Origin: Bacteroidota bacterium
Lineage (GTDB): Bacteria; Bacteroidota; Bacteroidia; Cytophagales; Cyclobacteriaceae
NCBI GenBank assembly: GCA_018267285.1
Contig: JAFDYU010000004.1
Span: 22,399 to 86,398 of the forward strand
DNA: 64,000 nt
Direction of reading: 5' to 3'
Under the pieces are notes generated by a model. The model made no database searches. It saw only the letters and a list, made by a program, of their open reading frames with translations, and was not told the DNA's origin. This document shows positions 1 to 64,000 of the stretch, in pieces. Within the stretch, counting starts at the first letter, position 1. Each line of letters begins with the position of its first letter. A program made the position numbers and the translations under genes.

Positions 1-76
1 GATGACCACGCGTGGCCAGTCCTTTGATCTTGCCTTTTTGCATCTTCCTGAATTTCGTTCGCTTCGGTTGTAACAT
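1..76 (-). CDS. rplP: 50S ribosomal protein L16, N-terminal fragment
   Basis: Only the first 25 codons lie in the window; the gene continues past base 1. The reverse-strand reading starts at the ATG complementary to 74-76 and gives MLQPKRTKFRKMQKGK followed by IKGLATRGH, the typical start of bacterial L16, which sits near the peptidyl transferase centre and the A site. It follows rpsC by 27 bases, the conserved S10-operon order (rpsC-rplP). Confidence 0.93.
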   Translation of the reverse strand, partial: MLQPKRTKFRKMQKGKIKGLATRGH

Positions 77-103
77 GATTGCTACCTTAAATCTTTAAAA
101 AAA

Positions 104-916
104 TTATTTTTTTGTTCTACGGCCTTCACCTCTCTCGCCCCGGTCTTGTCTTTCGTGGCGGCCACCGCGATCATCTCTACGATCGCCTCTCCCTCCACCT
201 CTTCTTCTTTCGCCACCACTTGGTGCGCCACCTTTGCCTTCGTTACCGCCTGCATTGGTTACCATTCCTACGTTAGGCGATAAGTCGCGCTTGCCGTAAA
301 CTTCACCCTTAAAAATCCATACTTTAATACCGATTTTGCCATACACGGTTTGAGCTTCGGATATTGCGTAATCGATGTCGGCACGGAGGGTGTGCAAGGG
401 TATGCGTCCTTCTTTATATTGTTCGGTACGGGCCATATCGGCACCGGCCAAACGACCCGACAATTTTACTTTGATACCTTCAGCACCTACGCGCATGGTT
501 GAAGCAATTGCCTGCTTCATAGCCCTACGGTACGAAATCCTGGCTTCTAATTGTTGTGCAATGGATTCGCCTACCAATTTCGCATCCAACTCGGGGCGCT
601 TAATTTCAAAGATGTTGATTTGAACATCTTTATTGGTAAGCTTTTTTAATTCTTCTTTTATCTTATCAACCTCGGTGCCGCCTTTTCCGATCACTACCCC
701 CGGGCGTGCCGTGTGGATGGTTAACGTGATTCTTTTCAACGTGCGTTCGATCACCACTTTAGAGATACCTCCTTTTTGAATACGGGCATCCACGTACTTT
801 CTGATTTTGTGGTCTTCGACCAGTTTATCCGAAAACGTGCTGCCTCCAAACCAACTGGAGTCCCATCCGCGAACGATGCCTAACCTAAGGCCTACCGGGT
901 TAATTTTTTGTCCCAT
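104..916 (-). CDS. rpsC: 30S ribosomal protein S3 with Arg/Gly-rich tail
   Basis: S3 of the small-subunit head, at the mRNA entry channel. The start [13 protein letters not shown] is canonical, and the type-2 KH domain carries the GVVIGKGG loop near residue 75. The conserved core ends near residue 220 ([11 protein letters not shown]). It is followed by about 50 residues rich in Arg, Gly, Asp and Glu ([16 protein letters not shown] and similar), so the protein is 270 residues against about 233 in E. coli. Low-complexity S3 tails are, to my knowledge, seen in other Bacteroidota; their function is unknown. The ATG touches the rplV stop, suggesting translational coupling. Confidence 0.97.
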
Positions 917-1389
917 TATTCGTTAGTTTCTTTAACTGCTTTTGTTTTTTTTCCTGTCTTGGCTTCAGCCGGCATCCGGTCTACCACCAACGTCACGTGA
1001 TTCGAGCGTTTCCTTACACGATGAGCCCGTCCCTGAGGAGCAGGTCTTAGCCGCTTAAGTATCCGGCCACCGTCAACAAAAACTTCTTTTACATATAAGT
1101 CGGCCTCTTCCAGTTTTACGTCCGAATTTTTGGTTTCCCAGTTGTTAATGGCCGACAACAAAAGTTTTTCCATTTTAGCGGAAGGATGCTTTGCATCGTA
1201 CTTCAGGATGTTGAGTGCTCTGCTTACCCGCTCACCACGAATCAAATCGGCAATCAATCTCATTTTGCGTGGAGATGATGGCGAGTTGTGGAGATAGGCT
1301 GTAGCCGGGCCCGACTTAGCAGCGGCTTTAATAGCTGCCAGTTTCTCTCTTTTTACAACCGATCGTTTTGTTTTCTTTTCCGTTTCCAT
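916..1389 (-). CDS. rplV: 50S ribosomal protein L22 with N-terminal extension
   Basis: L22 lines the nascent-peptide exit tunnel. The conserved body begins near residue 30 ([20 protein letters not shown]), with the tunnel beta-hairpin region around [21 protein letters not shown]. The protein is 157 residues against 110 in E. coli; about 28 Lys-rich residues are added at the N terminus and a Lys-rich tail at the C terminus. The first ATG gives the extension; no better internal ATG lies close to the conserved block. It lies between rpsS (13 bases upstream) and rpsC (1-base overlap), the standard order. Confidence 0.96.
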
Positions 1390-1402
1390 TTTCAGCTATA
1401 AA

Positions 1403-1684
1403 TTATTTTGCTGCTTCGGCTTTGTTATTTCCTGAGTGGCCTTTGAAAGTGCGTGTGGGTGCAAACTCACCTAACTTATGGCCCACCATATTTTCGGTTA
1501 CATACACCGGGATAAATTTGTTTCCGTTGTGAACGGCAAATGTAAACCCAATGAGATCGGGGGTGATTGTACTTCTGCGCGACCAGGTTTTGATCACTGA
1601 TTTCTTACCTGCTTGCTCCATCACTTGCACTTTTTTGAGCAAGCGGCTGTCGAGGTATGGACCTTTTTTAACTGACCTTCCCAT
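1403..1684 (-). CDS. rpsS: 30S ribosomal protein S19
   Basis: S19 of the 30S head contacts S13 and the inter-subunit bridge. All 93 residues fit the family: [19 protein letters not shown] at the start, then the [23 protein letters not shown] and [18 protein letters not shown] blocks. Its ATG overlaps the rplB stop by one base, as is common in this operon. Confidence 0.97.
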
Positions 1685-2508
1685 TATTTTTTCCTTCTAG
1701 CAATGATTAAACCATCCGAATATTTCTTAGGGTGACGGGTTTTCTTACCCTTTGCCAACAAGCCCTTACGCGAACGCGGGTGACCGCCTGAAGCACGCCC
1801 TTCGCCTCCACCCATGGGGTGGTCAACAGGGTTCATGGCAACACCACGTGTACGAGGGCGGATACCGCGCCAACGCGAACGTCCGGCCTTCCCAACCTTT
1901 TCATTCATGTGCTCAGCGTTAGAAACTGCTCCAACAACGGCCATGCAGTTAACCAACACATTACGCATTTCACCCGAAGGCATACGCAGTGTTGCATACT
2001 CGCCTTCGCGTGCCACAAGCTGTACAAAAGAACCTGCACTGCGTGCAAACGATGCGCCTTTTCCGGGCTTCACCTCCACATTGTGAACGATAGTACCTAC
2101 CGGTATTTTGGCCAACGGCAATGCGTTGCCAACCTCCGGTGCTACTTCAGGGCCTGAGATAAGCGTCTGCCCAACTTTAATTCCTTGTGGAGCTACAATG
2201 TATGATTTGAATCCATCGGCATAGTACAATTTTGCCACACGTGCCGTGCGGGTAGGATCGTACTCGATCGATTTTACTACTGCTGGAACTCCAAATTTAT
2301 CGCGTTTAAAATCGATTAGGCGAAGCTTTTGCTTATGGCCTCCACCGATGTAGCGCATTGTCATATGGCCTTGGCTGTTGCGGCCACCGGTCTTCTTTAA
2401 TGTAACTACCAGCGATTTTTCAGGGCGCGATTCCGTGATGTCGTCAAATCCAGGGGAAAGCCTGTGACGAGTGCCCGGGGTTACTGGTTTTAATTTCTTC
2501 ATTGCCAT
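1684..2508 (-). CDS. rplB: 50S ribosomal protein L2
   Basis: Primary 23S rRNA-binding protein required for subunit joining and peptidyl transfer. It has 274 residues, the usual size. The signature block near the C terminus ([18 protein letters not shown]) contains the conserved His of the peptidyl-transferase-proximal loop. The N-terminal OB-like and SH3-like domains are intact. A 28-base gap separates it from rplW upstream, and it overlaps rpsS by one base downstream. Confidence 0.97.
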
Positions 2509-2536
2509 GACTGACCTTAATTAGGGTTGTCTTAAA

Positions 2537-2824
2537 TTATACGTTGCTATAAAAATCTATTACTTCGCCTTCGGCCAAGGTTACAATTGCCTTCTTGTAA
2601 TTGGGCTTGCGACCCACCAACGTTCCGGCTTTTGTAAAGCGCGACTTCTTCTTACCCAACACATTAATTGTGTTTACTTTCTTCACGTTTACACCGTAAA
2701 TTTTCTCTACGGCATTTTTGATTTCAATTTTGTTGGCCGTGCCCTCAACAATGAAACCATATCTGCCTTTCTCATTGAGAGCAGAAATTTTTTCGGTAAC
2801 CAATGGGCTTTTTAAAATACTCAT
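2537..2824 (-). CDS. rplW: 50S ribosomal protein L23
   Basis: Exit-tunnel protein that docks trigger factor and SRP. It has 95 residues, starting MSILKSPLVTEKISALNEKGRYGF. The conserved KIEIKNAVEKIYGVNVKKVNT block and the RFTKAGTLVGRKPNYKKAIVTL extension are present. The gene starts 2 bases after the rplD stop, in the normal order rplC-rplD-rplW-rplB. Confidence 0.97.
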   Translation of the reverse strand: MSILKSPLVTEKISALNEKGRYGFIVEGTANKIEIKNAVEKIYGVNVKKVNTINVLGKKKSRFTKAGTLVGRKPNYKKAIVTLAEGEVIDFYSNV

Positions 2825-2826
2825 GG

Positions 2827-3459
2827 TTATTTATGATTTAACAGGTTACTTACTTTTTCTACAGCGCTTTCGGCCAAAATCAAATGATCGGCATGGAGCA
2901 CATCATACGTGTTGATCTGTGAAGCCGTGATCACTTTGGCATGCTGAAGGTTTCTGCCTGAAAGCGACACATTCCTTGTTGCCTCAGGAAGAACCAACAA
3001 CGTCTTTTTATCGCCCAACGACAGCGACTTGAGCATGCCGAGGTATTGCTTTGTCTTAGGGGCTTCAAAGTTGAAATCTTCAACCACGGCAATAGAATTA
3101 TCTTTTGCTTTGTAGCTGAGGGCTGACTTACGGGCCAAGTCTTTAACTTTTTTATTCAGTTTAAAGGAATAGTCGCGGGGTGTTGGTCCAAAAATCCTAC
3201 CACCACCTTTGAACTGTGGGTTTTTGATATTACCCGCACGTGCACCGCCCGTTCCTTTTTGTTTCTTGATTTTTTTAGATGAGCCTGTGATTTCATTTCT
3301 CTGCTTGGATTTGTGCGTGCCCTGGCGTTGGTTGGCCAGAATACTTTTTACATCCAAATAGATTGCGTGATCGTTGGGCTCAATGCCGAAAACCTCACTT
3401 GCGAGGCTCACGTTGCGTCCGGTTTTTTCACCGCTATGTTTTACAACTGCTACGTCCAT
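2827..3459 (-). CDS. rplD: 50S ribosomal protein L4
   Basis: L4 contributes a long loop to the exit-tunnel constriction. In E. coli it also represses the S10 operon by binding the leader; nothing here shows that for this organism. The 210 residues include the [20 protein letters not shown] and [19 protein letters not shown] loop typical of L4. It overlaps rplC by one base and is followed 2 bases later by rplW. Confidence 0.97.
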
Positions 3460-4091
3460 TACTTCTGAAGGATTATCGTTGAATTCTTTGCGCCCGGCAC
3501 AGAGCCGCTCACAAGAATAATATTTTGATCTGCTAATATTTTAACCACCTTCAAGTTGGTGTTCTTCACACGTTCGCTGCCCATGCGGCCCGGCAAACGT
3601 TTTCCTTTAATAACACGCGAGGCAAAAGAGGCATTACCCATTGAGCCCGGTGCGCGGAGGCGGTTATGCTGGCCGTGCGTTTGGCCACCCACTCCGCTAA
3701 ATCCATGGCGCTTTACAACACCCTGAAACCCTTTACCTTTTGATGTGCCCACGGCATCCAGAAAATCACCTTCTACAAATACATCATTAACTTTTATTTC
3801 CTTACCCATTTCAATGAGGGAGGTAAATTCATCGCTGAAATCACGGAACTCCACTACATTTCTTTTAGGTGTGGTGTTGGCCTTCTTAAAATGACCCACC
3901 ATTGCACCTGGGGTGTTTTTCTCCTTCTTCTCTCCAAAAGCCAGTTGCACTGCTTTATATCCATCAGACTCTTGCGTTTTCACTTGCGTTACAACACAAG
4001 GCCCTGCCTCGATAACAGTAACTGCCATGTTTTGGCCATCCGGGCCGAAAACACTGGTCATTCCTACTTTACGTCCTAATATTCCAGGCAT
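3459..4091 (-). CDS. rplC: 50S ribosomal protein L3
   Basis: Early-assembling 23S-binding protein near the peptidyl transferase centre. It has 210 residues, starting [19 protein letters not shown]. The conserved central loop includes [15 protein letters not shown] and [17 protein letters not shown]. It is the first gene of the operon here: the usual rpsJ (S10) is not upstream, and the next gene on the same strand is moaC. A good promoter lies 63 bases upstream. Confidence 0.97.
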
Positions 4092-4153
4092 AATTGAAAC
4101 CTATTTTGCTGATTTTAAGCCAGTTTGGGGGTTTTCTCCCGCAAAAAGGACTG

Positions 4154-4183
4154 CAAAGATAGGAACTAAAGTGAAGCTAACAA
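4154..4183 (-). promoter_or_regulatory. Promoter of the ribosomal protein operon (rplC onward)
   Basis: Read on the minus strand, TTG (complement of 4181-4183), then a 19-base spacer, then TATCTTTG (complement of 4154-4161). This matches the Bacteroidota sigma-ABfr consensus TTG-N19-TAnnTTTG exactly. Transcription would start near 4148, leaving a leader of about 55 bases before rplC. The leader has a small G-run/C-run hairpin (about 4127-4140) that could serve regulation, but it is too weak to assign. Confidence 0.8.
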
Positions 4184-4219
4184 GTGCAGGATAAAAAAAA
4201 TCCTAAACCATACACTAGG

Positions 4220-4705
4220 CTATTGTGGCTCCTTACGGGAATAGTTGGTTTTTCCCCCTGATTTTGACATTAATTTGATCCGCCCTATGATAATATCGTG
4301 CGAAAGTGCTTTGCACATATCATAAACAGTGAGAGCCGCAACCGAAACAGCAACAAGCACTTCCATTTCGGCACCGGTCTTTGAAGTTACTTTAACGGAT
4401 GAGTCAATTATGACGTGATTTTTTTTCAGAGCTATTTTTACCTGACAATCTTCTGTAAATAAAGGATGGCACAGGGGAATCAATTCAGATGTTTTTTTTG
4501 CGGCCATTACTCCGGCAACTATCGCAGTTTGAAATACGCTGCCTTTTTTTGTAACCAACTCATTATTGACAATGGCGTTCAAAACTTCATTAGGCAAAAA
4601 GACCTCAGCCCGTGCTGTGGCTGTTCGGGTGGTGATTTTTTTTTTTGATACATCTACCATGGCAGGCATACCCGATCGATCAATATGGCTGAGTTTTTTC
4701 TTCAT
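4220..4705 (-). CDS. moaC: Cyclic pyranopterin monophosphate synthase MoaC
   Basis: MoaC converts the product of MoaA into cyclic pyranopterin monophosphate in molybdenum cofactor synthesis. The 161 residues carry the family hallmarks: MVDVSKKKITTRTATARAEV near the N terminus, IPLCHPL, and the KTGAEMEVLVAVSVAALTVYDMCKA block ending with the substrate-binding MCKA region. Codons for S-K-K-K-I contain an uninterrupted run of 11 A (4636-4646), a possible slippage site. It is divergent from moeA, with 30 bases between starts. moaA, moaD and moaE are not in the window. Confidence 0.95.
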   Translation of the reverse strand: MKKKLSHIDRSGMPAMVDVSKKKITTRTATARAEVFLPNEVLNAIVNNELVTKKGSVFQTAIVAGVMAAKKTSELIPLCHPLFTEDCQVKIALKKNHVIIDSSVKVTSKTGAEMEVLVAVSVAALTVYDMCKALSHDIIIGRIKLMSKSGGKTNYSRKEPQ

Positions 4706-4735
4706 ACCTTAGGCATTAACAAAAATACAAATTCA

Positions 4736-5926
4736 ATGGTCAGTGTGGCAGAGGCAGAAGAAATTATTCAACAGCAATTATTCAAACCTCTTATTTCATC
4801 CGTTGCACTCTTCCATGCAAACCAAAAAATTCTTGCTGAAGAAATAGTTGCCGACCGAGATTTGCCGCCCTTCGACCGCGTTACGATGGATGGGATTGCC
4901 GTTGCCTATTTGGCCTTTGAGCACGGAGCTAAGGAGTTTGTAATCGAAAATTTGCAGTCGGCCGGAAGCCCTAGGAAAAAGTTGGTGGATGAAAAAAAAT
5001 GTATCGAAGTGATGACGGGTGCCCCCTTGCCAAGCGGAACGGATACGGTGATACCTTATGAAAACCTAAACATAAAAGACAAAACTGCTTTTGTTTTGGA
5101 TGAACGGATTTCAAAAAATCAAAACGTGCATCGGCAGGGCCTCGATGCAAAAACCGGTGATGTACTATTGAATACGGGAACTAAACTGTCGCCTGCAGAA
5201 ATTGCGGTGCTCGCATCGGTTGGGAAATCACAAATCAAAATTTTTAAAACTCCTAAAGCTGCCGTGATTTCTACGGGCGATGAACTGGTTGATGTTGACC
5301 AAACCCCGCTCCCGCATCAAATCAGAAAATCAAACAGTTATGCGCTGGTGTCGGCTTTGAATGAACTGGGCTGTGAAGCCGACTCTTATCATTTAAAAGA
5401 CGATGAAGCTGAATTGACAAAAAATTTAAAATCGATTCTAGAAAAATACGAGCTCATCGTTCTTTCGGGTGGAGTTTCGAAAGGCAAGTTCGACTTTGTG
5501 CCGAACGTTTTGGAATCACTCAGAGTGAAAAAAATATTTCATGGCGTGAGCCAGCGGCCGGGTAAACCGATGTGGGTTGGTGTCTCCAACAAAAATTTTG
5601 TGTTCGCTTTGCCGGGCAACCCCGTTTCTACGTTGATGTGTTTTCATCGCTATGTGAAACCGTGGCTTCAGAAAAGTTTTGGCGAAAAATTAAAAACACA
5701 AACCGCCATTCTTGCCAGTGATTTTTCATTTGCACCCCAACTCACTTATTTCCTTCAGGTGAAAATCGAAAACGAAAATGGAAAACTGATGGCGCATCCC
5801 CATGTCGGTGGCGGCTCCGGTGATTTTGCCAACCTCAAAGAAGTAGATGGGTTTTTGGAATTACAGATAAATCAAACCCATTTTGAAAAAGGATCTGCTT
5901 TTCAATTTATTCCGTTGCGACAGTAA
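4736..5926 (+). CDS. moeA: Molybdopterin molybdenumtransferase MoeA
   Basis: MoeA inserts molybdate into adenylylated molybdopterin, the last common step of cofactor assembly. I chose the ATG at 4736 because family members start M-x-S-V-x-E-A. An upstream in-frame ATG at 4685 would add 17 unrelated residues and overlap moaC. Visible motifs are LPPFDRVTMDGIAV near residue 60, the MPT-binding domain with STGDELVDV and SGGVSKGKFDFVP, FALPGNPVS, and a C-terminal beta domain ending GGGSGDFANLKEVDGFLEL. Length is 396 residues, normal for the family. The molybdenum hydroxylase at 14952-17111 is a plausible client. Confidence 0.95.
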   Translation: MVSVAEAEEIIQQQLFKPLISSVALFHANQKILAEEIVADRDLPPFDRVTMDGIAVAYLAFEHGAKEFVIENLQSAGSPRKKLVDEKKCIEVMTGAPLPSGTDTVIPYENLNIKDKTAFVLDERISKNQNVHRQGLDAKTGDVLLNTGTKLSPAEIAVLASVGKSQIKIFKTPKAAVISTGDELVDVDQTPLPHQIRKSNSYALVSALNELGCEADSYHLKDDEAELTKNLKSILEKYELIVLSGGVSKGKFDFVPNVLESLRVKKIFHGVSQRPGKPMWVGVSNKNFVFALPGNPVSTLMCFHRYVKPWLQKSFGEKLKTQTAILASDFSFAPQLTYFLQVKIENENGKLMAHPHVGGGSGDFANLKEVDGFLELQINQTHFEKGSAFQFIPLRQ

Positions 5927-5929
5927 ACT

Positions 5930-6085
5930 TTAGAATTTTTTCTTTGGCCTTTCTTTCTGTCCAAATTGAATGGCGTTGTAGTATTTCAGTTTCCGTTTGC
6001 CCTCGGTGGTTTTGTACGCGGGCTTGTTACCACAGCCGCTCAAAATGATTAATGCCGAGACAAAAACTGCAACACACTTTTTCAT
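5930..6085 (-). CDS. Small lipoprotein, unknown function
   Basis: Starting at the ATG complementary to 6083-6085, this reads as a 51-residue precursor. It has a basic start (MKKC), a hydrophobic stretch and a lipobox ending L-S-G-C near residue 18, leaving a mature peptide of about 34 residues with KLKYYNAIQFGQKERPKKKF at its end. A longer reading from 6163 would add 26 residues and bury the signal, so I prefer the short one. It ends 3 bases from the moeA stop (convergent). No known domain is recognised. Confidence 0.62.
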   Translation of the reverse strand: MKKCVAVFVSALIILSGCGNKPAYKTTEGKRKLKYYNAIQFGQKERPKKKF

Positions 6086-6182
6086 GCTTTTTTTGCACGA
6101 AGTACTGGATTTAATACATAGGCCGAGAAGCCATAACTTCAAAACCGTATTTTTTGCAGTCAAATGAACTTGGCAGTCGCTT

Positions 6183-6280
6183 ATTGTGACGGTCTTGCGA
6201 TGGCAGCATAGTTTAAGTCAGGTAGGAAAGACCCCGACAGTCACAATTTGGTTAAACTATTTACAACCTGATAATTTGCT
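6183..6280. repeat. Folded intergenic element related to the 20614-20670 repeat
   Basis: Between the small lipoprotein and thiL. ATTGTGAC (6183-6190) is complementary to GTCACAAT (6240-6247). TAGTTTAA (6209-6216) is complementary to TTAAACTA (6252-6259). The two 8-base pairs interlock, the geometry of an H-type pseudoknot. GGTCTT (6191-6196) can extend the first stem with AAGACC, leaving a bulge. The inner part GTCAGGTaGGAAaGACC, plus TTACAACCTGA just downstream, resembles the hairpins at 20614-20670, so this is probably a decayed dispersed repeat. A structured RNA is the alternative. Confidence 0.5.
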
Positions 6281-6305
6281 CTGTGTGCTTATGTCTTTCT
6301 AATCG

Positions 6306-6313
6306 TACTTTTG
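6306..6313 (+). promoter_or_regulatory. -7 element of the thiL promoter
   Basis: TACTTTTG matches TAnnTTTG and lies 14 bases before the thiL ATG at 6328. No TTG is found at the expected distance upstream (nearest at 6276-6278, 27-base spacer), so only the -7 half is supported. It argues for the 6328 start over the in-frame upstream start at 6283. Confidence 0.5.
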
Positions 6314-6327
6314 TCAAAATCTTTTTC

Positions 6328-7356
6328 ATGGAACAAAAGCGCACAGAACTTTCTCAGCTTGGCGAATTCGGATTGATTGAACGGATCAAAAACAATTTTT
6401 CGTTACAAAATCCAACTTCACTCAAAGGCATTGGCGATGATGCTGCGGTGATTAACGCAGGTACGGAAAATCTCCTCGTGAGCACCGACATGCTTCTGGA
6501 AGGAATTCATTTTGATCTCTCGTACATGCCGTTGCAGCATTTGGGCTATAAAGCGGTGGCCGTAAACGTGAGCGACATTGCCGCCATGAACGGCAAACCC
6601 GAACAGATTGTAATTTCGCTTGGGCTGAGCAACCGCTTTTCGCTCGAAGCAGTAGATGCTCTTTACGAAGGAATAAAAACTGCTTGCAAAAATTATGGGG
6701 TAGATCTTGTGGGGGGAGACACTACTTCATCGCCAACCGGATTAGTGATTTCTATTACCGTGATGGGTCGTGCGGCAAAAGATAAAACCGTATTGCGCGG
6801 TGGCGCGAAAGCGAACGACATCATTTGTGTGACGGGAGACTTAGGTGCTGCATTTCTTGGCCTTCAGGTTTTAGAGCGCGAAAAAGAAGTTTTCAAATCA
6901 AACCCGAAGATGCAGCCCGATCTTGAAAAATACGAATACCTCGTTGGCCGGCAATTAAAGCCCGAAGCACGAATGGATATTGTGCATGAGCTGGCCGAAA
7001 AAAATATTGTCCCCACTTCTATGATCGATGTTTCTGACGGGCTGGCGAGCGAATTATTTCACCTCGGGAAAAATTCGAATGTCGGCATCAAAATTTTTGA
7101 AGATAAAATACCCATCGATTCGCAGACGTACGACACGGCCATCGAGTTTAAGATTGACCCCACTACAACCGCGCTCAACGGGGGCGAAGATTACGAACTG
7201 CTTTTCACTATCAACCCTACCGATTTTGAAAAACTGAAAAATCACCCGGATATCCACTTCATTGGCCACACGCACGACAACGCTAAACAAAATGTGATGA
7301 TCTCCAAACAAGGAACAGTTGTGCCGTTGCAAGCGCAGGGATGGAAGCATTTTTAG
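6328..7356 (+). CDS. thiL: Thiamine-monophosphate kinase ThiL
   Basis: Phosphorylates thiamine monophosphate to thiamine diphosphate with ATP. The 342-residue reading from 6328 starts MEQKRTELSQLGEFGLIERI, as family members do. Metal and substrate motifs are KGIGDDAAVI, STDMLLEGIHFDL, LVGGDTTSSPTGLVI and MIDVSDGLASELFHL, with GGEDYELLFTI in the C-terminal half. The starts in the stretch 6283-6327 precede the likely promoter and are rejected. It is apparently monocistronic, and no TPP riboswitch was recognised. Confidence 0.94.
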   Translation: MEQKRTELSQLGEFGLIERIKNNFSLQNPTSLKGIGDDAAVINAGTENLLVSTDMLLEGIHFDLSYMPLQHLGYKAVAVNVSDIAAMNGKPEQIVISLGLSNRFSLEAVDALYEGIKTACKNYGVDLVGGDTTSSPTGLVISITVMGRAAKDKTVLRGGAKANDIICVTGDLGAAFLGLQVLEREKEVFKSNPKMQPDLEKYEYLVGRQLKPEARMDIVHELAEKNIVPTSMIDVSDGLASELFHLGKNSNVGIKIFEDKIPIDSQTYDTAIEFKIDPTTTALNGGEDYELLFTINPTDFEKLKNHPDIHFIGHTHDNAKQNVMISKQGTVVPLQAQGWKHF

Positions 7357-7424
7357 CAGATACATGCTGCAGTCCATCAATAGATAATTTGGTATATTTA
7401 TAGTTGGCTATCTACTTACCCTCT

Positions 7425-8453
7425 ATGTTGCGCTTCAAAAAGCTTCTAACGCTTGGCTCTCTGTTGATGGGCCTTTCGTGCTCCATTGTGAAGGATAGTG
7501 ATGTCACTTCCCTCGATCAATTAAATCAATTAAAGCTCTCCGGCATAGAAATCGTTCAGGATTTAAATACAGCCTCGCCTCAAACCTATTCCGTCAATGT
7601 AACGGACTCGCTTTATCAAACACCCGTTTCCGTACCCATCGACATCAACAATAAGATAAATGGTTCCGTTGTAAAACAAACAACTCTTGAGTGGCCCGTT
7701 TTTTCTAAAACCAAAATGATATTCAGAAGCAAAATTTCATCGGGTGGAATCGAAATCAAAAATTACTTTTATACAAATGGGCGCCCTCGTTCTTCAACCG
7801 TTTATCAAAATAATAAGCTCAAAGAATGGTACTCGTTTTATTATGATATCAACTGGAAGCTGACCAACATTCGATCGAGGGTTTATACATCTATTCCTTC
7901 GGCAGACACAACCATCTACAAAGATTCACTCATTTACAATTCTTCGGGTTACGTTGCCAGCCTGGTTCGCAAATCGCCCACCACTCCTTCCAAGGCAGGT
8001 ACACTAAATCTTTCGTACCAGACCTACTCAAGCAACAGCGCACCGGCATTGGGCGGAAATCCACTCTCGTACAGCGGATACAATTACAGCTACAGTAATT
8101 GCAATTGCCCTAATGGATCAAGTGGCAACTGTTTCGGTGCCAACCTTATGGCAAACAACGGTAGCTTCAATGCGAGGTATATCATTAGCTCGTCTCAAAC
8201 CAGTACCATCATTACACAACTTCAGTTTGAAGACATAAAAAACAACGGAGGAAACTGCGGTGGCTCTAACGGCAGCCCTACCGACTACGACACCTACTAT
8301 TTTCATCCATTGATGTTGCTTCGTGGATTATTTACGCACGGAGACATCTTGCTAAATATCTATGCCGTTGATTGGTGGCAGCCGGGTTCGCCAACCAACA
8401 ACAATCCGAACAAGAATGAGACCGTAACCTTCAATTTTAAGTATGCGAGGTAA
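7425..8453 (+). CDS. Secreted lipoprotein, unknown function
   Basis: Start taken at 7425 (MLRFKKLLTLGSLLMGLSC): basic N terminus, hydrophobic core and a Cys at residue 19 in a lipobox-like G-L-S-C, giving a 342-residue lipoprotein. The mature part is rich in Ser, Asn, Tyr and Thr and contains stretches resembling YD/RHS-type beta repeats (FYYDINWKLTNIRSRVYT, YNSSGYVASLVRKSP). A Cys-rich segment C-N-C-P...C (around residues 225-235) may bind metal or form disulfides. It overlaps the next gene by 11 bases, suggesting cotranscription with the barrel protein and perhaps the WD40-caspase gene. Confidence 0.75.
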   Translation: MLRFKKLLTLGSLLMGLSCSIVKDSDVTSLDQLNQLKLSGIEIVQDLNTASPQTYSVNVTDSLYQTPVSVPIDINNKINGSVVKQTTLEWPVFSKTKMIFRSKISSGGIEIKNYFYTNGRPRSSTVYQNNKLKEWYSFYYDINWKLTNIRSRVYTSIPSADTTIYKDSLIYNSSGYVASLVRKSPTTPSKAGTLNLSYQTYSSNSAPALGGNPLSYSGYNYSYSNCNCPNGSSGNCFGANLMANNGSFNARYIISSSQTSTIITQLQFEDIKNNGGNCGGSNGSPTDYDTYYFHPLMLLRGLFTHGDILLNIYAVDWWQPGSPTNNNPNKNETVTFNFKYAR

Positions 8454-9045
8454 AGCGATTCTTTGGTTGATGTTTGTGCTTTGTTCGCTGAGCAAGGTTG
8501 AAGCACAATTTACGCTACCGCGCATAGATGTGGAAGCGAAGATCTCTCAAAGCGTACTTCCGGGTGGAGAACATGAAGACGGCACACTAAAAGCAATGGA
8601 AACCACCAACATTGCCCTTGGCGCACATTGGCAGGTAACACAAAATATTGCAGTGGGCTGGGTTTATTCGAACAGCCTACGGGGCAGCGGCTATAACTCC
8701 AATGATTTTAACTTCAATTTTGGTAGCGGAGACTCTAAAGCATATAACTCCTACAGTGGTTTCGATGTTCGGTTATCTGCCGGAAGAGCGGTGCGGTGGA
8801 GGCCTTATGTAAACCTTAACTATGGCCGCATTGAAATTGTAGAAGACAAGGGCTTTCGGCTGGCCTCCAAACAAAATGCGGTGGGCGGAGGCATCGGCAT
8901 TATGCGCAGGTACGGCAATCACTTGTATTGGAACGTATTCGAAGCGAGCGTAAAAAGTTTCTCTGAAAAATTATTCTGGGCAGATGTGAGTTTCATGATT
9001 GAAATCAAAACAGGCTTCACTTACAACATCGGAAAGAAAAAATAA
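8443..9045 (+). CDS. Predicted outer-membrane beta-barrel protein
   Basis: 200 residues with a signal peptide (about 22 residues, ending V-E-A-Q). The rest alternates hydrophobic and polar residues with aromatic girdle positions (NIALGAHWQVTQNIAVGWVY, GFDVRLSAGRAVRWRPYVNL), typical of a small 8-strand barrel. It ends with a strand (IKTGFTYNIG) followed by a Lys-rich tail, not the terminal Phe of classical barrels. The start lies inside the last codons of the preceding lipoprotein gene, so the two are probably translationally coupled and may act together at the outer membrane. Confidence 0.72.
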   Translation: MRGKAILWLMFVLCSLSKVEAQFTLPRIDVEAKISQSVLPGGEHEDGTLKAMETTNIALGAHWQVTQNIAVGWVYSNSLRGSGYNSNDFNFNFGSGDSKAYNSYSGFDVRLSAGRAVRWRPYVNLNYGRIEIVEDKGFRLASKQNAVGGGIGIMRRYGNHLYWNVFEASVKSFSEKLFWADVSFMIEIKTGFTYNIGKKK

Positions 9046-9056
9046 AAAAACTCAAT

Positions 9057-11039
9057 ATGAAAAAGCTAACCCTACCGTTGGCTTTCGCAGTTGTGCTGTC
9101 AACGGAATTGTTTTCGCAAGACCTTTTGGTTTCCACGGCAAAAATAAAATCACCATCGGCAATAACGTATTCACCCGACAACAAGTACCTCGCTGTGGCC
9201 ATACCCAATGAGGTGGTGTTATTTAACGCGGGCACCGACACCCGCGCCACCACCATAAGCGGCTCGCGGGGTGCAACAAATCTTATTTTTAATAACAGCA
9301 ATTCAATATTGGCAGCCGCTTGTGCAGATGGCACGGTTAAACTCTGGTCCATTCCCGATGGAAAATTAACTTCTACACTTAAAGGCCATTCGGGAACAGT
9401 GTTGGCTTTGCGATTTACGAATACCGACAAAAACATTGTTTCCATTGGAGCCGACAAAACGGTGAATTGTTGGGATGCCCAGACCGGAACACTGTTGTAC
9501 AGCAAAAAGGAGCACCAGAAATCCATTCGCGGACTTGACGCAAGCGCAGACGGAAAATGGATAGCTACTGCAGGTGCCGAAAAAGACATTTTGTTGCGAG
9601 ATGCTACGACCGGAGGGGTGATAAAAAAATTTCAAGGCCATGACGGCTGGGTGCGCACCGTAACATTCTCTCCCGACAGTAAAACGTTGGCAAGTGGCAG
9701 TGACGACAAAAAAATAATTCTGTGGGAAATCGAAACCGGAAAAAAAATTCGTGAGTTCCCTCAGCGCGGATGGATTTACGATTTAGGATTCTCAAGCGAT
9801 GGCAAATATCTTTTTGCAGCTCTGGAAAAAAATGCAGTAGAAGCGTACGATCTTAACACCGGGTTGCCCGCCCTAAAACTTAACGACTTTGAAACCCCGG
9901 TGCTCGCGGTGGCCATCAGCCCCAATGGAAAAGAAGCTGCAACCATTCAGGAGTTTGTTAACGAAGTGAAATACTGGAACATTGAGTCGCTCAATATTTC
10001 GCCCGTTTTTCGCTTTAAGGATAAAAAAGATGTAAACCCACCACAGATTTTTGTTTCCAACCCACCCAACATTCAAGACAACCAAGTTCGCTATTCGAAA
10101 GACATCATCGACATCACAGGCTCAGTAATTGACGAATCGGGTGTGAGGCGGTTGCGCATCAACGGCATCGAAACGCCTATTAAATCCAACGGAAATTTTC
10201 TAATCAAACTACCGCTAAGTATGGGCGATAATTTTGTAACCATCGAAGTGACTGATGTAAACGATAACATTGCATTAAAAAAATTTTCCATTCTCAGAAA
10301 AGATTTGACCGGAGGCGATTACGATGCCAGCAAGGCAAAGAATTTTTTATTGGTGGTGGGGATTAACAACTATGAATACTGGCCACACCTCAACAATGCC
10401 GTGAAAGATGCCAACGATATGGCCGGCACGCTAATGGGTTTGTATAATTTTGACTTCTCCAATGTAACGGTACTGCGCGATGAGCAGGCCACCCGAAGCA
10501 ACATCTACAAAACGCTGCGCAACTATATAAATCAGGTGTCCGCAACCGATAACCTTGTAATTTATTTTTCGGGTCACGGCCATTTTGATGAACTGCTAAA
10601 CGAAGGCTACTGGATTCCGTACGAAGCACGACTAAACGAAGAAGGCGATTATTTGCCCAACTCCTCTATTTTAAAAATCATCGAGAGCATCAACTCGCAG
10701 CACACATTTCTTGTGGCCGATGCCTGCTTCTCGGGTTCTCTTTTTGGCGAGCAAAAAAGAGGCTATGCCGAGAATGTAGAAAAATATAAATCGCGCTGGG
10801 GGTTGGCATCGGGAAGGTTGGAGGCTGTTTCAGACGGAGCGCAGGGCACCAACAGTCCTTTTGCTACTCAGTTGTTAAAATTTTTAAAAGAAAATAAGAA
10901 AGACAAAGTGACGGTATCCGAGCTTATCCAAGCGGTGAAACTGGGCGTGGCCGAGTATGCCGACCAAACTCCGATCGGGAATCCGCTAAAAGTAAATGGC
11001 GATGAAGGCGGGGAATTTGTGTTCTACAAAAAGAAATAA
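9057..11039 (+). CDS. Secreted WD40-repeat protein with C-terminal caspase domain
   Basis: 660 residues: signal peptide (residues 1-21, ending L-F-S-Q), WD40-type beta-propeller repeats over about 30-310 (for example DGTVKLWSIPDGKLTSTLKG, DDKKIILWEIETGKKIREF), a linker beta domain around 325-415, and a C14 caspase-like domain from about 428 to the end. The catalytic dyad is visible: His507 in YFSGHGH and Cys557 in VADACFSGSL. The GTNSPFATQLL segment near 597 fits the conserved region after the active site. An export signal implies action in the periplasm or outside the cell. It follows the barrel gene by 11 bases. Substrate unknown; a death-effector or processing role would be inference. Confidence 0.88.
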   Translation: MKKLTLPLAFAVVLSTELFSQDLLVSTAKIKSPSAITYSPDNKYLAVAIPNEVVLFNAGTDTRATTISGSRGATNLIFNNSNSILAAACADGTVKLWSIPDGKLTSTLKGHSGTVLALRFTNTDKNIVSIGADKTVNCWDAQTGTLLYSKKEHQKSIRGLDASADGKWIATAGAEKDILLRDATTGGVIKKFQGHDGWVRTVTFSPDSKTLASGSDDKKIILWEIETGKKIREFPQRGWIYDLGFSSDGKYLFAALEKNAVEAYDLNTGLPALKLNDFETPVLAVAISPNGKEAATIQEFVNEVKYWNIESLNISPVFRFKDKKDVNPPQIFVSNPPNIQDNQVRYSKDIIDITGSVIDESGVRRLRINGIETPIKSNGNFLIKLPLSMGDNFVTIEVTDVNDNIALKKFSILRKDLTGGDYDASKAKNFLLVVGINNYEYWPHLNNAVKDANDMAGTLMGLYNFDFSNVTVLRDEQATRSNIYKTLRNYINQVSATDNLVIYFSGHGHFDELLNEGYWIPYEARLNEEGDYLPNSSILKIIESINSQHTFLVADACFSGSLFGEQKRGYAENVEKYKSRWGLASGRLEAVSDGAQGTNSPFATQLLKFLKENKKDKVTVSELIQAVKLGVAEYADQTPIGNPLKVNGDEGGEFVFYKKK

Positions 11040-11048
11040 AATTGGAGG

Positions 11049-11080
11049 TTGGAATCTGGAAGCAAGCTTCCAATTTCCAA
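11049..11080. repeat. Imperfect inverted repeat between convergent genes
   Basis: A 32-base palindrome with arms of 15 bases (11049-11063 and 11066-11080) around AA. Thirteen of fifteen positions pair; the innermost bases GGAAGC/GCTTCC are perfect. It sits between the stops of the WD40-caspase gene and the convergent 11083-11448 gene, where a shared transcription end is expected. It lacks a T run, so calling it a terminator is tentative. Confidence 0.5.
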
Positions 11081-11082
11081 GA

Positions 11083-11448
11083 TCAATCTTCCGGGTAAGG
11101 GATAAAAACAAAGTTTGTAAACTCCTCATCCACCACAAAGAGGCAGCAAAATTCGTCCGGGTCTTTGTACGCGTTGACGAAATCATCCTGCTTGTCTTTG
11201 GCGATGAGTTCGCGCTGCACAAATTCATCCATAAACGATGCGTAGTAATTCCAATCTAAGTTCAACTCAAACTTTCCGATCAATAATTGACCGATCTGGA
11301 TTTCTTCTTTCGAAATAGGAAACACCGGGAATTCAAATCCTTTTTGGCGAATTTGATAAGATGCTTCCTTTAACGTATCGGCCACCTTTACAAAATCCTG
11401 GGAGATTGTGCCCAAATATTTTCCACTGAGTTCGGGGTCGTTGTGCAT
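11083..11448 (-). CDS. Conserved hypothetical protein (Bacteroidota type)
   Basis: A 121-residue soluble acidic protein with no signal or membrane segment. The start is taken at the ATG complementary to 11446-11448 (MHNDPELSGKYLGTISQDFV), 4 bases after the upstream hydrolase stop; an in-frame start at 11499 would overlap that gene. Visible blocks are VADTLKEASYQIRQKGFEFP and PDEFCCLFVVDEEFTNFVFI. I do not recognise a characterised family; it resembles small conserved cytoplasmic proteins of Bacteroidota. Probably cotranscribed with the serine hydrolase. Confidence 0.7.
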   Translation of the reverse strand: MHNDPELSGKYLGTISQDFVKVADTLKEASYQIRQKGFEFPVFPISKEEIQIGQLLIGKFELNLDWNYYASFMDEFVQRELIAKDKQDDFVNAYKDPDEFCCLFVVDEEFTNFVFIPYPED

Positions 11449-11452
11449 GAAC

Positions 11453-13255
11453 TTATTTCTTCTTCGCTTTAAACGTTCCGTTAGGCTGAACAAAAGCACA
11501 ACCGGTAATCACGCCATTCGATTGTTGAAATTCAACCTTGTAACCGCTCAATATTTTTATTGAAAATTTATCGTTACCGAGATAAACGAGTTCGTACTCC
11601 GGCTGGCCCGGCACAAACAAAAACAATGTTTTTTCTGCTTTGGTGTAGACTTTAGCAACCACAGTGCCCAATTCATATTCGCCCACATATTTTTTTAGTT
11701 CTTCGGGTTTAATCTCTTTTATAGAAGGTTGATGCGAAAACTCAATCGGTTTGGTTAAAGCAGCTTCAAGATTGACAGACGCGCTTTCAATGTCACCCAG
11801 GTTATTCGTTCGGAAATTAAATTGAATTTGAACTTTATCGGCTGTATCAATTTTATTTTGCTTGTCAATTATAAAGGACTGAAATACATCGTAATGAAAA
11901 TGTTTCAACCACAGTTTTTGTTTGCCCAGTGTAGCAAAAAGTGAATCGTGCTTTGCCACTATGGAAAATGTGCCGTAGCCGGGATGAGAATATTTCCCTT
12001 CAAATTCTTCTAGCACATGCGAAGGTTTTGTTCCTTTCTTACCACTAGCAGTAGCTTTTGCTTGAACTTCTTTTGCTGTTTTCTTTGCTTTGTCGGCAGT
12101 TTCTTTTAACTCTTTGCTCCAATCACTTTGCGTTAAGCCGAGCAAGCGATCAGCTAAAATATTTCTGACAATCGAAGGAACGGAAGAACCGTTTTGGTTC
12201 ACCAACACTACTATGCCAATACTATCACTCGGAAAAAAACTGGTGTTGGCCGAGAACCCGTCAATATTGCCGCCATGCTCTACGCGGTAATGGCCTTTGT
12301 ACGATGATACGAACCAGCCGTAACCATAATTCGACAAATGTAGATCGGGATGTTCTTTGGAAGGAGTTGCACCGCTGATTACCATCTGCGAGCTCATCGC
12401 TTCTTTTACATAAGTTGAGGGTACTATTTCTTTGCCGTTGAATTTTCCTCCGTTTATCCAAGTAATCACCCAGTTGGCCATTTCATTTACCGAGCTGTTG
12501 ATGCTGCCGGCAGGTGCCATGCCGCTGATGTGATAATAATCCATTTTCTTGATCTCCTTTTCGTTTTTCACTTCATAGCCAAGGGAAGGCTCCGCACTCT
12601 GTTCCAATTCTGTAACCGAGGTATTGGAAGTAGTCATGCCAAGTGGTTTGAACAACTTATCGGCTATATTTTTCTCCCACGTGTTGTTCGTAATTTTTTC
12701 TGCAATAACGCCTTGGGCCAAAAACATGAAGTTGTTGTACTGCCAACGTTCGCGCACATGTGCCGAAGGTTCCAAATACTGAATCCTTCGTATCAGGCTG
12801 TCTTTAGAAGGCGTATTAAAAAAATACCAAGATAAATCATGACGCGGTAAGCCCGTGCGATGGCACATCAGATCTTTAACGGTGACATTATCATTTAATT
12901 CATTGTTGAAAAATCGCAGATCCGGAACATACACAGAAGGTTTTTCATCGAATGAAAGTTTATTTTCATTTCTCAATATTCCCAACAAACCCGAAGTAAA
13001 TGCTTTACTGCAACTGCCTATGGCAAACAAGGTGTTGGGCGTTACCGGTTTTTTGTTTTCGTAGTCGCGATAGCCAAAACCTTTGGCGTAAACCACTTTA
13101 TTTTTCTCAACTACGGCTACCGCAAAGCCGGCCACATTCCATTCGGTGAGCAAAGATTGAAGTTTGGCATCGACACCAGCGAGTCGGTCATTTTTCTTTT
13201 GCGCGAAGGAGAGCACGCAACTTAAAATGAATCCAAAAGTTGTTATTTTTTTCAT
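11453..13255 (-). CDS. Serine hydrolase, class C beta-lactamase / penicillin-binding family
   Basis: 600-residue precursor with a signal peptide (MKKITTFGFILSCVLSFAQ). The start at 13255 is chosen so the signal is N-terminal; a start at 13306 adds 17 residues. The beta-lactamase fold occupies about 25-400: SxxK motif Ser81-Cys-Ser-Lys84 (FAIGSCSKAFTSG), Tyr173-x-Asn (WQYNNF) and HGGN about 320. After a Lys-rich linker, the C-terminal part (about 420-600) resembles the DUF3471-type lipocalin-like domain often attached to such hydrolases. Substrate not predictable: it could be a peptidase, esterase or D-aminopeptidase, acting in the periplasm. Confidence 0.9.
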   Translation of the reverse strand: MKKITTFGFILSCVLSFAQKKNDRLAGVDAKLQSLLTEWNVAGFAVAVVEKNKVVYAKGFGYRDYENKKPVTPNTLFAIGSCSKAFTSGLLGILRNENKLSFDEKPSVYVPDLRFFNNELNDNVTVKDLMCHRTGLPRHDLSWYFFNTPSKDSLIRRIQYLEPSAHVRERWQYNNFMFLAQGVIAEKITNNTWEKNIADKLFKPLGMTTSNTSVTELEQSAEPSLGYEVKNEKEIKKMDYYHISGMAPAGSINSSVNEMANWVITWINGGKFNGKEIVPSTYVKEAMSSQMVISGATPSKEHPDLHLSNYGYGWFVSSYKGHYRVEHGGNIDGFSANTSFFPSDSIGIVVLVNQNGSSVPSIVRNILADRLLGLTQSDWSKELKETADKAKKTAKEVQAKATASGKKGTKPSHVLEEFEGKYSHPGYGTFSIVAKHDSLFATLGKQKLWLKHFHYDVFQSFIIDKQNKIDTADKVQIQFNFRTNNLGDIESASVNLEAALTKPIEFSHQPSIKEIKPEELKKYVGEYELGTVVAKVYTKAEKTLFLFVPGQPEYELVYLGNDKFSIKILSGYKVEFQQSNGVITGCAFVQPNGTFKAKKK

Positions 13256-13372
13256 GGAGTTAAAATTAATACAAAGACAATATAGCAAATTGAAAACGAC
13301 CTTCATTCGTCCGTTATTTCTCTTTCATTAGCTGTGTTACTGAGTGGACGAACCAATGTTAATTAAATTTCT

Positions 13373-14224
13373 TCAATATTCTGACACCGTCATAAACATA
13401 GCAACGGGTATTGCTTTAGGTGCGGGTTCGCCAATTTTCCAGGCGTCAAAACTTGATGCCCTCGAATATATTTTACCTTCTTCATAACCTTTCCCGTACG
13501 TGAAAAATATTTCATTGTCTCCCTTCTTACTAAAATAAACACGTATCACTTCGTACGTGATGATTACATCTTGATCCAAAATCAAGTATTCTTTTTCAAG
13601 GTTTCTAACTATCCAATGTTGGTTGGCTCGGCTGCTTACAAAAGTTTCGTGGGAAAGTAAACTCTTGTCGGGCACATCATCCTTAATCGAATATATCTGT
13701 ATGCGAAACAAAATGCTGTCTACGGTATTAAACCTCATATGAAATTGGATGTTGTCTATCCAATACTTCTTGCCGTGATTAGAAATTTTAAGCCCCCACT
13801 CGCCTCCCAAGCCAAACTCTTTTGTCAGGCTATGGCCGATCGTGATTTTTGATGGTGTGAACCGCCCGAGCTTTGTGGTTTTGGGTTTGTCTGGGCGAAC
13901 CACAACCTCCATTAATTGTTGAGGTTTTTCTACAAGTTTAATTTGTGTTTCTTGTGAGAGTATGATGGACTTAATTTGTTTTTTTTCTATTGCATAACCT
14001 ATCCTAGAGAAAAAAATAGAGTCATCTCGATCTGCTTTAGACAAGTCAATACTAAATCTTCCGTCTTCGTGTGAAATCGTGCCCATATTTTTATTTGGCA
14101 CTCCAATGTGGACATACGGTAAGGCTTTATCTGTCTTTGAATCTCGAATTATTCCATGCAATACCTGTGCTGTGACGCCAATTTGAACTTGAATGCAAAG
14201 AATGGGCAAGAAAAATTTATTCAT
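13373..14224 (-). CDS. Secreted protein with carboxypeptidase-regulatory-like domain
   Basis: 283 residues with a signal peptide (about 19 residues, ending V-T-A-Q). Residues 22-105 read as the CarboxypepD_reg-like beta-sandwich common at the N terminus of Bacteroidota envelope proteins: LHGIIRDSKTDKALPYVHIG, then NKNMGTISHEDGRFSIDL. The remaining 175 residues form a beta-rich domain of unknown function (WGLKISNHGKKYWIDNIQFH). No TonB-dependent barrel follows, so this is a stand-alone surface or periplasmic protein. Its neighbours give no clear functional hint. Confidence 0.75.
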   Translation of the reverse strand: MNKFFLPILCIQVQIGVTAQVLHGIIRDSKTDKALPYVHIGVPNKNMGTISHEDGRFSIDLSKADRDDSIFFSRIGYAIEKKQIKSIILSQETQIKLVEKPQQLMEVVVRPDKPKTTKLGRFTPSKITIGHSLTKEFGLGGEWGLKISNHGKKYWIDNIQFHMRFNTVDSILFRIQIYSIKDDVPDKSLLSHETFVSSRANQHWIVRNLEKEYLILDQDVIITYEVIRVYFSKKGDNEIFFTYGKGYEEGKIYSRASSFDAWKIGEPAPKAIPVAMFMTVSEY

Positions 14225-14411
14225 ACGTTTTTATCTTCTCATTGGTGATGTATACAGCCTTTCGTACTGAAAGTTGTACTTTTTTCAAATAAGAAAAAGT
14301 GTTTTCAAGATAAGAAATACCTGAAAAATCGCATGCCAAACACCCACTTATAAAAACTCCCGCATTTTACTCATCGAATTTGTATATTCAACTTTCAAAT
14401 CAAAAAAATGT

Positions 14412-14870
14412 ATGGCTTCGTTTACATTAAAAATCAACGGCAAAACGCACACCGTTGAAGCAGACCCTTCGATGCCCTTGCTTTGGGCTATTCGCGACCA
14501 GGTGGGGCTCACCGGCACTAAGTATGGGTGTGGCATTGCCCAATGTGGAGCTTGCACGGTGCACCTCAACGGCAACCCAATCCGTTCGTGCTCAATGCCC
14601 ATAAAAGCCGTTGCCGGAAAAGACATCACCACCATTGAGGGGTTGTCGGAAAATAATTCGCACCCTGTGCAGCAAGCCTGGATTAAAGAACAGGTGCCGC
14701 AATGTGGCTATTGCCAAAGCGGGCAGATTATGGCGGCTGCAGCGTTGTTGAAACGAAACCCCAAGCCCACCGACAAAGACATTGATACAGCCATGAATGG
14801 CCACATCTGCAGGTGTGGCACGTACGTGCGCATTCGCAAAGCGATAAAAACAGCTTCACAGATGGCTTAG
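14412..14870 (+). CDS. 2Fe-2S subunit of a molybdenum hydroxylase (isoquinoline 1-oxidoreductase alpha type)
   Basis: 152 residues. The plant-ferredoxin-like N-terminal domain binds one 2Fe-2S cluster through Cys40, Cys45, Cys48 and Cys60 ([17 protein letters not shown]). The C-terminal helical domain binds a second through Cys98, Cys101, Cys133 and Cys135 ([17 protein letters not shown]). It passes electrons from the molybdenum centre of the large subunit. It has no signal peptide of its own, so it is probably exported bound to the Tat-targeted large subunit encoded 81 bases downstream. An overlapping out-of-frame ATG lies at 14408; 14412 is the correct one. Confidence 0.93.
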
Positions 14871-14951
14871 TGAAAAATGAAAGCAACTCTCAACATAAAA
14901 ATTTAAACACCCTCTCCTTTCCAATGGAGTGGTCGGAGGGTGAAGTCAACT

Positions 14952-17111
14952 ATGGAAACACAAAATATATCGCGCAGAAATTTCATAAAGCTCGGCAGCA
15001 TGACGGGCGCTGCGTTATCCCTCGGGTTTTATTTTCCGGCTAACGGGAAAGAAATCGAAATCATAAAAACAGAATCGGCCGAGAACCTCGGCATTGAATT
15101 AAATGCTTGGATTTCGATCGATGCTTCCGGGAAGGTGACCATCACCAACCATCGTGCGGAGATGGGGCAAGGTTCGTTTCAATCTGTGCCGCAGATTGTG
15201 GCCGAAGAGCTCGAGGTAAACCTCAACGAAGTGAATATTATCTTCGCTCAGGGCAATCGTGAAAAATACGGAAGCCAGATTACCGGTGGGAGTTCCACCA
15301 TCCGTGGCAGCTATAAAAAATTGTTGCACCTCAGCGCCACTGCCCGCGAAATGCTGATTGAAGCGGCTGCCGGCAAATGGAACGCAAACAAATCAGAATG
15401 CTATGCCGAAAACGGAATGGTCGTACATAAGCCTTCCGGCAAAAAACTAAGTTATGGCGAGCTCGTAGCCGATGCTTCCAAACTCACACCACCTAAACAA
15501 GTAGAATTAAAAAACCCGAAGTATTACAAAATCATACGCAAGCCTCTGCCCCGGCAAGACACCCCGCTAAAAACAAACGGCACGGCCGTCTTTGGCATCG
15601 ATAAAAAATTGCCGGGCATGATGTATGCCGTGGTAGAGCGCAGCCCCCGCTTTGAAGGAAAAGTAAAAAGTTTTGACGATTCCGAAACAAAAAAAGTTCA
15701 AGGCGTTACACATGTTTTCAAGACACAGCGTCTGGTGTTCGGACATTTGTACGAAGGGGTAGCCGTTGTAGCCAACAGTACGTGGGCTGCTATGCAGGGC
15801 AGGAAAGTATTAAAAGTAGAATGGGACGATTCCGGCTTCGATCATCACAGTACAGGGCAACTGTATGAAAAGATGAAAGATCAACTGCAAAAGGGAAATT
15901 TGATTTCGTACAAAACACAAGGCAGCTTTCCGGATGCTTTTCAAAAAGCAGAAAAAAAACTCGAAGCACTTTACGAAACACCGTACGAGTCGCACAGTTG
16001 TATGGAACCGCTTAATTGCATTGCCGATGTAAAAGAAGACAGCTGCGAAATATGGGGACCCATGCAAGGGCCCGATTGGATTCAGTCGGTGGCTGCCGAG
16101 GCTTTAAAGTTGCCGCCCTCTAAAATAAAAGTGAATATGACTTTTTTGGGTGGTGGGTTTGGCCGCAAGGCGTTTACCGATTATCCCTACGAGGCCGTGA
16201 TGATCTCCAAAGAAATCAAAGCACCCGTACAAGTGGTGTGGACACGCGAAGACGACATGACGGGTGGCCCATTTCGCCCGGGGATGGTCTATCAATGCAA
16301 GGGTGGTGTGAGCGGTGGACGCATAGCTGCGTTTGAAACCCGAATGGCCGGGCAAAATATGGATGTGCAAAATCCGGGAGCCGACCGGTCTACCTACAAC
16401 AGCGATGTGGTAGAAGGTTTTTTAGAGCCTTACTTTAAATCGATTCCGCACTATACTTTTGGAGATTCCCCACTCGAATCGGTTATCCCAGTGATGTGGT
16501 GGCGATCGGTGTATTCTTCCACAAACGGATTTGCCTTAGAAAGTTTTATAGATGAGTTGGCCTTGGCAGCAGATAAAGACCCTCTGAGTTTCCGCAGGCA
16601 ACATTTAAACAACCCGCGTTACCAAGATCTGATCGACAAGCTCGAAGCAGTGAGCAACTGGAAAGCGCGCGAAAAAAATTCGGGTTGGGGTGTGGCCATC
16701 ACCGAATGCTTTGGCAGTATTGTGGGTGAGGTTGTTAAAGTTTCGAAAAATGCAGAAGGGAAACTTAAAATTGAAAAAGTTTGGGCTGTGATGGACTGCG
16801 GATGGTACGTAAACCCCAACATCATTGCTGCACAAGTGGAAGGAAGTATTGTGATGGCACTCGGAGCCGCTACCAAACACGCCACACATTTTGCCGATGG
16901 CAAAGCCGTAGAGAAAAATTTTGATGCGTACAAAATGCCCCGCATTGCCGACATACCCGAAATTGAAGTGCACGTAATGGACAACGAAGAAAAAGCCGGA
17001 GGTGTAGGCGAGCCCGGATTGCCACCGTTCACCCCTGCGCTTACCAATGCTATTTTTGATCTGACCGGAAAACGTATTCGCGTGTTGCCGTTTGATATGA
17101 ATGAACTTTAA
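14952..17111 (+). CDS. Molybdopterin-binding large subunit, xanthine dehydrogenase family (isoquinoline 1-oxidoreductase beta type)
   Basis: About 719 residues. It begins with a twin-arginine signal, S-R8-R9-N-F-I-K, followed by a hydrophobic stretch, so the folded molybdoenzyme should be exported through Tat. Family motifs follow: MGQGSFQSVPQIVAEEL, the TFLGGGFGRKAFTDYPYEAV cofactor loop, and the C-terminal GGVGEPGLPPFTPALTNAIF with the catalytic Glu that assists hydroxylation. The ATG at 14952 is preferred; a GTG at 14940 is in frame and would add four residues. With the 2Fe-2S subunit and the c-type cytochrome it forms a three-gene set. The substrate (aldehyde or N-heterocycle) cannot be told. 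Confidence 0.92.
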   Translation: METQNISRRNFIKLGSMTGAALSLGFYFPANGKEIEIIKTESAENLGIELNAWISIDASGKVTITNHRAEMGQGSFQSVPQIVAEELEVNLNEVNIIFAQGNREKYGSQITGGSSTIRGSYKKLLHLSATAREMLIEAAAGKWNANKSECYAENGMVVHKPSGKKLSYGELVADASKLTPPKQVELKNPKYYKIIRKPLPRQDTPLKTNGTAVFGIDKKLPGMMYAVVERSPRFEGKVKSFDDSETKKVQGVTHVFKTQRLVFGHLYEGVAVVANSTWAAMQGRKVLKVEWDDSGFDHHSTGQLYEKMKDQLQKGNLISYKTQGSFPDAFQKAEKKLEALYETPYESHSCMEPLNCIADVKEDSCEIWGPMQGPDWIQSVAAEALKLPPSKIKVNMTFLGGGFGRKAFTDYPYEAVMISKEIKAPVQVVWTREDDMTGGPFRPGMVYQCKGGVSGGRIAAFETRMAGQNMDVQNPGADRSTYNSDVVEGFLEPYFKSIPHYTFGDSPLESVIPVMWWRSVYSSTNGFALESFIDELALAADKDPLSFRRQHLNNPRYQDLIDKLEAVSNWKAREKNSGWGVAITECFGSIVGEVVKVSKNAEGKLKIEKVWAVMDCGWYVNPNIIAAQVEGSIVMALGAATKHATHFADGKAVEKNFDAYKMPRIADIPEIEVHVMDNEEKAGGVGEPGLPPFTPALTNAIFDLTGKRIRVLPFDMNEL

Positions 17112-17134
17112 AAATTTTTAGTTTTGTCTTTTAC

Positions 17135-17142
17135 TACATTTG
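17135..17142 (+). promoter_or_regulatory. -7 promoter element directly before the cytochrome c gene
   Basis: TACATTTG, a perfect TAnnTTTG, ends four bases before the ATG at 17147. Transcription starting 5-7 bases after the element would give an mRNA with no leader. No TTG lies 19-21 bases upstream (nearest spacer 8), so the -33 half is not supported. The cytochrome gene may therefore be transcribed both on its own and from upstream. Confidence 0.5.
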
Positions 17143-17146
17143 AGTC

Positions 17147-17551
17147 ATGAAAAAAATCTTTGTTCTTGCTGTTGTTCTCGGTGTTGTTTCTTCTTTTTCA
17201 TTTCAACAAAAACCATTCAACCTAAAGGAAAGTATTCAGCGAGGTAGAGACATCTACATAGCACAGTGCATGACGTGCCATCTGGAGCAAGGCGAAGGCA
17301 TTGAAGATGTTTACCCGCCATTGGCAAAATCAGACTACCTCATGTCGAACAAAAGAAGATCCATTCATCAGGTATTGTATGGAACTTCGGGCGAAGAAAA
17401 AGTGAAAGGCAAAAAATACACTGGAGAGATGGGAGCCTTCGACCTGACCGATCGTGAAACAAGCGATGTGCTCAACTACATCCGCAATTCGTTTGGCAAT
17501 AAAGGCTCTGCCGTAACTCCCGAAGAAGTGAAGGACGTAAGGTCGAAGTGA
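17147..17551 (+). CDS. Secreted monohaem c-type cytochrome
   Basis: 134 residues with an N-terminal hydrophobic signal (about 20 residues). A single haem-attachment site Cys41-M-T-Cys44-His45 lies in the sequence IYIAQCMTCHLEQGEG. A probable axial Met lies in GEMGAF, and the terminal helix is TDRETSDVLNYIRNSFGN, all as in class I cytochrome c. Its position directly after the molybdenum hydroxylase subunits suggests it accepts their electrons in the periplasm. It ends one base before the convergent phosphodiesterase stop. Confidence 0.9.
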   Translation: MKKIFVLAVVLGVVSSFSFQQKPFNLKESIQRGRDIYIAQCMTCHLEQGEGIEDVYPPLAKSDYLMSNKRRSIHQVLYGTSGEEKVKGKKYTGEMGAFDLTDRETSDVLNYIRNSFGNKGSAVTPEEVKDVRSK

Positions 17552-17552
17552 T

Positions 17553-18500
17553 TTATTTCTTTCCGTTCAGACTCAGTTTTAATTTTTTGGCGCGGTCGGG
17601 GTAGTCGGTGATTATACCGTCAACACCCATCTCCTTTAATTCTTTCATGTCTATCTCCTCATTAACCGTCCACGGAACAACCCGTAACCGGGCAAGGTTA
17701 TTCGTAGATTTGGTTTCTCGTGTGGGGGTTTTTCCGTGCAGAAAAATAATTTCGTTTTTGTCAAGCAGATGAAACTCCGGGCTGTAGAGGTCGGGTACAA
17801 ATCCTAAATCACTCAGGTTTTCGTTAATCGTTTTTAAATTTTCTATCAACAACGCTAACCTTACTTGTGGGTGTTTTTGGTGCCAGTATTTTAACACCCG
17901 CATGTCGAACGATTGAATCACAACACGGTTCCACGGCAAGTACTCGTCTATTAAATTAAAGACCAGATCGGAGAATACATTTGGCTTAGGGTAGAATTTT
18001 TCATCGGTGCGCGGTGAGCCTTTTATTTCGATGTTGTAATCAACTTCGTAGCGGCCAAAATTTTTGATATGATTTTCTACAGCCACAATTACATCGGCCA
18101 GCAACGGCTTGATGGTTTTTGTTTTTAGTTGCTGCGGAAATTCAGGGTTTCCTTTCGAGCCGCAATCGCACAGCCTCACTTGTTCGTAGGTCATCCGATA
18201 GATGTTGTATTTTTTTTCATCGGTCGGTTTGATTTCGTTTCCATTTGGATCAAGACAGAAATTAGAATTCATATACGCATCGTGCGAAACAATCACTTGC
18301 TTGTCGCTGGTGATAGCCAAATCCATTTCTATGGTAGTTACGCCCGAATCAAGGGCAAGCAAAAAAGCGGGAATGGAGTTTTCGGGCATAAGGCCTCGTG
18401 CACCACGGTGGCCTTGCACATCAAATTTAGGAGTAACCAATTGTGCTTTCAATTCGTTACTTGCACACCCTAAAAAAATAAAAGCTACAAAAATTTTCAT
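17553..18500 (-). CDS. Glycerophosphodiester phosphodiesterase family protein
   Basis: 315 residues from the start at 18500, chosen because MKIFVAFIFLGC begins an export signal; 18548 would add 16 residues before it. The GDPD TIM-barrel motifs are complete: QGHRGARGLMPENSIPAF (His31, Arg32, Glu40), TIEMDLAITSD (Glu58, Asp60) and VSHDAYMN (His73), with WTVNEEIDMKELKEMGVDGIITDYPD at the end. It hydrolyses glycerophosphodiesters to glycerol-3-phosphate and an alcohol in the periplasm. Cys12 might be lipidated (F-L-G-C, atypical), or cleavage may occur after K-A-Q. Confidence 0.9.
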   Translation of the reverse strand: MKIFVAFIFLGCASNELKAQLVTPKFDVQGHRGARGLMPENSIPAFLLALDSGVTTIEMDLAITSDKQVIVSHDAYMNSNFCLDPNGNEIKPTDEKKYNIYRMTYEQVRLCDCGSKGNPEFPQQLKTKTIKPLLADVIVAVENHIKNFGRYEVDYNIEIKGSPRTDEKFYPKPNVFSDLVFNLIDEYLPWNRVVIQSFDMRVLKYWHQKHPQVRLALLIENLKTINENLSDLGFVPDLYSPEFHLLDKNEIIFLHGKTPTRETKSTNNLARLRVVPWTVNEEIDMKELKEMGVDGIITDYPDRAKKLKLSLNGKK

Positions 18501-18619
18501 CGCTCGAAATTTAAAAATAATTGGCTTCACTCCGATTATTTTCATCAAAAAACTGATCTGTGGTTATCCGTGCAATCTGAGCTAAACTCCATTAACTTTA
18601 CGCTTCAATTTTTTATTCC

Positions 18620-20599
18620 ATGAAGTTTTCACGCAAAAAATATACAGACGAAACGCTCCTTTCTCTTTACGAATCGCTTCTTCGCCCGCGCCTGATCGAA
18701 GAAAAAATGCTCATCTTATTACGTCAAAATAAAATCAGCAAATGGTTTAGCGGAATCGGCCAGGAGGCAATCTCCGTGGGCATCACCTCGGCTCTGGATC
18801 AAGACGAATATATTTTGCCGATGCACCGAAACCTCAGTGTGTTCATCGGGCGCAACATGCCGTTCGACCGCCTGTTTGCACAGTGGCAAGGAACTCTAAA
18901 AGGTTATACCAAGGGGCGCGACCGGTCTTTTCACTTCGGCACAAACGAGCATCATATTGTTGGCATGATCTCGCACCTGGGGCCGCAAAACGGAGTAGCC
19001 GATGGAATTGCACTTGCCACAAAATTGAAAAAAGAAAACAAAGTAACCGTTGTTTTCAATGGCGATGGCGGCACAAGCGAAGGAGATTTTCACGAAGCGG
19101 TTAACGTGGCAGCCGTGTGGGACCTGCCCGTGATTTTTGTGATCGAAAACAACGGCTACGGGTTGTCAACCCCGAGCAATGAACAGTTTCGCTGCAAACA
19201 ATTTATCGACAAAGCCATCGGCTACGGCATTGAAGGTGTACAGGTTGATGGCAACAACATTCTTGAAGTGTACGATACCGTAAAAAACCTGGCGGGCAGC
19301 ATTCGTAATAAACCAAGGCCGATGTTGTTAGAATGCCTCACCTTTAGAATGCGCGGGCATGAAGAAGCCAGCGGCACAAAATATGTTCCGAAGGAATTGA
19401 TGGAAGCCTGGGCTAAGAAAGATCCGGTCGAAAATTTTGAAAAGTATTTATTAAAAGAAGATGTTATCGATCAAAAAACGATCGACACCATACGCAAAAA
19501 AATAAAAAAGTGGATTGAAGATGGGCTTGCTACGGCTTTTGAAGAAACATACCCGGAGCCAAGTACAGAAAGAGAATTGAACGATGTGTATGCACCCTTC
19601 GATCAAATTGTGATCAATCCTTCATCGGAAAAAAAATCGGAAAAAAGATTTATTGATGCCCTCAGCGATGGCCTACGGCAGAGTATGGAAAAACACCCCA
19701 ACCTGATATTGATGGGCCAGGACATTGCCGACTATGGCGGTGTGTTTAAAATTACAGATGGTTTTGTAAAACTATTTGGCAAAGACCGGGTGCGAAACAC
19801 TCCCCTTTGCGAAGCTGCGATTGTTGGCACCAGCCTCGGCCTTTCCATCAAAGGAATGAAGGCGATGGTAGAAATGCAGTTTGCCGATTTCGTAACCGAA
19901 GGCTTCAATCAAATTGTAAATAACCTTGCCAAAACGCACTGGCGCTGGGGGCAAAACGCTGATGTGGTGGTGCGCATGCCAACAGGCGCGGGCACCGCAG
20001 CAGGGCCGTTTCACTCGCAAAGCAACGAAGCTTGGTTTTTTCATACACCGGGATTGAAAATTGTTTATCCTTCTAACCCCCACGATGCCAAAGGATTGCT
20101 GTGTGCAGCCCTTGAAGACCCAAACCCTTACCTGTATTTTGAACACAAACTTTTGTATCGCTCTGTAAAAGATATTGTGCCAGACGATTACTTTACCATT
20201 GAGATCGGAAAAGCAAAATTAGTAAACGAAGGAAGCGACCTGTCCATCATCACCTACGGAATGGGCGTGCACTGGGCACAGGAAATTCTTGACGAAATGA
20301 AAGAAGTGAAAGCCGATGTACTCGATTTACGCACCTTACTTCCGTGGGATAAAGAGGCCGTTGAAGAAACGGTGGAGAAAACCAATCGTGTTTTGATTTT
20401 GCATGAAGACACATTGACCGGAGGAATTGGTGGAGAGATTGCCGCGTGGATAAGCGAAAATTGTTTCAATCATTTGGATGCGCCCGTAATGCGTGTGGCA
20501 TCGCTTGATACGGCTATTCCTTTTGCACCTACATTAGAGAATAATTTCTTGCCCAAACAGAGGTTGAAGGCAACCATTGAAAAACTTTTGAAATATTGA
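18620..20599 (+). CDS. Branched-chain 2-oxoacid dehydrogenase E1, alpha-beta fusion
   Basis: 659 residues combining both E1 subunits. Residues 1 to about 330 are the alpha part, with the thiamine diphosphate motif Gly148-Asp-Gly ending in Asn177-Asn178 (FNGDGGTSEGDFHEAVNVA). About 340-659 are the beta part (LILMGQDIADYGGVFKIT, NTPLCEAAIVGTSLGLS, ILHEDTLTGGIGGEIAAWI). It decarboxylates branched-chain 2-oxoacids for the BCKDH complex, supplying branched primers for iso-fatty acids. Such a fusion is, as far as I know, common in Bacteroidota. E2 and E3 are not nearby. A near-consensus -7 (TAACTTTA, 18593-18600) lies 19 bases before the ATG. Confidence 0.92.
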   Translation: MKFSRKKYTDETLLSLYESLLRPRLIEEKMLILLRQNKISKWFSGIGQEAISVGITSALDQDEYILPMHRNLSVFIGRNMPFDRLFAQWQGTLKGYTKGRDRSFHFGTNEHHIVGMISHLGPQNGVADGIALATKLKKENKVTVVFNGDGGTSEGDFHEAVNVAAVWDLPVIFVIENNGYGLSTPSNEQFRCKQFIDKAIGYGIEGVQVDGNNILEVYDTVKNLAGSIRNKPRPMLLECLTFRMRGHEEASGTKYVPKELMEAWAKKDPVENFEKYLLKEDVIDQKTIDTIRKKIKKWIEDGLATAFEETYPEPSTERELNDVYAPFDQIVINPSSEKKSEKRFIDALSDGLRQSMEKHPNLILMGQDIADYGGVFKITDGFVKLFGKDRVRNTPLCEAAIVGTSLGLSIKGMKAMVEMQFADFVTEGFNQIVNNLAKTHWRWGQNADVVVRMPTGAGTAAGPFHSQSNEAWFFHTPGLKIVYPSNPHDAKGLLCAALEDPNPYLYFEHKLLYRSVKDIVPDDYFTIEIGKAKLVNEGSDLSIITYGMGVHWAQEILDEMKEVKADVLDLRTLLPWDKEAVEETVEKTNRVLILHEDTLTGGIGGEIAAWISENCFNHLDAPVMRVASLDTAIPFAPTLENNFLPKQRLKATIEKLLKY

Positions 20600-20613
20600 T
20601 GTTTGCGTGACGA

Positions 20614-20670
20614 TCAGGTTTTACAACCTGACGGTGCAAGTTTTGTTTGTGTCAGGTCGGAAGACCTGAC
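20614..20670. repeat. Double-hairpin intergenic repeat
   Basis: First hairpin: TCAGGTT (20614-20620), loop TTAC, AACCTGA (20625-20631). Second: GTCAGGTC (20651-20658), GNRA-type loop GGAA, GACCTGAC (20663-20670). Both stems are perfect and share the CAGGT core. It lies 15 bases after the BCKDH E1 stop and before the repeat-rich protein gene. Compare the decayed version at 6183-6280. Likely a dispersed short repeat that may also end transcription of the upstream gene, though no T run follows. Confidence 0.7.
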
Positions 20671-20733
20671 AAACACGGAAAATATCGATTGCTGTTTTTT
20701 GGCTATCTTAGCCTGCATTTACCAAGTCAAAAA

Positions 20734-23451
20734 TTGAATAAAGTCAGGATAAATAATAAGATAGCACCATTCCTTGCTGTTTTGGCGGTGTTTTCTTTTT
20801 ATTTATTACCCTCATCCGTTTTTGCTCAGAACACCAAAGGCGATAAGCCCGCGGTAAAACAAAATCCAATTCTTCGAATCCCAAAAATCAAATCGAAGAA
20901 AAAAGGTGGAGACAAAGCATACACCCGAGATATTTCGGGGAGAAGGCGGATACGCACAAAAAATAAATCATCGGCTGCCCACGCTGTTATCGTACAGCCG
21001 TCCCCGTACGCCAAAAGAAAATCGAAGGGTAAAGATAGGCCTTACAAGTTCCCGCCCGGAAAGAGCACACAGATACGTTCGAGATCTGCGGACGCAGCGC
21101 GCAATAATGTTTTTCCCAATACAAGCCAGTTCATCAGCAACCCCTCTCCTCGCCCCCGCGACAACCAGCATGTAGTCTCCAATCGTGAGGCTTTAATGAG
21201 GGCCAAAGCTATGTTTACCAAACCGAGGCCACCGGTAAAAAAGAAAATCCTCACCGGGCGAACGGCCTCCCGCTCGTATGTAACACGTGGCCGAAAAAAT
21301 GTGTATTGGGGAAAATTTAGAAAAGGAGAAAGGCCCATCACCACAGACATCACGGGAAGAACCTTGCGTGCAAAAAATTTCCACACCCCCGGGTTGGGCG
21401 TAATCCCTGCAAATGCTATTTACAAACAACGAAAACGAAATGCAGGCGACCGTCCGTATAAAGACACTTTCAATAAAAGGTACGTATCATCGCCAAGAAT
21501 AAATAGACCCTGGCGCGGGGATATTTCGGGGCATGCAATAAGGCGGAGAAAACCCAAAACATCTCAGCAAGTCGGAGAAGGGTATGCTGTACTTTCCTTT
21601 ACCCGGAAAACCCGTGCGGGCAAACCACTGCCCGGCAGCGGCTATGCTTCTCGTTCCAGGTCAGGACGTACCTCTAAAGCAGTACCCGGCACCAAACCCG
21701 GATTGGGAGCCATTGGCTTTGCTATGTATTCGTTTAGGCTGCGAGGTTTAAAAGGCGTAAAAGGAGGAGGTAGCATAACCGGAAATTTTAACAACAACGG
21801 CCGGCCACTAGACAAAAAACCTCCCGGCATAGGCGGGCGCTTTCTTGATATTTTCCGCGGCAACATTAAAGCGCAGCGTTCGCAAGTGGGCGGGGGAAGC
21901 ATCAGTGGTAGAACGTTCAACAACGGAGGCTCACCCATAGATGTAAAAGGTCCCGGCTTGGGCGCACGATTTGTCGACAGATATCAAGGATCAATACGCG
22001 GGCAAAAAGGATTTACCCAGAATGGTTACGGATATGCGGGCGATTTTAAAACACGCAGACCTGTCCATGGAGGTGGAAGCATAAGCGGAAAGCGATGGAA
22101 TAACAACAGGCAACCAATCAATGTAAAAGGAGCCGGCATGGGTGCACGGTTTGTTGCATCGTATCGGGGAAACATTAGAGGGCGAAAAGCTTTTGGCGAA
22201 CAGGGTTACGGTTATGCGGGTAGCGTAAGAACAGGCCGACCGATAAAAGGAGGCGGGAGCATAAGCGGGCAACCTAGAAATAATTTCTTTCAGCCTATTG
22301 ATGTAAGAGCACCGGGCATAGGTGCACTTGGAGTTTCCACCTATCGGGGAAACCTGAAAGGCGTAAAAGCTTTTGGCGAACCGGGTTATGGCTATGCCGG
22401 AAACATTAAAACCGGAAGACCTGTGAAAGGAGGCGGAAGCATAAGCGGGCAACCCAGAAATAATTTCTTCCAGCCTATCGATGTAAGAGCCCCGGGCATA
22501 GGCGCACAGGGCATTTCTACTTATCAGGGAACCCTGAAAGGGGTAAAGGCCTTTGAGCAACCCGGCTATGCCTACTCGGGAAACATTAAAACAGGAAGAC
22601 CTGTGAAGGGTGGTGGTAGTGTAAGCGGCAAACTTTGGAACAACCACAATTCCCCAATTCAGGGAAAATCATTTTTACCTGCCGCACTGAAAGTATCAAT
22701 TTATTCGGGCAACATCAAAGCAAGAAGACCTGAGAAAGGCGGTGGCAGCGTGAGCGGTAAACTTTGGAACAACGACCAAAAGCCAATCATGGTTCAAATT
22801 CCGGTTACTGCCGAAGCCCGGAGCATTGGGTACAGTGGTTTTATCCGTCAAAAGCTATTCTCAAAAAAATATATTCATAACCCCAACGCCAAAGCCGAAG
22901 CGTTGAAAAAAGAACGGCCTGATAAATCCACCTATAGTATTGGTGGCATGGCTGTGCGTACGCCTGCCAAAGAATACGAACGCAATAAATTAGCTGCACT
23001 CGGAGCGCTAAAAGGAGAATCGGCCGGAAAAAATTCGTTGCGGGCTCTTGAATACAGTTCTAAAATTAAATTGGTTTGGATTAATGTCTTTGATAAAAAT
23101 GTGAAACGCTCGGGCCGGGTGCCCATGAAAAAATACGTTCACAACCCAAACAGCAAAAAAGGTGCACTGATGGTTTTTGCTCCAAGCCGAGCCAATGCCC
23201 GGATCAAAGATTTGCAAGTCAATGTAAAAATGAGCAAGCCAAACGGAAAAAATTTACACCCCGATGCTCAGTTTGCCCACGGTTACCGCAACAATGTAAA
23301 GCAAGATCGCACGGTATTAATGAACTTGAAGTTGAAATGGGCCAAGCTTTTCAAAAAGAACGACACGCAACCGCGCGCAGTGAAAGAAAAAATACGCAAA
23401 CCCCGCTACGACAAACGCGAACGCGATCTTTGGAAAGATTTATACGATTAA
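20734..23451 (+). CDS. Basic, repeat-rich secreted protein, unknown function
   Basis: Start unclear: no in-frame ATG precedes the signal peptide. TTG at 20734 gives a basic n-region, a hydrophobic core and cleavage after V-F-A-Q near residue 32; the longer TTG at 20647 lies inside a hairpin repeat. About 905 residues, very rich in Arg, Lys and Gly. The N-terminal third has R-I-R/R-P-Y-K motifs. The centre holds seven G-G-G-S-I/V-S/T-G units (21763-22737 and on). The C-terminal part repeats KYIHNPNAKAEALKK / KYVHNPNSKKGALMV and ends in a charged tail (KRERDLWKDLYD). No catalytic motif. Perhaps a surface or periplasmic scaffold; no family is recognised. A weak -7 (TATCTTAG, 20704-20711) precedes the start. 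Confidence 0.72.
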   Translation: MNKVRINNKIAPFLAVLAVFSFYLLPSSVFAQNTKGDKPAVKQNPILRIPKIKSKKKGGDKAYTRDISGRRRIRTKNKSSAAHAVIVQPSPYAKRKSKGKDRPYKFPPGKSTQIRSRSADAARNNVFPNTSQFISNPSPRPRDNQHVVSNREALMRAKAMFTKPRPPVKKKILTGRTASRSYVTRGRKNVYWGKFRKGERPITTDITGRTLRAKNFHTPGLGVIPANAIYKQRKRNAGDRPYKDTFNKRYVSSPRINRPWRGDISGHAIRRRKPKTSQQVGEGYAVLSFTRKTRAGKPLPGSGYASRSRSGRTSKAVPGTKPGLGAIGFAMYSFRLRGLKGVKGGGSITGNFNNNGRPLDKKPPGIGGRFLDIFRGNIKAQRSQVGGGSISGRTFNNGGSPIDVKGPGLGARFVDRYQGSIRGQKGFTQNGYGYAGDFKTRRPVHGGGSISGKRWNNNRQPINVKGAGMGARFVASYRGNIRGRKAFGEQGYGYAGSVRTGRPIKGGGSISGQPRNNFFQPIDVRAPGIGALGVSTYRGNLKGVKAFGEPGYGYAGNIKTGRPVKGGGSISGQPRNNFFQPIDVRAPGIGAQGISTYQGTLKGVKAFEQPGYAYSGNIKTGRPVKGGGSVSGKLWNNHNSPIQGKSFLPAALKVSIYSGNIKARRPEKGGGSVSGKLWNNDQKPIMVQIPVTAEARSIGYSGFIRQKLFSKKYIHNPNAKAEALKKERPDKSTYSIGGMAVRTPAKEYERNKLAALGALKGESAGKNSLRALEYSSKIKLVWINVFDKNVKRSGRVPMKKYVHNPNSKKGALMVFAPSRANARIKDLQVNVKMSKPNGKNLHPDAQFAHGYRNNVKQDRTVLMNLKLKWAKLFKKNDTQPRAVKEKIRKPRYDKRERDLWKDLYD
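21763..22866 (+). repeat. In-gene tandem repeat array, 60-residue period
   Basis: Seven copies of a unit opening with codons for G-G-G-S-I/V-S/T-G start at 21763, 21889, 22069, 22249, 22429, 22609 and 22738. Spacings are 126, 180, 180, 180, 180 and 129 bases. Full units also carry W/F-N-N, P-I-D-V, G-A-R-F-V and GYGYAG segments. The copies at 22249 and 22429 are nearly identical in DNA, including silent positions, which points to recent duplication or gene conversion. Copy number may vary between strains. Confidence 0.85.
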
Positions 23452-23467
23452 AATATTTCCAGCCGAA

Positions 23468-23866
23468 TCACCATTCAAAATTAACCGTTTGTTTAAGTGC
23501 CTCGGATAGGCTCATCGCCACCGGGCATGTGATGGCCGCATTTTTTAATTTTTGTTTTTGAACATCGGTGGCGATCAAGTTTGGGTGTGAAAATGTGATT
23601 TTTATCTCTGCAATTTTACGCGGGTTGGCCGTCATAACTTTCACCACCTCGGTTTTCAATCCTTTTAAAACAACACCCTCGCGATTGGCCACCTGCCCCA
23701 TAATGGTCATCATACAACTGCTTAATGCCGCGCTAACCAAGTCTGTGGGGCTAAATGCTTCTCCCCTCCCCTGGTTATCGGTGGGCGCATCGGTATGAAT
23801 TGTTGACTGTGATTTTAAGTGAACCGCCTCTGTGCGTAAATCCCCCAAATAGGTTACCGTTGCCAT
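23468..23866 (-). CDS. OsmC/Ohr family peroxidase-like protein
   Basis: 132 residues from MATVTYLGDLRTEAVHLKSQ; an in-frame ATG four codons earlier (23878) is also possible. OsmC-family proteins reduce organic hydroperoxides with two Cys residues. Here these are Cys51 (LVSAALSSCMMT) and Cys114 (AAITCPVAMSLS), both in the expected contexts, and Glu36 precedes the AFSPTDL segment. Cytoplasmic, with no signal. Its 3' end faces the end of the repeat-rich protein gene. It cannot be assigned firmly to the Ohr, OsmC or YhfA subgroup, though the single-domain YhfA-like form fits best. Confidence 0.87.
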   Translation of the reverse strand: MATVTYLGDLRTEAVHLKSQSTIHTDAPTDNQGRGEAFSPTDLVSAALSSCMMTIMGQVANREGVVLKGLKTEVVKVMTANPRKIAEIKITFSHPNLIATDVQKQKLKNAAITCPVAMSLSEALKQTVNFEW

Positions 23867-23943
23867 AACATTTTCCATACAAACTCAATTTGATTTTTTT
23901 TCGTTAATCTTGGGGAGTAAATTTCCGAATAATTGAGGGTGTT

Positions 23944-24696
23944 GTGAAGCGAATCAGCAATATTTTATTAGCCGTATTTATTCTTTTTTCGGTGATTGTC
24001 TTGCCGGCTCAAACGCAGGACAGCTACGCGTACAATTCTGAATTTACCTGGGGCATCAACAAAAATTCATTCGGGGGGTTGATTGGTGGATTTACATTTA
24101 AGTCTGCCCGAAGGATCAACAAAAACATGTTCGAGACCTTTGGCCTTGAAATCATGAACGTAAAAAACCCACACGAAGTGCGCCTGCAATCTTCGTCCAG
24201 CGGAAATTATTTTTTATTTGGTAAGACTCATTATTTATACGCACTCCGCACACAATACGGGCGCGACATTATACTCTTCACCAAAGGGCCTCAACAAGGC
24301 GTAGAAGTTAAGGCTGTGTTTGCGGCCGGCCCAACCATCGGCATTGTTGCTCCCTATTACGTGCAAATAAGCGATCCTAGCTCTCCGTATTACAATACGG
24401 TGAATGTTCCCTATACAGGACCCAACGATCAGCCTTTCAATAATATTCAAGGTTCGGGAAGCTTGTTTCAGGGAATTGGCAATTCTAATATTCAATTGGG
24501 CGGGAATTTTAAAGTAGCATTGAATTTTGAATTGGGGGCAAGCAAAAATCAGGTGTCGGGGTTTGAGGCCGGGTTTTTACTCGATGCGTATTTTAAAAAA
24601 GTAAATTTGATGTATTCCGACCCCTCCACACCGGTAGAAAATTATTCGCTCTACCCCACGGTGTTCATCACGCTCTTTTACGGCAGCCGCAGATAA
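23944..24696 (+). CDS. Predicted outer-membrane beta-barrel protein
   Basis: 250 residues, starting with GTG (MKRISNILLAVFILFSVIV...), with a signal peptide cleaved after L-P-A-Q. Amphipathic strands run through the whole length (TWGINKNSFGGLIGGFTF, IQLGGNFKVALNFELGA, EAGFLLDAYFKKVNLMY), ending TVFITLFYGSRR. It looks like a porin-fold family protein conserved in Cytophagales, but I cannot name it. An imperfect -7 (TAATCTTG, 23905-23912) lies upstream. It ends one base from the convergent rodA stop. Confidence 0.68.
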   Translation: MKRISNILLAVFILFSVIVLPAQTQDSYAYNSEFTWGINKNSFGGLIGGFTFKSARRINKNMFETFGLEIMNVKNPHEVRLQSSSSGNYFLFGKTHYLYALRTQYGRDIILFTKGPQQGVEVKAVFAAGPTIGIVAPYYVQISDPSSPYYNTVNVPYTGPNDQPFNNIQGSGSLFQGIGNSNIQLGGNFKVALNFELGASKNQVSGFEAGFLLDAYFKKVNLMYSDPSTPVENYSLYPTVFITLFYGSRR

Positions 24697-24697
24697 A

Positions 24698-25978
24698 TTA
24701 AATCCGTTGCAACACGTGGCCCCTTTGGGCATCTAATTTCAATAAGATAAAAAGCAAAATTGTAAAACTCCACAGCGAAGAACCACCGTAACTGAAGAAC
24801 GGAAGCGGAATGCCGATAACCGGAACCAGCCCGATGGTCATGCCGATATTTACCACAAAGTGGAAAAAGAAAATTGAAGCCACGCTGTACCCATACGCGC
24901 GGGTGAAACGGTTTTTCTGGCGCTCTGCCAAAAAAAGAATGCGCAACAAAAAAGCAACAAACAAACCAATCACAATAGTGCTGCCAATCCACCCGTGTTC
25001 TTCACCTATGGTACAAAAAATAAAATCAGTGCTTTGGGCCGGCACAAAATCAAATTTAGTTTGCGTGCCTTTCAAAAACCCTTTCCCAAAAAAACCTCCG
25101 CTGCCTATGGCAATTTTGGACTGAGTTACATTCCAGCCAAATCCCAGCGGGTCGGCATCGGGATTGATAAGCGCCTTAACTCTATTTTGTTGATGTGGTT
25201 TTAAAACATCTTTTACGATGTAGTCCACACTGGCGATCACGCCACTAATCATTAGGGCAGCAAGGGTAAGTGTAACGATCCGTTTGATTTTTTTTCTGCG
25301 GTCAAAAACAATAAGCAATACCAGGATTGCGCCAATCGCTACGTACAGATAAGTTGGATCCGGAACGAGCAGCGTTAAAATAAAAATCACTGCGGCACAA
25401 ATGCCTACAATCAAAAGAAAAGGCGACATCCCTTCTCTAAAAAAAACCAAAATAAACGAAGCAAACACTAGGGCAGTTCCGGTATCTTTTTGAAGAAAGG
25501 TGAGCCCCATCGGCAAGCCTATTAAGACAAACAACAGGAATTGACTTCGTAAATTTTCCATCCGGAAGCCAACAGAACCGATAAACTTACCCACGGCAAG
25601 TGCCGTGATAAACTTTGCAAACTCCGAGGGTTGAATACCAAATGAGCCTATGCCGATCCATGCTTTGTTACCCCCTACTTCTTTGCCAATTACCGGAGTA
25701 AGCAACAATAAAAATAAAATCAACCCATAAAAAAAATAAGCAAACGTTTCGTAGAAACGCATGTCGATAATGGTAATAACAAACGCAACGAGAAAAGCGG
25801 CAACAATAAAAAGTAATTGACGACCTGAATTGAGCGACAAGTCAAAAACAGATTGATGGGTCTCGTCATAAACTGCTGCGTAGATGTTCAGCCACCCAAA
25901 TAAAACAAGCGCTCCGTACATGAACACGGTTGTCCAATCGATAGTACCCGATAGGTCATCGTCTCGCCTCATACTCAA
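24698..25978 (-). CDS. rodA: Rod-shape peptidoglycan polymerase RodA (SEDS family)
   Basis: SEDS glycosyltransferase that polymerises lipid II during side-wall growth, paired with PBP2. The 426 residues contain about ten membrane segments. Family motifs are present: IGSFGIQPSEFAKFITALAVGKF (conserved P-S-E-x-x-K), TFLQKDTGTALVF, the large extracytoplasmic loop with QNRVKALINPDADPLGFGWN, and GIPLPFFSYGGSSLWSF at the end. Its start overlaps the mrdA stop by four bases (ATGA), so the two are co-translated. Last gene of the mre-mrd cluster. Confidence 0.96.
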   Translation of the reverse strand: MSMRRDDDLSGTIDWTTVFMYGALVLFGWLNIYAAVYDETHQSVFDLSLNSGRQLLFIVAAFLVAFVITIIDMRFYETFAYFFYGLILFLLLLTPVIGKEVGGNKAWIGIGSFGIQPSEFAKFITALAVGKFIGSVGFRMENLRSQFLLFVLIGLPMGLTFLQKDTGTALVFASFILVFFREGMSPFLLIVGICAAVIFILTLLVPDPTYLYVAIGAILVLLIVFDRRKKIKRIVTLTLAALMISGVIASVDYIVKDVLKPHQQNRVKALINPDADPLGFGWNVTQSKIAIGSGGFFGKGFLKGTQTKFDFVPAQSTDFIFCTIGEEHGWIGSTIVIGLFVAFLLRILFLAERQKNRFTRAYGYSVASIFFFHFVVNIGMTIGLVPVIGIPLPFFSYGGSSLWSFTILLFILLKLDAQRGHVLQRI

Positions 25979-27792
25979 TCTAAAAATTTCCCTGCCAAAA
26001 CATAATCTTCCATGTATTGCCTACGCGTTTGTTTGAACAAATACCGTTCAATCATCAAGCTTGCAATGCTTGCCCCTGCCCGTGCGCCCTGCCCTGCATT
26101 TTCGACATAAACCGAGATGGCTATTTTTGGGTTATCGCGCGGAGCAAAGGCTATAAAAACAGAATGATCGGGGAAGGGTTCGTTTTGTACGGTTCCGGTC
26201 TTTCCGCATACAATTACATCGGGAAGTTTTGCATACCATTGTCCCGTTCCCGATTCCACCACTTGCTGCATCGCACTCACAGCTACTTTGAAATAGGTCG
26301 AGTCAACCGTAGTGTAATGTCGCAACGTGTATTGATGCAATGGCCTTCCTTCCTTACCTATAGCTTTGACCAGATGAGGTGTATAATAAAATCCGCGGTT
26401 GGCCACCGTTGCAGCAAAGTTGGCCATTTGCAAAGGCACCACCAGATTTTCTCCTTCGCCAATTGCAATAGAATAGATGTTCGAAAATTTCCACGGTTTG
26501 TTGTGGTATGCCCGATCGTATAGTTCCGGTGTTGGCACCAACCCGCTTTTCTCATTGGGCAGATCAATTCCAAGTTGGGTGCCAAAGCCAAAGCTCTTAA
26601 TGTGTTTGTCCCATTCGGTGAGGCCGAGGCGTGTATCTTCGTACGTGTCGGTCGATTTGTTTTGGTTTAACATCCTGCGGAGCACGTTGTGAAAATAAGG
26701 ATTGCAGGAGTTGGCAATCGCCCCTTGCAGGTCTTCAAACGAATGGTCTCCGTGGCAGTTGATAATCGTTCGGTCGCAGGGAATTCGTGTTTCAGGAATG
26801 ATCACTTTTTCCTGCAGGGCCGTGAGTGCCTGTACTATTTTAAAAATTGAACCGGGGCGATACTGTGCCATCAACGGCCGGTTGAACAGCGGCTTCAGGG
26901 TATCGCTGCTGATCGTTTTAAAATTGGAACTGTATTTTTTACCGGTTAATAAATTGGGGTCGTACGATGGCCCCGAAACCAGGGCGAGCACTTCGCCCGA
27001 TGAGGGTTCGATGGCTACAATGCTCCCCGCTTTACCTTTCATTAATTTTTCTCCATACTGCTGCAACTCCAGATCGATGCTGGAAACTAAATCTTGCCCC
27101 GGCACGGAAAGCGTATCGTACTCTCCATTATTAAATGATCCCTTTTCAATTCCCTTCACATTGCGCAGTTTAAATCGCACACCACGCTTCCCCCTCAGTT
27201 GCTCTTCGTAAAAAGCTTCGATACCGCTTTGCCCGATATAATCTCCCTGGCGGTAAATTCCGGTGGTGTCTTTTTTCAATTCTGTTTTGCTGATCTCGCT
27301 CACATACCCCAGCGCATTTGCCAATGCCGGAGATGTGTACGCACGCGTAGTTCTCGCCTGAATATAAAAGCCTGGGAACTCATCCAGCCGATCTTCTATC
27401 CTTGCCATGTCTTCGTTCGACAACCGTTCGATAAACCTCAGGGGCTTTACAGGCGAGTATTCTTTTTTTCGGGATTTAAGTTCTTTGAATTTTAATCTAA
27501 GCTCTTCGCGCGTTAGGTTAAACACCTCACAAAATTTAGCGGAGTCAAATTTTTTTACATCGTTTACGATAATTTGCAAATCAAATTCGGGAGTGTTGTA
27601 AACAATCAATTTTCGGTTTCGGTCGTAAATCAGTCCACGAAAAGGGTATTCAACTTGCCGTAAAATGGAATTGCTATTGGCCAGTTCGGCATAGTGGTTA
27701 TCCACTACCTGAATAAAAAACAATTTTACAATGAAGGTCAGCCCAACCAACACAAACACCAACTGGAAAATTTCTTTTCTGCCCTCATTCAT
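25975..27792 (-). CDS. mrdA: Penicillin-binding protein 2 (rod-shape transpeptidase)
   Basis: 605 residues from MNEGRKEIFQLVFVLVGLTF. The start at 27792 overlaps mreD by four bases and puts the membrane anchor at residues 8-28; the reading from 27885 lies inside mreD. PBP dimerisation domain about 50-230, transpeptidase domain about 250-600 with Ser315-I-F-Lys318 (active serine), Ser362-Cys-Asn364 and Lys531-Thr-Gly-Thr534. It cross-links peptidoglycan with RodA in the elongasome. Confidence 0.96.
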   Translation of the reverse strand: MNEGRKEIFQLVFVLVGLTFIVKLFFIQVVDNHYAELANSNSILRQVEYPFRGLIYDRNRKLIVYNTPEFDLQIIVNDVKKFDSAKFCEVFNLTREELRLKFKELKSRKKEYSPVKPLRFIERLSNEDMARIEDRLDEFPGFYIQARTTRAYTSPALANALGYVSEISKTELKKDTTGIYRQGDYIGQSGIEAFYEEQLRGKRGVRFKLRNVKGIEKGSFNNGEYDTLSVPGQDLVSSIDLELQQYGEKLMKGKAGSIVAIEPSSGEVLALVSGPSYDPNLLTGKKYSSNFKTISSDTLKPLFNRPLMAQYRPGSIFKIVQALTALQEKVIIPETRIPCDRTIINCHGDHSFEDLQGAIANSCNPYFHNVLRRMLNQNKSTDTYEDTRLGLTEWDKHIKSFGFGTQLGIDLPNEKSGLVPTPELYDRAYHNKPWKFSNIYSIAIGEGENLVVPLQMANFAATVANRGFYYTPHLVKAIGKEGRPLHQYTLRHYTTVDSTYFKVAVSAMQQVVESGTGQWYAKLPDVIVCGKTGTVQNEPFPDHSVFIAFAPRDNPKIAISVYVENAGQGARAGASIASLMIERYLFKQTRRQYMEDYVLAGKFLD

Positions 27793-28298
27793 GTGCGCGC
27801 GCGATCTGACGTTAAGTACTGTAACAACACCATAACCAGCATAGTGAACATCATGCTGTTGATGGTCTTCAGCATCGAATACCAAAATAAAGTGCCTGCT
27901 GATTCAACCAGAAATAAAACCAAATGGTGAATAAAGACAAGGGGCAATGTGTAAACCAAAAACCATTGCAGCCCTTGTTCGGAAATTTTTGGAACGGCTC
28001 CCGCATCGTATCCGCCTTGTGGTGTAATTACACTTAGCCAATAGTTTCTGATGTACGCAATAAAAACAGTAGTGAACGCATGCAAGCCCAGGCTGTCGTA
28101 AAAAATATCGACTGTAAAGCCCATGATAAAACCCAAAAGCATCAATACTAAATTGTTGGTTTCTATGGGCATTAAAAGAATGAACGCCACATACAAAAAA
28201 CAAAAACCTGAATTGAACAGCACCAGTTTTTTTAAAAAGGCTTGCGCGATTACGTACGCAAAAAAAGAAATGAAGAATATAATATTTGATCGTGTCAT
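27789..28298 (-). CDS. mreD: Rod shape-determining protein MreD
   Basis: 169-residue integral membrane protein with about five hydrophobic segments (IIFFISFFAYVIAQAFLKKL, LVLMLLGFIMGFTVDIFYDS, MMFTMLVMVLLQYL). The G-F-x-x-G-F-x-x-D-x-x-Y-D-S-L-G motif is typical of MreD. It links the elongasome to the membrane. Four-base overlaps with mreC upstream and mrdA downstream put it in one translation-coupled unit. Confidence 0.93.
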   Translation of the reverse strand: MTRSNIIFFISFFAYVIAQAFLKKLVLFNSGFCFLYVAFILLMPIETNNLVLMLLGFIMGFTVDIFYDSLGLHAFTTVFIAYIRNYWLSVITPQGGYDAGAVPKISEQGLQWFLVYTLPLVFIHHLVLFLVESAGTLFWYSMLKTINSMMFTMLVMVLLQYLTSDRART

Positions 28299-29134
28299 CT
28301 CGGTTCGCCAATGGTTATCAGTTCTAACGAATCTTTTTCTGCCTTACGTTTGGCGTTGATCACTTCCACAAAATTCAGCCTCCCAAAATCCTGACCAAGC
28401 TCTATTTTAATGTCGTAAAATAATGCTTCGTCACGCAGCTTAAATTCTTTGATCTTACCGATGAAAATGCCTGGAGGGAAAACGGCATTGTATCCGGATG
28501 TAACAACTGAATCGCCCACCAACGGTATTACATGCCGGGGGATGTACTTCAGGTCGATGTAGGAAGGATCGGTGCCATCCCATTGAATTGTTCCAAATTG
28601 GCCCGTGCGTTTTAGAACGCTCGAAACTTGATTATCAATATTCAGCAGAGAGATTAAAACAGCATAGTGTTTGGAAACCGATTTCACTTTGCCCACTGCC
28701 CCGAATGAGTTGGTTACAGCCATTCCAACTGAAATACCATCGGCTTGCCCCTGATCGATGGTGATAAAGTTTTTGTAGAATTTTGTTGAGTTGTTGATTA
28801 CCCGCGCCTGGATGTACTGAAAATTTTTTTCTACGGAGGAGTCGGGGCGTTGGTGCAGTTGCATCCGGTAGAGGCGCTGGCTCTGCTCTTCAATTTTATT
28901 GAGCAACATCGCATTGTTGCGCGAAAGGGTTGCGTTGATATCGGCCAACAAAAAATATTCCCGGATGTTCTGCGCGGAAGTATTTAACCATGCCACAACA
29001 CGATTGGATGAATTGAAGTATTTTGTGCTTTGGTACTGATTGTTGGCCACAATCAGCCAAGCACAAAAAAATTCTAACAACAAAAAAGTAAAGGAAGCCC
29101 TGTAGTAGTAAAGAAATTTAAATAGGCGTTCCAT
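28295..29134 (-). CDS. mreC: Rod shape-determining protein MreC
   Basis: 279 residues: one N-terminal membrane helix (FTFLLLEFFCAWLIV), a coiled-coil stretch about 60-95 (LSRNNAMLLNKIEEQSQRLYRMQ), then the periplasmic double beta-barrel (ITIDQGQADGISVGMAVTN, VVTSGYNAVFPPGIFIGKI), all diagnostic of MreC. It organises PBP2 in the elongasome. It lies 3 bases downstream of mreB and overlaps mreD by four bases. Confidence 0.95.
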   Translation of the reverse strand: MERLFKFLYYYRASFTFLLLEFFCAWLIVANNQYQSTKYFNSSNRVVAWLNTSAQNIREYFLLADINATLSRNNAMLLNKIEEQSQRLYRMQLHQRPDSSVEKNFQYIQARVINNSTKFYKNFITIDQGQADGISVGMAVTNSFGAVGKVKSVSKHYAVLISLLNIDNQVSSVLKRTGQFGTIQWDGTDPSYIDLKYIPRHVIPLVGDSVVTSGYNAVFPPGIFIGKIKEFKLRDEALFYDIKIELGQDFGRLNFVEVINAKRKAEKDSLELITIGEPR

Positions 29135-29137
29135 TCA

Positions 29138-30163
29138 TCAAGTCATGAGCACTTTACGATAGTGGTTGATATTTTTCAGCGCTGCACCGGTGCCGCGCAC
29201 CACAGCCCGAAGCGGATCTTCCGCAACATGAATGGGCAGTTTTGTTTTCAGTGCAAGGCGCTTGTCGAGCCCGCGCAGCAAGGCTCCACCTCCGGTTAGG
29301 TAAATTCCCTGCTCATAAATATCAGCCGACAACTCGGGGGGCGAAAGTTCGAGTGCCTTCAGTACGGCTTCTTCCAGTTTGGATACGGACTTGTCTAACG
29401 CAAACGCAATCTCCGAATAGGATATTTTTATTGTTTTCGGTATGCCCGTCATCAAATCGCGGCCACGGATTTCATAATCATCGGGCCCGTCATCCAATTC
29501 GGTCATGGCCGACCCGGCCTCGATCTTCACCCGCTCGGCCGATCGCTCACCTATCAATAAGTTGTGTTGCCTGCGCATGTAGTCGAGAATATCGCGGTTA
29601 AAAGTATCTCCGGCCACCCGTATGGATTGATCGCAAACAATACCCGACAAGGCAATCACGGCAATGTCGGTGGTGCCACCGCCAATATCCACCACCATGT
29701 TGCCCACGGGTTGTTCAATATCTATACCGGAGCCGATGGCAGCCGCAATCGGCTCGTAAATCATGTACACTTCTTTGGCGTTGGCGTGTTCGGCAGAATC
29801 TCTAACGGCACGTTTCTCCACCTCGGTAATGGCCGAAGGGATACAAATTACCATTCGAAGTGAGGGCGGAAAAAATCTGCGTCCCGTGTCGATCATTTTG
29901 ATCAGGCCCCGGATCATCATCTCGGCCGCGTGGAAATCTGCAATAACGCCCTCTTTCAACGGGCGGATGGTGCGGATGTTGTCGTGCGTTTTCTCGTGCA
30001 TCTGCATAGCATCGCGCCCAATGGCCAGCACCCGGTTTGAATTTTTGTCGATGGCAATAATGCTGGGTTCATCTACAACTACTTTGTCTTTGTGGATGAT
30101 GAGCGTGTTTGCCGTGCCAAGATCTATAGCGATGTCGCTGGTGAAAAAGTCGAAAAGTGCCAT
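29138..30163 (-). CDS. mreB: Actin-like cell shape protein MreB
   Basis: 341 residues. Actin-fold nucleotide motifs: SDIAIDLGTANTLI (phosphate 1), NMVVDIGGGTTDIAVIALSG (phosphate 2), YLTGGGALLRGLDKRL (adenosine). It forms membrane filaments that guide side-wall synthesis, implying a rod-shaped cell. It heads the mreB-mreC-mreD-mrdA-rodA run. Unlike most genes here it has a strong Shine-Dalgarno sequence (30172-30179). Confidence 0.97.
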   Translation of the reverse strand: MALFDFFTSDIAIDLGTANTLIIHKDKVVVDEPSIIAIDKNSNRVLAIGRDAMQMHEKTHDNIRTIRPLKEGVIADFHAAEMMIRGLIKMIDTGRRFFPPSLRMVICIPSAITEVEKRAVRDSAEHANAKEVYMIYEPIAAAIGSGIDIEQPVGNMVVDIGGGTTDIAVIALSGIVCDQSIRVAGDTFNRDILDYMRRQHNLLIGERSAERVKIEAGSAMTELDDGPDDYEIRGRDLMTGIPKTIKISYSEIAFALDKSVSKLEEAVLKALELSPPELSADIYEQGIYLTGGGALLRGLDKRLALKTKLPIHVAEDPLRAVVRGTGAALKNINHYRKVLMT

Positions 30164-30171
30164 GAAGAGCG

Positions 30172-30179
30172 TCCTCCTT
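30172..30179 (-). promoter_or_regulatory. Strong Shine-Dalgarno site of mreB
   Basis: On the minus strand AAGGAGGA stands 8 bases before the mreB ATG, with GGAGG nine bases from it. Bacteroidota genes mostly lack such sites and most starts in this window have none, so this is an exception consistent with high or specially controlled expression of the cluster. Confidence 0.7.
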
Positions 30180-30269
30180 TTTTGAAAAATTTAATTAACC
30201 CGAAATTAAAGAAATAATCACCGGATTTTTCACCAATTCAGCAAGAAACTTATAGATGTGCGATTATTC

Positions 30270-31793
30270 TCAATGCTTAAAATGCCTGAAGCCCGTAAAG
30301 ACCATAGCCATGTTGTGGTTGTTACAGAAATCAATGGAGTCTTGATCTTTGATGGAGCCTCCCGGCTGAATCACCGCAGTGATGCCGTGCTGGCTGGCGA
30401 TCTCAACACAATCGGGAAATGGAAAGAAGGCATCGGATGCCATCGCTGCTCCGTTCAAATCGAAACCGAACGACTTTGCTTTTTCAATCGCCTGCTTCAA
30501 CGCATCTACACGGCTGGTCTGGCCAACACCGCTCGAAAACATCTGCCCCTCAACCGCCAGAATGATGGTATTCGACTTGGTATGTTTGCAAATTTTACTG
30601 GCAAATAGGAGCGCGTTTGTTTCCTGTTGCGTTGGAGCGCGCCTGGTCATCGTTTTCAAGTCTGCTTGCGAATCGGTATGCAAGTCCAAATCTTGTTCGA
30701 TCACTCCGTTGAGTAAACTCTTGAATTGTTTTGCAGCTGTGAGATTTTGTTTTTGTTTGAGGATGATCCGGTTTTTTTTCGACTTCAATAATTCTAACGC
30801 GCTTAGATCAAACTCGGGGGCCACTAAAATTTCGAAAAAAAGTTTGTTGATCTCTTCGGCTGCCTGCAAATCAATTTTTTTGTTCGTAGCCAAAACACCT
30901 CCAAAGGCAGAAACCGTATCCGCTTGAAACGCTTTGAGGTAAGCTTCTTTAACCGAAGATGCGGTGGCCACTCCGCAGGCGTTGGTGTGCTTGATGATGA
31001 CGAAGGCCGTTTCATCAAATTCCTTAATTAGGTTTATGGCCGCATCAACATCTACTAAATTATTGTACGAAAGTTCTTTGCCGTTAAGCTGATCGAAAAG
31101 TTTTTCCAGTTCGCCAAAATATACTCCTCGTTGATGCGGGTTTTCGCCATAGCGTAGTGCTTTTCCGTTTGGATAACTCGACTTAAAACTAATGATGTTT
31201 TGTTCTTGATTGAAATACGTGAAAATAGCGGAATCGTAGTGCGAGGTAACCTCGAAGGCCAACGCGGCAAATCTTTTTCTGTCGGCCAAATCGGAAGAAC
31301 TATTTTTGGTTTTCAGCAATTCCAAAACCTCGGCATATTGAGCGCGCGAAGAAACGATGAGCACATCCTTAAAATTTTTGGCTGCCCCGCGAATCAGTGA
31401 AATACCACCGATGTCTATTTTCTCAATAACGTCTTCCTCGCCTCCGCCTTTGGCAACGGTCTCTTCGAACGGGTACAAGTCAACGATTACCAAGTCGATG
31501 GGTGCGATCTTAAATTCTTCTGCTTCTTTCACATCTCCCGATTCCTCCCTTCTATAAAGTATTCCGCCAAATACAGCCGGATGAAGCGTTTTCACCCGTC
31601 CGCCAAAAATCGATGGATAACCCGTCAGTTGCTCTACGGGCGTTACTTGGTAGCCCAACTTCTCAATAAACTCCTGAGTGCCACCGGTAGAAATAAATTC
31701 TACGTTTTGTTTGGCCAACTCGTGCACAATGGCATCCAGCCCATCTTTGTAAAAAACTGAAACCAGGGCGCGGGTAATTTTCTTTGAAGTCAT
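30270..31793 (-). CDS. purH: Bifunctional AICAR transformylase / IMP cyclohydrolase PurH
   Basis: Catalyses the last two steps of IMP synthesis. 507 residues from MTSKKITRALVSVFYKDG; an in-frame start at 31811 lies within the promoter and is rejected. The IMP cyclohydrolase (MGS-like) domain spans about 1-190 (STGGTQEFIEKLGYQVTPVE, GRVKTLHPAVFGGIL). The formyltransferase domain follows (LRYGENPHQRGVYFG, VIIKHTNACGVATAS with the catalytic Lys-His). It lies upstream of mreB in the same direction with a 106-base gap; function is unrelated to mreB. Confidence 0.96.
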   Translation of the reverse strand: MTSKKITRALVSVFYKDGLDAIVHELAKQNVEFISTGGTQEFIEKLGYQVTPVEQLTGYPSIFGGRVKTLHPAVFGGILYRREESGDVKEAEEFKIAPIDLVIVDLYPFEETVAKGGGEEDVIEKIDIGGISLIRGAAKNFKDVLIVSSRAQYAEVLELLKTKNSSSDLADRKRFAALAFEVTSHYDSAIFTYFNQEQNIISFKSSYPNGKALRYGENPHQRGVYFGELEKLFDQLNGKELSYNNLVDVDAAINLIKEFDETAFVIIKHTNACGVATASSVKEAYLKAFQADTVSAFGGVLATNKKIDLQAAEEINKLFFEILVAPEFDLSALELLKSKKNRIILKQKQNLTAAKQFKSLLNGVIEQDLDLHTDSQADLKTMTRRAPTQQETNALLFASKICKHTKSNTIILAVEGQMFSSGVGQTSRVDALKQAIEKAKSFGFDLNGAAMASDAFFPFPDCVEIASQHGITAVIQPGGSIKDQDSIDFCNNHNMAMVFTGFRHFKH

Positions 31794-31808
31794 AGTATTT
31801 TGGAGGGT

Positions 31809-31816
31809 CAAATGTA
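31809..31816 (-). promoter_or_regulatory. -7 element of the purH promoter
   Basis: On the minus strand TACATTTG (complement of 31809-31816) matches TAnnTTTG and ends 15 bases before the purH ATG. No -33 TTG occurs at 17-23 bases upstream. It supports the start at 31793. Confidence 0.5.
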
Positions 31817-31960
31817 CTTAGATGAATCCTATTTCTGATACTACTCGCGGCAATTCAAATTTGGCTTTCCATTTCAATAGAGGCTGCCCGAAGTCTGTTG
31901 AAAAAAGTGGGGGTCAAACAGTTGTTAGCTGAAATATTTAAGAAAAAGCTGCTGCCTCAT

Positions 31961-31991
31961 TTGCGTAGTAAAAAAAATTCTGTTTTATTTG
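31961..31991 (+). promoter_or_regulatory. Candidate promoter of the aromatic amino-acid operon
   Basis: TTG (31961-31963, part of ATTTG), a 20-base spacer, and TTTATTTG (31984-31991), which differs from TAnnTTTG at one position. The element ends five bases before the leader-peptide ATG at 31997, so transcription would start at or beside that ATG. TTTGACCC (31988-31995), overlapping the -7, is the exact inverse complement of GGGTCAAA at 31911-31918, a possible operator or leader-independent fold. A perfect TATTTTTG also occurs inside the leader-peptide codons (32018 region), a competing choice. Confidence 0.5.
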
Positions 31992-31996
31992 ACCCA

Positions 31997-32062
31997 ATGA
32001 ACACCGTACAGCGATTTTATTTTTGGTTTTACTTTTTTCAATCCCATCGGGACTTGAGGTAA
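31997..32062 (+). CDS. Aromatic amino-acid leader peptide (attenuator)
   Basis: A 21-codon reading: ATG at 31997, stop TAA at 32060-32062. After M-N-T-V-Q-R come F-Y-F-W-F-Y-F-F, eight consecutive aromatic codons (five Phe, two Tyr, one Trp), then Q-S-H-R-D-L-R. Runs of the regulated amino acid are the hallmark of ribosome-mediated attenuation (pheL, trpL, hisL in Proteobacteria). The downstream operon makes Phe and Tyr and contains DAHP synthase, which also feeds Trp. The final codons carry CGGGACT, needed for the proposed antiterminator. Not homologous by sequence to enterobacterial pheL as far as I can see; identification rests on composition and position. Confidence 0.8.
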   Translation: MNTVQRFYFWFYFFQSHRDLR

Positions 32063-32135
32063 AATCGCTTTGTAAAAGGAAAAACAGACAAACGAAAACA
32101 TCAGAGAGTCCCGGCAAAAACCGGGACTTTTTATT
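32048..32135 (+). terminator. Attenuator: antiterminator segment and intrinsic terminator before pheA
   Basis: Terminator: AGTCCCGG (32107-32114), loop CAAAAA, CCGGGACT (32121-32128), then a T-rich tract TTTTATTTT; the 8-bp stem is perfect. CGGGACT at 32048-32054, inside the last codons of the leader peptide, duplicates seven bases of the 3' arm and can pair instead with the 5' arm. A ribosome stalled in the early aromatic codons leaves 32048-32054 free, forming the antiterminator; a ribosome reaching the stop covers it, allowing termination. The end of the hairpin is 33 bases before the pheA ATG. Confidence 0.82.
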
Positions 32136-32160
32136 TTATATAAAAAGAGAAAAAGATCAC

Positions 32161-33003
32161 ATGCGTAAACCAGAGAAATTAAAAATAGCCATTCAGGGGA
32201 TATCCACCTGCTTTCATGAAGTTGCCGCCCGCGAATATTTTCAAGATGCGATAGACCCGGTGGAGTGCCTCACGTTTCACAAGCTTTGCGAATCGCTGAA
32301 AAAAAATGAATGTGATTTCGCCATGATGGCCATTGAGAACACCATTGCCGGAAGCATCCTCCCCAACTATTTCCTGCTTCAAGAATATAAATTCTCCATT
32401 GTGGGAGAAATCTACTTGCCGATTCATCTTCATCTGCTGGCATTGCCGGGCGCACAACTCACCGACATCAAAACCATTGAAAGCCACCCCATGGCCATCC
32501 GCCAGTGTTACGATTTCTTACATAAGCTAAACGGAATAGAGCTGCGCGAAAGCGATGACACGGCAATATCCGCCCGAAAAGTAGCCGAGAAAAAAAATAA
32601 AGCTACGGCAGCCATAGCCAATGAGTTTGCGGCCGAGCGGTTCGGCCTGACTATGCTTGCGCGCAGAATTGAAACTCATAAAAAGAATTTTACAAGATTC
32701 TTGGTGTTGTCGCGTGCAGCAAAAAGTAAAGAAGAGAGCAACAAGGCTTCGCTGTGCTTTGAAGTTTTTAATGAAGTGGGTAGCCTTGCCGATGTGCTCA
32801 CCGTTTTTAAAACCAACCAAATCAACCTGAGTAAAATCCAGTCCATACCCGTAATTGGCAAGCCGCGCGAATATTCTATTCATGTAGATGTAGAGTGGGC
32901 ACACCGAAAAAATTATGAAGCTGCCATGAAGCAGGTGCAAAAACAAACACACAATTTAAATGTGTTTGGCGAGTATAAGAAAGGGAAGATTGAGTACAAG
33001 TAA
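32161..33003 (+). CDS. pheA: Prephenate dehydratase with ACT domain
   Basis: Converts prephenate to phenylpyruvate for phenylalanine synthesis. 280 residues from MRKPEKLKIAIQGISTCFHEVAAREYF; an in-frame start at 32023 would read through the leader and terminator region and is rejected. The catalytic domain spans about 8-185 (CDFAMMAIENTIAGSI, THKKNFTRFLVLSR with the conserved T-R-F). The ACT regulatory domain spans about 198-275 (ASLCFEVFNEVGSLADVLTV), implying feedback control by Phe. No chorismate mutase domain here; that activity is supplied by the fusion at 35166. First structural gene after the attenuator. Confidence 0.94.
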   Translation: MRKPEKLKIAIQGISTCFHEVAAREYFQDAIDPVECLTFHKLCESLKKNECDFAMMAIENTIAGSILPNYFLLQEYKFSIVGEIYLPIHLHLLALPGAQLTDIKTIESHPMAIRQCYDFLHKLNGIELRESDDTAISARKVAEKKNKATAAIANEFAAERFGLTMLARRIETHKKNFTRFLVLSRAAKSKEESNKASLCFEVFNEVGSLADVLTVFKTNQINLSKIQSIPVIGKPREYSIHVDVEWAHRKNYEAAMKQVQKQTHNLNVFGEYKKGKIEYK

Positions 33004-33040
33004 AATAGACACAAGACATTAAGTCGTTAGCCATAAGACA

Positions 33041-34240
33041 ATGATAGAGTTTGCAAAAAGAATACAAGGTGTTGAGGAGTATTACTTCAGCAAAAAGTTG
33101 GCGGAAGTACGATCGCTCGATACTCCTGAATTGAGAATCATCAACCTGGGCATCGGCAGTCCTGATCTTGCTCCGTCCGGAAATACGATTGAGGCGTTGA
33201 TCGCTTCGGCCAAAAACCCCGCCCATCACGGCTACCAGAATTACAAAGGCATACCCCAACTGCGCGAAGCCATATCGGGGTTTTACAAAAAGATTTATTC
33301 AGTGCCACTCCATGCGGAATCGGAAATTCTTCCGCTTATGGGTTCGAAGGAAGGCATCCTGCACATTTGTATGGCCTTTGTAAACGAAGGCGATGAGGTG
33401 TTGATTCCGGATCCGGGATACCCCACGTATGCCTCTGCTGCAAAACTCACCGGTGCAAAAACGGTTACCTACGAAATGAAGGAGGCGTTAAACTGGGGCA
33501 TCGATATTTCTGCGCTTAGAAAAAGAGATCTATCGAAAGTGAAGATCATGTGGGTAAACTTTCCGCACATGCCCACCGGGCGAGTAGCTACGATAACCGA
33601 ACTGAAAGAACTTGTAAGCCTTGCCCGCGAAAACAATTTTTTAATTGTAAACGATAACCCCTACAGTTTAATCCTTAACGAAAATCCACTCAGCATTTTA
33701 TCGGTTGAGGGTGCGCACGAGGTTGCACTTGAGCTGAACTCGCTGAGCAAATCGCACAATATGGCAGGCTGGCGCATCGGCTGGGCAGCAGGCCGTAAAG
33801 AATATATCGATGCCGTGCTGCGCGTGAAAAGCAATATGGACTCCGGAATGTTTTTAGGTTTGCAACATGCCGCTGTCGAAGCGTTGACAAATGGAGATGA
33901 CTGGTTCACTACGCAAAATTCGATTTATCGAAAAAGACAAAAGCTTGCATTCAAAATCTTGGATGAATTGAATTGCAGTTATTCCTCAAAACAATCGGGA
34001 TTGTTTGTGTGGGCAAAAGCCCCCGATCAAATCGCTGATGTTGAAAAATGGATTGACAAAATTCTATATGCAACGAAAATATTTATCACTCCGGGGTTTA
34101 TTTTCGGTGACGCAGGGAAAAGATTCATTCGTATTTCGCTTTGTGCAAGTGAAGAGAAATTGAACGAAGCATGGGAAAGGATTAATCGTTACAAATTATC
34201 CGTTAATCGGAAAAACTCACAATCGACAATTAACGGATAA
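33041..34240 (+). CDS. PLP-dependent aminotransferase, class I/II, of the aromatic operon
   Basis: 399 residues with fold-type I motifs: INLGIGSPDLAPSGNTIEAL, YQNYKGIPQLREAISGFY, LIPDPGYPTYASAAKLTGA, and the Schiff-base Lys237 in LNSLSKSHNMAGWRIGWAAG. Its place between pheA and tyrA suggests it transaminates phenylpyruvate and 4-hydroxyphenylpyruvate (or prephenate) with glutamate or aspartate. Specificity is inferred from context only; aspartate or LL-diaminopimelate aminotransferase are family alternatives. 37 bases after pheA, 7 before tyrA. Confidence 0.9.
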   Translation: MIEFAKRIQGVEEYYFSKKLAEVRSLDTPELRIINLGIGSPDLAPSGNTIEALIASAKNPAHHGYQNYKGIPQLREAISGFYKKIYSVPLHAESEILPLMGSKEGILHICMAFVNEGDEVLIPDPGYPTYASAAKLTGAKTVTYEMKEALNWGIDISALRKRDLSKVKIMWVNFPHMPTGRVATITELKELVSLARENNFLIVNDNPYSLILNENPLSILSVEGAHEVALELNSLSKSHNMAGWRIGWAAGRKEYIDAVLRVKSNMDSGMFLGLQHAAVEALTNGDDWFTTQNSIYRKRQKLAFKILDELNCSYSSKQSGLFVWAKAPDQIADVEKWIDKILYATKIFITPGFIFGDAGKRFIRISLCASEEKLNEAWERINRYKLSVNRKNSQSTING

Positions 34241-34247
34241 AGAAAAA

Positions 34248-35090
34248 ATGAAAGTAACAATTATTGGTTTGGGTTTGATCGGTGGTTCGATGGCCATCGC
34301 ACTCCGAAAAAGCGGAATGGCCACATCCTTGTTGGGCATAGATCTAAGCCCTGCGCATGCTGCCAAAGCGGTGCAGTTGGGTATTGTGGATCGAATGATT
34401 TCTGAAAATGAATTGTCGCAAAGCGACTTGGTGATTATTTCCATTCCGGTGGATGCCTGTTGTGTGCTTTTGCCAACCGTACTGAATTTAATCAGCCCCA
34501 CTGCCGTGGTGATGGATATGGGGTCGACAAAAAACCTGATTTGCAAAACGATAGCCGCACACCCAAACCGCCAACAATTTGTAGCCGCACATCCCATAGC
34601 GGGCACAGAATTTTCGGGGCCAGAGGCTGCGTTCTTCGGTTTGTTCGAGGGAAAAACCAACATTGTATGCGAGCGCGGAAAATCTTCAAGTTACGCGTTG
34701 GGTGTCGCTCAAAAAGTTTTTGACTCGGTGGGCTTAAAAACCATTTTCATGGAACCCGAAGAGCACGACAAGCACGTGGCCTACGTTTCGCACCTCTCTC
34801 ACGTAAGTTCTTTTTTACTCGGCCAAACCGTACTCGATATAGAAAATGACGAAAAAAATATTTTCGACCTTGCCGGAAGCGGTTTCGCCTCTACGGTGCG
34901 GTTGGCCAAAAGTTCGCCCGATATGTGGGCTCCTATTTTTGAACAAAATGCAGAGTATTTAAGTCAGGCGTTGCTGGAGTACATCATGCACTTGCAAAAA
35001 TTTCAGTATTTTTTACAAAAACGAGATACCAAAGAACTTCATAAGATTATGACAAAAGCCAATGACATTAAACGAATTCTAAAAAATTAA
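34248..35090 (+). CDS. tyrA: Prephenate dehydrogenase
   Basis: Oxidative decarboxylation of prephenate to 4-hydroxyphenylpyruvate for tyrosine. 280 residues: Rossmann motif MKVTIIGLGLIGGSMAIALRKSG at the N terminus, VVMDMGSTKNLIC, AAHPIAGTEFSGPEAA and HDKHVAYVSHLSHVSSF (catalytic His region), and LAGSGFASTVRLAKSSPDMW. No ACT domain, so regulation is probably at transcription through the attenuator. Third gene of the operon. Confidence 0.93.
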   Translation: MKVTIIGLGLIGGSMAIALRKSGMATSLLGIDLSPAHAAKAVQLGIVDRMISENELSQSDLVIISIPVDACCVLLPTVLNLISPTAVVMDMGSTKNLICKTIAAHPNRQQFVAAHPIAGTEFSGPEAAFFGLFEGKTNIVCERGKSSSYALGVAQKVFDSVGLKTIFMEPEEHDKHVAYVSHLSHVSSFLLGQTVLDIENDEKNIFDLAGSGFASTVRLAKSSPDMWAPIFEQNAEYLSQALLEYIMHLQKFQYFLQKRDTKELHKIMTKANDIKRILKN

Positions 35091-35165
35091 TGACATTCTT
35101 TAATCAGAGAGCCAACTAACTATAAACTATCTCATAAACTTAAACACATAAACTTACTAACGAAC

Positions 35166-36266
35166 ATGAAGAAAGGATTAGAACTGCAATCGATCAAGAG
35201 TTGGATGAACACCGAAAAGCCCATCATCATCAGCGGGCCATGCAGTGCAGAAACCGAAGAGCAAACCGTGGCTACCGCAAAACAAATTGCAGCCACCGGC
35301 AAAGTACATGCCTTGCGTGCCGGCATTTGGAAACCCCGCACAAGGCCCGGGCAATACGAGGGCGCGGGCGATATTGGCCTGCAGTGGCTCATGTCTGCAA
35401 AAAAAGAAACCGGATTACCCGTAACCACAGAAGTTGCAAATGCCGCACACGTTGAGGCGTGCCTGAAAGCCGGTGTAGATATTTTATGGATAGGCGCACG
35501 CACCACCGTAAATCCGTTTTCGGTACAAGAAATTGCAGACTCCCTGAAAGGCGTTGACATTCCGGTGATGGTAAAAAATCCGGTGAACCCCGACCTAGAA
35601 CTTTGGATAGGTGCGCTCGAACGATTGAACAAAGCCGGCATCAAAAAAATGGCTGCCATCCACCGCGGGTTTTCTTCGTTCGAAAAAGGGCCGTTCAGAA
35701 ATCTACCCATGTGGGATATCGCCATTGAATTGAAAACGCGTTTTCCCGAGCTTGATATCATCTGCGATCCGAGCCACATTTCGGGCAACCGCGATCTCAT
35801 TGCATTCATTTCGCAAAAAGCACTCGATCTCGACATGGCAGGTTTGATGATCGAAAGCCACATCAACCCCGATGCGGCCTGGAGCGATGCCAAGCAGCAA
35901 GTTACACCGGCTGTGCTCGGAAAAATTATCAGCGAACTGGTGGTACGCAAAACTTCGAGCGAGGATAAAACATTTAAAGATACACTGAGTCTGCTGCGCG
36001 AACAGATTGACCAGATTGACGATGAGGTTATGCAAAAATTGGCGCAGCGAATGAAAATTTCTGAAAAGATTGGCCAGTACAAAAAAGAAAACAACGTAAC
36101 TATCCTTCAGGTAACCCGATGGGAAGAGATTATACACACACGCATTGCGCTGTGCAAAGCCATGGGGTTGAGCGAAGAGTTTACCACCGAATTGCTAAAA
36201 TTGATTCACCACGAATCGATACAAGTACAAACAAAAGTGATGAACCAGATGAAAGCGAGAGTATGA
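35166..36266 (+). CDS. DAHP synthase - chorismate mutase fusion
   Basis: 366 residues with two domains. About 1-265 is a type I-beta (KDO8P-like) 3-deoxy-7-phosphoheptulonate synthase: PIIISGPCSAETEEQ, LRAGIWKPRTRPGQYEGAG, PVTTEVANAAHVEACLKAGVD, CDPSHISGNRDLIAFIS. About 275-366 is an AroQ-type chorismate mutase: LLREQIDQIDDEVMQKLAQRM and ARMKISEKIGQYKKEN-like helices with catalytic Arg and Lys. It thus combines the first step of the shikimate pathway with the branch step to Phe and Tyr. 75 bases after tyrA with no obvious terminator between. Confidence 0.94.
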   Translation: MKKGLELQSIKSWMNTEKPIIISGPCSAETEEQTVATAKQIAATGKVHALRAGIWKPRTRPGQYEGAGDIGLQWLMSAKKETGLPVTTEVANAAHVEACLKAGVDILWIGARTTVNPFSVQEIADSLKGVDIPVMVKNPVNPDLELWIGALERLNKAGIKKMAAIHRGFSSFEKGPFRNLPMWDIAIELKTRFPELDIICDPSHISGNRDLIAFISQKALDLDMAGLMIESHINPDAAWSDAKQQVTPAVLGKIISELVVRKTSSEDKTFKDTLSLLREQIDQIDDEVMQKLAQRMKISEKIGQYKKENNVTILQVTRWEEIIHTRIALCKAMGLSEEFTTELLKLIHHESIQVQTKVMNQMKARV

Positions 36267-36497
36267 TATCACCTAAATTCAACTATAAAAGCCGTACTAT
36301 AATTATTAATTCAGCTTGAATACAGCATATCAACCAAGCCATTCGTGTAAAGCAGAATAAGAGCTTCCCTAAATAATTTGCTGACTTTTTTCGCTTTCAA
36401 TCATTTTCTAACTGATGAGATTCTTTCTAAATCGTCACGTAAAAAATTCTATTCCTTTTACAGTGGAATTCTCATAATTTCATAAAAATTTATTCAC

Positions 36498-39400
36498 ATG
36501 AACTTCAAACTCTTATTGTTCGCACTAGTGTGCGCAACGGCTGGCGCGCAAAATCCGTTGTGGCTTCGATACCCGTCCATCTCTCCCGATGGCACGCAGA
36601 TTGTCTTCACCTACCAGGGTGATTTGTATACGGTAAGCACAACTGGCGGCAAGGCTTCTCCTATCACTATTCATCCGGCACACGACTTTATGCCAGTGTG
36701 GACACCCGATGGAAAAACAATAGCGTTTGCGTCTGATCGTTACGGCAACTTTGATGTCTTTGCAGTTTCAGCATCAGGAGGGATGCCCACCCGGCTGACC
36801 CACCATTCTTCAAACGATTACCCCACATCGGTTTCACCCGATGGAAGGGATATTTTATTTAATTCAACCCGTATGGACTTGGATGCCTATGCCGATTTCC
36901 CCAATCGAGCAATGCCGGAGCTCTACAGGGTTTCCGTAAATGGCGGACGCAACGTATTGGTGCTTACTACACCATCCGAAGCTGCAGTCTATAATGCTGT
37001 TGGAAATAAAATTTACTTTCAAGACCGCAAAGGCTATGAAGATCCATGGCGCAAACATCATCAATCTTCCATCGCCCGCGATATCTGGGTGTACGATTCA
37101 AAAACGGGAAGTTACACTCAGCTCACCACGTTTGCAGGGGAAGACCGCAACCCGGTGATCGATGCCCAGGAAAATTTCATGTACTACCTCAGCGAAGAAA
37201 GTGGCTCTTTCAATATACACCGTCTTGGGTTGAAGGCATCGAAAGAGAAAACTCAGGTTACTGATTTTAAAAAACATCCAGTTCGCTTCCTGTCAATTTC
37301 TTCTAATGGAATCCTTTGCTTCTCGTTTGATGGAGAAATCTATACGCTTCGTCAGGGAGAGCAACCAAAAAAGGTGGACATAAAAATTCAAACCGAAGCA
37401 AAATTGAATCCTTATGAGATTGTGTCTATAAACAGCGGAGCAACCGAACTATCAGTTTCACCAAATGGGAAAGAAGTTGCGTTTGTAGTGCGGGGCGAAA
37501 TTTTTGTGACCTCCGTAGAGGGCGGAGCAACAAAAAGAATCACTAATACGCCCGAACAAGAACGAAGTGTGAATTTCAGCAAGGACGGAAAGAACCTTGT
37601 TTATGCAGGTGAACGCAATAACAACTGGAATGTCTATAAAACATCAATCGTAAGAAAAGAAGAACCTTATTTTTATGCCTCTACCGTTTTAAAAGAAGAA
37701 CCGTTGGTTACCACCGGTGCGGAGGAATTCCAACCCGAATTTTCTCCCGATGGAAAAGAAGTAGCCTACCTCGAAGACCGCACTACCTTGAAAGTGATTA
37801 ATCTGGCAACTAAAGCTACCCGAACTATTTTGCCGGGCAATAAAAATTATTCTTACAGCGATGGCGATCAATACTACAGTTGGTCACCTGATAGTAAGTG
37901 GTTCTTGGTTGAATTCCTTCCGGAAAACCATTGGATTGGTGAAATCGGACTGGTGAGTGCAACGGGCAATGACGCGGTCATTAATCTTACCAAGAGCGGT
38001 TTCAACGATGGAAACGCACGCTGGATGATGAAAGGCAAAATGATGCTTTGGTTCAGCGACCGCGATGGTATGAAAAATCACGGCAGCTGGGGGGCCAGCC
38101 GTGATGTGTACGGAATGTTTTTCACACAAGACGCGTTTGATCGCTTTCGCCTCAATGAAGTAGATTACAAACTGCTGAAAGAAAAAGAGGATAAAGACAA
38201 AGACAAGGAGGAAAAAGCAAAAGCCTCTGCCAAAGATGCTGAAGAAAAGACCGATGCCATTGTCATTGACTTCAATGGCCTAGAAGACCGCAAGGCAAAA
38301 CTCACCATCCATTCCTCGTTGTTGAATGACGCGATTATCTCTGCCGATGGCGAAAATTTATACTACCTCGCGCGGATGGAAAAAGGGATAGACCTGTGGA
38401 TGACCAACCTGCGCACGCACGAAACAAAAATTCTGACGAAACTGGGAGAGAATGCAGGTTCGCTGTCTTTGACCAGTGATGGGAAAAAACTCTTTGTGCT
38501 GGCTGACGGGAAGCTCTACAAGGTTGAAACGGAGTCCGGGAAAAAGGAGCCCATCATAATTAATAGCGAAATGCAACTCTTCAAACAACAGGAGCTTGCT
38601 TACATTTTTGATCATTCGTGGCGCCAAATGCTGAAAAAATTCTACAGAACTGATATGCAGGGCGTAGACTGGGAATTCTATAAAAAAGAATACGCCAAAT
38701 TCCTTCCGCACATCAGCAACAACTGGGAATTTGCAGAAATGCTAAGCGAAATGTTAGGCGAACTCAATGCTTCGCATACAGGCTGCCGCTACACCCCTGA
38801 TACTAAAAACGGGGATGCCACCGCCTCTCTGGGCATCGTCTATGATCAAAATTTCGCTGGAGAAGGTATGCGCATTTCATCTGTTCTAAAAAGGGGGCCG
38901 TTTGACCGGGCAGATTCAAAAGCAAAAAAGGGAACAATCATCGAGAAAATAGATGACGATTACATTTCATCAACCGCTGATATCTACAAATACCTGAACC
39001 GCAAAGCGGGAAAAAATACGTTGATTACTTTATTTGACCCCGCTACTAAAAATCGATGGGAAGAAGTAGTAAAGCCCGTTGCCTTATCGCAGGAAAACGA
39101 AATGCTGTACAGGCGATGGGTAGAAAACCGGGCAAGAGAAGTAGATAGCCTTTCGAAAGGAAAAATAGGATACATCCATGTACGGGGAATGAACGATCCC
39201 AGTTACCGTGTGGTGTATGAAGAGGCCCTTGGTAAATATGCCAATAAGGAATCCTTAATTGTTGACACCAGATCAAATGGCGGAGGCTGGTTGCATGAAG
39301 ATCTCTCCAATTTTTTGAGCGGAAAAAAATACATTGACGTAATTCCACGAGGCCAATACATCGGGTTCGAGCCGCAGTTCAAATGGACCAAGCCATCTGC

Positions 39401-39761
39401 AGTGCTGATTGGCGAAAGCAATTATTCTGATGCGCACATGTTTCCATATGCTTATGATGCCAAGGCCCTGGGCATGACCGTAGGAATGCCTATTCCGGGA
39501 ACAGGAACAGCGGTGTGGTGGGAACAGCAAATTGATCCAACTCTCGTATTTGGAATTCCGCAAGTGGGTATGGTAGGAGTCGATGGAAAGTACCTGGAAA
39601 ACACTCAACTTGAGCCAACGTACAAAATCAAAAACCATTATGAAATGCTGGTGAAAGGCCGTGATGAACAAATTGAAAAAGCGGTAGAACTGCTTATCCG
39701 AAAATTGGCACTGAAGCCCGCACCGGACAAAATTATTCAGTTAGAAAAAAAGAAGAATTAA
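36498..39761 (+). CDS. Secreted tricorn-like protease (S41 family)
   Basis: 1087 residues with a signal peptide (17 residues, ending A-G-A-Q). Residues about 20-330 and 340-660 resemble two beta-propellers (SPDGTQIVFTYQGDLYTVS, SPDGKEVAYLEDRT). A highly charged segment (EKEDKDKDKEEKAKASAKD, about 555-575) interrupts the second. Then come a tricorn core helix region, a PDZ-like domain about 770-840 and the C-terminal S41 domain. By alignment of motifs to archaeal tricorn, likely active residues are Ser759-His760 (LNASHTGCRY) and Ser977-Asp978 (GESNYSDAHMF). Export distinguishes it from the cytosolic archaeal enzyme; role probably peptide degradation in the periplasm. Confidence 0.93.
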   Translation: MNFKLLLFALVCATAGAQNPLWLRYPSISPDGTQIVFTYQGDLYTVSTTGGKASPITIHPAHDFMPVWTPDGKTIAFASDRYGNFDVFAVSASGGMPTRLTHHSSNDYPTSVSPDGRDILFNSTRMDLDAYADFPNRAMPELYRVSVNGGRNVLVLTTPSEAAVYNAVGNKIYFQDRKGYEDPWRKHHQSSIARDIWVYDSKTGSYTQLTTFAGEDRNPVIDAQENFMYYLSEESGSFNIHRLGLKASKEKTQVTDFKKHPVRFLSISSNGILCFSFDGEIYTLRQGEQPKKVDIKIQTEAKLNPYEIVSINSGATELSVSPNGKEVAFVVRGEIFVTSVEGGATKRITNTPEQERSVNFSKDGKNLVYAGERNNNWNVYKTSIVRKEEPYFYASTVLKEEPLVTTGAEEFQPEFSPDGKEVAYLEDRTTLKVINLATKATRTILPGNKNYSYSDGDQYYSWSPDSKWFLVEFLPENHWIGEIGLVSATGNDAVINLTKSGFNDGNARWMMKGKMMLWFSDRDGMKNHGSWGASRDVYGMFFTQDAFDRFRLNEVDYKLLKEKEDKDKDKEEKAKASAKDAEEKTDAIVIDFNGLEDRKAKLTIHSSLLNDAIISADGENLYYLARMEKGIDLWMTNLRTHETKILTKLGENAGSLSLTSDGKKLFVLADGKLYKVETESGKKEPIIINSEMQLFKQQELAYIFDHSWRQMLKKFYRTDMQGVDWEFYKKEYAKFLPHISNNWEFAEMLSEMLGELNASHTGCRYTPDTKNGDATASLGIVYDQNFAGEGMRISSVLKRGPFDRADSKAKKGTIIEKIDDDYISSTADIYKYLNRKAGKNTLITLFDPATKNRWEEVVKPVALSQENEMLYRRWVENRAREVDSLSKGKIGYIHVRGMNDPSYRVVYEEALGKYANKESLIVDTRSNGGGWLHEDLSNFLSGKKYIDVIPRGQYIGFEPQFKWTKPSAVLIGESNYSDAHMFPYAYDAKALGMTVGMPIPGTGTAVWWEQQIDPTLVFGIPQVGMVGVDGKYLENTQLEPTYKIKNHYEMLVKGRDEQIEKAVELLIRKLALKPAPDKIIQLEKKKN

Positions 39762-39795
39762 ATTATTTTTTAATATTCGTACAAAAAATCAGGTC

Positions 39796-40623
39796 ATGAA
39801 AAAGTTCTTACCTATCCTTTTGATTGTTTCTAATGTTGGCTTTGCACAGAAATATTCGGGCGATAGTTGGGCTGCCGTTAACAGCAAAGGCAGTGGCACA
39901 CTTGGGGTAGTCTATTACCCGCAAGCCGGTTTGATCTACGAAGAAGGGGGAAAAATGAAAGGTGTTTGTGCCGAGTTACTCACGGAGTTTACTGCGTTTG
40001 TTCAAGCCAAATACAATAAAAAAATCACGGTAAAATACCTTGGCGCAGAAACGGTGTTCAACAATTTTTTGAAAGTATGCCAAACCACCCCCAACATTCT
40101 CGGTGTAACAAATGTAACCGTTACGGAAGAGCGGAAGAAAATTTTAAAATTCACCCCTGCTTTTCTTTCAAACGAGGAAACTCTGATTACTCATAAAAAT
40201 GCACCTTCGGTTGAAAGTGCTGGAAAAATTTCTGCTCTGCTAAAAGGATACTCTGCCAAAGTAATTGGCGGGAGTGTGCATGTAAAATACATGGATCAAC
40301 TTAAATCGGAAAACTTCCCTGCTTTACAAATTTCTACGGGGCCATCGGGCCCCGAGATTCTGAAAGAAATTTCTACCAACCCCAAATTATTTACGATTCT
40401 GGATTTCACCGAATATGTTGACGCCACTCGCAAACATCTTCCTGTTAAAAAACAAAATATTCAAATTGGTGAGCCTCAGGAATTGGCTTTCGTAATGTCA
40501 AAACAAACCGACTGGGATAAAATTTGGGCTGAATTTTTAACTCCGGAATTTCGCAAGAGCGAGAAATATCGAAAAGTCATTGCCAACAACCTTGGTCAGG
40601 TCTATTTGAGTATCCTGAAATAG
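39796..40623 (+). CDS. Extracytoplasmic solute-binding-like protein
   Basis: 275 residues with a signal peptide (ending V-G-F-A-Q). The body reads as a family 3 solute-binding fold: GVCAELLTEFTAFVQAKYNK, NILGVTNVTVTEERKKILKFTPAF, SNEETLITHKNAPSVE, and KLFTILDFTEYVDATRK in the second lobe. No ABC permease or ATPase genes are near, so it may be an orphan receptor or a periplasmic enzyme partner. 34 bases after the tricorn gene, same strand, possibly cotranscribed. Confidence 0.82.
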   Translation: MKKFLPILLIVSNVGFAQKYSGDSWAAVNSKGSGTLGVVYYPQAGLIYEEGGKMKGVCAELLTEFTAFVQAKYNKKITVKYLGAETVFNNFLKVCQTTPNILGVTNVTVTEERKKILKFTPAFLSNEETLITHKNAPSVESAGKISALLKGYSAKVIGGSVHVKYMDQLKSENFPALQISTGPSGPEILKEISTNPKLFTILDFTEYVDATRKHLPVKKQNIQIGEPQELAFVMSKQTDWDKIWAEFLTPEFRKSEKYRKVIANNLGQVYLSILK

Positions 40624-40630
40624 ATTTTAA

Positions 40631-40693
40631 GTTACTGATGTAACTCAAACTATTAAGTTTGGTTGCCGGGTTGTCCAAAGGACTCCTTCGGAG
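40631..40693. repeat. Three short hairpins between convergent genes
   Basis: GTTAC-TGAT-GTAAC (40631-40644), GTCC-AAA-GGAC (40673-40683) and CTCC-TTC-GGAG (40683-40693), all perfect stems. They lie between the stop of the solute-binding-like gene and the stop of the convergent MFS gene, where both transcripts should end. The second pair, with the flanking AGCTTGTCGAAACCTC, looks like a dispersed intergenic repeat of Bacteroidota; copies elsewhere cannot be checked here. Confidence 0.55.
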
Positions 40694-40753
40694 AGCTTGT
40701 CGAAACCTCATTTAGGGGAAAGGTGACAATGCTACGTAACTAATAATCTATAA

Positions 40754-41998
40754 TCAGTGGAGGTTATCGAGTCTGCGCAATTTCACCGCTTTCCATCCGG
40801 TTGTGGCTACAACCACCAGCGTCATCATTCCACCAAAAATTACAGACGGAACGGTGCCCATCAGTTTTGCAACCACTCCCGATTCGAAAGATCCGATTTC
40901 GTTGGATGAACCCACAAAAATACTGTTGACTGCGGAAACCCGGCCTTTCATATTTTCGGGTGTAAGGGTGTGGATCATCGTGCTGCGGGCAATCACACTT
41001 ACGCAATCAAACCCACCGCTCAACACCAGCAAGACCATAGAAAGCCAAAACCATTCGGAGAGGCCAAACCCGATCATGCAAAAACCAAAGCCCGCTACAC
41101 AACCGAGCAAAATTTTGCCCATGTATTTTTTGATGGGGTGATGCGTGATGTACACCGCCATGAGCAACGCACCAACCCCAGGTGCCGCTCGCAGAAATCC
41201 TAAACCGATGGCACCCACGTGTAAAATTTCATCCGCAAATATGGGAAGCAACGCCACGGCACCACCAAACAAAACAGCAAACAGATCGAGTGTGATGGCA
41301 CCGAGTATTATTTGGTTGCTGAACACAAATTTTATTCCCGATTTTATCTTAGGCCAGATGCCTTCCTCTTCCGTAACCGGTGGCAATGGTCTGCGCGGAA
41401 TAAGGAAGTAGCACGCCAGGGCAACCACGGTAAGTGAGACATCAGCCGTATAGGCTGCCGTTATTCCAAAAAAACCGTAGATCAGTCCCCCGATCGTAGG
41501 ACCCACAACAGCTGCGCCTTCCCATATCGTGCTGTTCCAGGTAATTGCGTTTTGGTACAGCGAGCGGTCAACCAACTGCGGCATGAATGAAAAATTGGCG
41601 GGCGACAAAAAACCGCGAGCTATACCGCTTACAAAAATGACAACGTAAATAGCATGGGGGCCATGTTGTAATAAGAATGCTCCAATATTTAGCGTGAAGA
41701 AAAGCAGCGCTGCCGAACAAAGCACCAACGTAATTACACAGATAAGTATAATTTTTTTTCTCTCCACTACATCGGCAAGGTGGCCCGCATAAAGCGAAAC
41801 GCCAATGGCCGGAATGGCTTCCGTCAACCCGATGAGCCCCAACGAGAGTGGGTCTTTGGTGATTTCATAAATCTGCCACCCCACTACCACGGCCTGAATC
41901 ATAATTGCCAATGTGATGAACAACCTCGATAAAATGAACAAGCGGAAATCGCGCACCTGCATAGCGGCATAGGGATTGTAAGGTGTGGAATTATCCAT
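40754..41998 (-). CDS. Major facilitator superfamily exporter
   Basis: 414 residues with 12 predicted membrane segments. The Gly-rich cytoplasmic loop after TM2 (LYAGHLADVVERKKIIL) has the MFS motif A form. The overall pattern (LRAAPGVGALLMAVYI, STMIHTLTPENMKGRVSAVNSIFVGSSNEIG) resembles the EntS/DHA3 group of drug and siderophore exporters. No siderophore genes are nearby, so the substrate is unknown. Its ATG overlaps the stop of the NadR-like gene by one base. Confidence 0.9.
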   Translation of the reverse strand: MDNSTPYNPYAAMQVRDFRLFILSRLFITLAIMIQAVVVGWQIYEITKDPLSLGLIGLTEAIPAIGVSLYAGHLADVVERKKIILICVITLVLCSAALLFFTLNIGAFLLQHGPHAIYVVIFVSGIARGFLSPANFSFMPQLVDRSLYQNAITWNSTIWEGAAVVGPTIGGLIYGFFGITAAYTADVSLTVVALACYFLIPRRPLPPVTEEEGIWPKIKSGIKFVFSNQIILGAITLDLFAVLFGGAVALLPIFADEILHVGAIGLGFLRAAPGVGALLMAVYITHHPIKKYMGKILLGCVAGFGFCMIGFGLSEWFWLSMVLLVLSGGFDCVSVIARSTMIHTLTPENMKGRVSAVNSIFVGSSNEIGSFESGVVAKLMGTVPSVIFGGMMTLVVVATTGWKAVKLRRLDNLH

Positions 41999-42543
41999 TA
42001 AAATTTAAAGGTAGAGTTAATGGCTTCAACGGCTTGCTTTCTACGGGTTTCGCGTTCGCCAGAAATTTCAAAAAACGGAACTCCTGTAGCAGTAATTTCT
42101 TTTTTATAAATCTGCCAAAAGTGTTCGCGTTTGTCGGGGTGCTCGCGCTGCGGGTCATCTGCCCAAGGTATGTCTACTTGGGTGAGCAGGTACAGCTCGT
42201 ATTTTCGTTCTGTTATTTTTCTTAAAATATCGGGGTCGCAGTTTCCGTATTTATATTCACTCCACACTTTAATCACAATCAGGTTGGTGTCGCAAATTAA
42301 AATCCGGTTTGCTTCGTAGATCCATTCGTCTTCCATGCGAAGTTGCCCGTGGGCAATCTTCAGCAAATCGATTTGATCGTACGCGCGCCCCAGCTTATTT
42401 AAATAGGCACGTGCGTATTCTTCTACCCACGGAGTTTGATAGTGTTGTGCCAAAAATTGCGATAAGTCCGTCTTCCCGGTACACTCCGGACCGATTACAC
42501 AGACTTTTTTTATTTCATGGCTATTTTCGCGGGTAACCCTCAT
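41998..42543 (-). CDS. NadR-kinase-like P-loop ATPase
   Basis: 181 residues. Walker A is GPECTGKTDLSQFL, followed by WVEEYARAYLNKLGRAYD and LICDTNLIVIKVWSEYKYG, matching the ribosylnicotinamide kinase-like AAA_28 domain found at the C terminus of NadR. The N-terminal adenylyltransferase half of NadR is absent, so this is a stand-alone kinase-type protein; phosphorylation of nicotinamide riboside is plausible but not shown. No nicotinamide transporter (pnuC) is adjacent in this window. One-base overlap with the MFS gene. Confidence 0.82.
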   Translation of the reverse strand: MRVTRENSHEIKKVCVIGPECTGKTDLSQFLAQHYQTPWVEEYARAYLNKLGRAYDQIDLLKIAHGQLRMEDEWIYEANRILICDTNLIVIKVWSEYKYGNCDPDILRKITERKYELYLLTQVDIPWADDPQREHPDKREHFWQIYKKEITATGVPFFEISGERETRRKQAVEAINSTFKF

Positions 42544-42571
42544 GTCTCTTTTTCAGCAAATTACTTTCGAA

Positions 42572-43363
42572 TCAAGAGAAAAAAAATTCTTTGGCAAGGA
42601 TACCAGTTCCTACCACCAACGTAAACCAGCCAAATGTTTTTCTAAGAAATAATGCGGCAATCCTTCGAGAAATAAAGTTGCCGGCTAAAATACCGATCAC
42701 TGCAAGCAAAGAGATGGTGATTAAAAATTGCCATTCAATAGTTCGATTGAATAAGTCACCGACAAAACCGGTGAGTGAATTGATGGCAATGATAAACAAC
42801 GATGTGCCCACGGCAGTTTTAAACGGCAACCCCGTAAGAAATACCAACGCTGGAATAATTAAAAACCCTCCGCCTGCGCCCACCAACCCGGTGAGAAAGC
42901 CGATTAGCGTTCCCTCTACAATAACCAGAAAGACCCTGAACTTTTGGTTATCCGATTTTACTTCTTTCTTTTTCCGGATCATCTGGAACGATGCCAGTAC
43001 CATCAGCAAGGCAAACGTGCCCAACAGCAATTCGCGTTTGGTGAAAACAAAATCGTTTGATTGAATCAGTATGTTCGGAATGGCAGGTACAATCCATTTT
43101 CGTGTTAAAAAAATTGCCGCGATAGAGGGGATGCCAAACAAAATTCCCGTTCTAAGGTTAACCAGATTTTCGCGGTACTTGGGTATCGCCCCGGCAAAAC
43201 TGGTGACACCCACTACAAAAAGTGAATACGCTTGAGCCAATACCGGCTCCACATGAAACAAGTAAACCAAAATAGGTATTGATAAGATTGAGCCACCACC
43301 GCCCAACAACCCCAACACAACTCCTACCATCACCGAGCACACGTAACCAATAATATCAAGCAC
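42572..43363 (-). CDS. TauE/SafE-family (TSUP) membrane transporter
   Basis: 263 residues with about eight hydrophobic segments in two similar halves. The Gly-rich repeats typical of the family are GLLGGGGSILSIPILVYLFHV near the start and GLVGAGGGFLIIPALVFLTG in the second half, each followed by a helix with Pro. Such proteins move sulfite, sulfonates or other organic anions; the substrate here is unknown. It starts 5 bases after the rlpA stop, so it is cotranscribed with it. Confidence 0.9.
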   Translation of the reverse strand: MLDIIGYVCSVMVGVVLGLLGGGGSILSIPILVYLFHVEPVLAQAYSLFVVGVTSFAGAIPKYRENLVNLRTGILFGIPSIAAIFLTRKWIVPAIPNILIQSNDFVFTKRELLLGTFALLMVLASFQMIRKKKEVKSDNQKFRVFLVIVEGTLIGFLTGLVGAGGGFLIIPALVFLTGLPFKTAVGTSLFIIAINSLTGFVGDLFNRTIEWQFLITISLLAVIGILAGNFISRRIAALFLRKTFGWFTLVVGTGILAKEFFFS

Positions 43364-43368
43364 AAATT

Positions 43369-44049
43369 TTATTGTTTGGATAAATCGATAACAAACGAAT
43401 CGGGAAACTGAGTTTTTACTCCACTCACAAAAACAGAAGCTTTTTCGTGCGATGAAAACGGCCCAAGAATCAAACTGTAGAATTTCACTCCGTTGATTAC
43501 TTTCACCTGCACTATCACTCTTTTCTTGTATGTACTTTTTAAATGATCAGTGATGCGAAATAAATTTGCCAACTCTTGATACGTACCGAGTTGTGCGCCA
43601 AAGCCTTTTAGTTTTGCCTTTGAAATATCGAAGTTGTAAAATTCTTTTTCGTCTACGGTAACATGGTCAACCATCACCGGCTGTGTTTTGCCTTTTCCAT
43701 CTCCTTCATCAATCACTTCAATACTCACTTCGGCAACACCTTGATTAAAGAATTTCAGTTTTTCGGCAGCCGCTTTGGAAAGATCGATCACTCGCCCCTC
43801 TACAAAAGGCCCGCGGTCGTTGATGGTAACGTCTACTGTTTCGTGGTTAGCAAGATTGGTCACTCTCACCACCGTGCCAAACGGAAGCGATTTGTGTGCC
43901 GCAGTAAATTTATGAGCGTGGTACTTTTCTCCACTGGCCGTGGGGCTACCTTCAAACTTATCGGCATAAAACGATGCTTTGCCGGTTTGAATCTGAGCTT
44001 GCGAACTACAAACTGTAAAAACTAAAAAAAGTAGTGAATAAAATTTCAT
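43369..44049 (-). CDS. rlpA: RlpA-like septal/cell-wall protein with C-terminal SPOR-type domain
   Basis: 226 residues with a signal peptide (cleaved after S-S-Q-A-Q). The double-psi beta-barrel spans about 20-115: TGKASFYADKFEGSPTASGE, YHAHKFTAAHKSLPFGTVVR, TINDRGPFVEGRVIDLS; the Asp of N-D-R-G-P is the lytic transglycosylase catalytic candidate. The C-terminal 75 residues (LGTYQELANLFRITDHLKS ... VKFYSLILGPFSSHEKASVF) match the SPOR fold that binds denuded glycan. Likely periplasmic peptidoglycan hydrolase. Promoter at 44054-44083. Confidence 0.9.
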   Translation of the reverse strand: MKFYSLLFLVFTVCSSQAQIQTGKASFYADKFEGSPTASGEKYHAHKFTAAHKSLPFGTVVRVTNLANHETVDVTINDRGPFVEGRVIDLSKAAAEKLKFFNQGVAEVSIEVIDEGDGKGKTQPVMVDHVTVDEKEFYNFDISKAKLKGFGAQLGTYQELANLFRITDHLKSTYKKRVIVQVKVINGVKFYSLILGPFSSHEKASVFVSGVKTQFPDSFVIDLSKQ

Positions 44050-44053
44050 GCAA

Positions 44054-44083
44054 TAAAATTACTAAGCTTATACGGATGTACAA
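44054..44083 (-). promoter_or_regulatory. Promoter of rlpA and the following three genes
   Basis: Minus strand: TTG (complement of 44081-44083), a 19-base spacer, TAATTTTA (complement of 44054-44061; one mismatch to TAnnTTTG). The -7 ends four bases before the rlpA ATG, so the transcript may be leaderless. The same unit probably expresses the TauE-like, NadR-like and MFS genes. Confidence 0.55.
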
Positions 44084-44104
44084 GTTGAAAAAATGTTTCG
44101 CTTC

Positions 44105-44470
44105 TTAAATCCATTCTAATTTCTCTACCGTTTTTTCGGTAATTACCTCTCCCGTATGTTTGGTTTGTTTCGGTTCGATAAGCACCAAGTGAACTTCTTC
44201 TTCTCCCTGAGTGTAGGGTCGGTGCTGCGTGCCTTTCGGAACAATCAAAACTTCTCCGGGTTTCACTTCTACCGTTTTATCGTTGAAGTCGATGAACAGT
44301 GTTCCTTGCTGCACCATAAAGAGTTCGTCTTCCTCATCGTGTTGATGCCAAACAAATTCTCCTTTCACTTTGGCTAGCTTTATATAATTGTCGTTAAGCT
44401 CACCGATGATATAAGGATGCCAATGCTCGTTGACCTTAGAAAATTTTTGTTTCAGATTGATTGTTTCCAT
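44105..44470 (-). CDS. Cupin-domain protein
   Basis: 121 residues forming one cupin barrel. Motif 1 is FVWHQHDEEDELFMVQQGTL (two His and a Glu for metal); motif 2 is EVKPGEVLIVPKGTQHRPYT (His). No signal peptide. Similar single-domain cupins act in sugar or mannose-6-phosphate metabolism or as small metal-dependent enzymes, and the exact role cannot be assigned. It stands alone, 55 bases upstream of the rlpA start on the same strand. Confidence 0.88.
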   Translation of the reverse strand: METINLKQKFSKVNEHWHPYIIGELNDNYIKLAKVKGEFVWHQHDEEDELFMVQQGTLFIDFNDKTVEVKPGEVLIVPKGTQHRPYTQGEEEVHLVLIEPKQTKHTGEVITEKTVEKLEWI

Positions 44471-44600
44471 TATTGAGAAGAGATTGGCATGAAAATTAAG
44501 AAAAAATAGGATACGCCTTTGTCTATTTTATACCGAATACTGGGGGTTGGTTTTTGAAGGCTATTCCTCGTTATTCGTTGCCACTTAAAAAGCCAACGCC

Positions 44601-45497
44601 ATGAAAATAATTTGTTCCCTTGCCATCGTTTTAACGTTAGCAGCCTGTGCCGATCGTAAAGCCGAAATCAAAGAGGCTATGCATCAATTCGACAAAATGT
44701 CGCTACAAATGAATGCTGACTTGATTGCCGACACCTACACCGCCAACGGAGTACTCAGCGGCAAAGGCATGAAGAAATTTGTGGGCCGCGACTCCATTCG
44801 AAAATTTTTAAAATCGTTTAATCCGTCCGACATCAATTTAATTTCGTATGAAACAAAAGCATCTTCGATCTCTTTCGCGGGCGACACCGCCATTGTAGAT
44901 GGAACCTACGCGCAAAAAGCAATGCTTGCCCAAGGCGATACCGGGGTTTATACCGGCAAACTCACGGCTAAATGGTTAAAAGAAAACAACCGGTGGCTTA
45001 TTGCAAACATGTACACCGTTTTCGACAAGCCCAAGGCTTCCACTAAAACCGTTTTGCTGAAACAATTAAAAACCACCCACAACGACAAGCAGTGGTTTGT
45101 GCCCGCCAATATTGCGTCCGAGGGTCTTACGGCAAAGCAAGCCATGTGGAAAGACGGCAGCGGCAACCACTCGGTAGGCCAACTTGTTTTTCATCTCTTC
45201 TATTGGAACGAACGCCTGTTAAAGCAATTTAACAACGAACCTGTAGATAAGTTTAGCGGCAACAACGAAGAGACTTTCGACAAGTTTGATGAAAAACAAT
45301 GGAGTGAGTTGGTTAAAAAACTGGATGATAATTTACTGGCGTGGGAAGCCGCCATAAAAAAAGCCGATGAAGAAAAACTAAACGATTGGTATGAAAACAT
45401 CGCGAACATGAATGTCCATAATGCGTATCATACGGGGCAGATCATTTTCGTAAGGAAACTTCAGGGAAGTTGGAATCCTGAAAAAGGGGTTAAGTAA
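44601..45497 (+). CDS. Lipoprotein fusing a SnoaL-like and a DinB-like domain
   Basis: 298 residues. Lipoprotein signal with L-A-A-C, Cys16. Residues about 20-142 read as a SnoaL/NTF2-like domain (IADTYTANGVLSGKGMKKFVG, GDTAIVDGTYAQKA, NNRWLIANMYTVFD). About 148-290 resemble a DinB four-helix domain with candidate metal ligands His198 (GQLVFHLFYW), His273 and His277 (NVHNAYHTGQI). DinB-like proteins are usually cytosolic thiol- or metal-dependent enzymes, so a lipid-anchored fusion is unusual. Function unknown. Confidence 0.8.
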   Translation: MKIICSLAIVLTLAACADRKAEIKEAMHQFDKMSLQMNADLIADTYTANGVLSGKGMKKFVGRDSIRKFLKSFNPSDINLISYETKASSISFAGDTAIVDGTYAQKAMLAQGDTGVYTGKLTAKWLKENNRWLIANMYTVFDKPKASTKTVLLKQLKTTHNDKQWFVPANIASEGLTAKQAMWKDGSGNHSVGQLVFHLFYWNERLLKQFNNEPVDKFSGNNEETFDKFDEKQWSELVKKLDDNLLAWEAAIKKADEEKLNDWYENIANMNVHNAYHTGQIIFVRKLQGSWNPEKGVK

Positions 45498-45508
45498 AGC
45501 GCAAGAAT

Positions 45509-46030
45509 TTAACCTTCTCGGGTTTTCTTTGTGGCTTCTGAATTGAGTGCCGGTGTTTCCGTTTTGATAAACGAGTGAACCACAAAGGTGATGAACAGCC
45601 CCAACGCACAACCGGCAATAACCGCCCCCACACGGCTTGCGGCCGAACCCCATCGTGTGGGAGTATCGTGATGAAGCAAAATTATTATCACAGCGGCCAA
45701 CGTGGACCTTGCCGCAATGTTAAGTTTTAGCCAATCGCATATTAAAAGTGCAACGGCTGCTCCTGTTGCAATATTCCAGGGGCTCGGTAGTTGCACCCAG
45801 AGCAAAAGCAAACCTACGCCCGCGCCAACCAGGTTTCCTTTGATCCGAGTCAACGCCAACTCCAAGGCATCTTTCCCTTCGGGCGAAAGCACCAACATCA
45901 CCGAAATCAAACTCCAGGAATAATCTATCCATTCGTGAAAATAAACTGAAACCAACGAACAAAGCAATATGCCCAACACACATTTGGCCATGTAGATAAT
46001 CAGCGTTTTATATCGAGGCAATAATTTCAT
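45509..46030 (-). CDS. FUSC/ArAE-like membrane protein
   Basis: 173 residues with about six hydrophobic segments arranged as in the membrane half of fusaric-acid-resistance/aromatic-acid-exporter proteins: SLISVMLVLSPEGKDALELA, LTRIKGNLVGAGVGLLLLWV (conserved R-x-x-G-x-x-x-G), DTPTRWGSAASRVGAVIAG and LFITFVVHSF. Only the compact membrane domain is present. Substrate unknown. It converges on the SnoaL-DinB gene with an 11-base gap. Confidence 0.82.
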   Translation of the reverse strand: MKLLPRYKTLIIYMAKCVLGILLCSLVSVYFHEWIDYSWSLISVMLVLSPEGKDALELALTRIKGNLVGAGVGLLLLWVQLPSPWNIATGAAVALLICDWLKLNIAARSTLAAVIIILLHHDTPTRWGSAASRVGAVIAGCALGLFITFVVHSFIKTETPALNSEATKKTREG

Positions 46031-46150
46031 ATAGAGTGTTCGTTTGCGTTCGACCCAGTGTACATTTTTGAAACTGATTGAACCAAAAAATCAATTTTCA
46101 ACTCATTTCTAATTGGCTCGTCATTTGTATAGATCAGTTAACACAACTTT

Positions 46151-46351
46151 ATGAAAACCTTAATTGCTGTAGTTCTTTGGTGTATTCTTTTTGCGTTATG
46201 TTGGCCTTTGGCCATAGCCTTTCTTTTTTTATTTCCACTGGTTTGGCTTGTCTTGCTTCCATTTAAAATTATCGGTTTTACACTTGAGGCTTTGTTTAAA
46301 TTTATCGGTGCAATTTTACTATTGCCCTTTCGTATTTTGGGAATCAAATAG
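46151..46351 (+). CDS. Small hydrophobic membrane protein
   Basis: 66 residues, almost entirely hydrophobic: two or three membrane segments (LIAVVLWCILFALCWPLAIA, FLFLFPLVWLVLLPF, AILLLPFRILGIK). No motif suggests a function. A real gene is supported by the clean start after a 120-base spacer and the end one base from the convergent DUF4260 stop. It could be a small stress or membrane-modulating peptide; this is not demonstrable. Confidence 0.6.
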   Translation: MKTLIAVVLWCILFALCWPLAIAFLFLFPLVWLVLLPFKIIGFTLEALFKFIGAILLLPFRILGIK

Positions 46352-46705
46352 TTATTTTTTTCCAATCCAACCCAAGTGGGTGTGCTTGAAGTTGTCGGAG
46401 AATTTCAATCCATAACCGAGCATCCGATCCATTGCACTGTGGCCAAACAAAATAATTCCGGCCAGTGTTACATGAGGAACTGCAAAATAAAATCCGACAG
46501 CGGTTACTGCTATCGCAAGCCCTTGGTGATGCGCTGTGTTGTAAACCGCTGCGCCTACTTTAGTGTTAAAGAGGTAACCGATCATGCTTATGTCGGGAAC
46601 AAGCAGCCATACAAAGAAAACCCATCCGGCATACCCTAAATACAAACTCAACCAATATGCTCCAATAAACTTTGCTGCGTCTTCAAGTTTTAATAAAACA
46701 GTCAT
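46352..46705 (-). CDS. DUF4260-like integral membrane protein
   Basis: 117 residues with about four hydrophobic segments. The sequence pattern GWVFFVWLLVPDISMIGYLF, NTAHHQGLAIAVTAVGFYF, ILFGHSAMDRMLGYGLKF and FKHTHLGWIGKK matches what I know of DUF4260 proteins, including the conserved His pairs and H-S-x-x-D-R. Function unknown. 20 bases after the M20 hydrolase region, read in the same direction but upstream of nothing obvious. Confidence 0.78.
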   Translation of the reverse strand: MTVLLKLEDAAKFIGAYWLSLYLGYAGWVFFVWLLVPDISMIGYLFNTKVGAAVYNTAHHQGLAIAVTAVGFYFAVPHVTLAGIILFGHSAMDRMLGYGLKFSDNFKHTHLGWIGKK

Positions 46706-46725
46706 ATAAAATATCTTTCAGAAAA

Positions 46726-48027
46726 TTATTTCTTCATAAACATGTAGTCGGTACTTAAATTTAGCATGGCTTGCAGGCCGGTGATAAACCCGCGCTCATC
46801 AATCATAAAATCAGGAGTATGATGAGCCGGAATTACATTCGAATCAACATGGGTTGGCTTAGCTCCCACGAAAAAAAACAGACCCGGAACTTTATCCTGA
46901 TAAAAAGAAAAATCTTCCGCACCCATCACCGCATGAACTTCCATAACATTATCATTGCCGGCTGCCCGCTTCAGGCTGGGTAGCATTTTTTCAGTTAGTG
47001 TTGGGTCGTTGTACGTGACTAACGTTTTTTGCACAATGTTAACTTCTGCAATGGCTCCGGCACTTTCGGCTATTTTAGTTGCGGTGAGTTTTAGTTTATC
47101 GTGAATCTTTGCGCGCATGTTTTTATCTAAGGTGCGGATGGTTCCGGCAAAAGTTGCTTCTTCAGGAATGATGTTTTCCCGGTTGCCGGCCTGAATCCTT
47201 CCCACCGTAACTACGGCTGCCTCTTTTGTTAATTCCGTTTGCCGGCTGATAATGGTTTGGATGCCGTTGATAATCTGTGCGCTTGTAACGATGGGGTCGA
47301 TGCCCAACCACGGTGACGACCCGTGCGATTGTCTTCCTTTCACTTTTACTGTAAACCAATCGGATGAGGCCATCATCCCATTGGGCCGATAACCAATCTT
47401 GCCCACGTTTAACCCCGATTGAATGTGCAGCCCGAATACTACATCTACTTTCGGATTTTCAAGCACGCCTTCTTTCACCATCAACTCTGCACCACCTTCT
47501 TCTCCAATCGGAGCACCTTCTTCGGCCGGTTGAAAAATAAATTTTACAATTCCTTTCAACTCATTTTTATTTTTTGCTAAAATTTCAGCCACCGCCATCA
47601 AAATAGATATGTGCGAGTCGTGGCCGCACGCGTGCATTACCCCGGTGGACTGGCCGTTGTAAACGGCCGTTTCTTTTGAAGCAAACGGCAGGCTGTTTCG
47701 CTCGGTAACGGGCAGGCCATCTATATCAGCTCGGAGGGCAATCACAGGGCCGGGCTTACCCGTTTCAAGCAATGCCACTACACCCGTTATTGCAACTCCG
47801 GTCTGTACTTTCAATCCAAGTGATTGAAGGTGCTCCGTAATATAGGCTGCTGTTTTTGTCTCCCTGTTAGACAGCTCCGGAAATTGGTGAAGGTGTCTGC
47901 GCCATTCAATCAGCTTGGGTTCCAACTCTTTTGCCTGCAGCATAAGCCTAGCCTGAAGTTTTGAATTGGTTTGTGCGAAAGTGGCACTAGAAAAAATTGA
48001 AAGGAAAATCAGAAGGCGTGTTTTCAT
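46726..48027 (-). CDS. M20-family amidohydrolase (hippurate/N-acyl amino acid hydrolase type), exported
   Basis: 433 residues with a signal peptide (MKTRLLIFLSIFSSATFAQ). Metal-binding motifs: RADIDGLPVTE, MHACGHDSHISILMAVA, FQPAEEGAPIGEEGGAELMV and VHAVMGAEDFSFY near the C terminus; dimerisation lid domain about 220-340. It removes acyl groups from amino acids or peptides, probably in the periplasm because of the signal. Related cytosolic enzymes are the IAA-amino acid hydrolase/AmhX group. Confidence 0.92.
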   Translation of the reverse strand: MKTRLLIFLSIFSSATFAQTNSKLQARLMLQAKELEPKLIEWRRHLHQFPELSNRETKTAAYITEHLQSLGLKVQTGVAITGVVALLETGKPGPVIALRADIDGLPVTERNSLPFASKETAVYNGQSTGVMHACGHDSHISILMAVAEILAKNKNELKGIVKFIFQPAEEGAPIGEEGGAELMVKEGVLENPKVDVVFGLHIQSGLNVGKIGYRPNGMMASSDWFTVKVKGRQSHGSSPWLGIDPIVTSAQIINGIQTIISRQTELTKEAAVVTVGRIQAGNRENIIPEEATFAGTIRTLDKNMRAKIHDKLKLTATKIAESAGAIAEVNIVQKTLVTYNDPTLTEKMLPSLKRAAGNDNVMEVHAVMGAEDFSFYQDKVPGLFFFVGAKPTHVDSNVIPAHHTPDFMIDERGFITGLQAMLNLSTDYMFMKK

Positions 48028-48075
48028 AGCGGTAAATTATGAAAACAACTTACAAAGGTTTCGGCTGACCTCAAA

Positions 48076-48888
48076 CTATCTCGAATAAATCTCTTTGCCT
48101 TTCTCGTCCCATTCAATGCGTATGTAGGGGACAAATTCTTTATCGAAAGGATCTTGCGGATATGCGATGATGCGTTTTCGTTTTCCGTTGGGGTAATTTT
48201 CAATCCAATCTCCCACTTTATTGTCCCATTTATACTCGCCCCTCACGGCCACGTTGCCGTCTTCAAACAACATATAATAGTAACCTTCTTTTTCATTGTA
48301 TTCGATCGGCACTACTTCTTTTAAATGTTTGCGTTCGTTGGGGTCGTAATACGTAACATACGAATCTTTGGGCCAGCCCTTGTAATATTTCGATTTGTTC
48401 TCCACCAAATCTTGCACATTGTAGGCCATCCATCGGCCGTGCTTAGTTCCTTTAAAAAAAATTCCTTCCTCTACCGTGGCATCACCAATCATTTTTTTGT
48501 AGGGGCCGTGAAGTAGAACTCCTTTTTTTGGATCGAAGGTTGAAGTTTTTCTCACCTCGGCACGTCTGTAATCATACCAATATATATCTCGCGCAAATCC
48601 CGTATTTTTTTGGTTTCGTTTTTTCAGAACATAAAAAAGCTCCAGCGTCATTTTATTGCCGTAGCCTCTTCGGGCAAATCCTTTTTTGGTCTTTATCCCA
48701 TAAAAAACCCGGGGCTTTGGTTTCTTCTTTTTGGTGGCTATGGGTTCGTCTATTTTTTCTTCGAGGGTGAGTAGCTTAAACGGCTTATCGGTATCGAACG
48801 TAAACTGGCCTTCTTCTCCACGGGGTTCATTGGTTTGCTGCGCAAAAAGCAAACCCGGTGATAGCAGAAACAGAAGGAATTTTCTCAT
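48076..48888 (-). CDS. Secreted protein with YwqK/MORN-like repeats
   Basis: 270 residues with a signal peptide (ending L-L-F-A-Q). A charged region follows, then repeats resembling MORN/YwqK units: HGPYKKMIGDATVEEGIFF, KGTKHGRWMAYN, VRGEYKWDNKVGDWIENYPNG-like, with G-x-W/Y spacing. Such repeats occur in Bacteroidota envelope proteins of unknown role. No catalytic motif. It stands 57 bases after the lipoprotein gene on the same strand. Confidence 0.72.
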   Translation of the reverse strand: MRKFLLFLLSPGLLFAQQTNEPRGEEGQFTFDTDKPFKLLTLEEKIDEPIATKKKKPKPRVFYGIKTKKGFARRGYGNKMTLELFYVLKKRNQKNTGFARDIYWYDYRRAEVRKTSTFDPKKGVLLHGPYKKMIGDATVEEGIFFKGTKHGRWMAYNVQDLVENKSKYYKGWPKDSYVTYYDPNERKHLKEVVPIEYNEKEGYYYMLFEDGNVAVRGEYKWDNKVGDWIENYPNGKRKRIIAYPQDPFDKEFVPYIRIEWDEKGKEIYSR

Positions 48889-48945
48889 GGTTTTTGAATA
48901 ACGAAAATATTCAAAAAGTATTTTTGGGTTACCCGAATTTTTTAG

Positions 48946-49518
48946 TCAATCTACAATCGCCTCAACCGAAAACTTAACCGGGTTGCTTAAAATCATTTTC
49001 TGTTGCCCTTCTACAAAATAGCGGATAAGCTTTTGGTGGTCGGTGCCGTCATCAAATTCTAAAACTAGTTTTTGAGAGATCGCCATCATCAGGTTATCTT
49101 CCACCAGCGTGGCTTCTATCTTTTTAAGTTTTATTTTTCCGAGGTAATAGAATTTTAGTTCGGGCACAGTGGACTTTCCCTTGGCACTATATCTTGTCAC
49201 CTGCAAATTGCTGTGCGCATCGTCTGTTATCTGTCTGTCAAAACTATTTTTATAAGCCGGTTTGTTGATGACATCCAACTGCTGAAAGGCATCCAGTTCG
49301 TAGTGCCATTGGGTGGAATCGGGCACAAAGAATGACGTGTCGGCCTTTCCGTTTAAGATGGTCCGTTTTTCAATTTTTGCATGTGCCTCAGCCAACGATT
49401 TAACTTGCACCCGAAGCAGGCTGTCAAAATCAAAATAGGGTTTGTTGTACACTTGATTTTTATGTTGACACGAAACAAAAAGCCCAGCTATTGAAAAGAC
49501 AAAAACAATTTTTTTCAT
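48946..49518 (-). CDS. Lipoprotein, unknown function
   Basis: 190 residues. Signal MKKIVFVFSIAGLFVSC with a lipobox F-V-S-C, Cys17. The mature part has a helix-rich start (SLLRVQVKSLAEAHAKIEKR) and a beta-rich end (LKFYYLGKIKLKKIEATLVE, KLVLEFDDGTDHQKLIRYFV). No family recognised. The ATG overlaps the gpmI stop by four bases, so it is translationally coupled to gpmI, although no functional link is apparent. Confidence 0.72.
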   Translation of the reverse strand: MKKIVFVFSIAGLFVSCQHKNQVYNKPYFDFDSLLRVQVKSLAEAHAKIEKRTILNGKADTSFFVPDSTQWHYELDAFQQLDVINKPAYKNSFDRQITDDAHSNLQVTRYSAKGKSTVPELKFYYLGKIKLKKIEATLVEDNLMMAISQKLVLEFDDGTDHQKLIRYFVEGQQKMILSNPVKFSVEAIVD

Positions 49519-51044
49519 TGTTTTCCGATCAACACATTTCCCGTCATTTCGTTAGGAACAGGGATTCCCATCAAGGTTAGGATTGTAGGAGCAAGGTCGC
49601 CCAATTTTCCATCGTTCAGGGTTCCTTCAAAGTTGTCATCCACCAAAATGCACGGCACCAAATTAGTGGTGTGTGCCGTGTTGGGTGTGCCATCGGCATT
49701 GATCATGATATCGGCATTACCGTGGTCGGCAATTATGATTACCGCATAATCGTTTTTTCGTGCGACCTCGGTCACGGCTTCGTTGCATTGATCTACCGTT
49801 TCGCACGCTTTCACGGCAGCCGAAAAAACTCCGGTGTGCCCCACCATATCGGGGTTGGCAAAGTTGAGGCAGATAAAATCTGCACTTTTCTTTTCCAACT
49901 CAGGTATAATCTTATCGCGGATGTCGGCAGCACTCATCTCGGGTTTCAAATCATAGGTCGCCACTTTTGGCGAAGGGCAAAGTATCCTCGACTCGCCCTC
50001 AAAAACCATTTCTCTTCCACCCGAAAAAAAGAAAGTAACGTGTGGGTACTTTTCGGTTTCTGCAATACGAATCTGTTTCTTTCTGGCTTTTGATACAATC
50101 TCTCCCAAGGTGTTGTTCAGATTGTCTTTGTCAAAAATTACTTTTACATCGCTGAAAGAGTCGTCATAATTAGTAAGGGTAACATAGTACAATTTCATTT
50201 TGTACATGTTTTGTTCGTGAAAATCTTGTTGCGTCAAGGCCATTGTAATCTCTCGGCCGCGGTCGGTGCGAAAGTTAAAACAGATTACCACGTCTCCGGT
50301 TTTTATAGTTGCAACCGGGTTGCCCTCTGAATCGGTCAACACAATAGGCTTGATAAACTCGTCTGTCACGCCCTCATCGTACGATTTTTGAATGGCTTGT
50401 TTTGCGTCTGAAAATTTCTCGCCATGGCCGTGCACCAATAAATCGTATGCTAACTTCACCCGTTCCCAGCGTTTGTCTCGATCCATGGCATAATAACGGC
50501 CAACAATGCCGGCCAGACGCCCGGCAGTTTTTTGCATGTGATTTTGCAAATCCGAAATAAACCCAAGCCCGCTTTTGGGGTCTGTGTCGCGCCCATCGGT
50601 AAATGCATGTACAAAAAGATTTTCTACGTTTTCTTTTTGTGCAATTGTGCAAATTCCTTTTAAATGATTGATGTGAGAGTGAACACCACCGTCTGACACA
50701 AGGCCGATTAAATGAACGGATTTTTTATTTTCCCTGGCATATCGAAATGCGGAGAGCAATTCTTGATTGGTATCCAGTTCTTTTTCTTCTACCGCTTTAT
50801 TGATTCGCACCAAATCCTGATACACCACTCGGCCCGCGCCTATGTTCATGTGCCCTACTTCGCTATTGCCCATCTGTCCTTCGGGCAACCCTACCGCCAA
50901 ACCTGACGCCTGCAATTTGCTGTGTGGGTATTTTTTATATAACGAATTGATGTAGGGAGTTTTTGCCGCATCGATGGCCGATACTTTTAAATTTTTTGCG
51001 ATACCCCAGCCATCGAGTATCATCAATAACACTTTTTTGTTCAT
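49515..51044 (-). CDS. gpmI: 2,3-bisphosphoglycerate-independent phosphoglycerate mutase
   Basis: Interconverts 3- and 2-phosphoglycerate in glycolysis with Mn2+. 509 residues, standard. Alkaline-phosphatase-fold metal motifs: LMILDGWG, GQMGNSEVGHMNIGAG with catalytic Ser61, HAFTDGRDTDPKSG, CLNFANPDMVGHTG and IIIADHGNADIM. Own promoter at 51064-51071. Followed by a coupled lipoprotein gene. Confidence 0.97.
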   Translation of the reverse strand: MNKKVLLMILDGWGIAKNLKVSAIDAAKTPYINSLYKKYPHSKLQASGLAVGLPEGQMGNSEVGHMNIGAGRVVYQDLVRINKAVEEKELDTNQELLSAFRYARENKKSVHLIGLVSDGGVHSHINHLKGICTIAQKENVENLFVHAFTDGRDTDPKSGLGFISDLQNHMQKTAGRLAGIVGRYYAMDRDKRWERVKLAYDLLVHGHGEKFSDAKQAIQKSYDEGVTDEFIKPIVLTDSEGNPVATIKTGDVVICFNFRTDRGREITMALTQQDFHEQNMYKMKLYYVTLTNYDDSFSDVKVIFDKDNLNNTLGEIVSKARKKQIRIAETEKYPHVTFFFSGGREMVFEGESRILCPSPKVATYDLKPEMSAADIRDKIIPELEKKSADFICLNFANPDMVGHTGVFSAAVKACETVDQCNEAVTEVARKNDYAVIIIADHGNADIMINADGTPNTAHTTNLVPCILVDDNFEGTLNDGKLGDLAPTILTLMGIPVPNEMTGNVLIGKQ

Positions 51045-51063
51045 GTGCTAAAAAATTGAACTG

Positions 51064-51071
51064 CAAATATA
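51064..51071 (-). promoter_or_regulatory. -7 element of the gpmI promoter
   Basis: Minus strand TATATTTG (complement of 51064-51071) matches TAnnTTTG and lies 19 bases before the gpmI ATG, in the 60-base gap after the large secreted-protein gene. Possible TTG elements occur with spacers of 15 and 25, neither ideal. Confidence 0.5.
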
Positions 51072-51104
51072 CTCTTCAGCGATATTCAATGTCTTACAAT
51101 CGAA

Positions 51105-54100
51105 TTAAAATCCATCGTCTTCCTTCTTCTGTTCTTTCTTTTTGTTGTCGTTTTTTTGCGCTGATGTTCCCGAAGCCAATTCGTAGGGTGCTTCAAGGCC
51201 GTAGTAAACCAATCGGTATTTGTTAATCCAGGCCAGGGCTTCTTCGTCTGTGCCGGGTATAAAAACAAGCTCTCCTACTTTTGCTTTGCTGGCGTTGGTT
51301 TTCTTGGCAATCATATCATTAAAAAGTTGATTGGACGAATGTACCATCAACCGGTTGTCTTCATACCCAAAATAATACCAGGCCTCGGGCGATGCTTTGA
51401 AGAAAACATGAAACACCGGAGCGCCATCCTCATTTTTTCTAATCTCCATAAATCCATCGAACCCACCGTTGATGTCGGCACGGCCAATGTTGCTGATACC
51501 AATGCTTCCTTCACTGTAAAATGCTTTTTGCTTTTGCGACCATTTCAGGTTCACATTCGAAAAGACAATGGGTACACCAAATTGAGGAATGGTGGCGAGC
51601 GGTGTGTACGCCAGTTGCGATTTTTGTTCGTAATCTTTTGCAATTTTTTCGCCAAACAGATTAGCAATCTTATAGAGCAATTCCGTCTGGTCGCCCAGCC
51701 CTTCGCTTGCGCCTTCGTTTTTTATTACTTCTTGCAGATTTACGGCCATCATTTGATACGCAGCCGCAGGGATGTTCATGTCGGCCAGCAGTAGGGTATT
51801 CATTTTTATTTCGTTGGTTTCTAAGTTGCCGCTGCCCAGCGCACTAGACGTGAGGTTAAAATCTTTCGAGCCCTTGAAAAAGGTTACCGGCCCTTCAAAC
51901 TTTACTTCCTGTTTGTCTTCGTTGTAATTAAAAACCTTCCCGGAAAGTTTTTCGCCTGCTGCTTTTTGCCGGTCTTCTATTTTAAATTCGCTGCTCTCCT
52001 TATCAAAGTATAGCGATCCGCCTGCGAGGAAAAAATCATCGTCATTCTCATCTTTTTTGTCAAACACAAAGGTGATGTACAAACTGTTGTCGGCTGCGAA
52101 ATGCAGCCCGGCTTCTACTTTACGTCCGGTTTCGGTTACGGAGTTATCGAAGTCGAGATAAATATCTTTTTCGTCTCCGCTTTGGTTGTAGGCAATCCAC
52201 GTATCGTAGTTTTTTATTTTTCTTAAATCAAGTTTGATGTACCCCTTCAGTTGCAAAGCCGGCCGTGTAGCGTACATCACCATCTCGCCTTTGTAAAAAA
52301 TTCGGGGAGCAATATTTAATTTCTCTTGAGCCGTTACCGCTCCATTGGCTACCGTTTGCTGTGTGGCGGTTACGTCCGATCTTTTCCTTCTGCTTTCATC
52401 GGGGGCGATGGGCTCTAAATGAAAGTCGGTCATTTTAATGTTAAAGGTGTCGTTGGCCGCATTGACGTATTGATAGGTGGCATATCCTGAAAACTCGTTG
52501 CGCGAAATAATGTCAACAACTCCATCGGTGAGGCGATGATAACCATTGAGTGTGTCGAGCACTATCACCGTATTTTTCAGTTGCCCGATCTTGGCATTTT
52601 CAAGAATGAGCACTTCGTTGTTCTCGGGGGTGATTTTTGCATCCGCTACTATAATATAAGGAATGCCCTTCACTTTGAGTTGCTGTAGCTGGATGTCGTA
52701 CTCGGCACTTTCGGCATTGAAGCGCAGCGAATCCAGGTCTTTTCGGGTAGTATAAAAATACGAATCTTCAATGGCCACGTCTTTGGCTTTGGCCATAGTT
52801 ATTTTTTGGGTGTTCAAATCCCAGCGTGCTTCGGTAATGGAAGTTTTAAATTGCGCATATGGAAAATCGATAGCTGCAACTCCTTGTACCTCGGGGCTGA
52901 TGGTGGCAAAATTTTGATCCAACTTAAATTTAACGCGCACATCATTCCCGGCCAGTGCAGGCTTATCGGGGTTTCCGGTTTTAACTTCAAAGCGGGCATG
53001 GCGGGCGCCAAAATCTTTTGACGAAAAATTTAAATTTCTGGACAGAACCTCAGAGCCGCGGGTGCTTAGCCTTCCGCTACCGGTAACGCCCTTCTTCGAA
53101 ACGGTGAGGTTGCCTTTAAGCGTAGCCGTTTTTTCATAAAGCGCAAACGGGTCTTTAAGGTTTTTTAAATTGAACTTGTCTTGTTTGGGAAGCCATTTCA
53201 ATTGGAAATCGGAAAAACTCACTTGCGGAAAATTTACATTCCCAATTTGTTGATCTTTGATTTCGCCTACTTTCCCTTTGGCAATTACCGAATCGGGATA
53301 AAAAATAAAATCGGGAGATTCAACATGCGTTGCGAGATAATCAATGCTTCCGGCCGAACGAATGCCAGAGTTATCGAGGTTTATCCCTCCGTAAAATTTG
53401 CCTTCGCCTTTGTATAAATTGTAACCGCCTTGGGGCACTGCGTGTGTAAAGCCCATCGACTTGTCGGGCATGGTGTGGAGTTTTTCTCGAAAACTGGGGA
53501 ACATCCCACCCGACACAAACACACCTTCGAAATTGATGGAGGCCGGATCGGCATCGTTCAAGCTGTCGAGCTTAAACGGTGGTACTACAAAAAACACCGA
53601 CTTGTCGTAAGCTCCGTTAAGCACATCTTTTCGGTCGAAATATATTGAACCTCCTGCACTGGCATCGAGACGTGGATAATTGGAGTATCGGGTTCGGCCC
53701 GATTTGTTGTCGGGCATATTAATGTAAAGCGTGCCCGAAGTTTTATTGGCCGAGGCCTGCAATCCACTTTCGGCTGCTGCCGTGGAGTCCGTTCCCACCA
53801 TGGAATTGTTTACCCTTCTGCGTACTCCGTTTTTATCGGTAACATAAAACCGGATGGAGTCGATGTGTTTTAGGTTTACAAAGAAGCTGTCGTATTTAAA
53901 CAGAAACTCCTTGCCGGTGATTTCAAAATTTCCCGCGTTGATGGTTCCTTTAAATTCGATATCGCGGTTGTGTTTAAAAACAATGTCGCTGCTGTCGGGT
54001 TTTATTTCTACGTTGAGCGAATCGCTTACTTTAAATTCTTCGACACCTCGTAAAATCATTTCATTTTTTTTGAGGTTGATGGTGGCGTTCGCAATCGTGT

Positions 54101-55778
54101 CGGCAAGGGAATGGATTTTCAGGTTGTCGTAATCCACCTTGCCTCTTCTTGCCTCCACAAAATGCATGGCTTTATCTTTCACGTGCACTTTTCCGGTGCG
54201 AGCATCGTAATCGATCATGCCTTTCTGCGAAAGGAAATCGGCAGCCATACTCATCACCCCCACTGTATTTTTTGAATCGACCAGTTCGTACACCGAAAAA
54301 TCTTGCGTGCCATTGCTGGCCGCGTGGTTAACAAAAACCAACAGCGGGTTAAAATCGAAATTGCCGCGAAGCAACCGGTAATCTTCGGGGTCGTAAAAAT
54401 CTTTCGATTCGATAACCAACGGGGCCACGTGCCCGCTGCCGTGCATAAAAACATCGAGGCTGTCGGATTTCAAACTCCATACTATCCCGTCTGCATCAAA
54501 ATCAATTCCGAAATAAGAAGATGAAAAAGGTGCTTTACTTAAAGGTGTTCCGTCTTTGGTTAGTGTCAGTCTCTCTCTTTTGCCCAGTTCGTACCGCATG
54601 TTTAAAGCAGGGTGGGTAATCGAATCTATTCCCTGATAAATTACCATGTGCGCGCGGTTGGCAATTACCAGTGAGTCTTTAAATACAAATGAAAACGCGG
54701 TGGCTTTAAATTTTTTGTCCGATTCTCCCTGTAGTTCAAGCGTGGCAGGTTGCCCACCCACCGATGTACTGGTTATCAGCGTGCCCTCCAAACTGAATCC
54801 TCCCGTGTACTTCAACTTGTCGGAGCTCAAACCAAGAATTGAAATATTATTTTCATAGGATTTGAAACGCGGGTAAATCGGAATCTTCGGGTGCCTCACA
54901 CTTTTGAAATTGAACGTGCCAGGAATTTTGCCGGGCAACCGCCCCACGTACATGAGTTTTCCCTGACCTGCAACAAGTGTAGCTTCGGTGGTTTTAAAAT
55001 TATATTTATTGAATTCGTAATAAACCGAGTCGGCACTCAAACCCGCAGGCGACCAATCAAACCGACCTCCTTCACCCACAAACATCCGATCGAAAAGTGA
55101 GAATGTGCCTTTTGTGTTTTTTAGAAAAGCAGAATCGAACGGTGTGACGAAATTGAGTGATACTTGCGCAAAGGCAATCACCGGCCCCAATACTTCGGGC
55201 TGTACAATCGGCTTCTGCCAGGCCGGCAGGGTGGCAGCAATGGAGTCTGCTTTCGGATCGTAAACCACTGCTGTGGTATCGGGTGGTTGGGGCTCGAGGT
55301 AATCAAAACGATAGTTGTCATCGGAAGCCGTTAGCCGTAAATACTTTTCATAGTTGAGCGAGTGGTGCTCGAAAAAATCGCGACTTTGATGTAAAAAAAT
55401 ATTGAGCTGATTGGAATTATTTCTTTCGATCACCTTGCCGGCAACCTCTAAAAAAGAAGAGAGCTTTGCCGGGTCTGCTTTTTCGATGTCGATGGCAGCA
55501 ACAATCGCCCCGTAGTAATTAACGAAATGAGGTTGTACCCGGTATTTTTTTTTTTTCATCAACAAGGCTTGCTTTTTAATTGCCAACTGTTGATCGGGCG
55601 TGAGGTTGATCCACGCAGTGCCCAAAGAAGCTCCGATGGCCGAAGCATCAATGGCTTTGGTGTTTTCAAGCACCACGCGTACACTATCCTGATAACTCAG
55701 CTTAGCGGGTGCATCCGTCTGACCCTGCAGCGAGAGCGTACCGAGTAATGTAACTATATAAGGAAGAAGCTTTTTCAC
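51105..55778 (-). CDS. Very large secreted beta-rich protein, unknown function
   Basis: 1557 residues with a signal peptide (MKKLLPYIVTLLGTLSLQGQ). The first 200 residues are helical; from about 240 to 1450 the sequence is a long series of short alternating strands with repeated F-K/L-x-x-x-D-S-x and G-x-I-x-x-x-N patterns (GTINAGNFEITGKEFLFKYD, GEGKFYGGINLDNSGI, LKGNLTVSKKGVTGSGRL). This style recalls AsmA/TamB/LptD-like lipid-handling repeats, but no named domain is recognised. The C-terminal 60 residues turn Lys-rich (KKKEQKKEDDGF). A 12-base A run occurs at codons 74-78 (55545-55556). It lies between prmA and gpmI without clear coupling. Confidence 0.75.
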   Translation of the reverse strand: MKKLLPYIVTLLGTLSLQGQTDAPAKLSYQDSVRVVLENTKAIDASAIGASLGTAWINLTPDQQLAIKKQALLMKKKKYRVQPHFVNYYGAIVAAIDIEKADPAKLSSFLEVAGKVIERNNSNQLNIFLHQSRDFFEHHSLNYEKYLRLTASDDNYRFDYLEPQPPDTTAVVYDPKADSIAATLPAWQKPIVQPEVLGPVIAFAQVSLNFVTPFDSAFLKNTKGTFSLFDRMFVGEGGRFDWSPAGLSADSVYYEFNKYNFKTTEATLVAGQGKLMYVGRLPGKIPGTFNFKSVRHPKIPIYPRFKSYENNISILGLSSDKLKYTGGFSLEGTLITSTSVGGQPATLELQGESDKKFKATAFSFVFKDSLVIANRAHMVIYQGIDSITHPALNMRYELGKRERLTLTKDGTPLSKAPFSSSYFGIDFDADGIVWSLKSDSLDVFMHGSGHVAPLVIESKDFYDPEDYRLLRGNFDFNPLLVFVNHAASNGTQDFSVYELVDSKNTVGVMSMAADFLSQKGMIDYDARTGKVHVKDKAMHFVEARRGKVDYDNLKIHSLADTIANATINLKKNEMILRGVEEFKVSDSLNVEIKPDSSDIVFKHNRDIEFKGTINAGNFEITGKEFLFKYDSFFVNLKHIDSIRFYVTDKNGVRRRVNNSMVGTDSTAAAESGLQASANKTSGTLYINMPDNKSGRTRYSNYPRLDASAGGSIYFDRKDVLNGAYDKSVFFVVPPFKLDSLNDADPASINFEGVFVSGGMFPSFREKLHTMPDKSMGFTHAVPQGGYNLYKGEGKFYGGINLDNSGIRSAGSIDYLATHVESPDFIFYPDSVIAKGKVGEIKDQQIGNVNFPQVSFSDFQLKWLPKQDKFNLKNLKDPFALYEKTATLKGNLTVSKKGVTGSGRLSTRGSEVLSRNLNFSSKDFGARHARFEVKTGNPDKPALAGNDVRVKFKLDQNFATISPEVQGVAAIDFPYAQFKTSITEARWDLNTQKITMAKAKDVAIEDSYFYTTRKDLDSLRFNAESAEYDIQLQQLKVKGIPYIIVADAKITPENNEVLILENAKIGQLKNTVIVLDTLNGYHRLTDGVVDIISRNEFSGYATYQYVNAANDTFNIKMTDFHLEPIAPDESRRKRSDVTATQQTVANGAVTAQEKLNIAPRIFYKGEMVMYATRPALQLKGYIKLDLRKIKNYDTWIAYNQSGDEKDIYLDFDNSVTETGRKVEAGLHFAADNSLYITFVFDKKDENDDDFFLAGGSLYFDKESSEFKIEDRQKAAGEKLSGKVFNYNEDKQEVKFEGPVTFFKGSKDFNLTSSALGSGNLETNEIKMNTLLLADMNIPAAAYQMMAVNLQEVIKNEGASEGLGDQTELLYKIANLFGEKIAKDYEQKSQLAYTPLATIPQFGVPIVFSNVNLKWSQKQKAFYSEGSIGISNIGRADINGGFDGFMEIRKNEDGAPVFHVFFKASPEAWYYFGYEDNRLMVHSSNQLFNDMIAKKTNASKAKVGELVFIPGTDEEALAWINKYRLVYYGLEAPYELASGTSAQKNDNKKKEQKKEDDGF

Positions 55779-55851
55779 ATCGCAAAGGCTTGAAAGTTCG
55801 GAAATATTCGGCTAAAGTTCTAACCGAATCAAGAACGAAAACCGGGTTTAA

Positions 55852-56682
55852 TTATTTCTTCTGAAGGGTAAGGCACGCCCAGCTTTCATAACTGTTGCGG
55901 CCTATTTCAGACATCTGGTATTTCTCTGCTTTGTTTTTAAGATCGGCTATATCGTTTTCGTAAAAACCACTCAGCAACAAGCAGCCACCTGATTTGAGGT
56001 AGCTTGCATATTGCTCCATCTCTTGCAACAAAATATTTTTGTTGATGTTGGCAAGGATGAGGTCGAAATCGGTTTCAAAAGGAAGCTCTGAAATTTTCCC
56101 CTGACGGATACGAATGTTTTCGCATTTATTAATCTGAGCATTTTCATTTCCGTTGGTCACGCTCCACTCGTCAATATCAAAGGCATCGACAAATTTTGCG
56201 TTCAGCTTAATGGCCATAATGGAGAGAATGGCTGTGCCACAACCCGCATCCATCACGTTTTTATTTTTATGATCTACCGACAGTTGGCTCTTCAGCATTA
56301 ACTGTGTAGTCTGGTGGTGGCCTGTGCCGAACGACATTTTTGGTGTGATGATGATTTCGTAGGGAAACTTTTTTTCTATTTTATGAAATGCTGCCCGCAC
56401 CAGTATTTTATCTTCTACAAAAATAGGCTCCACATTTTTTTCCCACTCTTCATTCCAATTTTGCTTTTGAATCCGGTCTTGAGAAAACGACAAGGGCGAG
56501 ATGTGTTTATATTTTTCTTGAATGTGATGCACTGCGCTGGCATCAAATTTTTCGTTTTCGGCATACGCCTCAAACCCTTTCTCCGTTTCAAGAAATGTAT
56601 CAAATCCTGCCTCCGCAATTTCAGCCATTAGTATTTCTGAAAACTCCGTATCGCAGACCACCTGTAAGCGTATATAGAACAT
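55852..56682 (-). CDS. prmA: Ribosomal protein L11 methyltransferase
   Basis: Trimethylates ribosomal protein L11 with S-adenosylmethionine. 276 residues: N-terminal substrate domain (FYIRLQVVCDTEFSEILMAE), linker, and class I methyltransferase domain with MSFGTGHHQTTQLML and MDAGCGTAILSIMAI (SAM loop), then DLILANINKNILLQEM. Promoter element at 56705-56712; divergent from the MBL hydrolase gene. Confidence 0.94.
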   Translation of the reverse strand: MFYIRLQVVCDTEFSEILMAEIAEAGFDTFLETEKGFEAYAENEKFDASAVHHIQEKYKHISPLSFSQDRIQKQNWNEEWEKNVEPIFVEDKILVRAAFHKIEKKFPYEIIITPKMSFGTGHHQTTQLMLKSQLSVDHKNKNVMDAGCGTAILSIMAIKLNAKFVDAFDIDEWSVTNGNENAQINKCENIRIRQGKISELPFETDFDLILANINKNILLQEMEQYASYLKSGGCLLLSGFYENDIADLKNKAEKYQMSEIGRNSYESWACLTLQKK

Positions 56683-56704
56683 GTTTCTTGTTTCGTTTAA
56701 GGTT

Positions 56705-56712
56705 CAAAATTA
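56705..56712 (-). promoter_or_regulatory. -7 element of the prmA promoter
   Basis: Minus strand TAATTTTG (complement of 56705-56712), a perfect TAnnTTTG, 22 bases before the prmA ATG. The nearest TTG has a 27-base spacer, so only this half is supported. Confidence 0.45.
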
Positions 56713-56755
56713 GTACGATCTTTGAATTTTAAGCTTTTACAAGTTGAATTTGAAT

Positions 56756-56763
56756 TACCTTTG
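56756..56763 (+). promoter_or_regulatory. -7 promoter element directly before the MBL hydrolase
   Basis: TACCTTTG, perfect for TAnnTTTG, ends four bases before the ATG at 56768. It supports that start over an in-frame one at 56744 that would lie upstream of the element. A leaderless mRNA is implied. No TTG at 17-23 bases; nearest spacers are 9 and 31. Confidence 0.55.
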
Positions 56764-56767
56764 CCGG

Positions 56768-57421
56768 ATGCTTTCGATTCAAACTTTTACGTTTAATGCT
56801 TTTGCAGAAAACACCTACGTGGTTTTTGATGAGACCTCCGAGGCCGTGATTATCGACCCCGGTTGCTATGCGCGTTCCGAGCAACATGAGTTGAGCAGTT
56901 TCATAGAAGAAAAAAAGTTGAATCTTAACTACATCCTGTCTACGCACAGCCATGTTGACCATGTACTAGGCAACGATTTTGTGAAAGACAAATACAAAGT
57001 ACCCCTGCTCATCTATGAATTGGATGAGCCACAACTCCGGGCTGTAAAAAATTATGCACCCTTGTATGGCTTCGATGCCTACCGCGAAGTTTTACCCGAT
57101 CGTCTGCTTACCGAAAAAGACCGGATACAATTTGGCAATACCGTTTGGAAGATATTTTTTCTGCCGGGGCATGCACCCGGCCATATTGGTTTTTACGATG
57201 AACAAGAAAAAATAATTTTCAGTGGTGATGTACTCTTTGCGGGCAGCATAGGCCGCACCGATTTGCCGGGAGGAAATTTTGATACGCTGATCGAAAGCAT
57301 ACATAAAAAACTATTTGCTCTACCCGATGAAACCATTGTTTACCCGGGCCATGGCCCGATTACAACTATTGGCGAAGAGAAAATTTCGAATCCATTTTGC
57401 GCATTAAGCCTGATCCAATGA
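56768..57421 (+). CDS. MBL-fold metallo-hydrolase (glyoxalase II-like)
   Basis: 217 residues. The dinuclear metal motif is T-His60-Ser-His62-Val-Asp64-His65, with further ligands in FFLPGHAPGHIGFY and FSGDVLFAGSIGRTDLPGG and a terminal VYPGHGPITTIGEE. This is the hydroxyacylglutathione-hydrolase-like short group, which hydrolyses thioesters; substrate not known. Its stop overlaps the pssA start by four bases (ATGA), so it heads the pssA-porU-porV run. Confidence 0.9.
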   Translation: MLSIQTFTFNAFAENTYVVFDETSEAVIIDPGCYARSEQHELSSFIEEKKLNLNYILSTHSHVDHVLGNDFVKDKYKVPLLIYELDEPQLRAVKNYAPLYGFDAYREVLPDRLLTEKDRIQFGNTVWKIFFLPGHAPGHIGFYDEQEKIIFSGDVLFAGSIGRTDLPGGNFDTLIESIHKKLFALPDETIVYPGHGPITTIGEEKISNPFCALSLIQ

Positions 57422-58098
57422 AGCGACACATCCCCAATGCACTTACGTGCGGCAATCTTTTGTGCGGCTGTCTGGGTATTGTCTTTTGCTTAGAAGACAG
57501 AAATATACCCGCAGCATATTTCGTGTGGGCAGCTGGCATATTTGATTTCTTCGATGGTTTTGCAGCACGGGCGCTTAAGGTCACATCGCCCATTGGCAAA
57601 GAGCTCGATTCATTAGCCGATATGGTAAGCTTTGGCGTGCTCCCTTCGTTGGTTATGTATAAAATGATGAGCGCTGTATCCGGCAATTTTTATTTCCCCT
57701 TCTTTGCTTTCCTAATTGCTGTTTGCTCGGCACTCCGTCTGGCAATTTTTAATATTGACGAAACCCAACACCACTCATTTAAGGGATTAAACACTCCGGC
57801 CAACTCTATCTTTATCACATCGCTCCCCTTTTTAACCGGAGAAATTGGTTCTTTTGCGCTACAAGATTGGGTATTGTCGTTGGTTACTATCATTTTTTCG
57901 CTCTTGTTGGTATCCAGAATCGATATCCTTGCTTTCAAATTCAAAAATTTTTCTTGGGCTGATAACAAATTACGATTTACTTTTTTGGCCTCAGCGGTAT
58001 TATTACTCATACTGTTGGGCAAACCGGCAGTGCCATTGATCATACTAACCTACATTGTGTTTTCGTTAGTCGGAAAAGCGTTGCACTTGGAAGGATAG
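57418..58098 (+). CDS. pssA: CDP-diacylglycerol-serine O-phosphatidyltransferase
   Basis: Makes phosphatidylserine, precursor of phosphatidylethanolamine, in the inner membrane. 226 residues from MKRHIPNALTCGNLLCGCLG, with about seven membrane segments. The CDP-alcohol phosphotransferase motif D-G-x2-A-R-x8-G-x3-D-x3-D is complete: Asp46, Gly47, Ala50, Arg51, Gly60, Asp64, Asp68. The start at 57418 overlaps the MBL stop; an earlier in-frame start at 57397 would overlap more. 17 bases before porU. Confidence 0.94.
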   Translation: MKRHIPNALTCGNLLCGCLGIVFCLEDRNIPAAYFVWAAGIFDFFDGFAARALKVTSPIGKELDSLADMVSFGVLPSLVMYKMMSAVSGNFYFPFFAFLIAVCSALRLAIFNIDETQHHSFKGLNTPANSIFITSLPFLTGEIGSFALQDWVLSLVTIIFSLLLVSRIDILAFKFKNFSWADNKLRFTFLASAVLLLILLGKPAVPLIILTYIVFSLVGKALHLEG

Positions 58099-58115
58099 TT
58101 ATACCAAACACATTC

Positions 58116-61100
58116 GTGAAGATAAAAAGCCTCCTGTCTATTTATTTCGTTTTAATGGCTGGCCTTTCGTTGAGCCAGTCTTCGGTGCTCAGTACAGGCA
58201 GTTGGTATAAATTTTCCGTATCGAAAGATGGCGTTTACAAAATTGATTTTGCTTTACTGCGAAGTGCCGGCATAAATCCATCGCAGATTAATCCGAAAAA
58301 TCTAAAAATATATACAGGCCAGATCGGCATGCTGCCTCAGGCCAATAACGAAAACCGCCTAACTGATTTGGTGGAAATACCGATTGATGTGGTGGGCGAA
58401 ACAGATGGAAAGTTTGATGCCGATGACCTTATTCTTTTTTATGGACAAGGTTCAGATGTGTTTTCGTATGATGTGAAAAGTAATTTCTTCAGCTGCCAAA
58501 ACAATCTTTTTTCAGATAAAAATTTTTATTTCCTCACCATCTCTTCTTCGCCCGGAAAAAGAATAACGCAAAATCAGAATATTCCCGGGAGCTATCCCAT
58601 CGTCAGTCAGTACGATGACTTTGCGTATTACGAAACAGACAAATACAATTTGCTCCACTCGGGTCGTCAATGGTTTGGCGAACAGTTTGACCAGTTGCTT
58701 TCGCTCACCATTCAGTTTGACATTGCGGGCATTGTGCCCAATTCAGATATTAAATTAACAAGCCATGTCATGGCACAATCCATCACCGATTGCTCGTTCG
58801 ATCTATCTTTCAATAACAACGCAATCATCAATCAGCCGATTGCAAAAATACCCAACACTCAATACGATATTAAAGGAAGAATAACTGCCGACACCATCAC
58901 CTTCAACGAAAGCACCGTACGTGCTTCTTCAAACACAGCTCAACAGATTCATTATCAATTTAACCGTGGAACTCCGGGAATTTCGGTAGGGTATTTAGAT
59001 TATTTTCTGTTCAGCGTAAAAAGAAAATTGGCATTATACAACGGGCAATCTTTCTTCACATCCGTTGAAAGCACAGGCTATCCGGTCTCTACGTTTCAAA
59101 TCAATGACGTGGCTCAATCAAACTTAGTTTGGGATATTACAAATGTTCTTAATACACAAAATCAAACGGTTCAATTCAATAATGGTGTTTTTACTTTCTC
59201 AACCAATACCGATTCACTAAAACGTTTTGTGGTGTTTGATGCATCCAAGATTTCTAAGCCCGCGTTCGAATCGGCTGTTACCAATCAAAATTTGCACGCC
59301 ATCACTTCGGCCGATTTGCTTATCATCTCGCACCCTTCATTATTGGCACAAGCCACAAGACTGGCTGCTCATCGCCAGTCACACGATCAACTAACAGTTG
59401 CCACTGCAACTACTTCAGCAATCTATAACGAGTATGCAGGTGGCAAACCCGATATCACTGCCATCCGCGATTTCATCCGTGACGTGTACAAAAAATCAAA
59501 CTACAATTTGAAGTATGTTTTATTGTTTGGCCGGGGCTCTTACGATTACAAAGACCGTGTATTTAACAACACCAATCTTGTTCCGATATATGAGTCGTAT
59601 GAATCACTCAACCCGCTCTCATCGTATTCTTCAGACGATTATTTCGGCTTTCTGCAAGACAACGAAGGCGAATGGGCCGAAAACCCAGCGGTTAATTATT
59701 CGATGGACGTTGGGATAGGGCGGCTTCCAGCCAAAAACCTGGCGGATGCCCAAAACATGGTCGACAAACTTATCGAGTACGATACCAGCCCCAATCAGTT
59801 TGGCGAATGGCGAAAAAATTTCTTGTTCGTAGCCGATGATGGCGATTACAATTTACACGAAAATGAAGCCGATCAACTGGCCGATAACATCGAGCAAAAT
59901 CATTCCGAATTTAATACCCAAAAACTTTTTTTGGATTCGTACAAGCAGATTATGAAACCTTCCGGGCAATTCGTCCCCGATGCCACCAAAGCACTTGACT
60001 TAGCCATTCGGAAAGGGAAGATTTTTGTCAACTACACGGGGCATGGTTCCGAACAGGTGTGGGCGCAAGAACAACTGCTCACGCCAGACTTGATATACGG
60101 TTTGGAAAACGCACCCAAGTATCCGTTGTTTATTACAGCAACTTGCGACTTTGGCCGCAATGACGACCCCTCAAATATTTCTTCTGCCGAGCTTTTATTG
60201 CTTCAAAAAAAAGGTGGTGGTATCGGTGCGGTCACTACTTCGCGTTTGGTCTATTCGGTTTCAAACTTCCAACTTAATCAAGCGTTGTATCAGGCATTGT
60301 TCAAAAAAAATAATAACCAATTCAGGCGTTTAGGAACGATCGTAAGCGAAACCAAAAACAACAGTTTTAGTGGTGTTTCAAACCGAAATTTTTCATTGCT
60401 TGGAGATCCGTCTATGAAACTTGCCTTGGCCGACAATGAAATTGTGCCAACACAAATCGTCACTGCCTCGGGCTCCGATACGCTCAAAGCTTTATCGCAA
60501 GTAACAATTAAAGGAGAGATTCAAAATAATGGAACTAAGCTCAGTTATTTTAATGGAAGGGTTGTAGCTGCTTTGTTCGATAAAAACGAAAAACTTACAA
60601 CGCTTGGCGATCCTCAGGAAACAGTTACTCCTCCTTCTCCGCCCTATGAATATGTTGATCGCCCCAATAAATTATTTTACGGATCTGCTTCTGTAAACCA
60701 AGGGGATTTTCAAATCAATTTTACCATGCCGAGTAATCTTGACTCAGGTTTTGCTTCCGGTAAATTAAGTTTATATGCGTATGGCAATGCCGGAACGGAA
60801 GCCGTGGGCTATTCTACAAGTTTTTCGGTGGGCGGACGAGAACCGGATCCACAACCCGATACCACGCCTCCTGCGATAAAGCTTTTCGTAAGTGATACCA
60901 CATTTATCAACGGTGGAATAATCGGAGCCAATACTAAATTGGTTGCTGTGCTTTCCGATAAAAGCGGAATCAATATTGCTTCTACAAACCCTCAAAACAA
61001 CTTGGTCGCTACTCTTGATAACCGGTGGTCGTACATGCTGAACGACTACTATGAATCAGACAGCAACAATTTTCAGAAGGGCATTGTCATTTATCCGCTC

Positions 61101-61526
61101 GACACACTCAAAAAAGGATTGCACCACCTTTCGCTTACCGCCTCCGATAACTACAACAATCAATCAACGGCTTCCATTGATTTCACCGTGACGGAAGGCA
61201 CCGGCATTGATATTGGTGATTTTTACAACTTCCCCAATCCTTTTAACCCCAATTACCAAACTACGAGTTTCCGGTTCACCCACACCCGTGCAGGCGAAGA
61301 CCTCGAAGCCAACCTTATCATTTATGAACTTACCGGGAGAATGGCGGCCAAAATAGATTATAATGTTAGCACAAGCGATTATCAGGTGGATCTTCCACAA
61401 TGGAATGGCGAATCATTAAATGGAACAAAATTAGGAGCAGGAATATACGTTGCTAGGCTTTTTGTTCGTTCACTTGCCGATGGCTCACAAAATCAAAAGG
61501 CCGTTAAACTAATTATACTGAATTGA
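58116..61526 (+). CDS. porU: Type IX secretion system sortase PorU
   Basis: 1136 residues, starting with GTG (58116). PorU is the C25 (gingipain-like) peptidase at the cell surface that removes the C-terminal signal from type IX cargo and attaches it to a lipid carrier. Signal peptide (ending L-S-L-S-Q), Ig-like N-terminal region, peptidase domain about 390-790 with catalytic His643 (NYTGHGSEQVW) and Cys677 (FITATCDFGRND). The C-terminal about 90 residues (YNFPNPFNPNYQTTSFRF to the end, KLIILN) have the FlgD-like/type-A C-terminal sorting fold, as in other PorU proteins. Followed by porV after 24 bases. Confidence 0.95.
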   Translation: MKIKSLLSIYFVLMAGLSLSQSSVLSTGSWYKFSVSKDGVYKIDFALLRSAGINPSQINPKNLKIYTGQIGMLPQANNENRLTDLVEIPIDVVGETDGKFDADDLILFYGQGSDVFSYDVKSNFFSCQNNLFSDKNFYFLTISSSPGKRITQNQNIPGSYPIVSQYDDFAYYETDKYNLLHSGRQWFGEQFDQLLSLTIQFDIAGIVPNSDIKLTSHVMAQSITDCSFDLSFNNNAIINQPIAKIPNTQYDIKGRITADTITFNESTVRASSNTAQQIHYQFNRGTPGISVGYLDYFLFSVKRKLALYNGQSFFTSVESTGYPVSTFQINDVAQSNLVWDITNVLNTQNQTVQFNNGVFTFSTNTDSLKRFVVFDASKISKPAFESAVTNQNLHAITSADLLIISHPSLLAQATRLAAHRQSHDQLTVATATTSAIYNEYAGGKPDITAIRDFIRDVYKKSNYNLKYVLLFGRGSYDYKDRVFNNTNLVPIYESYESLNPLSSYSSDDYFGFLQDNEGEWAENPAVNYSMDVGIGRLPAKNLADAQNMVDKLIEYDTSPNQFGEWRKNFLFVADDGDYNLHENEADQLADNIEQNHSEFNTQKLFLDSYKQIMKPSGQFVPDATKALDLAIRKGKIFVNYTGHGSEQVWAQEQLLTPDLIYGLENAPKYPLFITATCDFGRNDDPSNISSAELLLLQKKGGGIGAVTTSRLVYSVSNFQLNQALYQALFKKNNNQFRRLGTIVSETKNNSFSGVSNRNFSLLGDPSMKLALADNEIVPTQIVTASGSDTLKALSQVTIKGEIQNNGTKLSYFNGRVVAALFDKNEKLTTLGDPQETVTPPSPPYEYVDRPNKLFYGSASVNQGDFQINFTMPSNLDSGFASGKLSLYAYGNAGTEAVGYSTSFSVGGREPDPQPDTTPPAIKLFVSDTTFINGGIIGANTKLVAVLSDKSGINIASTNPQNNLVATLDNRWSYMLNDYYESDSNNFQKGIVIYPLDTLKKGLHHLSLTASDNYNNQSTASIDFTVTEGTGIDIGDFYNFPNPFNPNYQTTSFRFTHTRAGEDLEANLIIYELTGRMAAKIDYNVSTSDYQVDLPQWNGESLNGTKLGAGIYVARLFVRSLADGSQNQKAVKLIILN

Positions 61527-61550
61527 TTACCTTTAAAGCCTAAAGCGCTT

Positions 61551-62723
61551 ATGAAGAAAAGTCTATTTATTGGTTCAATTATCTTTCTTTGTAGAATCCA
61601 GAATGCCTCGTCCCAAACAGGGGGAGGGCAGATTGTTGGCCAAGATACAACGCAGAATATCATTACAACAGCTGTTCCATTTCTTACCATTACACCCGAT
61701 TCAAGAGCGGGCGCAATGGGCGATGTGGGGGTCGCCACATCTGCCGATGCCAACTCAAGTTACTGGAATGCCGGCAAACTTGCTTTTATTGACAAAGGGT
61801 ATGGATTCTCGACCTCCTACACTCCTTGGCTGGCAAAGATTGTAAACGACATGAAGTTGCTTTACTTAACCGGTTTTTACAAGATCGATAGGGAACAAGC
61901 AGTGTCAGCCTCTCTGAAGTATTTCGATATGGGCGATATACAATTCAGAACCGATCAAAATGTTGAAAACGGCAGATACAATCCGCGTGAATACGCTATT
62001 GATGTTACCTATTCTCGCTTACTTACCCAACATTTAAGTATCGGTGGAACCTTGAGATACATTCGTTCAAATCTTACCGGAGCCTTTTCTTCTTCTTACG
62101 GAGCCCGCCCCGGAAATTCAGTAGCCGTAGATTTAGGGGTCTATTACACAAAGCCTTTCGAATCCAGAAACGCTACACTTTCATTGGGTGGTGCCATTAC
62201 CAACCTCGGTTCAAAAATGACCTATACCAGTGCTGCTTTCAAAAATTTTATTCCCACAAATCTTCGAATTGGCGGTGCCTATAAAACCCAACTTGACGTA
62301 TTCAACAGTTTGACTTTTGCATTGGATTTCAACAAACTAATGGTGCCAAGCCCAGGCCCCGGAAATTCTACCAAACCTATGCTAAGCGGTGTTTTAGGTT
62401 CTTTCACCGACTCGCGAAATGGCTTTGCCGGAGAACTGAAGGAAATTACAATTTCATCTGGTCTGGAATATTGGTATCGCGATTATATAGCTGCCCGTGT
62501 TGGTTATTTTTATGAAGCTAAATCTACAGGCAACCGAAAATACTTAACCGCAGGGATTGGATTCCGCTACGAATCAGCTAAACGCGATATCTTGGGTATG
62601 GACATGTCGTACATGATACCAACAGTCCTTGGTCAATATGCGCTGGCCGAAACCATTCGGTTCACTTTATTTTATATTCTACCGGTAAAAGAAACCAAGC
62701 AAAACGAATCTTCAGTTGACTGA
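61551..62723 (+). CDS. porV: Type IX secretion outer-membrane protein PorV
   Basis: 390 residues, a 14-strand FadL-type barrel that collects cargo from the SprA translocon and passes it to PorU. Signal peptide (ending A-S-S-Q), then the family start VPFLTITPDSRAGAMGDVGVAT and SYWNAGKLAF. Barrel strands run throughout (SASLKYFDMGDIQFRTDQ, GGAITNLGSKMTYTS, RVGYFYEAKSTGNRKYLTAG). porU-porV adjacency is known in other Bacteroidota. One-base overlap with the next gene. Confidence 0.95.
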   Translation: MKKSLFIGSIIFLCRIQNASSQTGGGQIVGQDTTQNIITTAVPFLTITPDSRAGAMGDVGVATSADANSSYWNAGKLAFIDKGYGFSTSYTPWLAKIVNDMKLLYLTGFYKIDREQAVSASLKYFDMGDIQFRTDQNVENGRYNPREYAIDVTYSRLLTQHLSIGGTLRYIRSNLTGAFSSSYGARPGNSVAVDLGVYYTKPFESRNATLSLGGAITNLGSKMTYTSAAFKNFIPTNLRIGGAYKTQLDVFNSLTFALDFNKLMVPSPGPGNSTKPMLSGVLGSFTDSRNGFAGELKEITISSGLEYWYRDYIAARVGYFYEAKSTGNRKYLTAGIGFRYESAKRDILGMDMSYMIPTVLGQYALAETIRFTLFYILPVKETKQNESSVD

Positions 62724-63973
62724 TGCTCGACCGCAGTTCCCCTCCGGCTTTTCTCCAGCATTTTTCATTTGAATTACTTCAGCCCGAGATAATTAATTTA
62801 TCTGGTGTAAATTTGATTTACCATCCTAAAGTTAACCAGGAAGTTTTCAAGTTAGAAGTCGTTTACAAAGCAGGCAAATGGTTTGAACCAAAGTTTGGAG
62901 TTGCCCACTTTACAGCATCAATGCTCGACAAAGGAACACGGCTAAAATCATCTAAACAAATTGCCGAGTTGCTCGATTATTATGGAGCTCAGATTGAAGC
63001 TACGTCCGGCTACGATTTCGCAACAGTTACTTTGTACGGTTTAAAAAAATACTTCAAAGAAATTATAGCTATCTTTTATGAAATTGTAACTGAACCCTCT
63101 TTTCAAGGTGAAGAATTACAACTTCAAAAAGATATATTCATACAAAACCTAAAAATCAACAACGAGAAAAATAGTTTTTTAGCCTCAAAATTAATTCGAA
63201 AAAATATCTTTGGATATTTCCATCCTTATGGGCACTCCACCGAAACAGAAGATGTTGTCAAACTCACTATAGATGATCTTCAAAGTTATTTCATTTCAAG
63301 CTTCACACCCCATGAAATATTCTTAATCGGGAATCTTGATGATGAGCATTTAAAATTGATCTCTCAGTGTTTTAAATTTTCTTCTCATCCCAATATTGAA
63401 AAAGAAAATACTCAAATTGTTTCCGGTCAAACACCACAGTATATTAAACGAGAAAGCATTCAAAGTACTCTTCGGCTTGGCAAGCTTACCATTAATCGAA
63501 ATCATGAAGATTATTTTTCGGTACTGCTTTTAAACCACATACTTGGAGGATACTTTGGCTCACGATTGATGAAAAATATTAGAGAAAAAAAAGGCCTTAC
63601 TTACGGAATTTATTCTTCTATCGTTCTATTTAAAAATGAATCAATACTTTCCATCGGGGCCGATGTTGGTAAAGAGAAATCAAACTTGGCTCTTTCAGAG
63701 ATTAAACACGAAATGAATTTCTTAGCCGATGAACCAATCCCGGATGAAGAACTGCACTTAGCAAAAAATCATTTACTCGGAAATCTTCAACTTGAAGCAG
63801 CAAATCCTTTTGCTTCATTTGAGAAAGTTAAAAACATAAGACTCAACAATCTTGAGGTCGATTACTACACACGTTTAGTCATAGCAATCAATAACATCGA
63901 TAGTATCAAACTAAAAGATGCGGCTATAAAATACCTGAATACAGAAAATCTTTTTGAAGTCGTTGTTGGATGA
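62723..63973 (+). CDS. M16-family peptidase homologue lacking the zinc site
   Basis: 416 residues with the two-lobed M16B architecture. The H-x-x-E-H region reads F-G-V-A-His62-F-T-Ala65-Ser66 followed by MLDKGT, so the catalytic Glu and second His are missing. The second lobe has the conserved R/Y region (LGGYFGSRLMKNIREKKGLTYGIYSS), which is kept in non-catalytic partners. No signal peptide is visible. M16B proteins often work as pairs of an active and an inactive subunit; the active one may lie just past the window end. Start codon overlaps the porV stop. Confidence 0.88.
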   Translation: MLDRSSPPAFLQHFSFELLQPEIINLSGVNLIYHPKVNQEVFKLEVVYKAGKWFEPKFGVAHFTASMLDKGTRLKSSKQIAELLDYYGAQIEATSGYDFATVTLYGLKKYFKEIIAIFYEIVTEPSFQGEELQLQKDIFIQNLKINNEKNSFLASKLIRKNIFGYFHPYGHSTETEDVVKLTIDDLQSYFISSFTPHEIFLIGNLDDEHLKLISQCFKFSSHPNIEKENTQIVSGQTPQYIKRESIQSTLRLGKLTINRNHEDYFSVLLLNHILGGYFGSRLMKNIREKKGLTYGIYSSIVLFKNESILSIGADVGKEKSNLALSEIKHEMNFLADEPIPDEELHLAKNHLLGNLQLEAANPFASFEKVKNIRLNNLEVDYYTRLVIAINNIDSIKLKDAAIKYLNTENLFEVVVG

Positions 63974-64000
63974 CCTCTCCGTGGCCGTTGTTTCGGTTTT

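Follow-up and report, generated by a model that had tools for sequence, protein, structure and literature searches.

The window, that is, the whole 64-kb stretch of DNA analyzed here, carries on its plus strand an operon headed by pheA. The products of the operon are phenylalanine and tyrosine, and its DAHP synthase also feeds tryptophan. The genes are the following:

32161 to 33003, + strand: pheA, prephenate dehydratase with an ACT-like and no chorismate mutase domain (Pfam PDT, E 1.5e-54)
33041 to 34240, + strand: class I/II aminotransferase (Pfam Aminotran_1_2)
34248 to 35090, + strand: tyrA, prephenate dehydrogenase (Pfam PDH_N/PDH_C; NF006307 above cut-off)
35166 to 36266, + strand: DAHP synthase fused to chorismate mutase (Pfam DAHP_synth_1 and CM_2)

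The ACT-like domain of pheA scores 24 bits, under the Pfam cut-off of 27. An earlier note on this DNA had described an operon holding pheA, tyrA, and DAHP synthase, and the Pfam content agrees, adding the aminotransferase and the chorismate mutase. Upstream, a purH-type gene (Pfam) is divergent from the phe/tyr operon; positions 25975 to 31811 of the minus strand hold this gene and, as judged by eye, a cell-shape-like set (PBP2, MreD, MreC, and MreB).

Ahead of pheA lies a leader region with the following features:

31960 to 31991, + strand: candidate Bacteroidota-type promoter, TTTG (31960 to 31963), 20 nt, TTTATTTG (31984 to 31991)
31997 to 32062, + strand: leader peptide open reading frame (ORF), ATG at 31997 to 31999, 21 codons MNTVQRFYFWFYFFQSHRDLR, stop TAA at 32060 to 32062; read from the sequence
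32011 to 32019, + strand: strand 1, 5' side of the outer 1:2 helix, GCGATTTTA, beginning just ahead of the aromatic codons and extending into them; from the fold
32015 to 32038, + strand: regulatory codons Phe Tyr Phe Trp Phe Tyr Phe Phe; read from the sequence
32039 to 32045, + strand: inner protector arm CAATCCC, pairing within 32049 to 32056 and thereby hiding strand 2; from the fold
32048 to 32055, + strand: strand 2, the antiterminator CGGGACTT, a copy of the terminator 3' arm in codons 18 to 20, pairing with 32106 to 32113
32060 to 32068, + strand: partner of strand 1, 3' side of the outer 1:2 helix, TAAAATCGC, starting at the stop codon; from the fold
32103 to 32114, + strand: strand 3, the terminator 5' arm, common to the antiterminator; from the terminator scan and covariation
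32121 to 32137, + strand: strand 4, the terminator 3' arm (to 32132) and the T-rich tract; from sequence reading, scan, and covariation

The eight successive aromatic codons in a 21-codon peptide that the earlier note reported are confirmed by direct reading (32015 to 32038), as is its CGGGACT repeat of the terminator 3' arm, present as CGGGACT(T) at 32048 to 32055. The 8-bp terminator stem with a T tract ahead of pheA was also rightly recognized: its core is AGTCCCGG (32107 to 32114) and CCGGGACT (32121 to 32128), and the scan extends it to 12 pairs (32103 to 32132, G-T pairs allowed). By sequence, an intrinsic terminator thus stands between the ORF and the first structural gene, with 98 nt from the leader stop to pheA. 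Added to the earlier list is GCGATTTTA/TAAAATCGC with the inner CAATCCC pairing, which corresponds to the classical 1:2 helix. The leader from 31998 to 32140 has a folding energy of -37.7 kcal/mol, which none of 200 shuffles equals (z = -4.29), and the antiterminator stretch, at -18.9 (z -2.06), is about equal to the terminator at -18.7. No other ORF of 7 to 60 codons on either strand of the window has 7 or more aromatic residues in 10.

Leaders ahead of pheA in relatives

Relatives of pheA were drawn from 58 related genomes, from 148 genomes of the phylum, and from named loci (the best 80 of at least 588 confirmed), and 159 upstream regions were examined, some genomes having come by two routes. 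An aromatic ORF (at least 6 of 10 residues) together with a terminator precedes pheA in 118 of the 159 regions, representing 109 distinct sequences; by batch, the positives are 56 of 59, 58 of 80, and 4 of 20, and 41 regions failed the joint test. The terminator filter required a T-rich tail, and the tail in relatives is therefore not independent evidence. When the 159 regions were dinucleotide shuffled to give 3180 versions, an aromatic ORF (at least 7 of 10) arose in 13 of these, compared to 118 of the 159 real regions. The stricter test, which adds the terminator to that ORF, gave 105 of 159 real regions and 0 of 3180 shuffles. A search of the 58 genomes for the strand 2 and terminator pattern of the window's core found it in 12, once each, always just upstream of pheA and all in the genus, and a reversed-pattern control gave 0 matches.

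Both Phe and Tyr codons are present in all 118 leaders, each at least twice in 117, and Trp codons in 35 only; over the 118 aromatic stretches there are 487 Phe, 427 Tyr, and 35 Trp codons. The sensing of all three aromatic amino acids, as the earlier note proposed, is thus not a general trait, and the same genome has a separate WWW leader ahead of trpE. Sensing of tryptophan is possible in the window's own species, as in about one-third of the others.

An alternative in-frame start for the leader of the window, TTG, is found at 31898. The comparison across the 118 leaders points to the ATG instead: an in-frame ATG lies 2 to 10 codons ahead of the aromatic run in 113 of them, compared to only 5 and 3 for the other frames. 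Across the 118 leaders, 59 to 285 nt (median, 83) separate the leader stop from the pheA match. A sequence like the Shine-Dalgarno (SD) sequence is found at the leader start in only 2 of 113 cases, and position -3 of the leader ATG is A or G in 83%. Bacteroidota mRNAs are described as being without SD sequences and as favoring A at -3 (PMC6847099, PMC9976891, and PMC8710568), and the leaders fit both properties.

A generic sigma-70 scan of 31500 to 32700, on both sides of the terminator, found no plus-strand site. The Bacteroidota promoter consensus is TTG-N18-23-TAnnTTTG, and TTTATTTG has one mismatch to its TAnnTTTG part; the same promoter spacing is seen by eye in L002. Within 110 nt upstream, the consensus occurs in 38 of 113 leaders, in 33 of which it ends 16 to 28 nt before the ATG; both figures are raw counts. 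From TTTG-N20-TTTATTTG, a guess at the promoter, we infer that transcription would start within a few bases of the leader ATG.

Relatives that keep pheA and lack the leader were what the earlier note had set against its own reading, and here the outcome is divided. The window's genus has the leader in 31 of 32 genomes with a pheA match, but in the order outside the genus, where 15 genomes have a match and 10 were examined, only 2 (G055 and G047) have it, and the terminator of G047 is imperfect as judged by eye. In the remaining genome of the genus (L021) the leader is frameshifted: its run is out of frame in a T-rich stretch, and pheA there has an in-frame TGA, both perhaps sequencing errors. 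Five of the leaderless genomes of the order outside the genus have a distant pheA inside a longer open frame of 358 to 382 aa, probably bifunctional. Three others (G050, G051, and G054) have a pheA 41 to 46% identical to that of the window with another same-strand ORF 41 to 93 nt upstream. A search of 10 to 13 kb in these three revealed no leader followed by a good terminator.

In the class draw (from the 148 phylum genomes, with the window genome excluded), an aromatic ORF is directly upstream of pheA in 28 of 32 genomes, and the total with one is 30 of 32. The hunt for leaders farther from pheA covered 7 leaderless regions and found moved leaders in 2. G132 and G167 of this draw have a leader and terminator 3.5 kb upstream of pheA, heading an aromatic gene cluster; in G132 the leader is followed by DAHP synthase/chorismate mutase, then by aroB-like and aroA-like genes (by eye), and then by pheA. 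The last 2 of the 32 genomes have another ORF directly upstream and no leader within 13 kb. The leaders that stand 3.5 kb upstream of pheA in two genomes of the family are on the minus strand (L227, 6661 to 6566, and L228, 6737 to 6642), and that of L227 heads an expanded aromatic cluster, ahead of DAHP synthase/chorismate mutase. Outside the class, the leader was found in 3 of 15 regions examined, out of 95 matches.

Among the best 80 of the at least 588 named loci, the nearest pheA loci are from Cyclobacteriaceae and metagenome-assembled genomes (MAGs) labeled ‘Flammeovirgaceae’, which fits Cytophagales. The positives in this set belong to these two groups and to Sphingobacteriaceae (Mucilaginibacter, Pedobacter, Sphingobacterium, and others), with one Bacteroidales, two Prevotellaceae MAGs, and a few broadly or oddly labeled loci in addition. 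In the same set the leader is absent from all nine loci of Prolixibacteraceae, some of which we take to belong to that family from their genus, and from three MAGs labeled Flavobacteriales. In about half of the 22 named negatives, an ORF on the same strand stops at most about 150 nt upstream of pheA; the ten where this is not so are L091, L110, L115, L119, L122, L123, L124, L129, L138, and L139. Two loci under labels of other phyla, L131 (a MAG of candidate division KSB1) and L078 (a MAG labeled Legionellaceae), have a Bacteroidota-like pheA with an aromatic leader and a terminator, which would reflect either horizontal transfer or mis-binned contigs.

Helices of the leader and their compensatory changes

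The terminator core is variable, falling into 36 crude classes by script, and in many cases the leader copy varies with it, as in CGGGGCTT with AAGCCCCG (L004), GGGGGATT (L024), CGAGGCTTT (L043), TCAGGATT (L143), and TGGGAC (L118). For 36 representatives, the match of the leader to its own terminator arm is 5.89, compared to 4.78 for swapped arms (sd 0.18; 0 of 5000 as good), and for all 118 leaders it is 6.96 compared to 5.81 (sd 0.10; 0 of 1000). In 29 of the 118, the terminator arm is copied over no more than 3 to 5 nt, about as much as with swapped arms. A similar permutation of the outer 1:2 helix, which drew on the 105 of 118 leaders whose copy is 5 nt or longer, gave 16.6 compared to 13.3 for 61 representatives (sd 0.34; 0 of 5000).

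The covariation alignment (A3) contains 30 close leaders. For the 1:2 and 3:4 helices together, 86.7% of cells are paired and 54 changes are two-sided, compared to 80.6% and 20.0 in shuffles, and the signal drops when the helices are slid; two other measures on this alignment, ‘pairs with a change on both sides’ (71/500) and ‘further pair types’ (241/500), are no better than shuffles. The antiterminator (2:3) has 89.5% of cells paired and 8 two-sided changes, compared to 86.3% and 3.1 in shuffles, with 4 pairs changed two-sidedly. The first pair of the outer 1:2 helix is G-C in 13 of the 30 leaders and C-G in 11, and the inner protector arm has 85.7% of its cells paired. Of the helices, RNAalifold run on the same 30 leaders returned the terminator and a 3-pair inner hairpin but not the outer 1:2 helix. 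The fold of the 1:2 region has a mean z of -2.0 over 31 of the 118 leaders, three of which are not below zero. The leaders have a mutually exclusive antiterminator, spanning the end of the ORF and the terminator 5' arm, that is kept by compensatory change, and a 1:2 helix over the control codons that hides strand 2.

Strand 2 begins 9 nt past the aromatic run in the window and 6 to 16 nt past it in the 89 leaders whose copy is 6 nt or longer. In these 89, its reading frame, taken by the first GG, is frame 0 in 8, frame 1 in 40, and frame 2 in 35; it spans the stop codon in 1 and starts at or after it in 5. Different lineages thus translate strand 2 in each of the three frames, so that it is kept as RNA; conservation of the peptide can hardly account for this. 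The C-terminal tails of the peptide, e.g., GLERESVC, are repeated within one clade, are unlike between clades, and overlap the helices.

Proposed attenuation and its alternatives

We interpret the leader as a ribosome-mediated transcription attenuator of the phe/tyr operon, with a probability of about 0.92. This was the interpretation of the earlier note, and it is now supported by conservation, covariation, operon content, and specificity; by Pfam scan, the structural genes make the amino acids that would be sensed. The sequences themselves show which parts are there, how these are ordered and spaced, that they are conserved, and that they undergo compensatory changes. We infer where transcription starts, that the ribosome translates the leader, and how the element responds to starvation.

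In the proposed mechanism, transcription would start just upstream of the leader ATG, and a ribosome would translate the 21-codon peptide close behind the polymerase, coupling of the two being assumed. A shortage of Phe-tRNA or Tyr-tRNA, and in the window's species perhaps of Trp-tRNA too, would stall the ribosome in the aromatic run, where it would open the 1:2 helix and leave strand 2 free to pair with the terminator 5' arm. The antiterminator so formed would allow transcription of pheA, the aminotransferase gene, tyrA, and the DAHP synthase/chorismate mutase gene. With a good supply, the ribosome would reach the stop codon and cover strand 2, the 3:4 terminator would form, and transcription would stop near 32135; if there were no translation, the 1:2 helix would form and the terminator would win as well. 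Given the ribosome footprint, the distance of 6 to 16 nt from the aromatic run to strand 2 means that a stalled ribosome should leave most of strand 2 free and one at the stop codon should cover it. The Phe and Tyr codons are interleaved, so that a shortage of either should open the operon, as in an OR gate. A published model of attenuation predicts that sensitivity rises with the share of regulatory codons in the control region (PMC1183508).

The short ORF might instead act on translation, or as an upstream ORF from which ribosomes reinitiate at pheA, the hairpin being a processing or stability element. A role in reinitiation has been suggested for leader genes that lie near structural genes, their distances peaking at 11 to 14 bp in Bacteroidetes (PMC4833913), but the leader stops found here, 98 nt from pheA in the window and 59 to 285 nt in the 118 leaders, are far beyond that distance, and strand 2 fits its own terminator arm better than those of others; we consider this explanation very unlikely. 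We give still less weight to an RNA switch that binds a ligand or a protein (a riboswitch or T-box-like element), with the aromatic ORF a by-product of U-rich RNA. The 5' region is indeed structured, a terminator is present, and the codons are U-rich. However, T-box and riboswitch families are absent among the 13 Rfam matches up to E 5, the ATG is in frame in 113 of 118 leaders compared to 5 and 3 for the other frames, shuffles of the same composition yield an aromatic ORF in only 13 of 3180 cases, and the repeated residue follows the operon, being Trp for trpE and His for hisG.

Chance, in the form of an AT-rich sequence with an accidental hairpin, has a negligible probability: the region is AT rich, but the arm-swap, shuffle, 1:2 permutation, pattern-search, and covariation tests all speak against it. 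The attenuator could also work as proposed with an additional action in trans of the leader peptide or the short RNA, as reported for peTrpL of Sinorhizobium (PMC7298713), and tails such as GLERESVC are repeated within a clade. These tails vary between clades and overlap the helices, however, and nothing else indicates such a function, so that we regard it as improbable.

The attenuator interpretation invites comparison with known systems. Leader-peptide attenuation is textbook knowledge in Proteobacteria, and the enterobacterial pheL-pheA attenuator (Rfam RF01859, Phe_leader) is similar to the leader of the window in its Phe-rich peptide, its terminator before pheA, and the order of its parts. 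The E. coli pheL peptide has Phe without Tyr, whereas the peptide of the window mixes the two, its operon adds tyrA and DAHP synthase, and it has no SD sequence. The match of the window to RF01859 is weak (30.5 bits, E 0.0036), below the gathering score of 55. At gathering there were no Rfam matches in 18 related loci of the 159, and the window has sub-threshold matches only, the 13 up to E 5, of which Phe_leader is the only one that makes sense; a T-box leader was considered and rejected, as no T-box match is among them. The multivalent ilv-type leaders of enterobacteria, compared by their general design, likewise combine codons for several products in one leader and differ in amino acids and lineage.

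Attenuators in Bacteroidetes/Chlorobi were reportedly predicted by Vitreschak et al. in 2004 and Lopatovskaya et al. in 2010, which would be the same mechanism and possibly the same phylum. According to a 2010 survey, none were known outside Proteobacteria and Actinobacteria before its own case in Firmicutes (PMC2965389), and a map of B. thetaiotaomicron contains sORFs ‘reminiscent of leader peptides’ (PMC7366714). A 2021 transcriptome paper on Flavobacterium psychrophilum called attention to a structured 5' element that lies ahead of pheA and is conserved in Flavobacteriaceae, and it reported ‘strong clues’ of attenuation by leader peptides before amino acid operons (PMC9723704). That element shares with the leader of the window the phylum, the gene, and the missing Rfam hit; the text of that report available to us gives no peptide, helices, or distribution past the family, so that the two are compared by description only, and they are likely identical. 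The earlier note's remark that this leader was not known to be described is qualified by that report; it does stand in that our literature search, in which subscription papers were scarce, found no dedicated description of a Phe/Tyr leader elsewhere. The kind of element is therefore known, and the Phe/Tyr leader has probably been partly seen before. To this the present analysis adds how the element is built, its Phe and Tyr logic and covariation, where it occurs and where it is missing, and the companion leaders of the same genomes, for Trp, His, and possibly Thr. The Bacteroidota thereby gain an anatomized, widely conserved amino acid attenuator that has no match at gathering in Rfam release 15.

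Sister leaders before other amino acid operons

We somewhat favor the broader view that Bacteroidota have a suite of classical attenuators (Phe and Tyr, Trp, His, and probably Thr) working on non-SD ribosomes, in which the Phe/Tyr leader would be an old two-input OR gate of the class, able to head a longer aromatic operon. If this is true, RNA polymerase and the first ribosome would be tightly coupled, and the transcript in the window's species might be nearly leaderless. A tractable host such as Flavobacterium johnsoniae would allow a direct test of transcription-translation coupling without SD initiation, and annotators would have an aid to recognizing small leader genes ahead of phe/tyr, trp, his, and perhaps thr operons.

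For trpE, 28 genomes have a match, 20 loci were taken, and 19 of these had upstream sequence; a WWW leader precedes trpE in 16 of the 19. Three of the 16, that of the window's genome included, have no terminator past the filter, although by eye one can see a GC-rich hairpin and a T-run there. In the window's genome the leader ORF before trpE (L234, G000:C22) is MNKISANAWWWYRSFFDRCPAMP, with three Trp codons. For hisG, 22 genomes have a match and 20 loci were taken; in 18 of these, that of the same genome included, an ORF carries 4 or more His among 8 residues, and some terminator passes the filter in 17 of these 18, one of them weak. The leader before hisG in the window's genome (L235, G000:C12) is the His-rich IHHHHLFH, with a terminator. 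That the regulatory residue changes with the operon, to Trp for trpE and to His for hisG, is strong support for ribosome-mediated control.

No convincing Leu/Ile/Val leader was found before ilvD in 20 loci. Before thrA, short Thr/Ile-rich ORFs (at least 8 of 10 residues) are present in 5 of 8 regions of the genus, with the gene start first set by a crude rule, and no terminator in these 8 regions passes the filter. The window's genome has nine successive Thr codons at about 728 to 770 of L276 (G000:C24), ahead of a gene of the aspartokinase/homoserine dehydrogenase type, and this ORF ends about 75 nt before the likely gene start.
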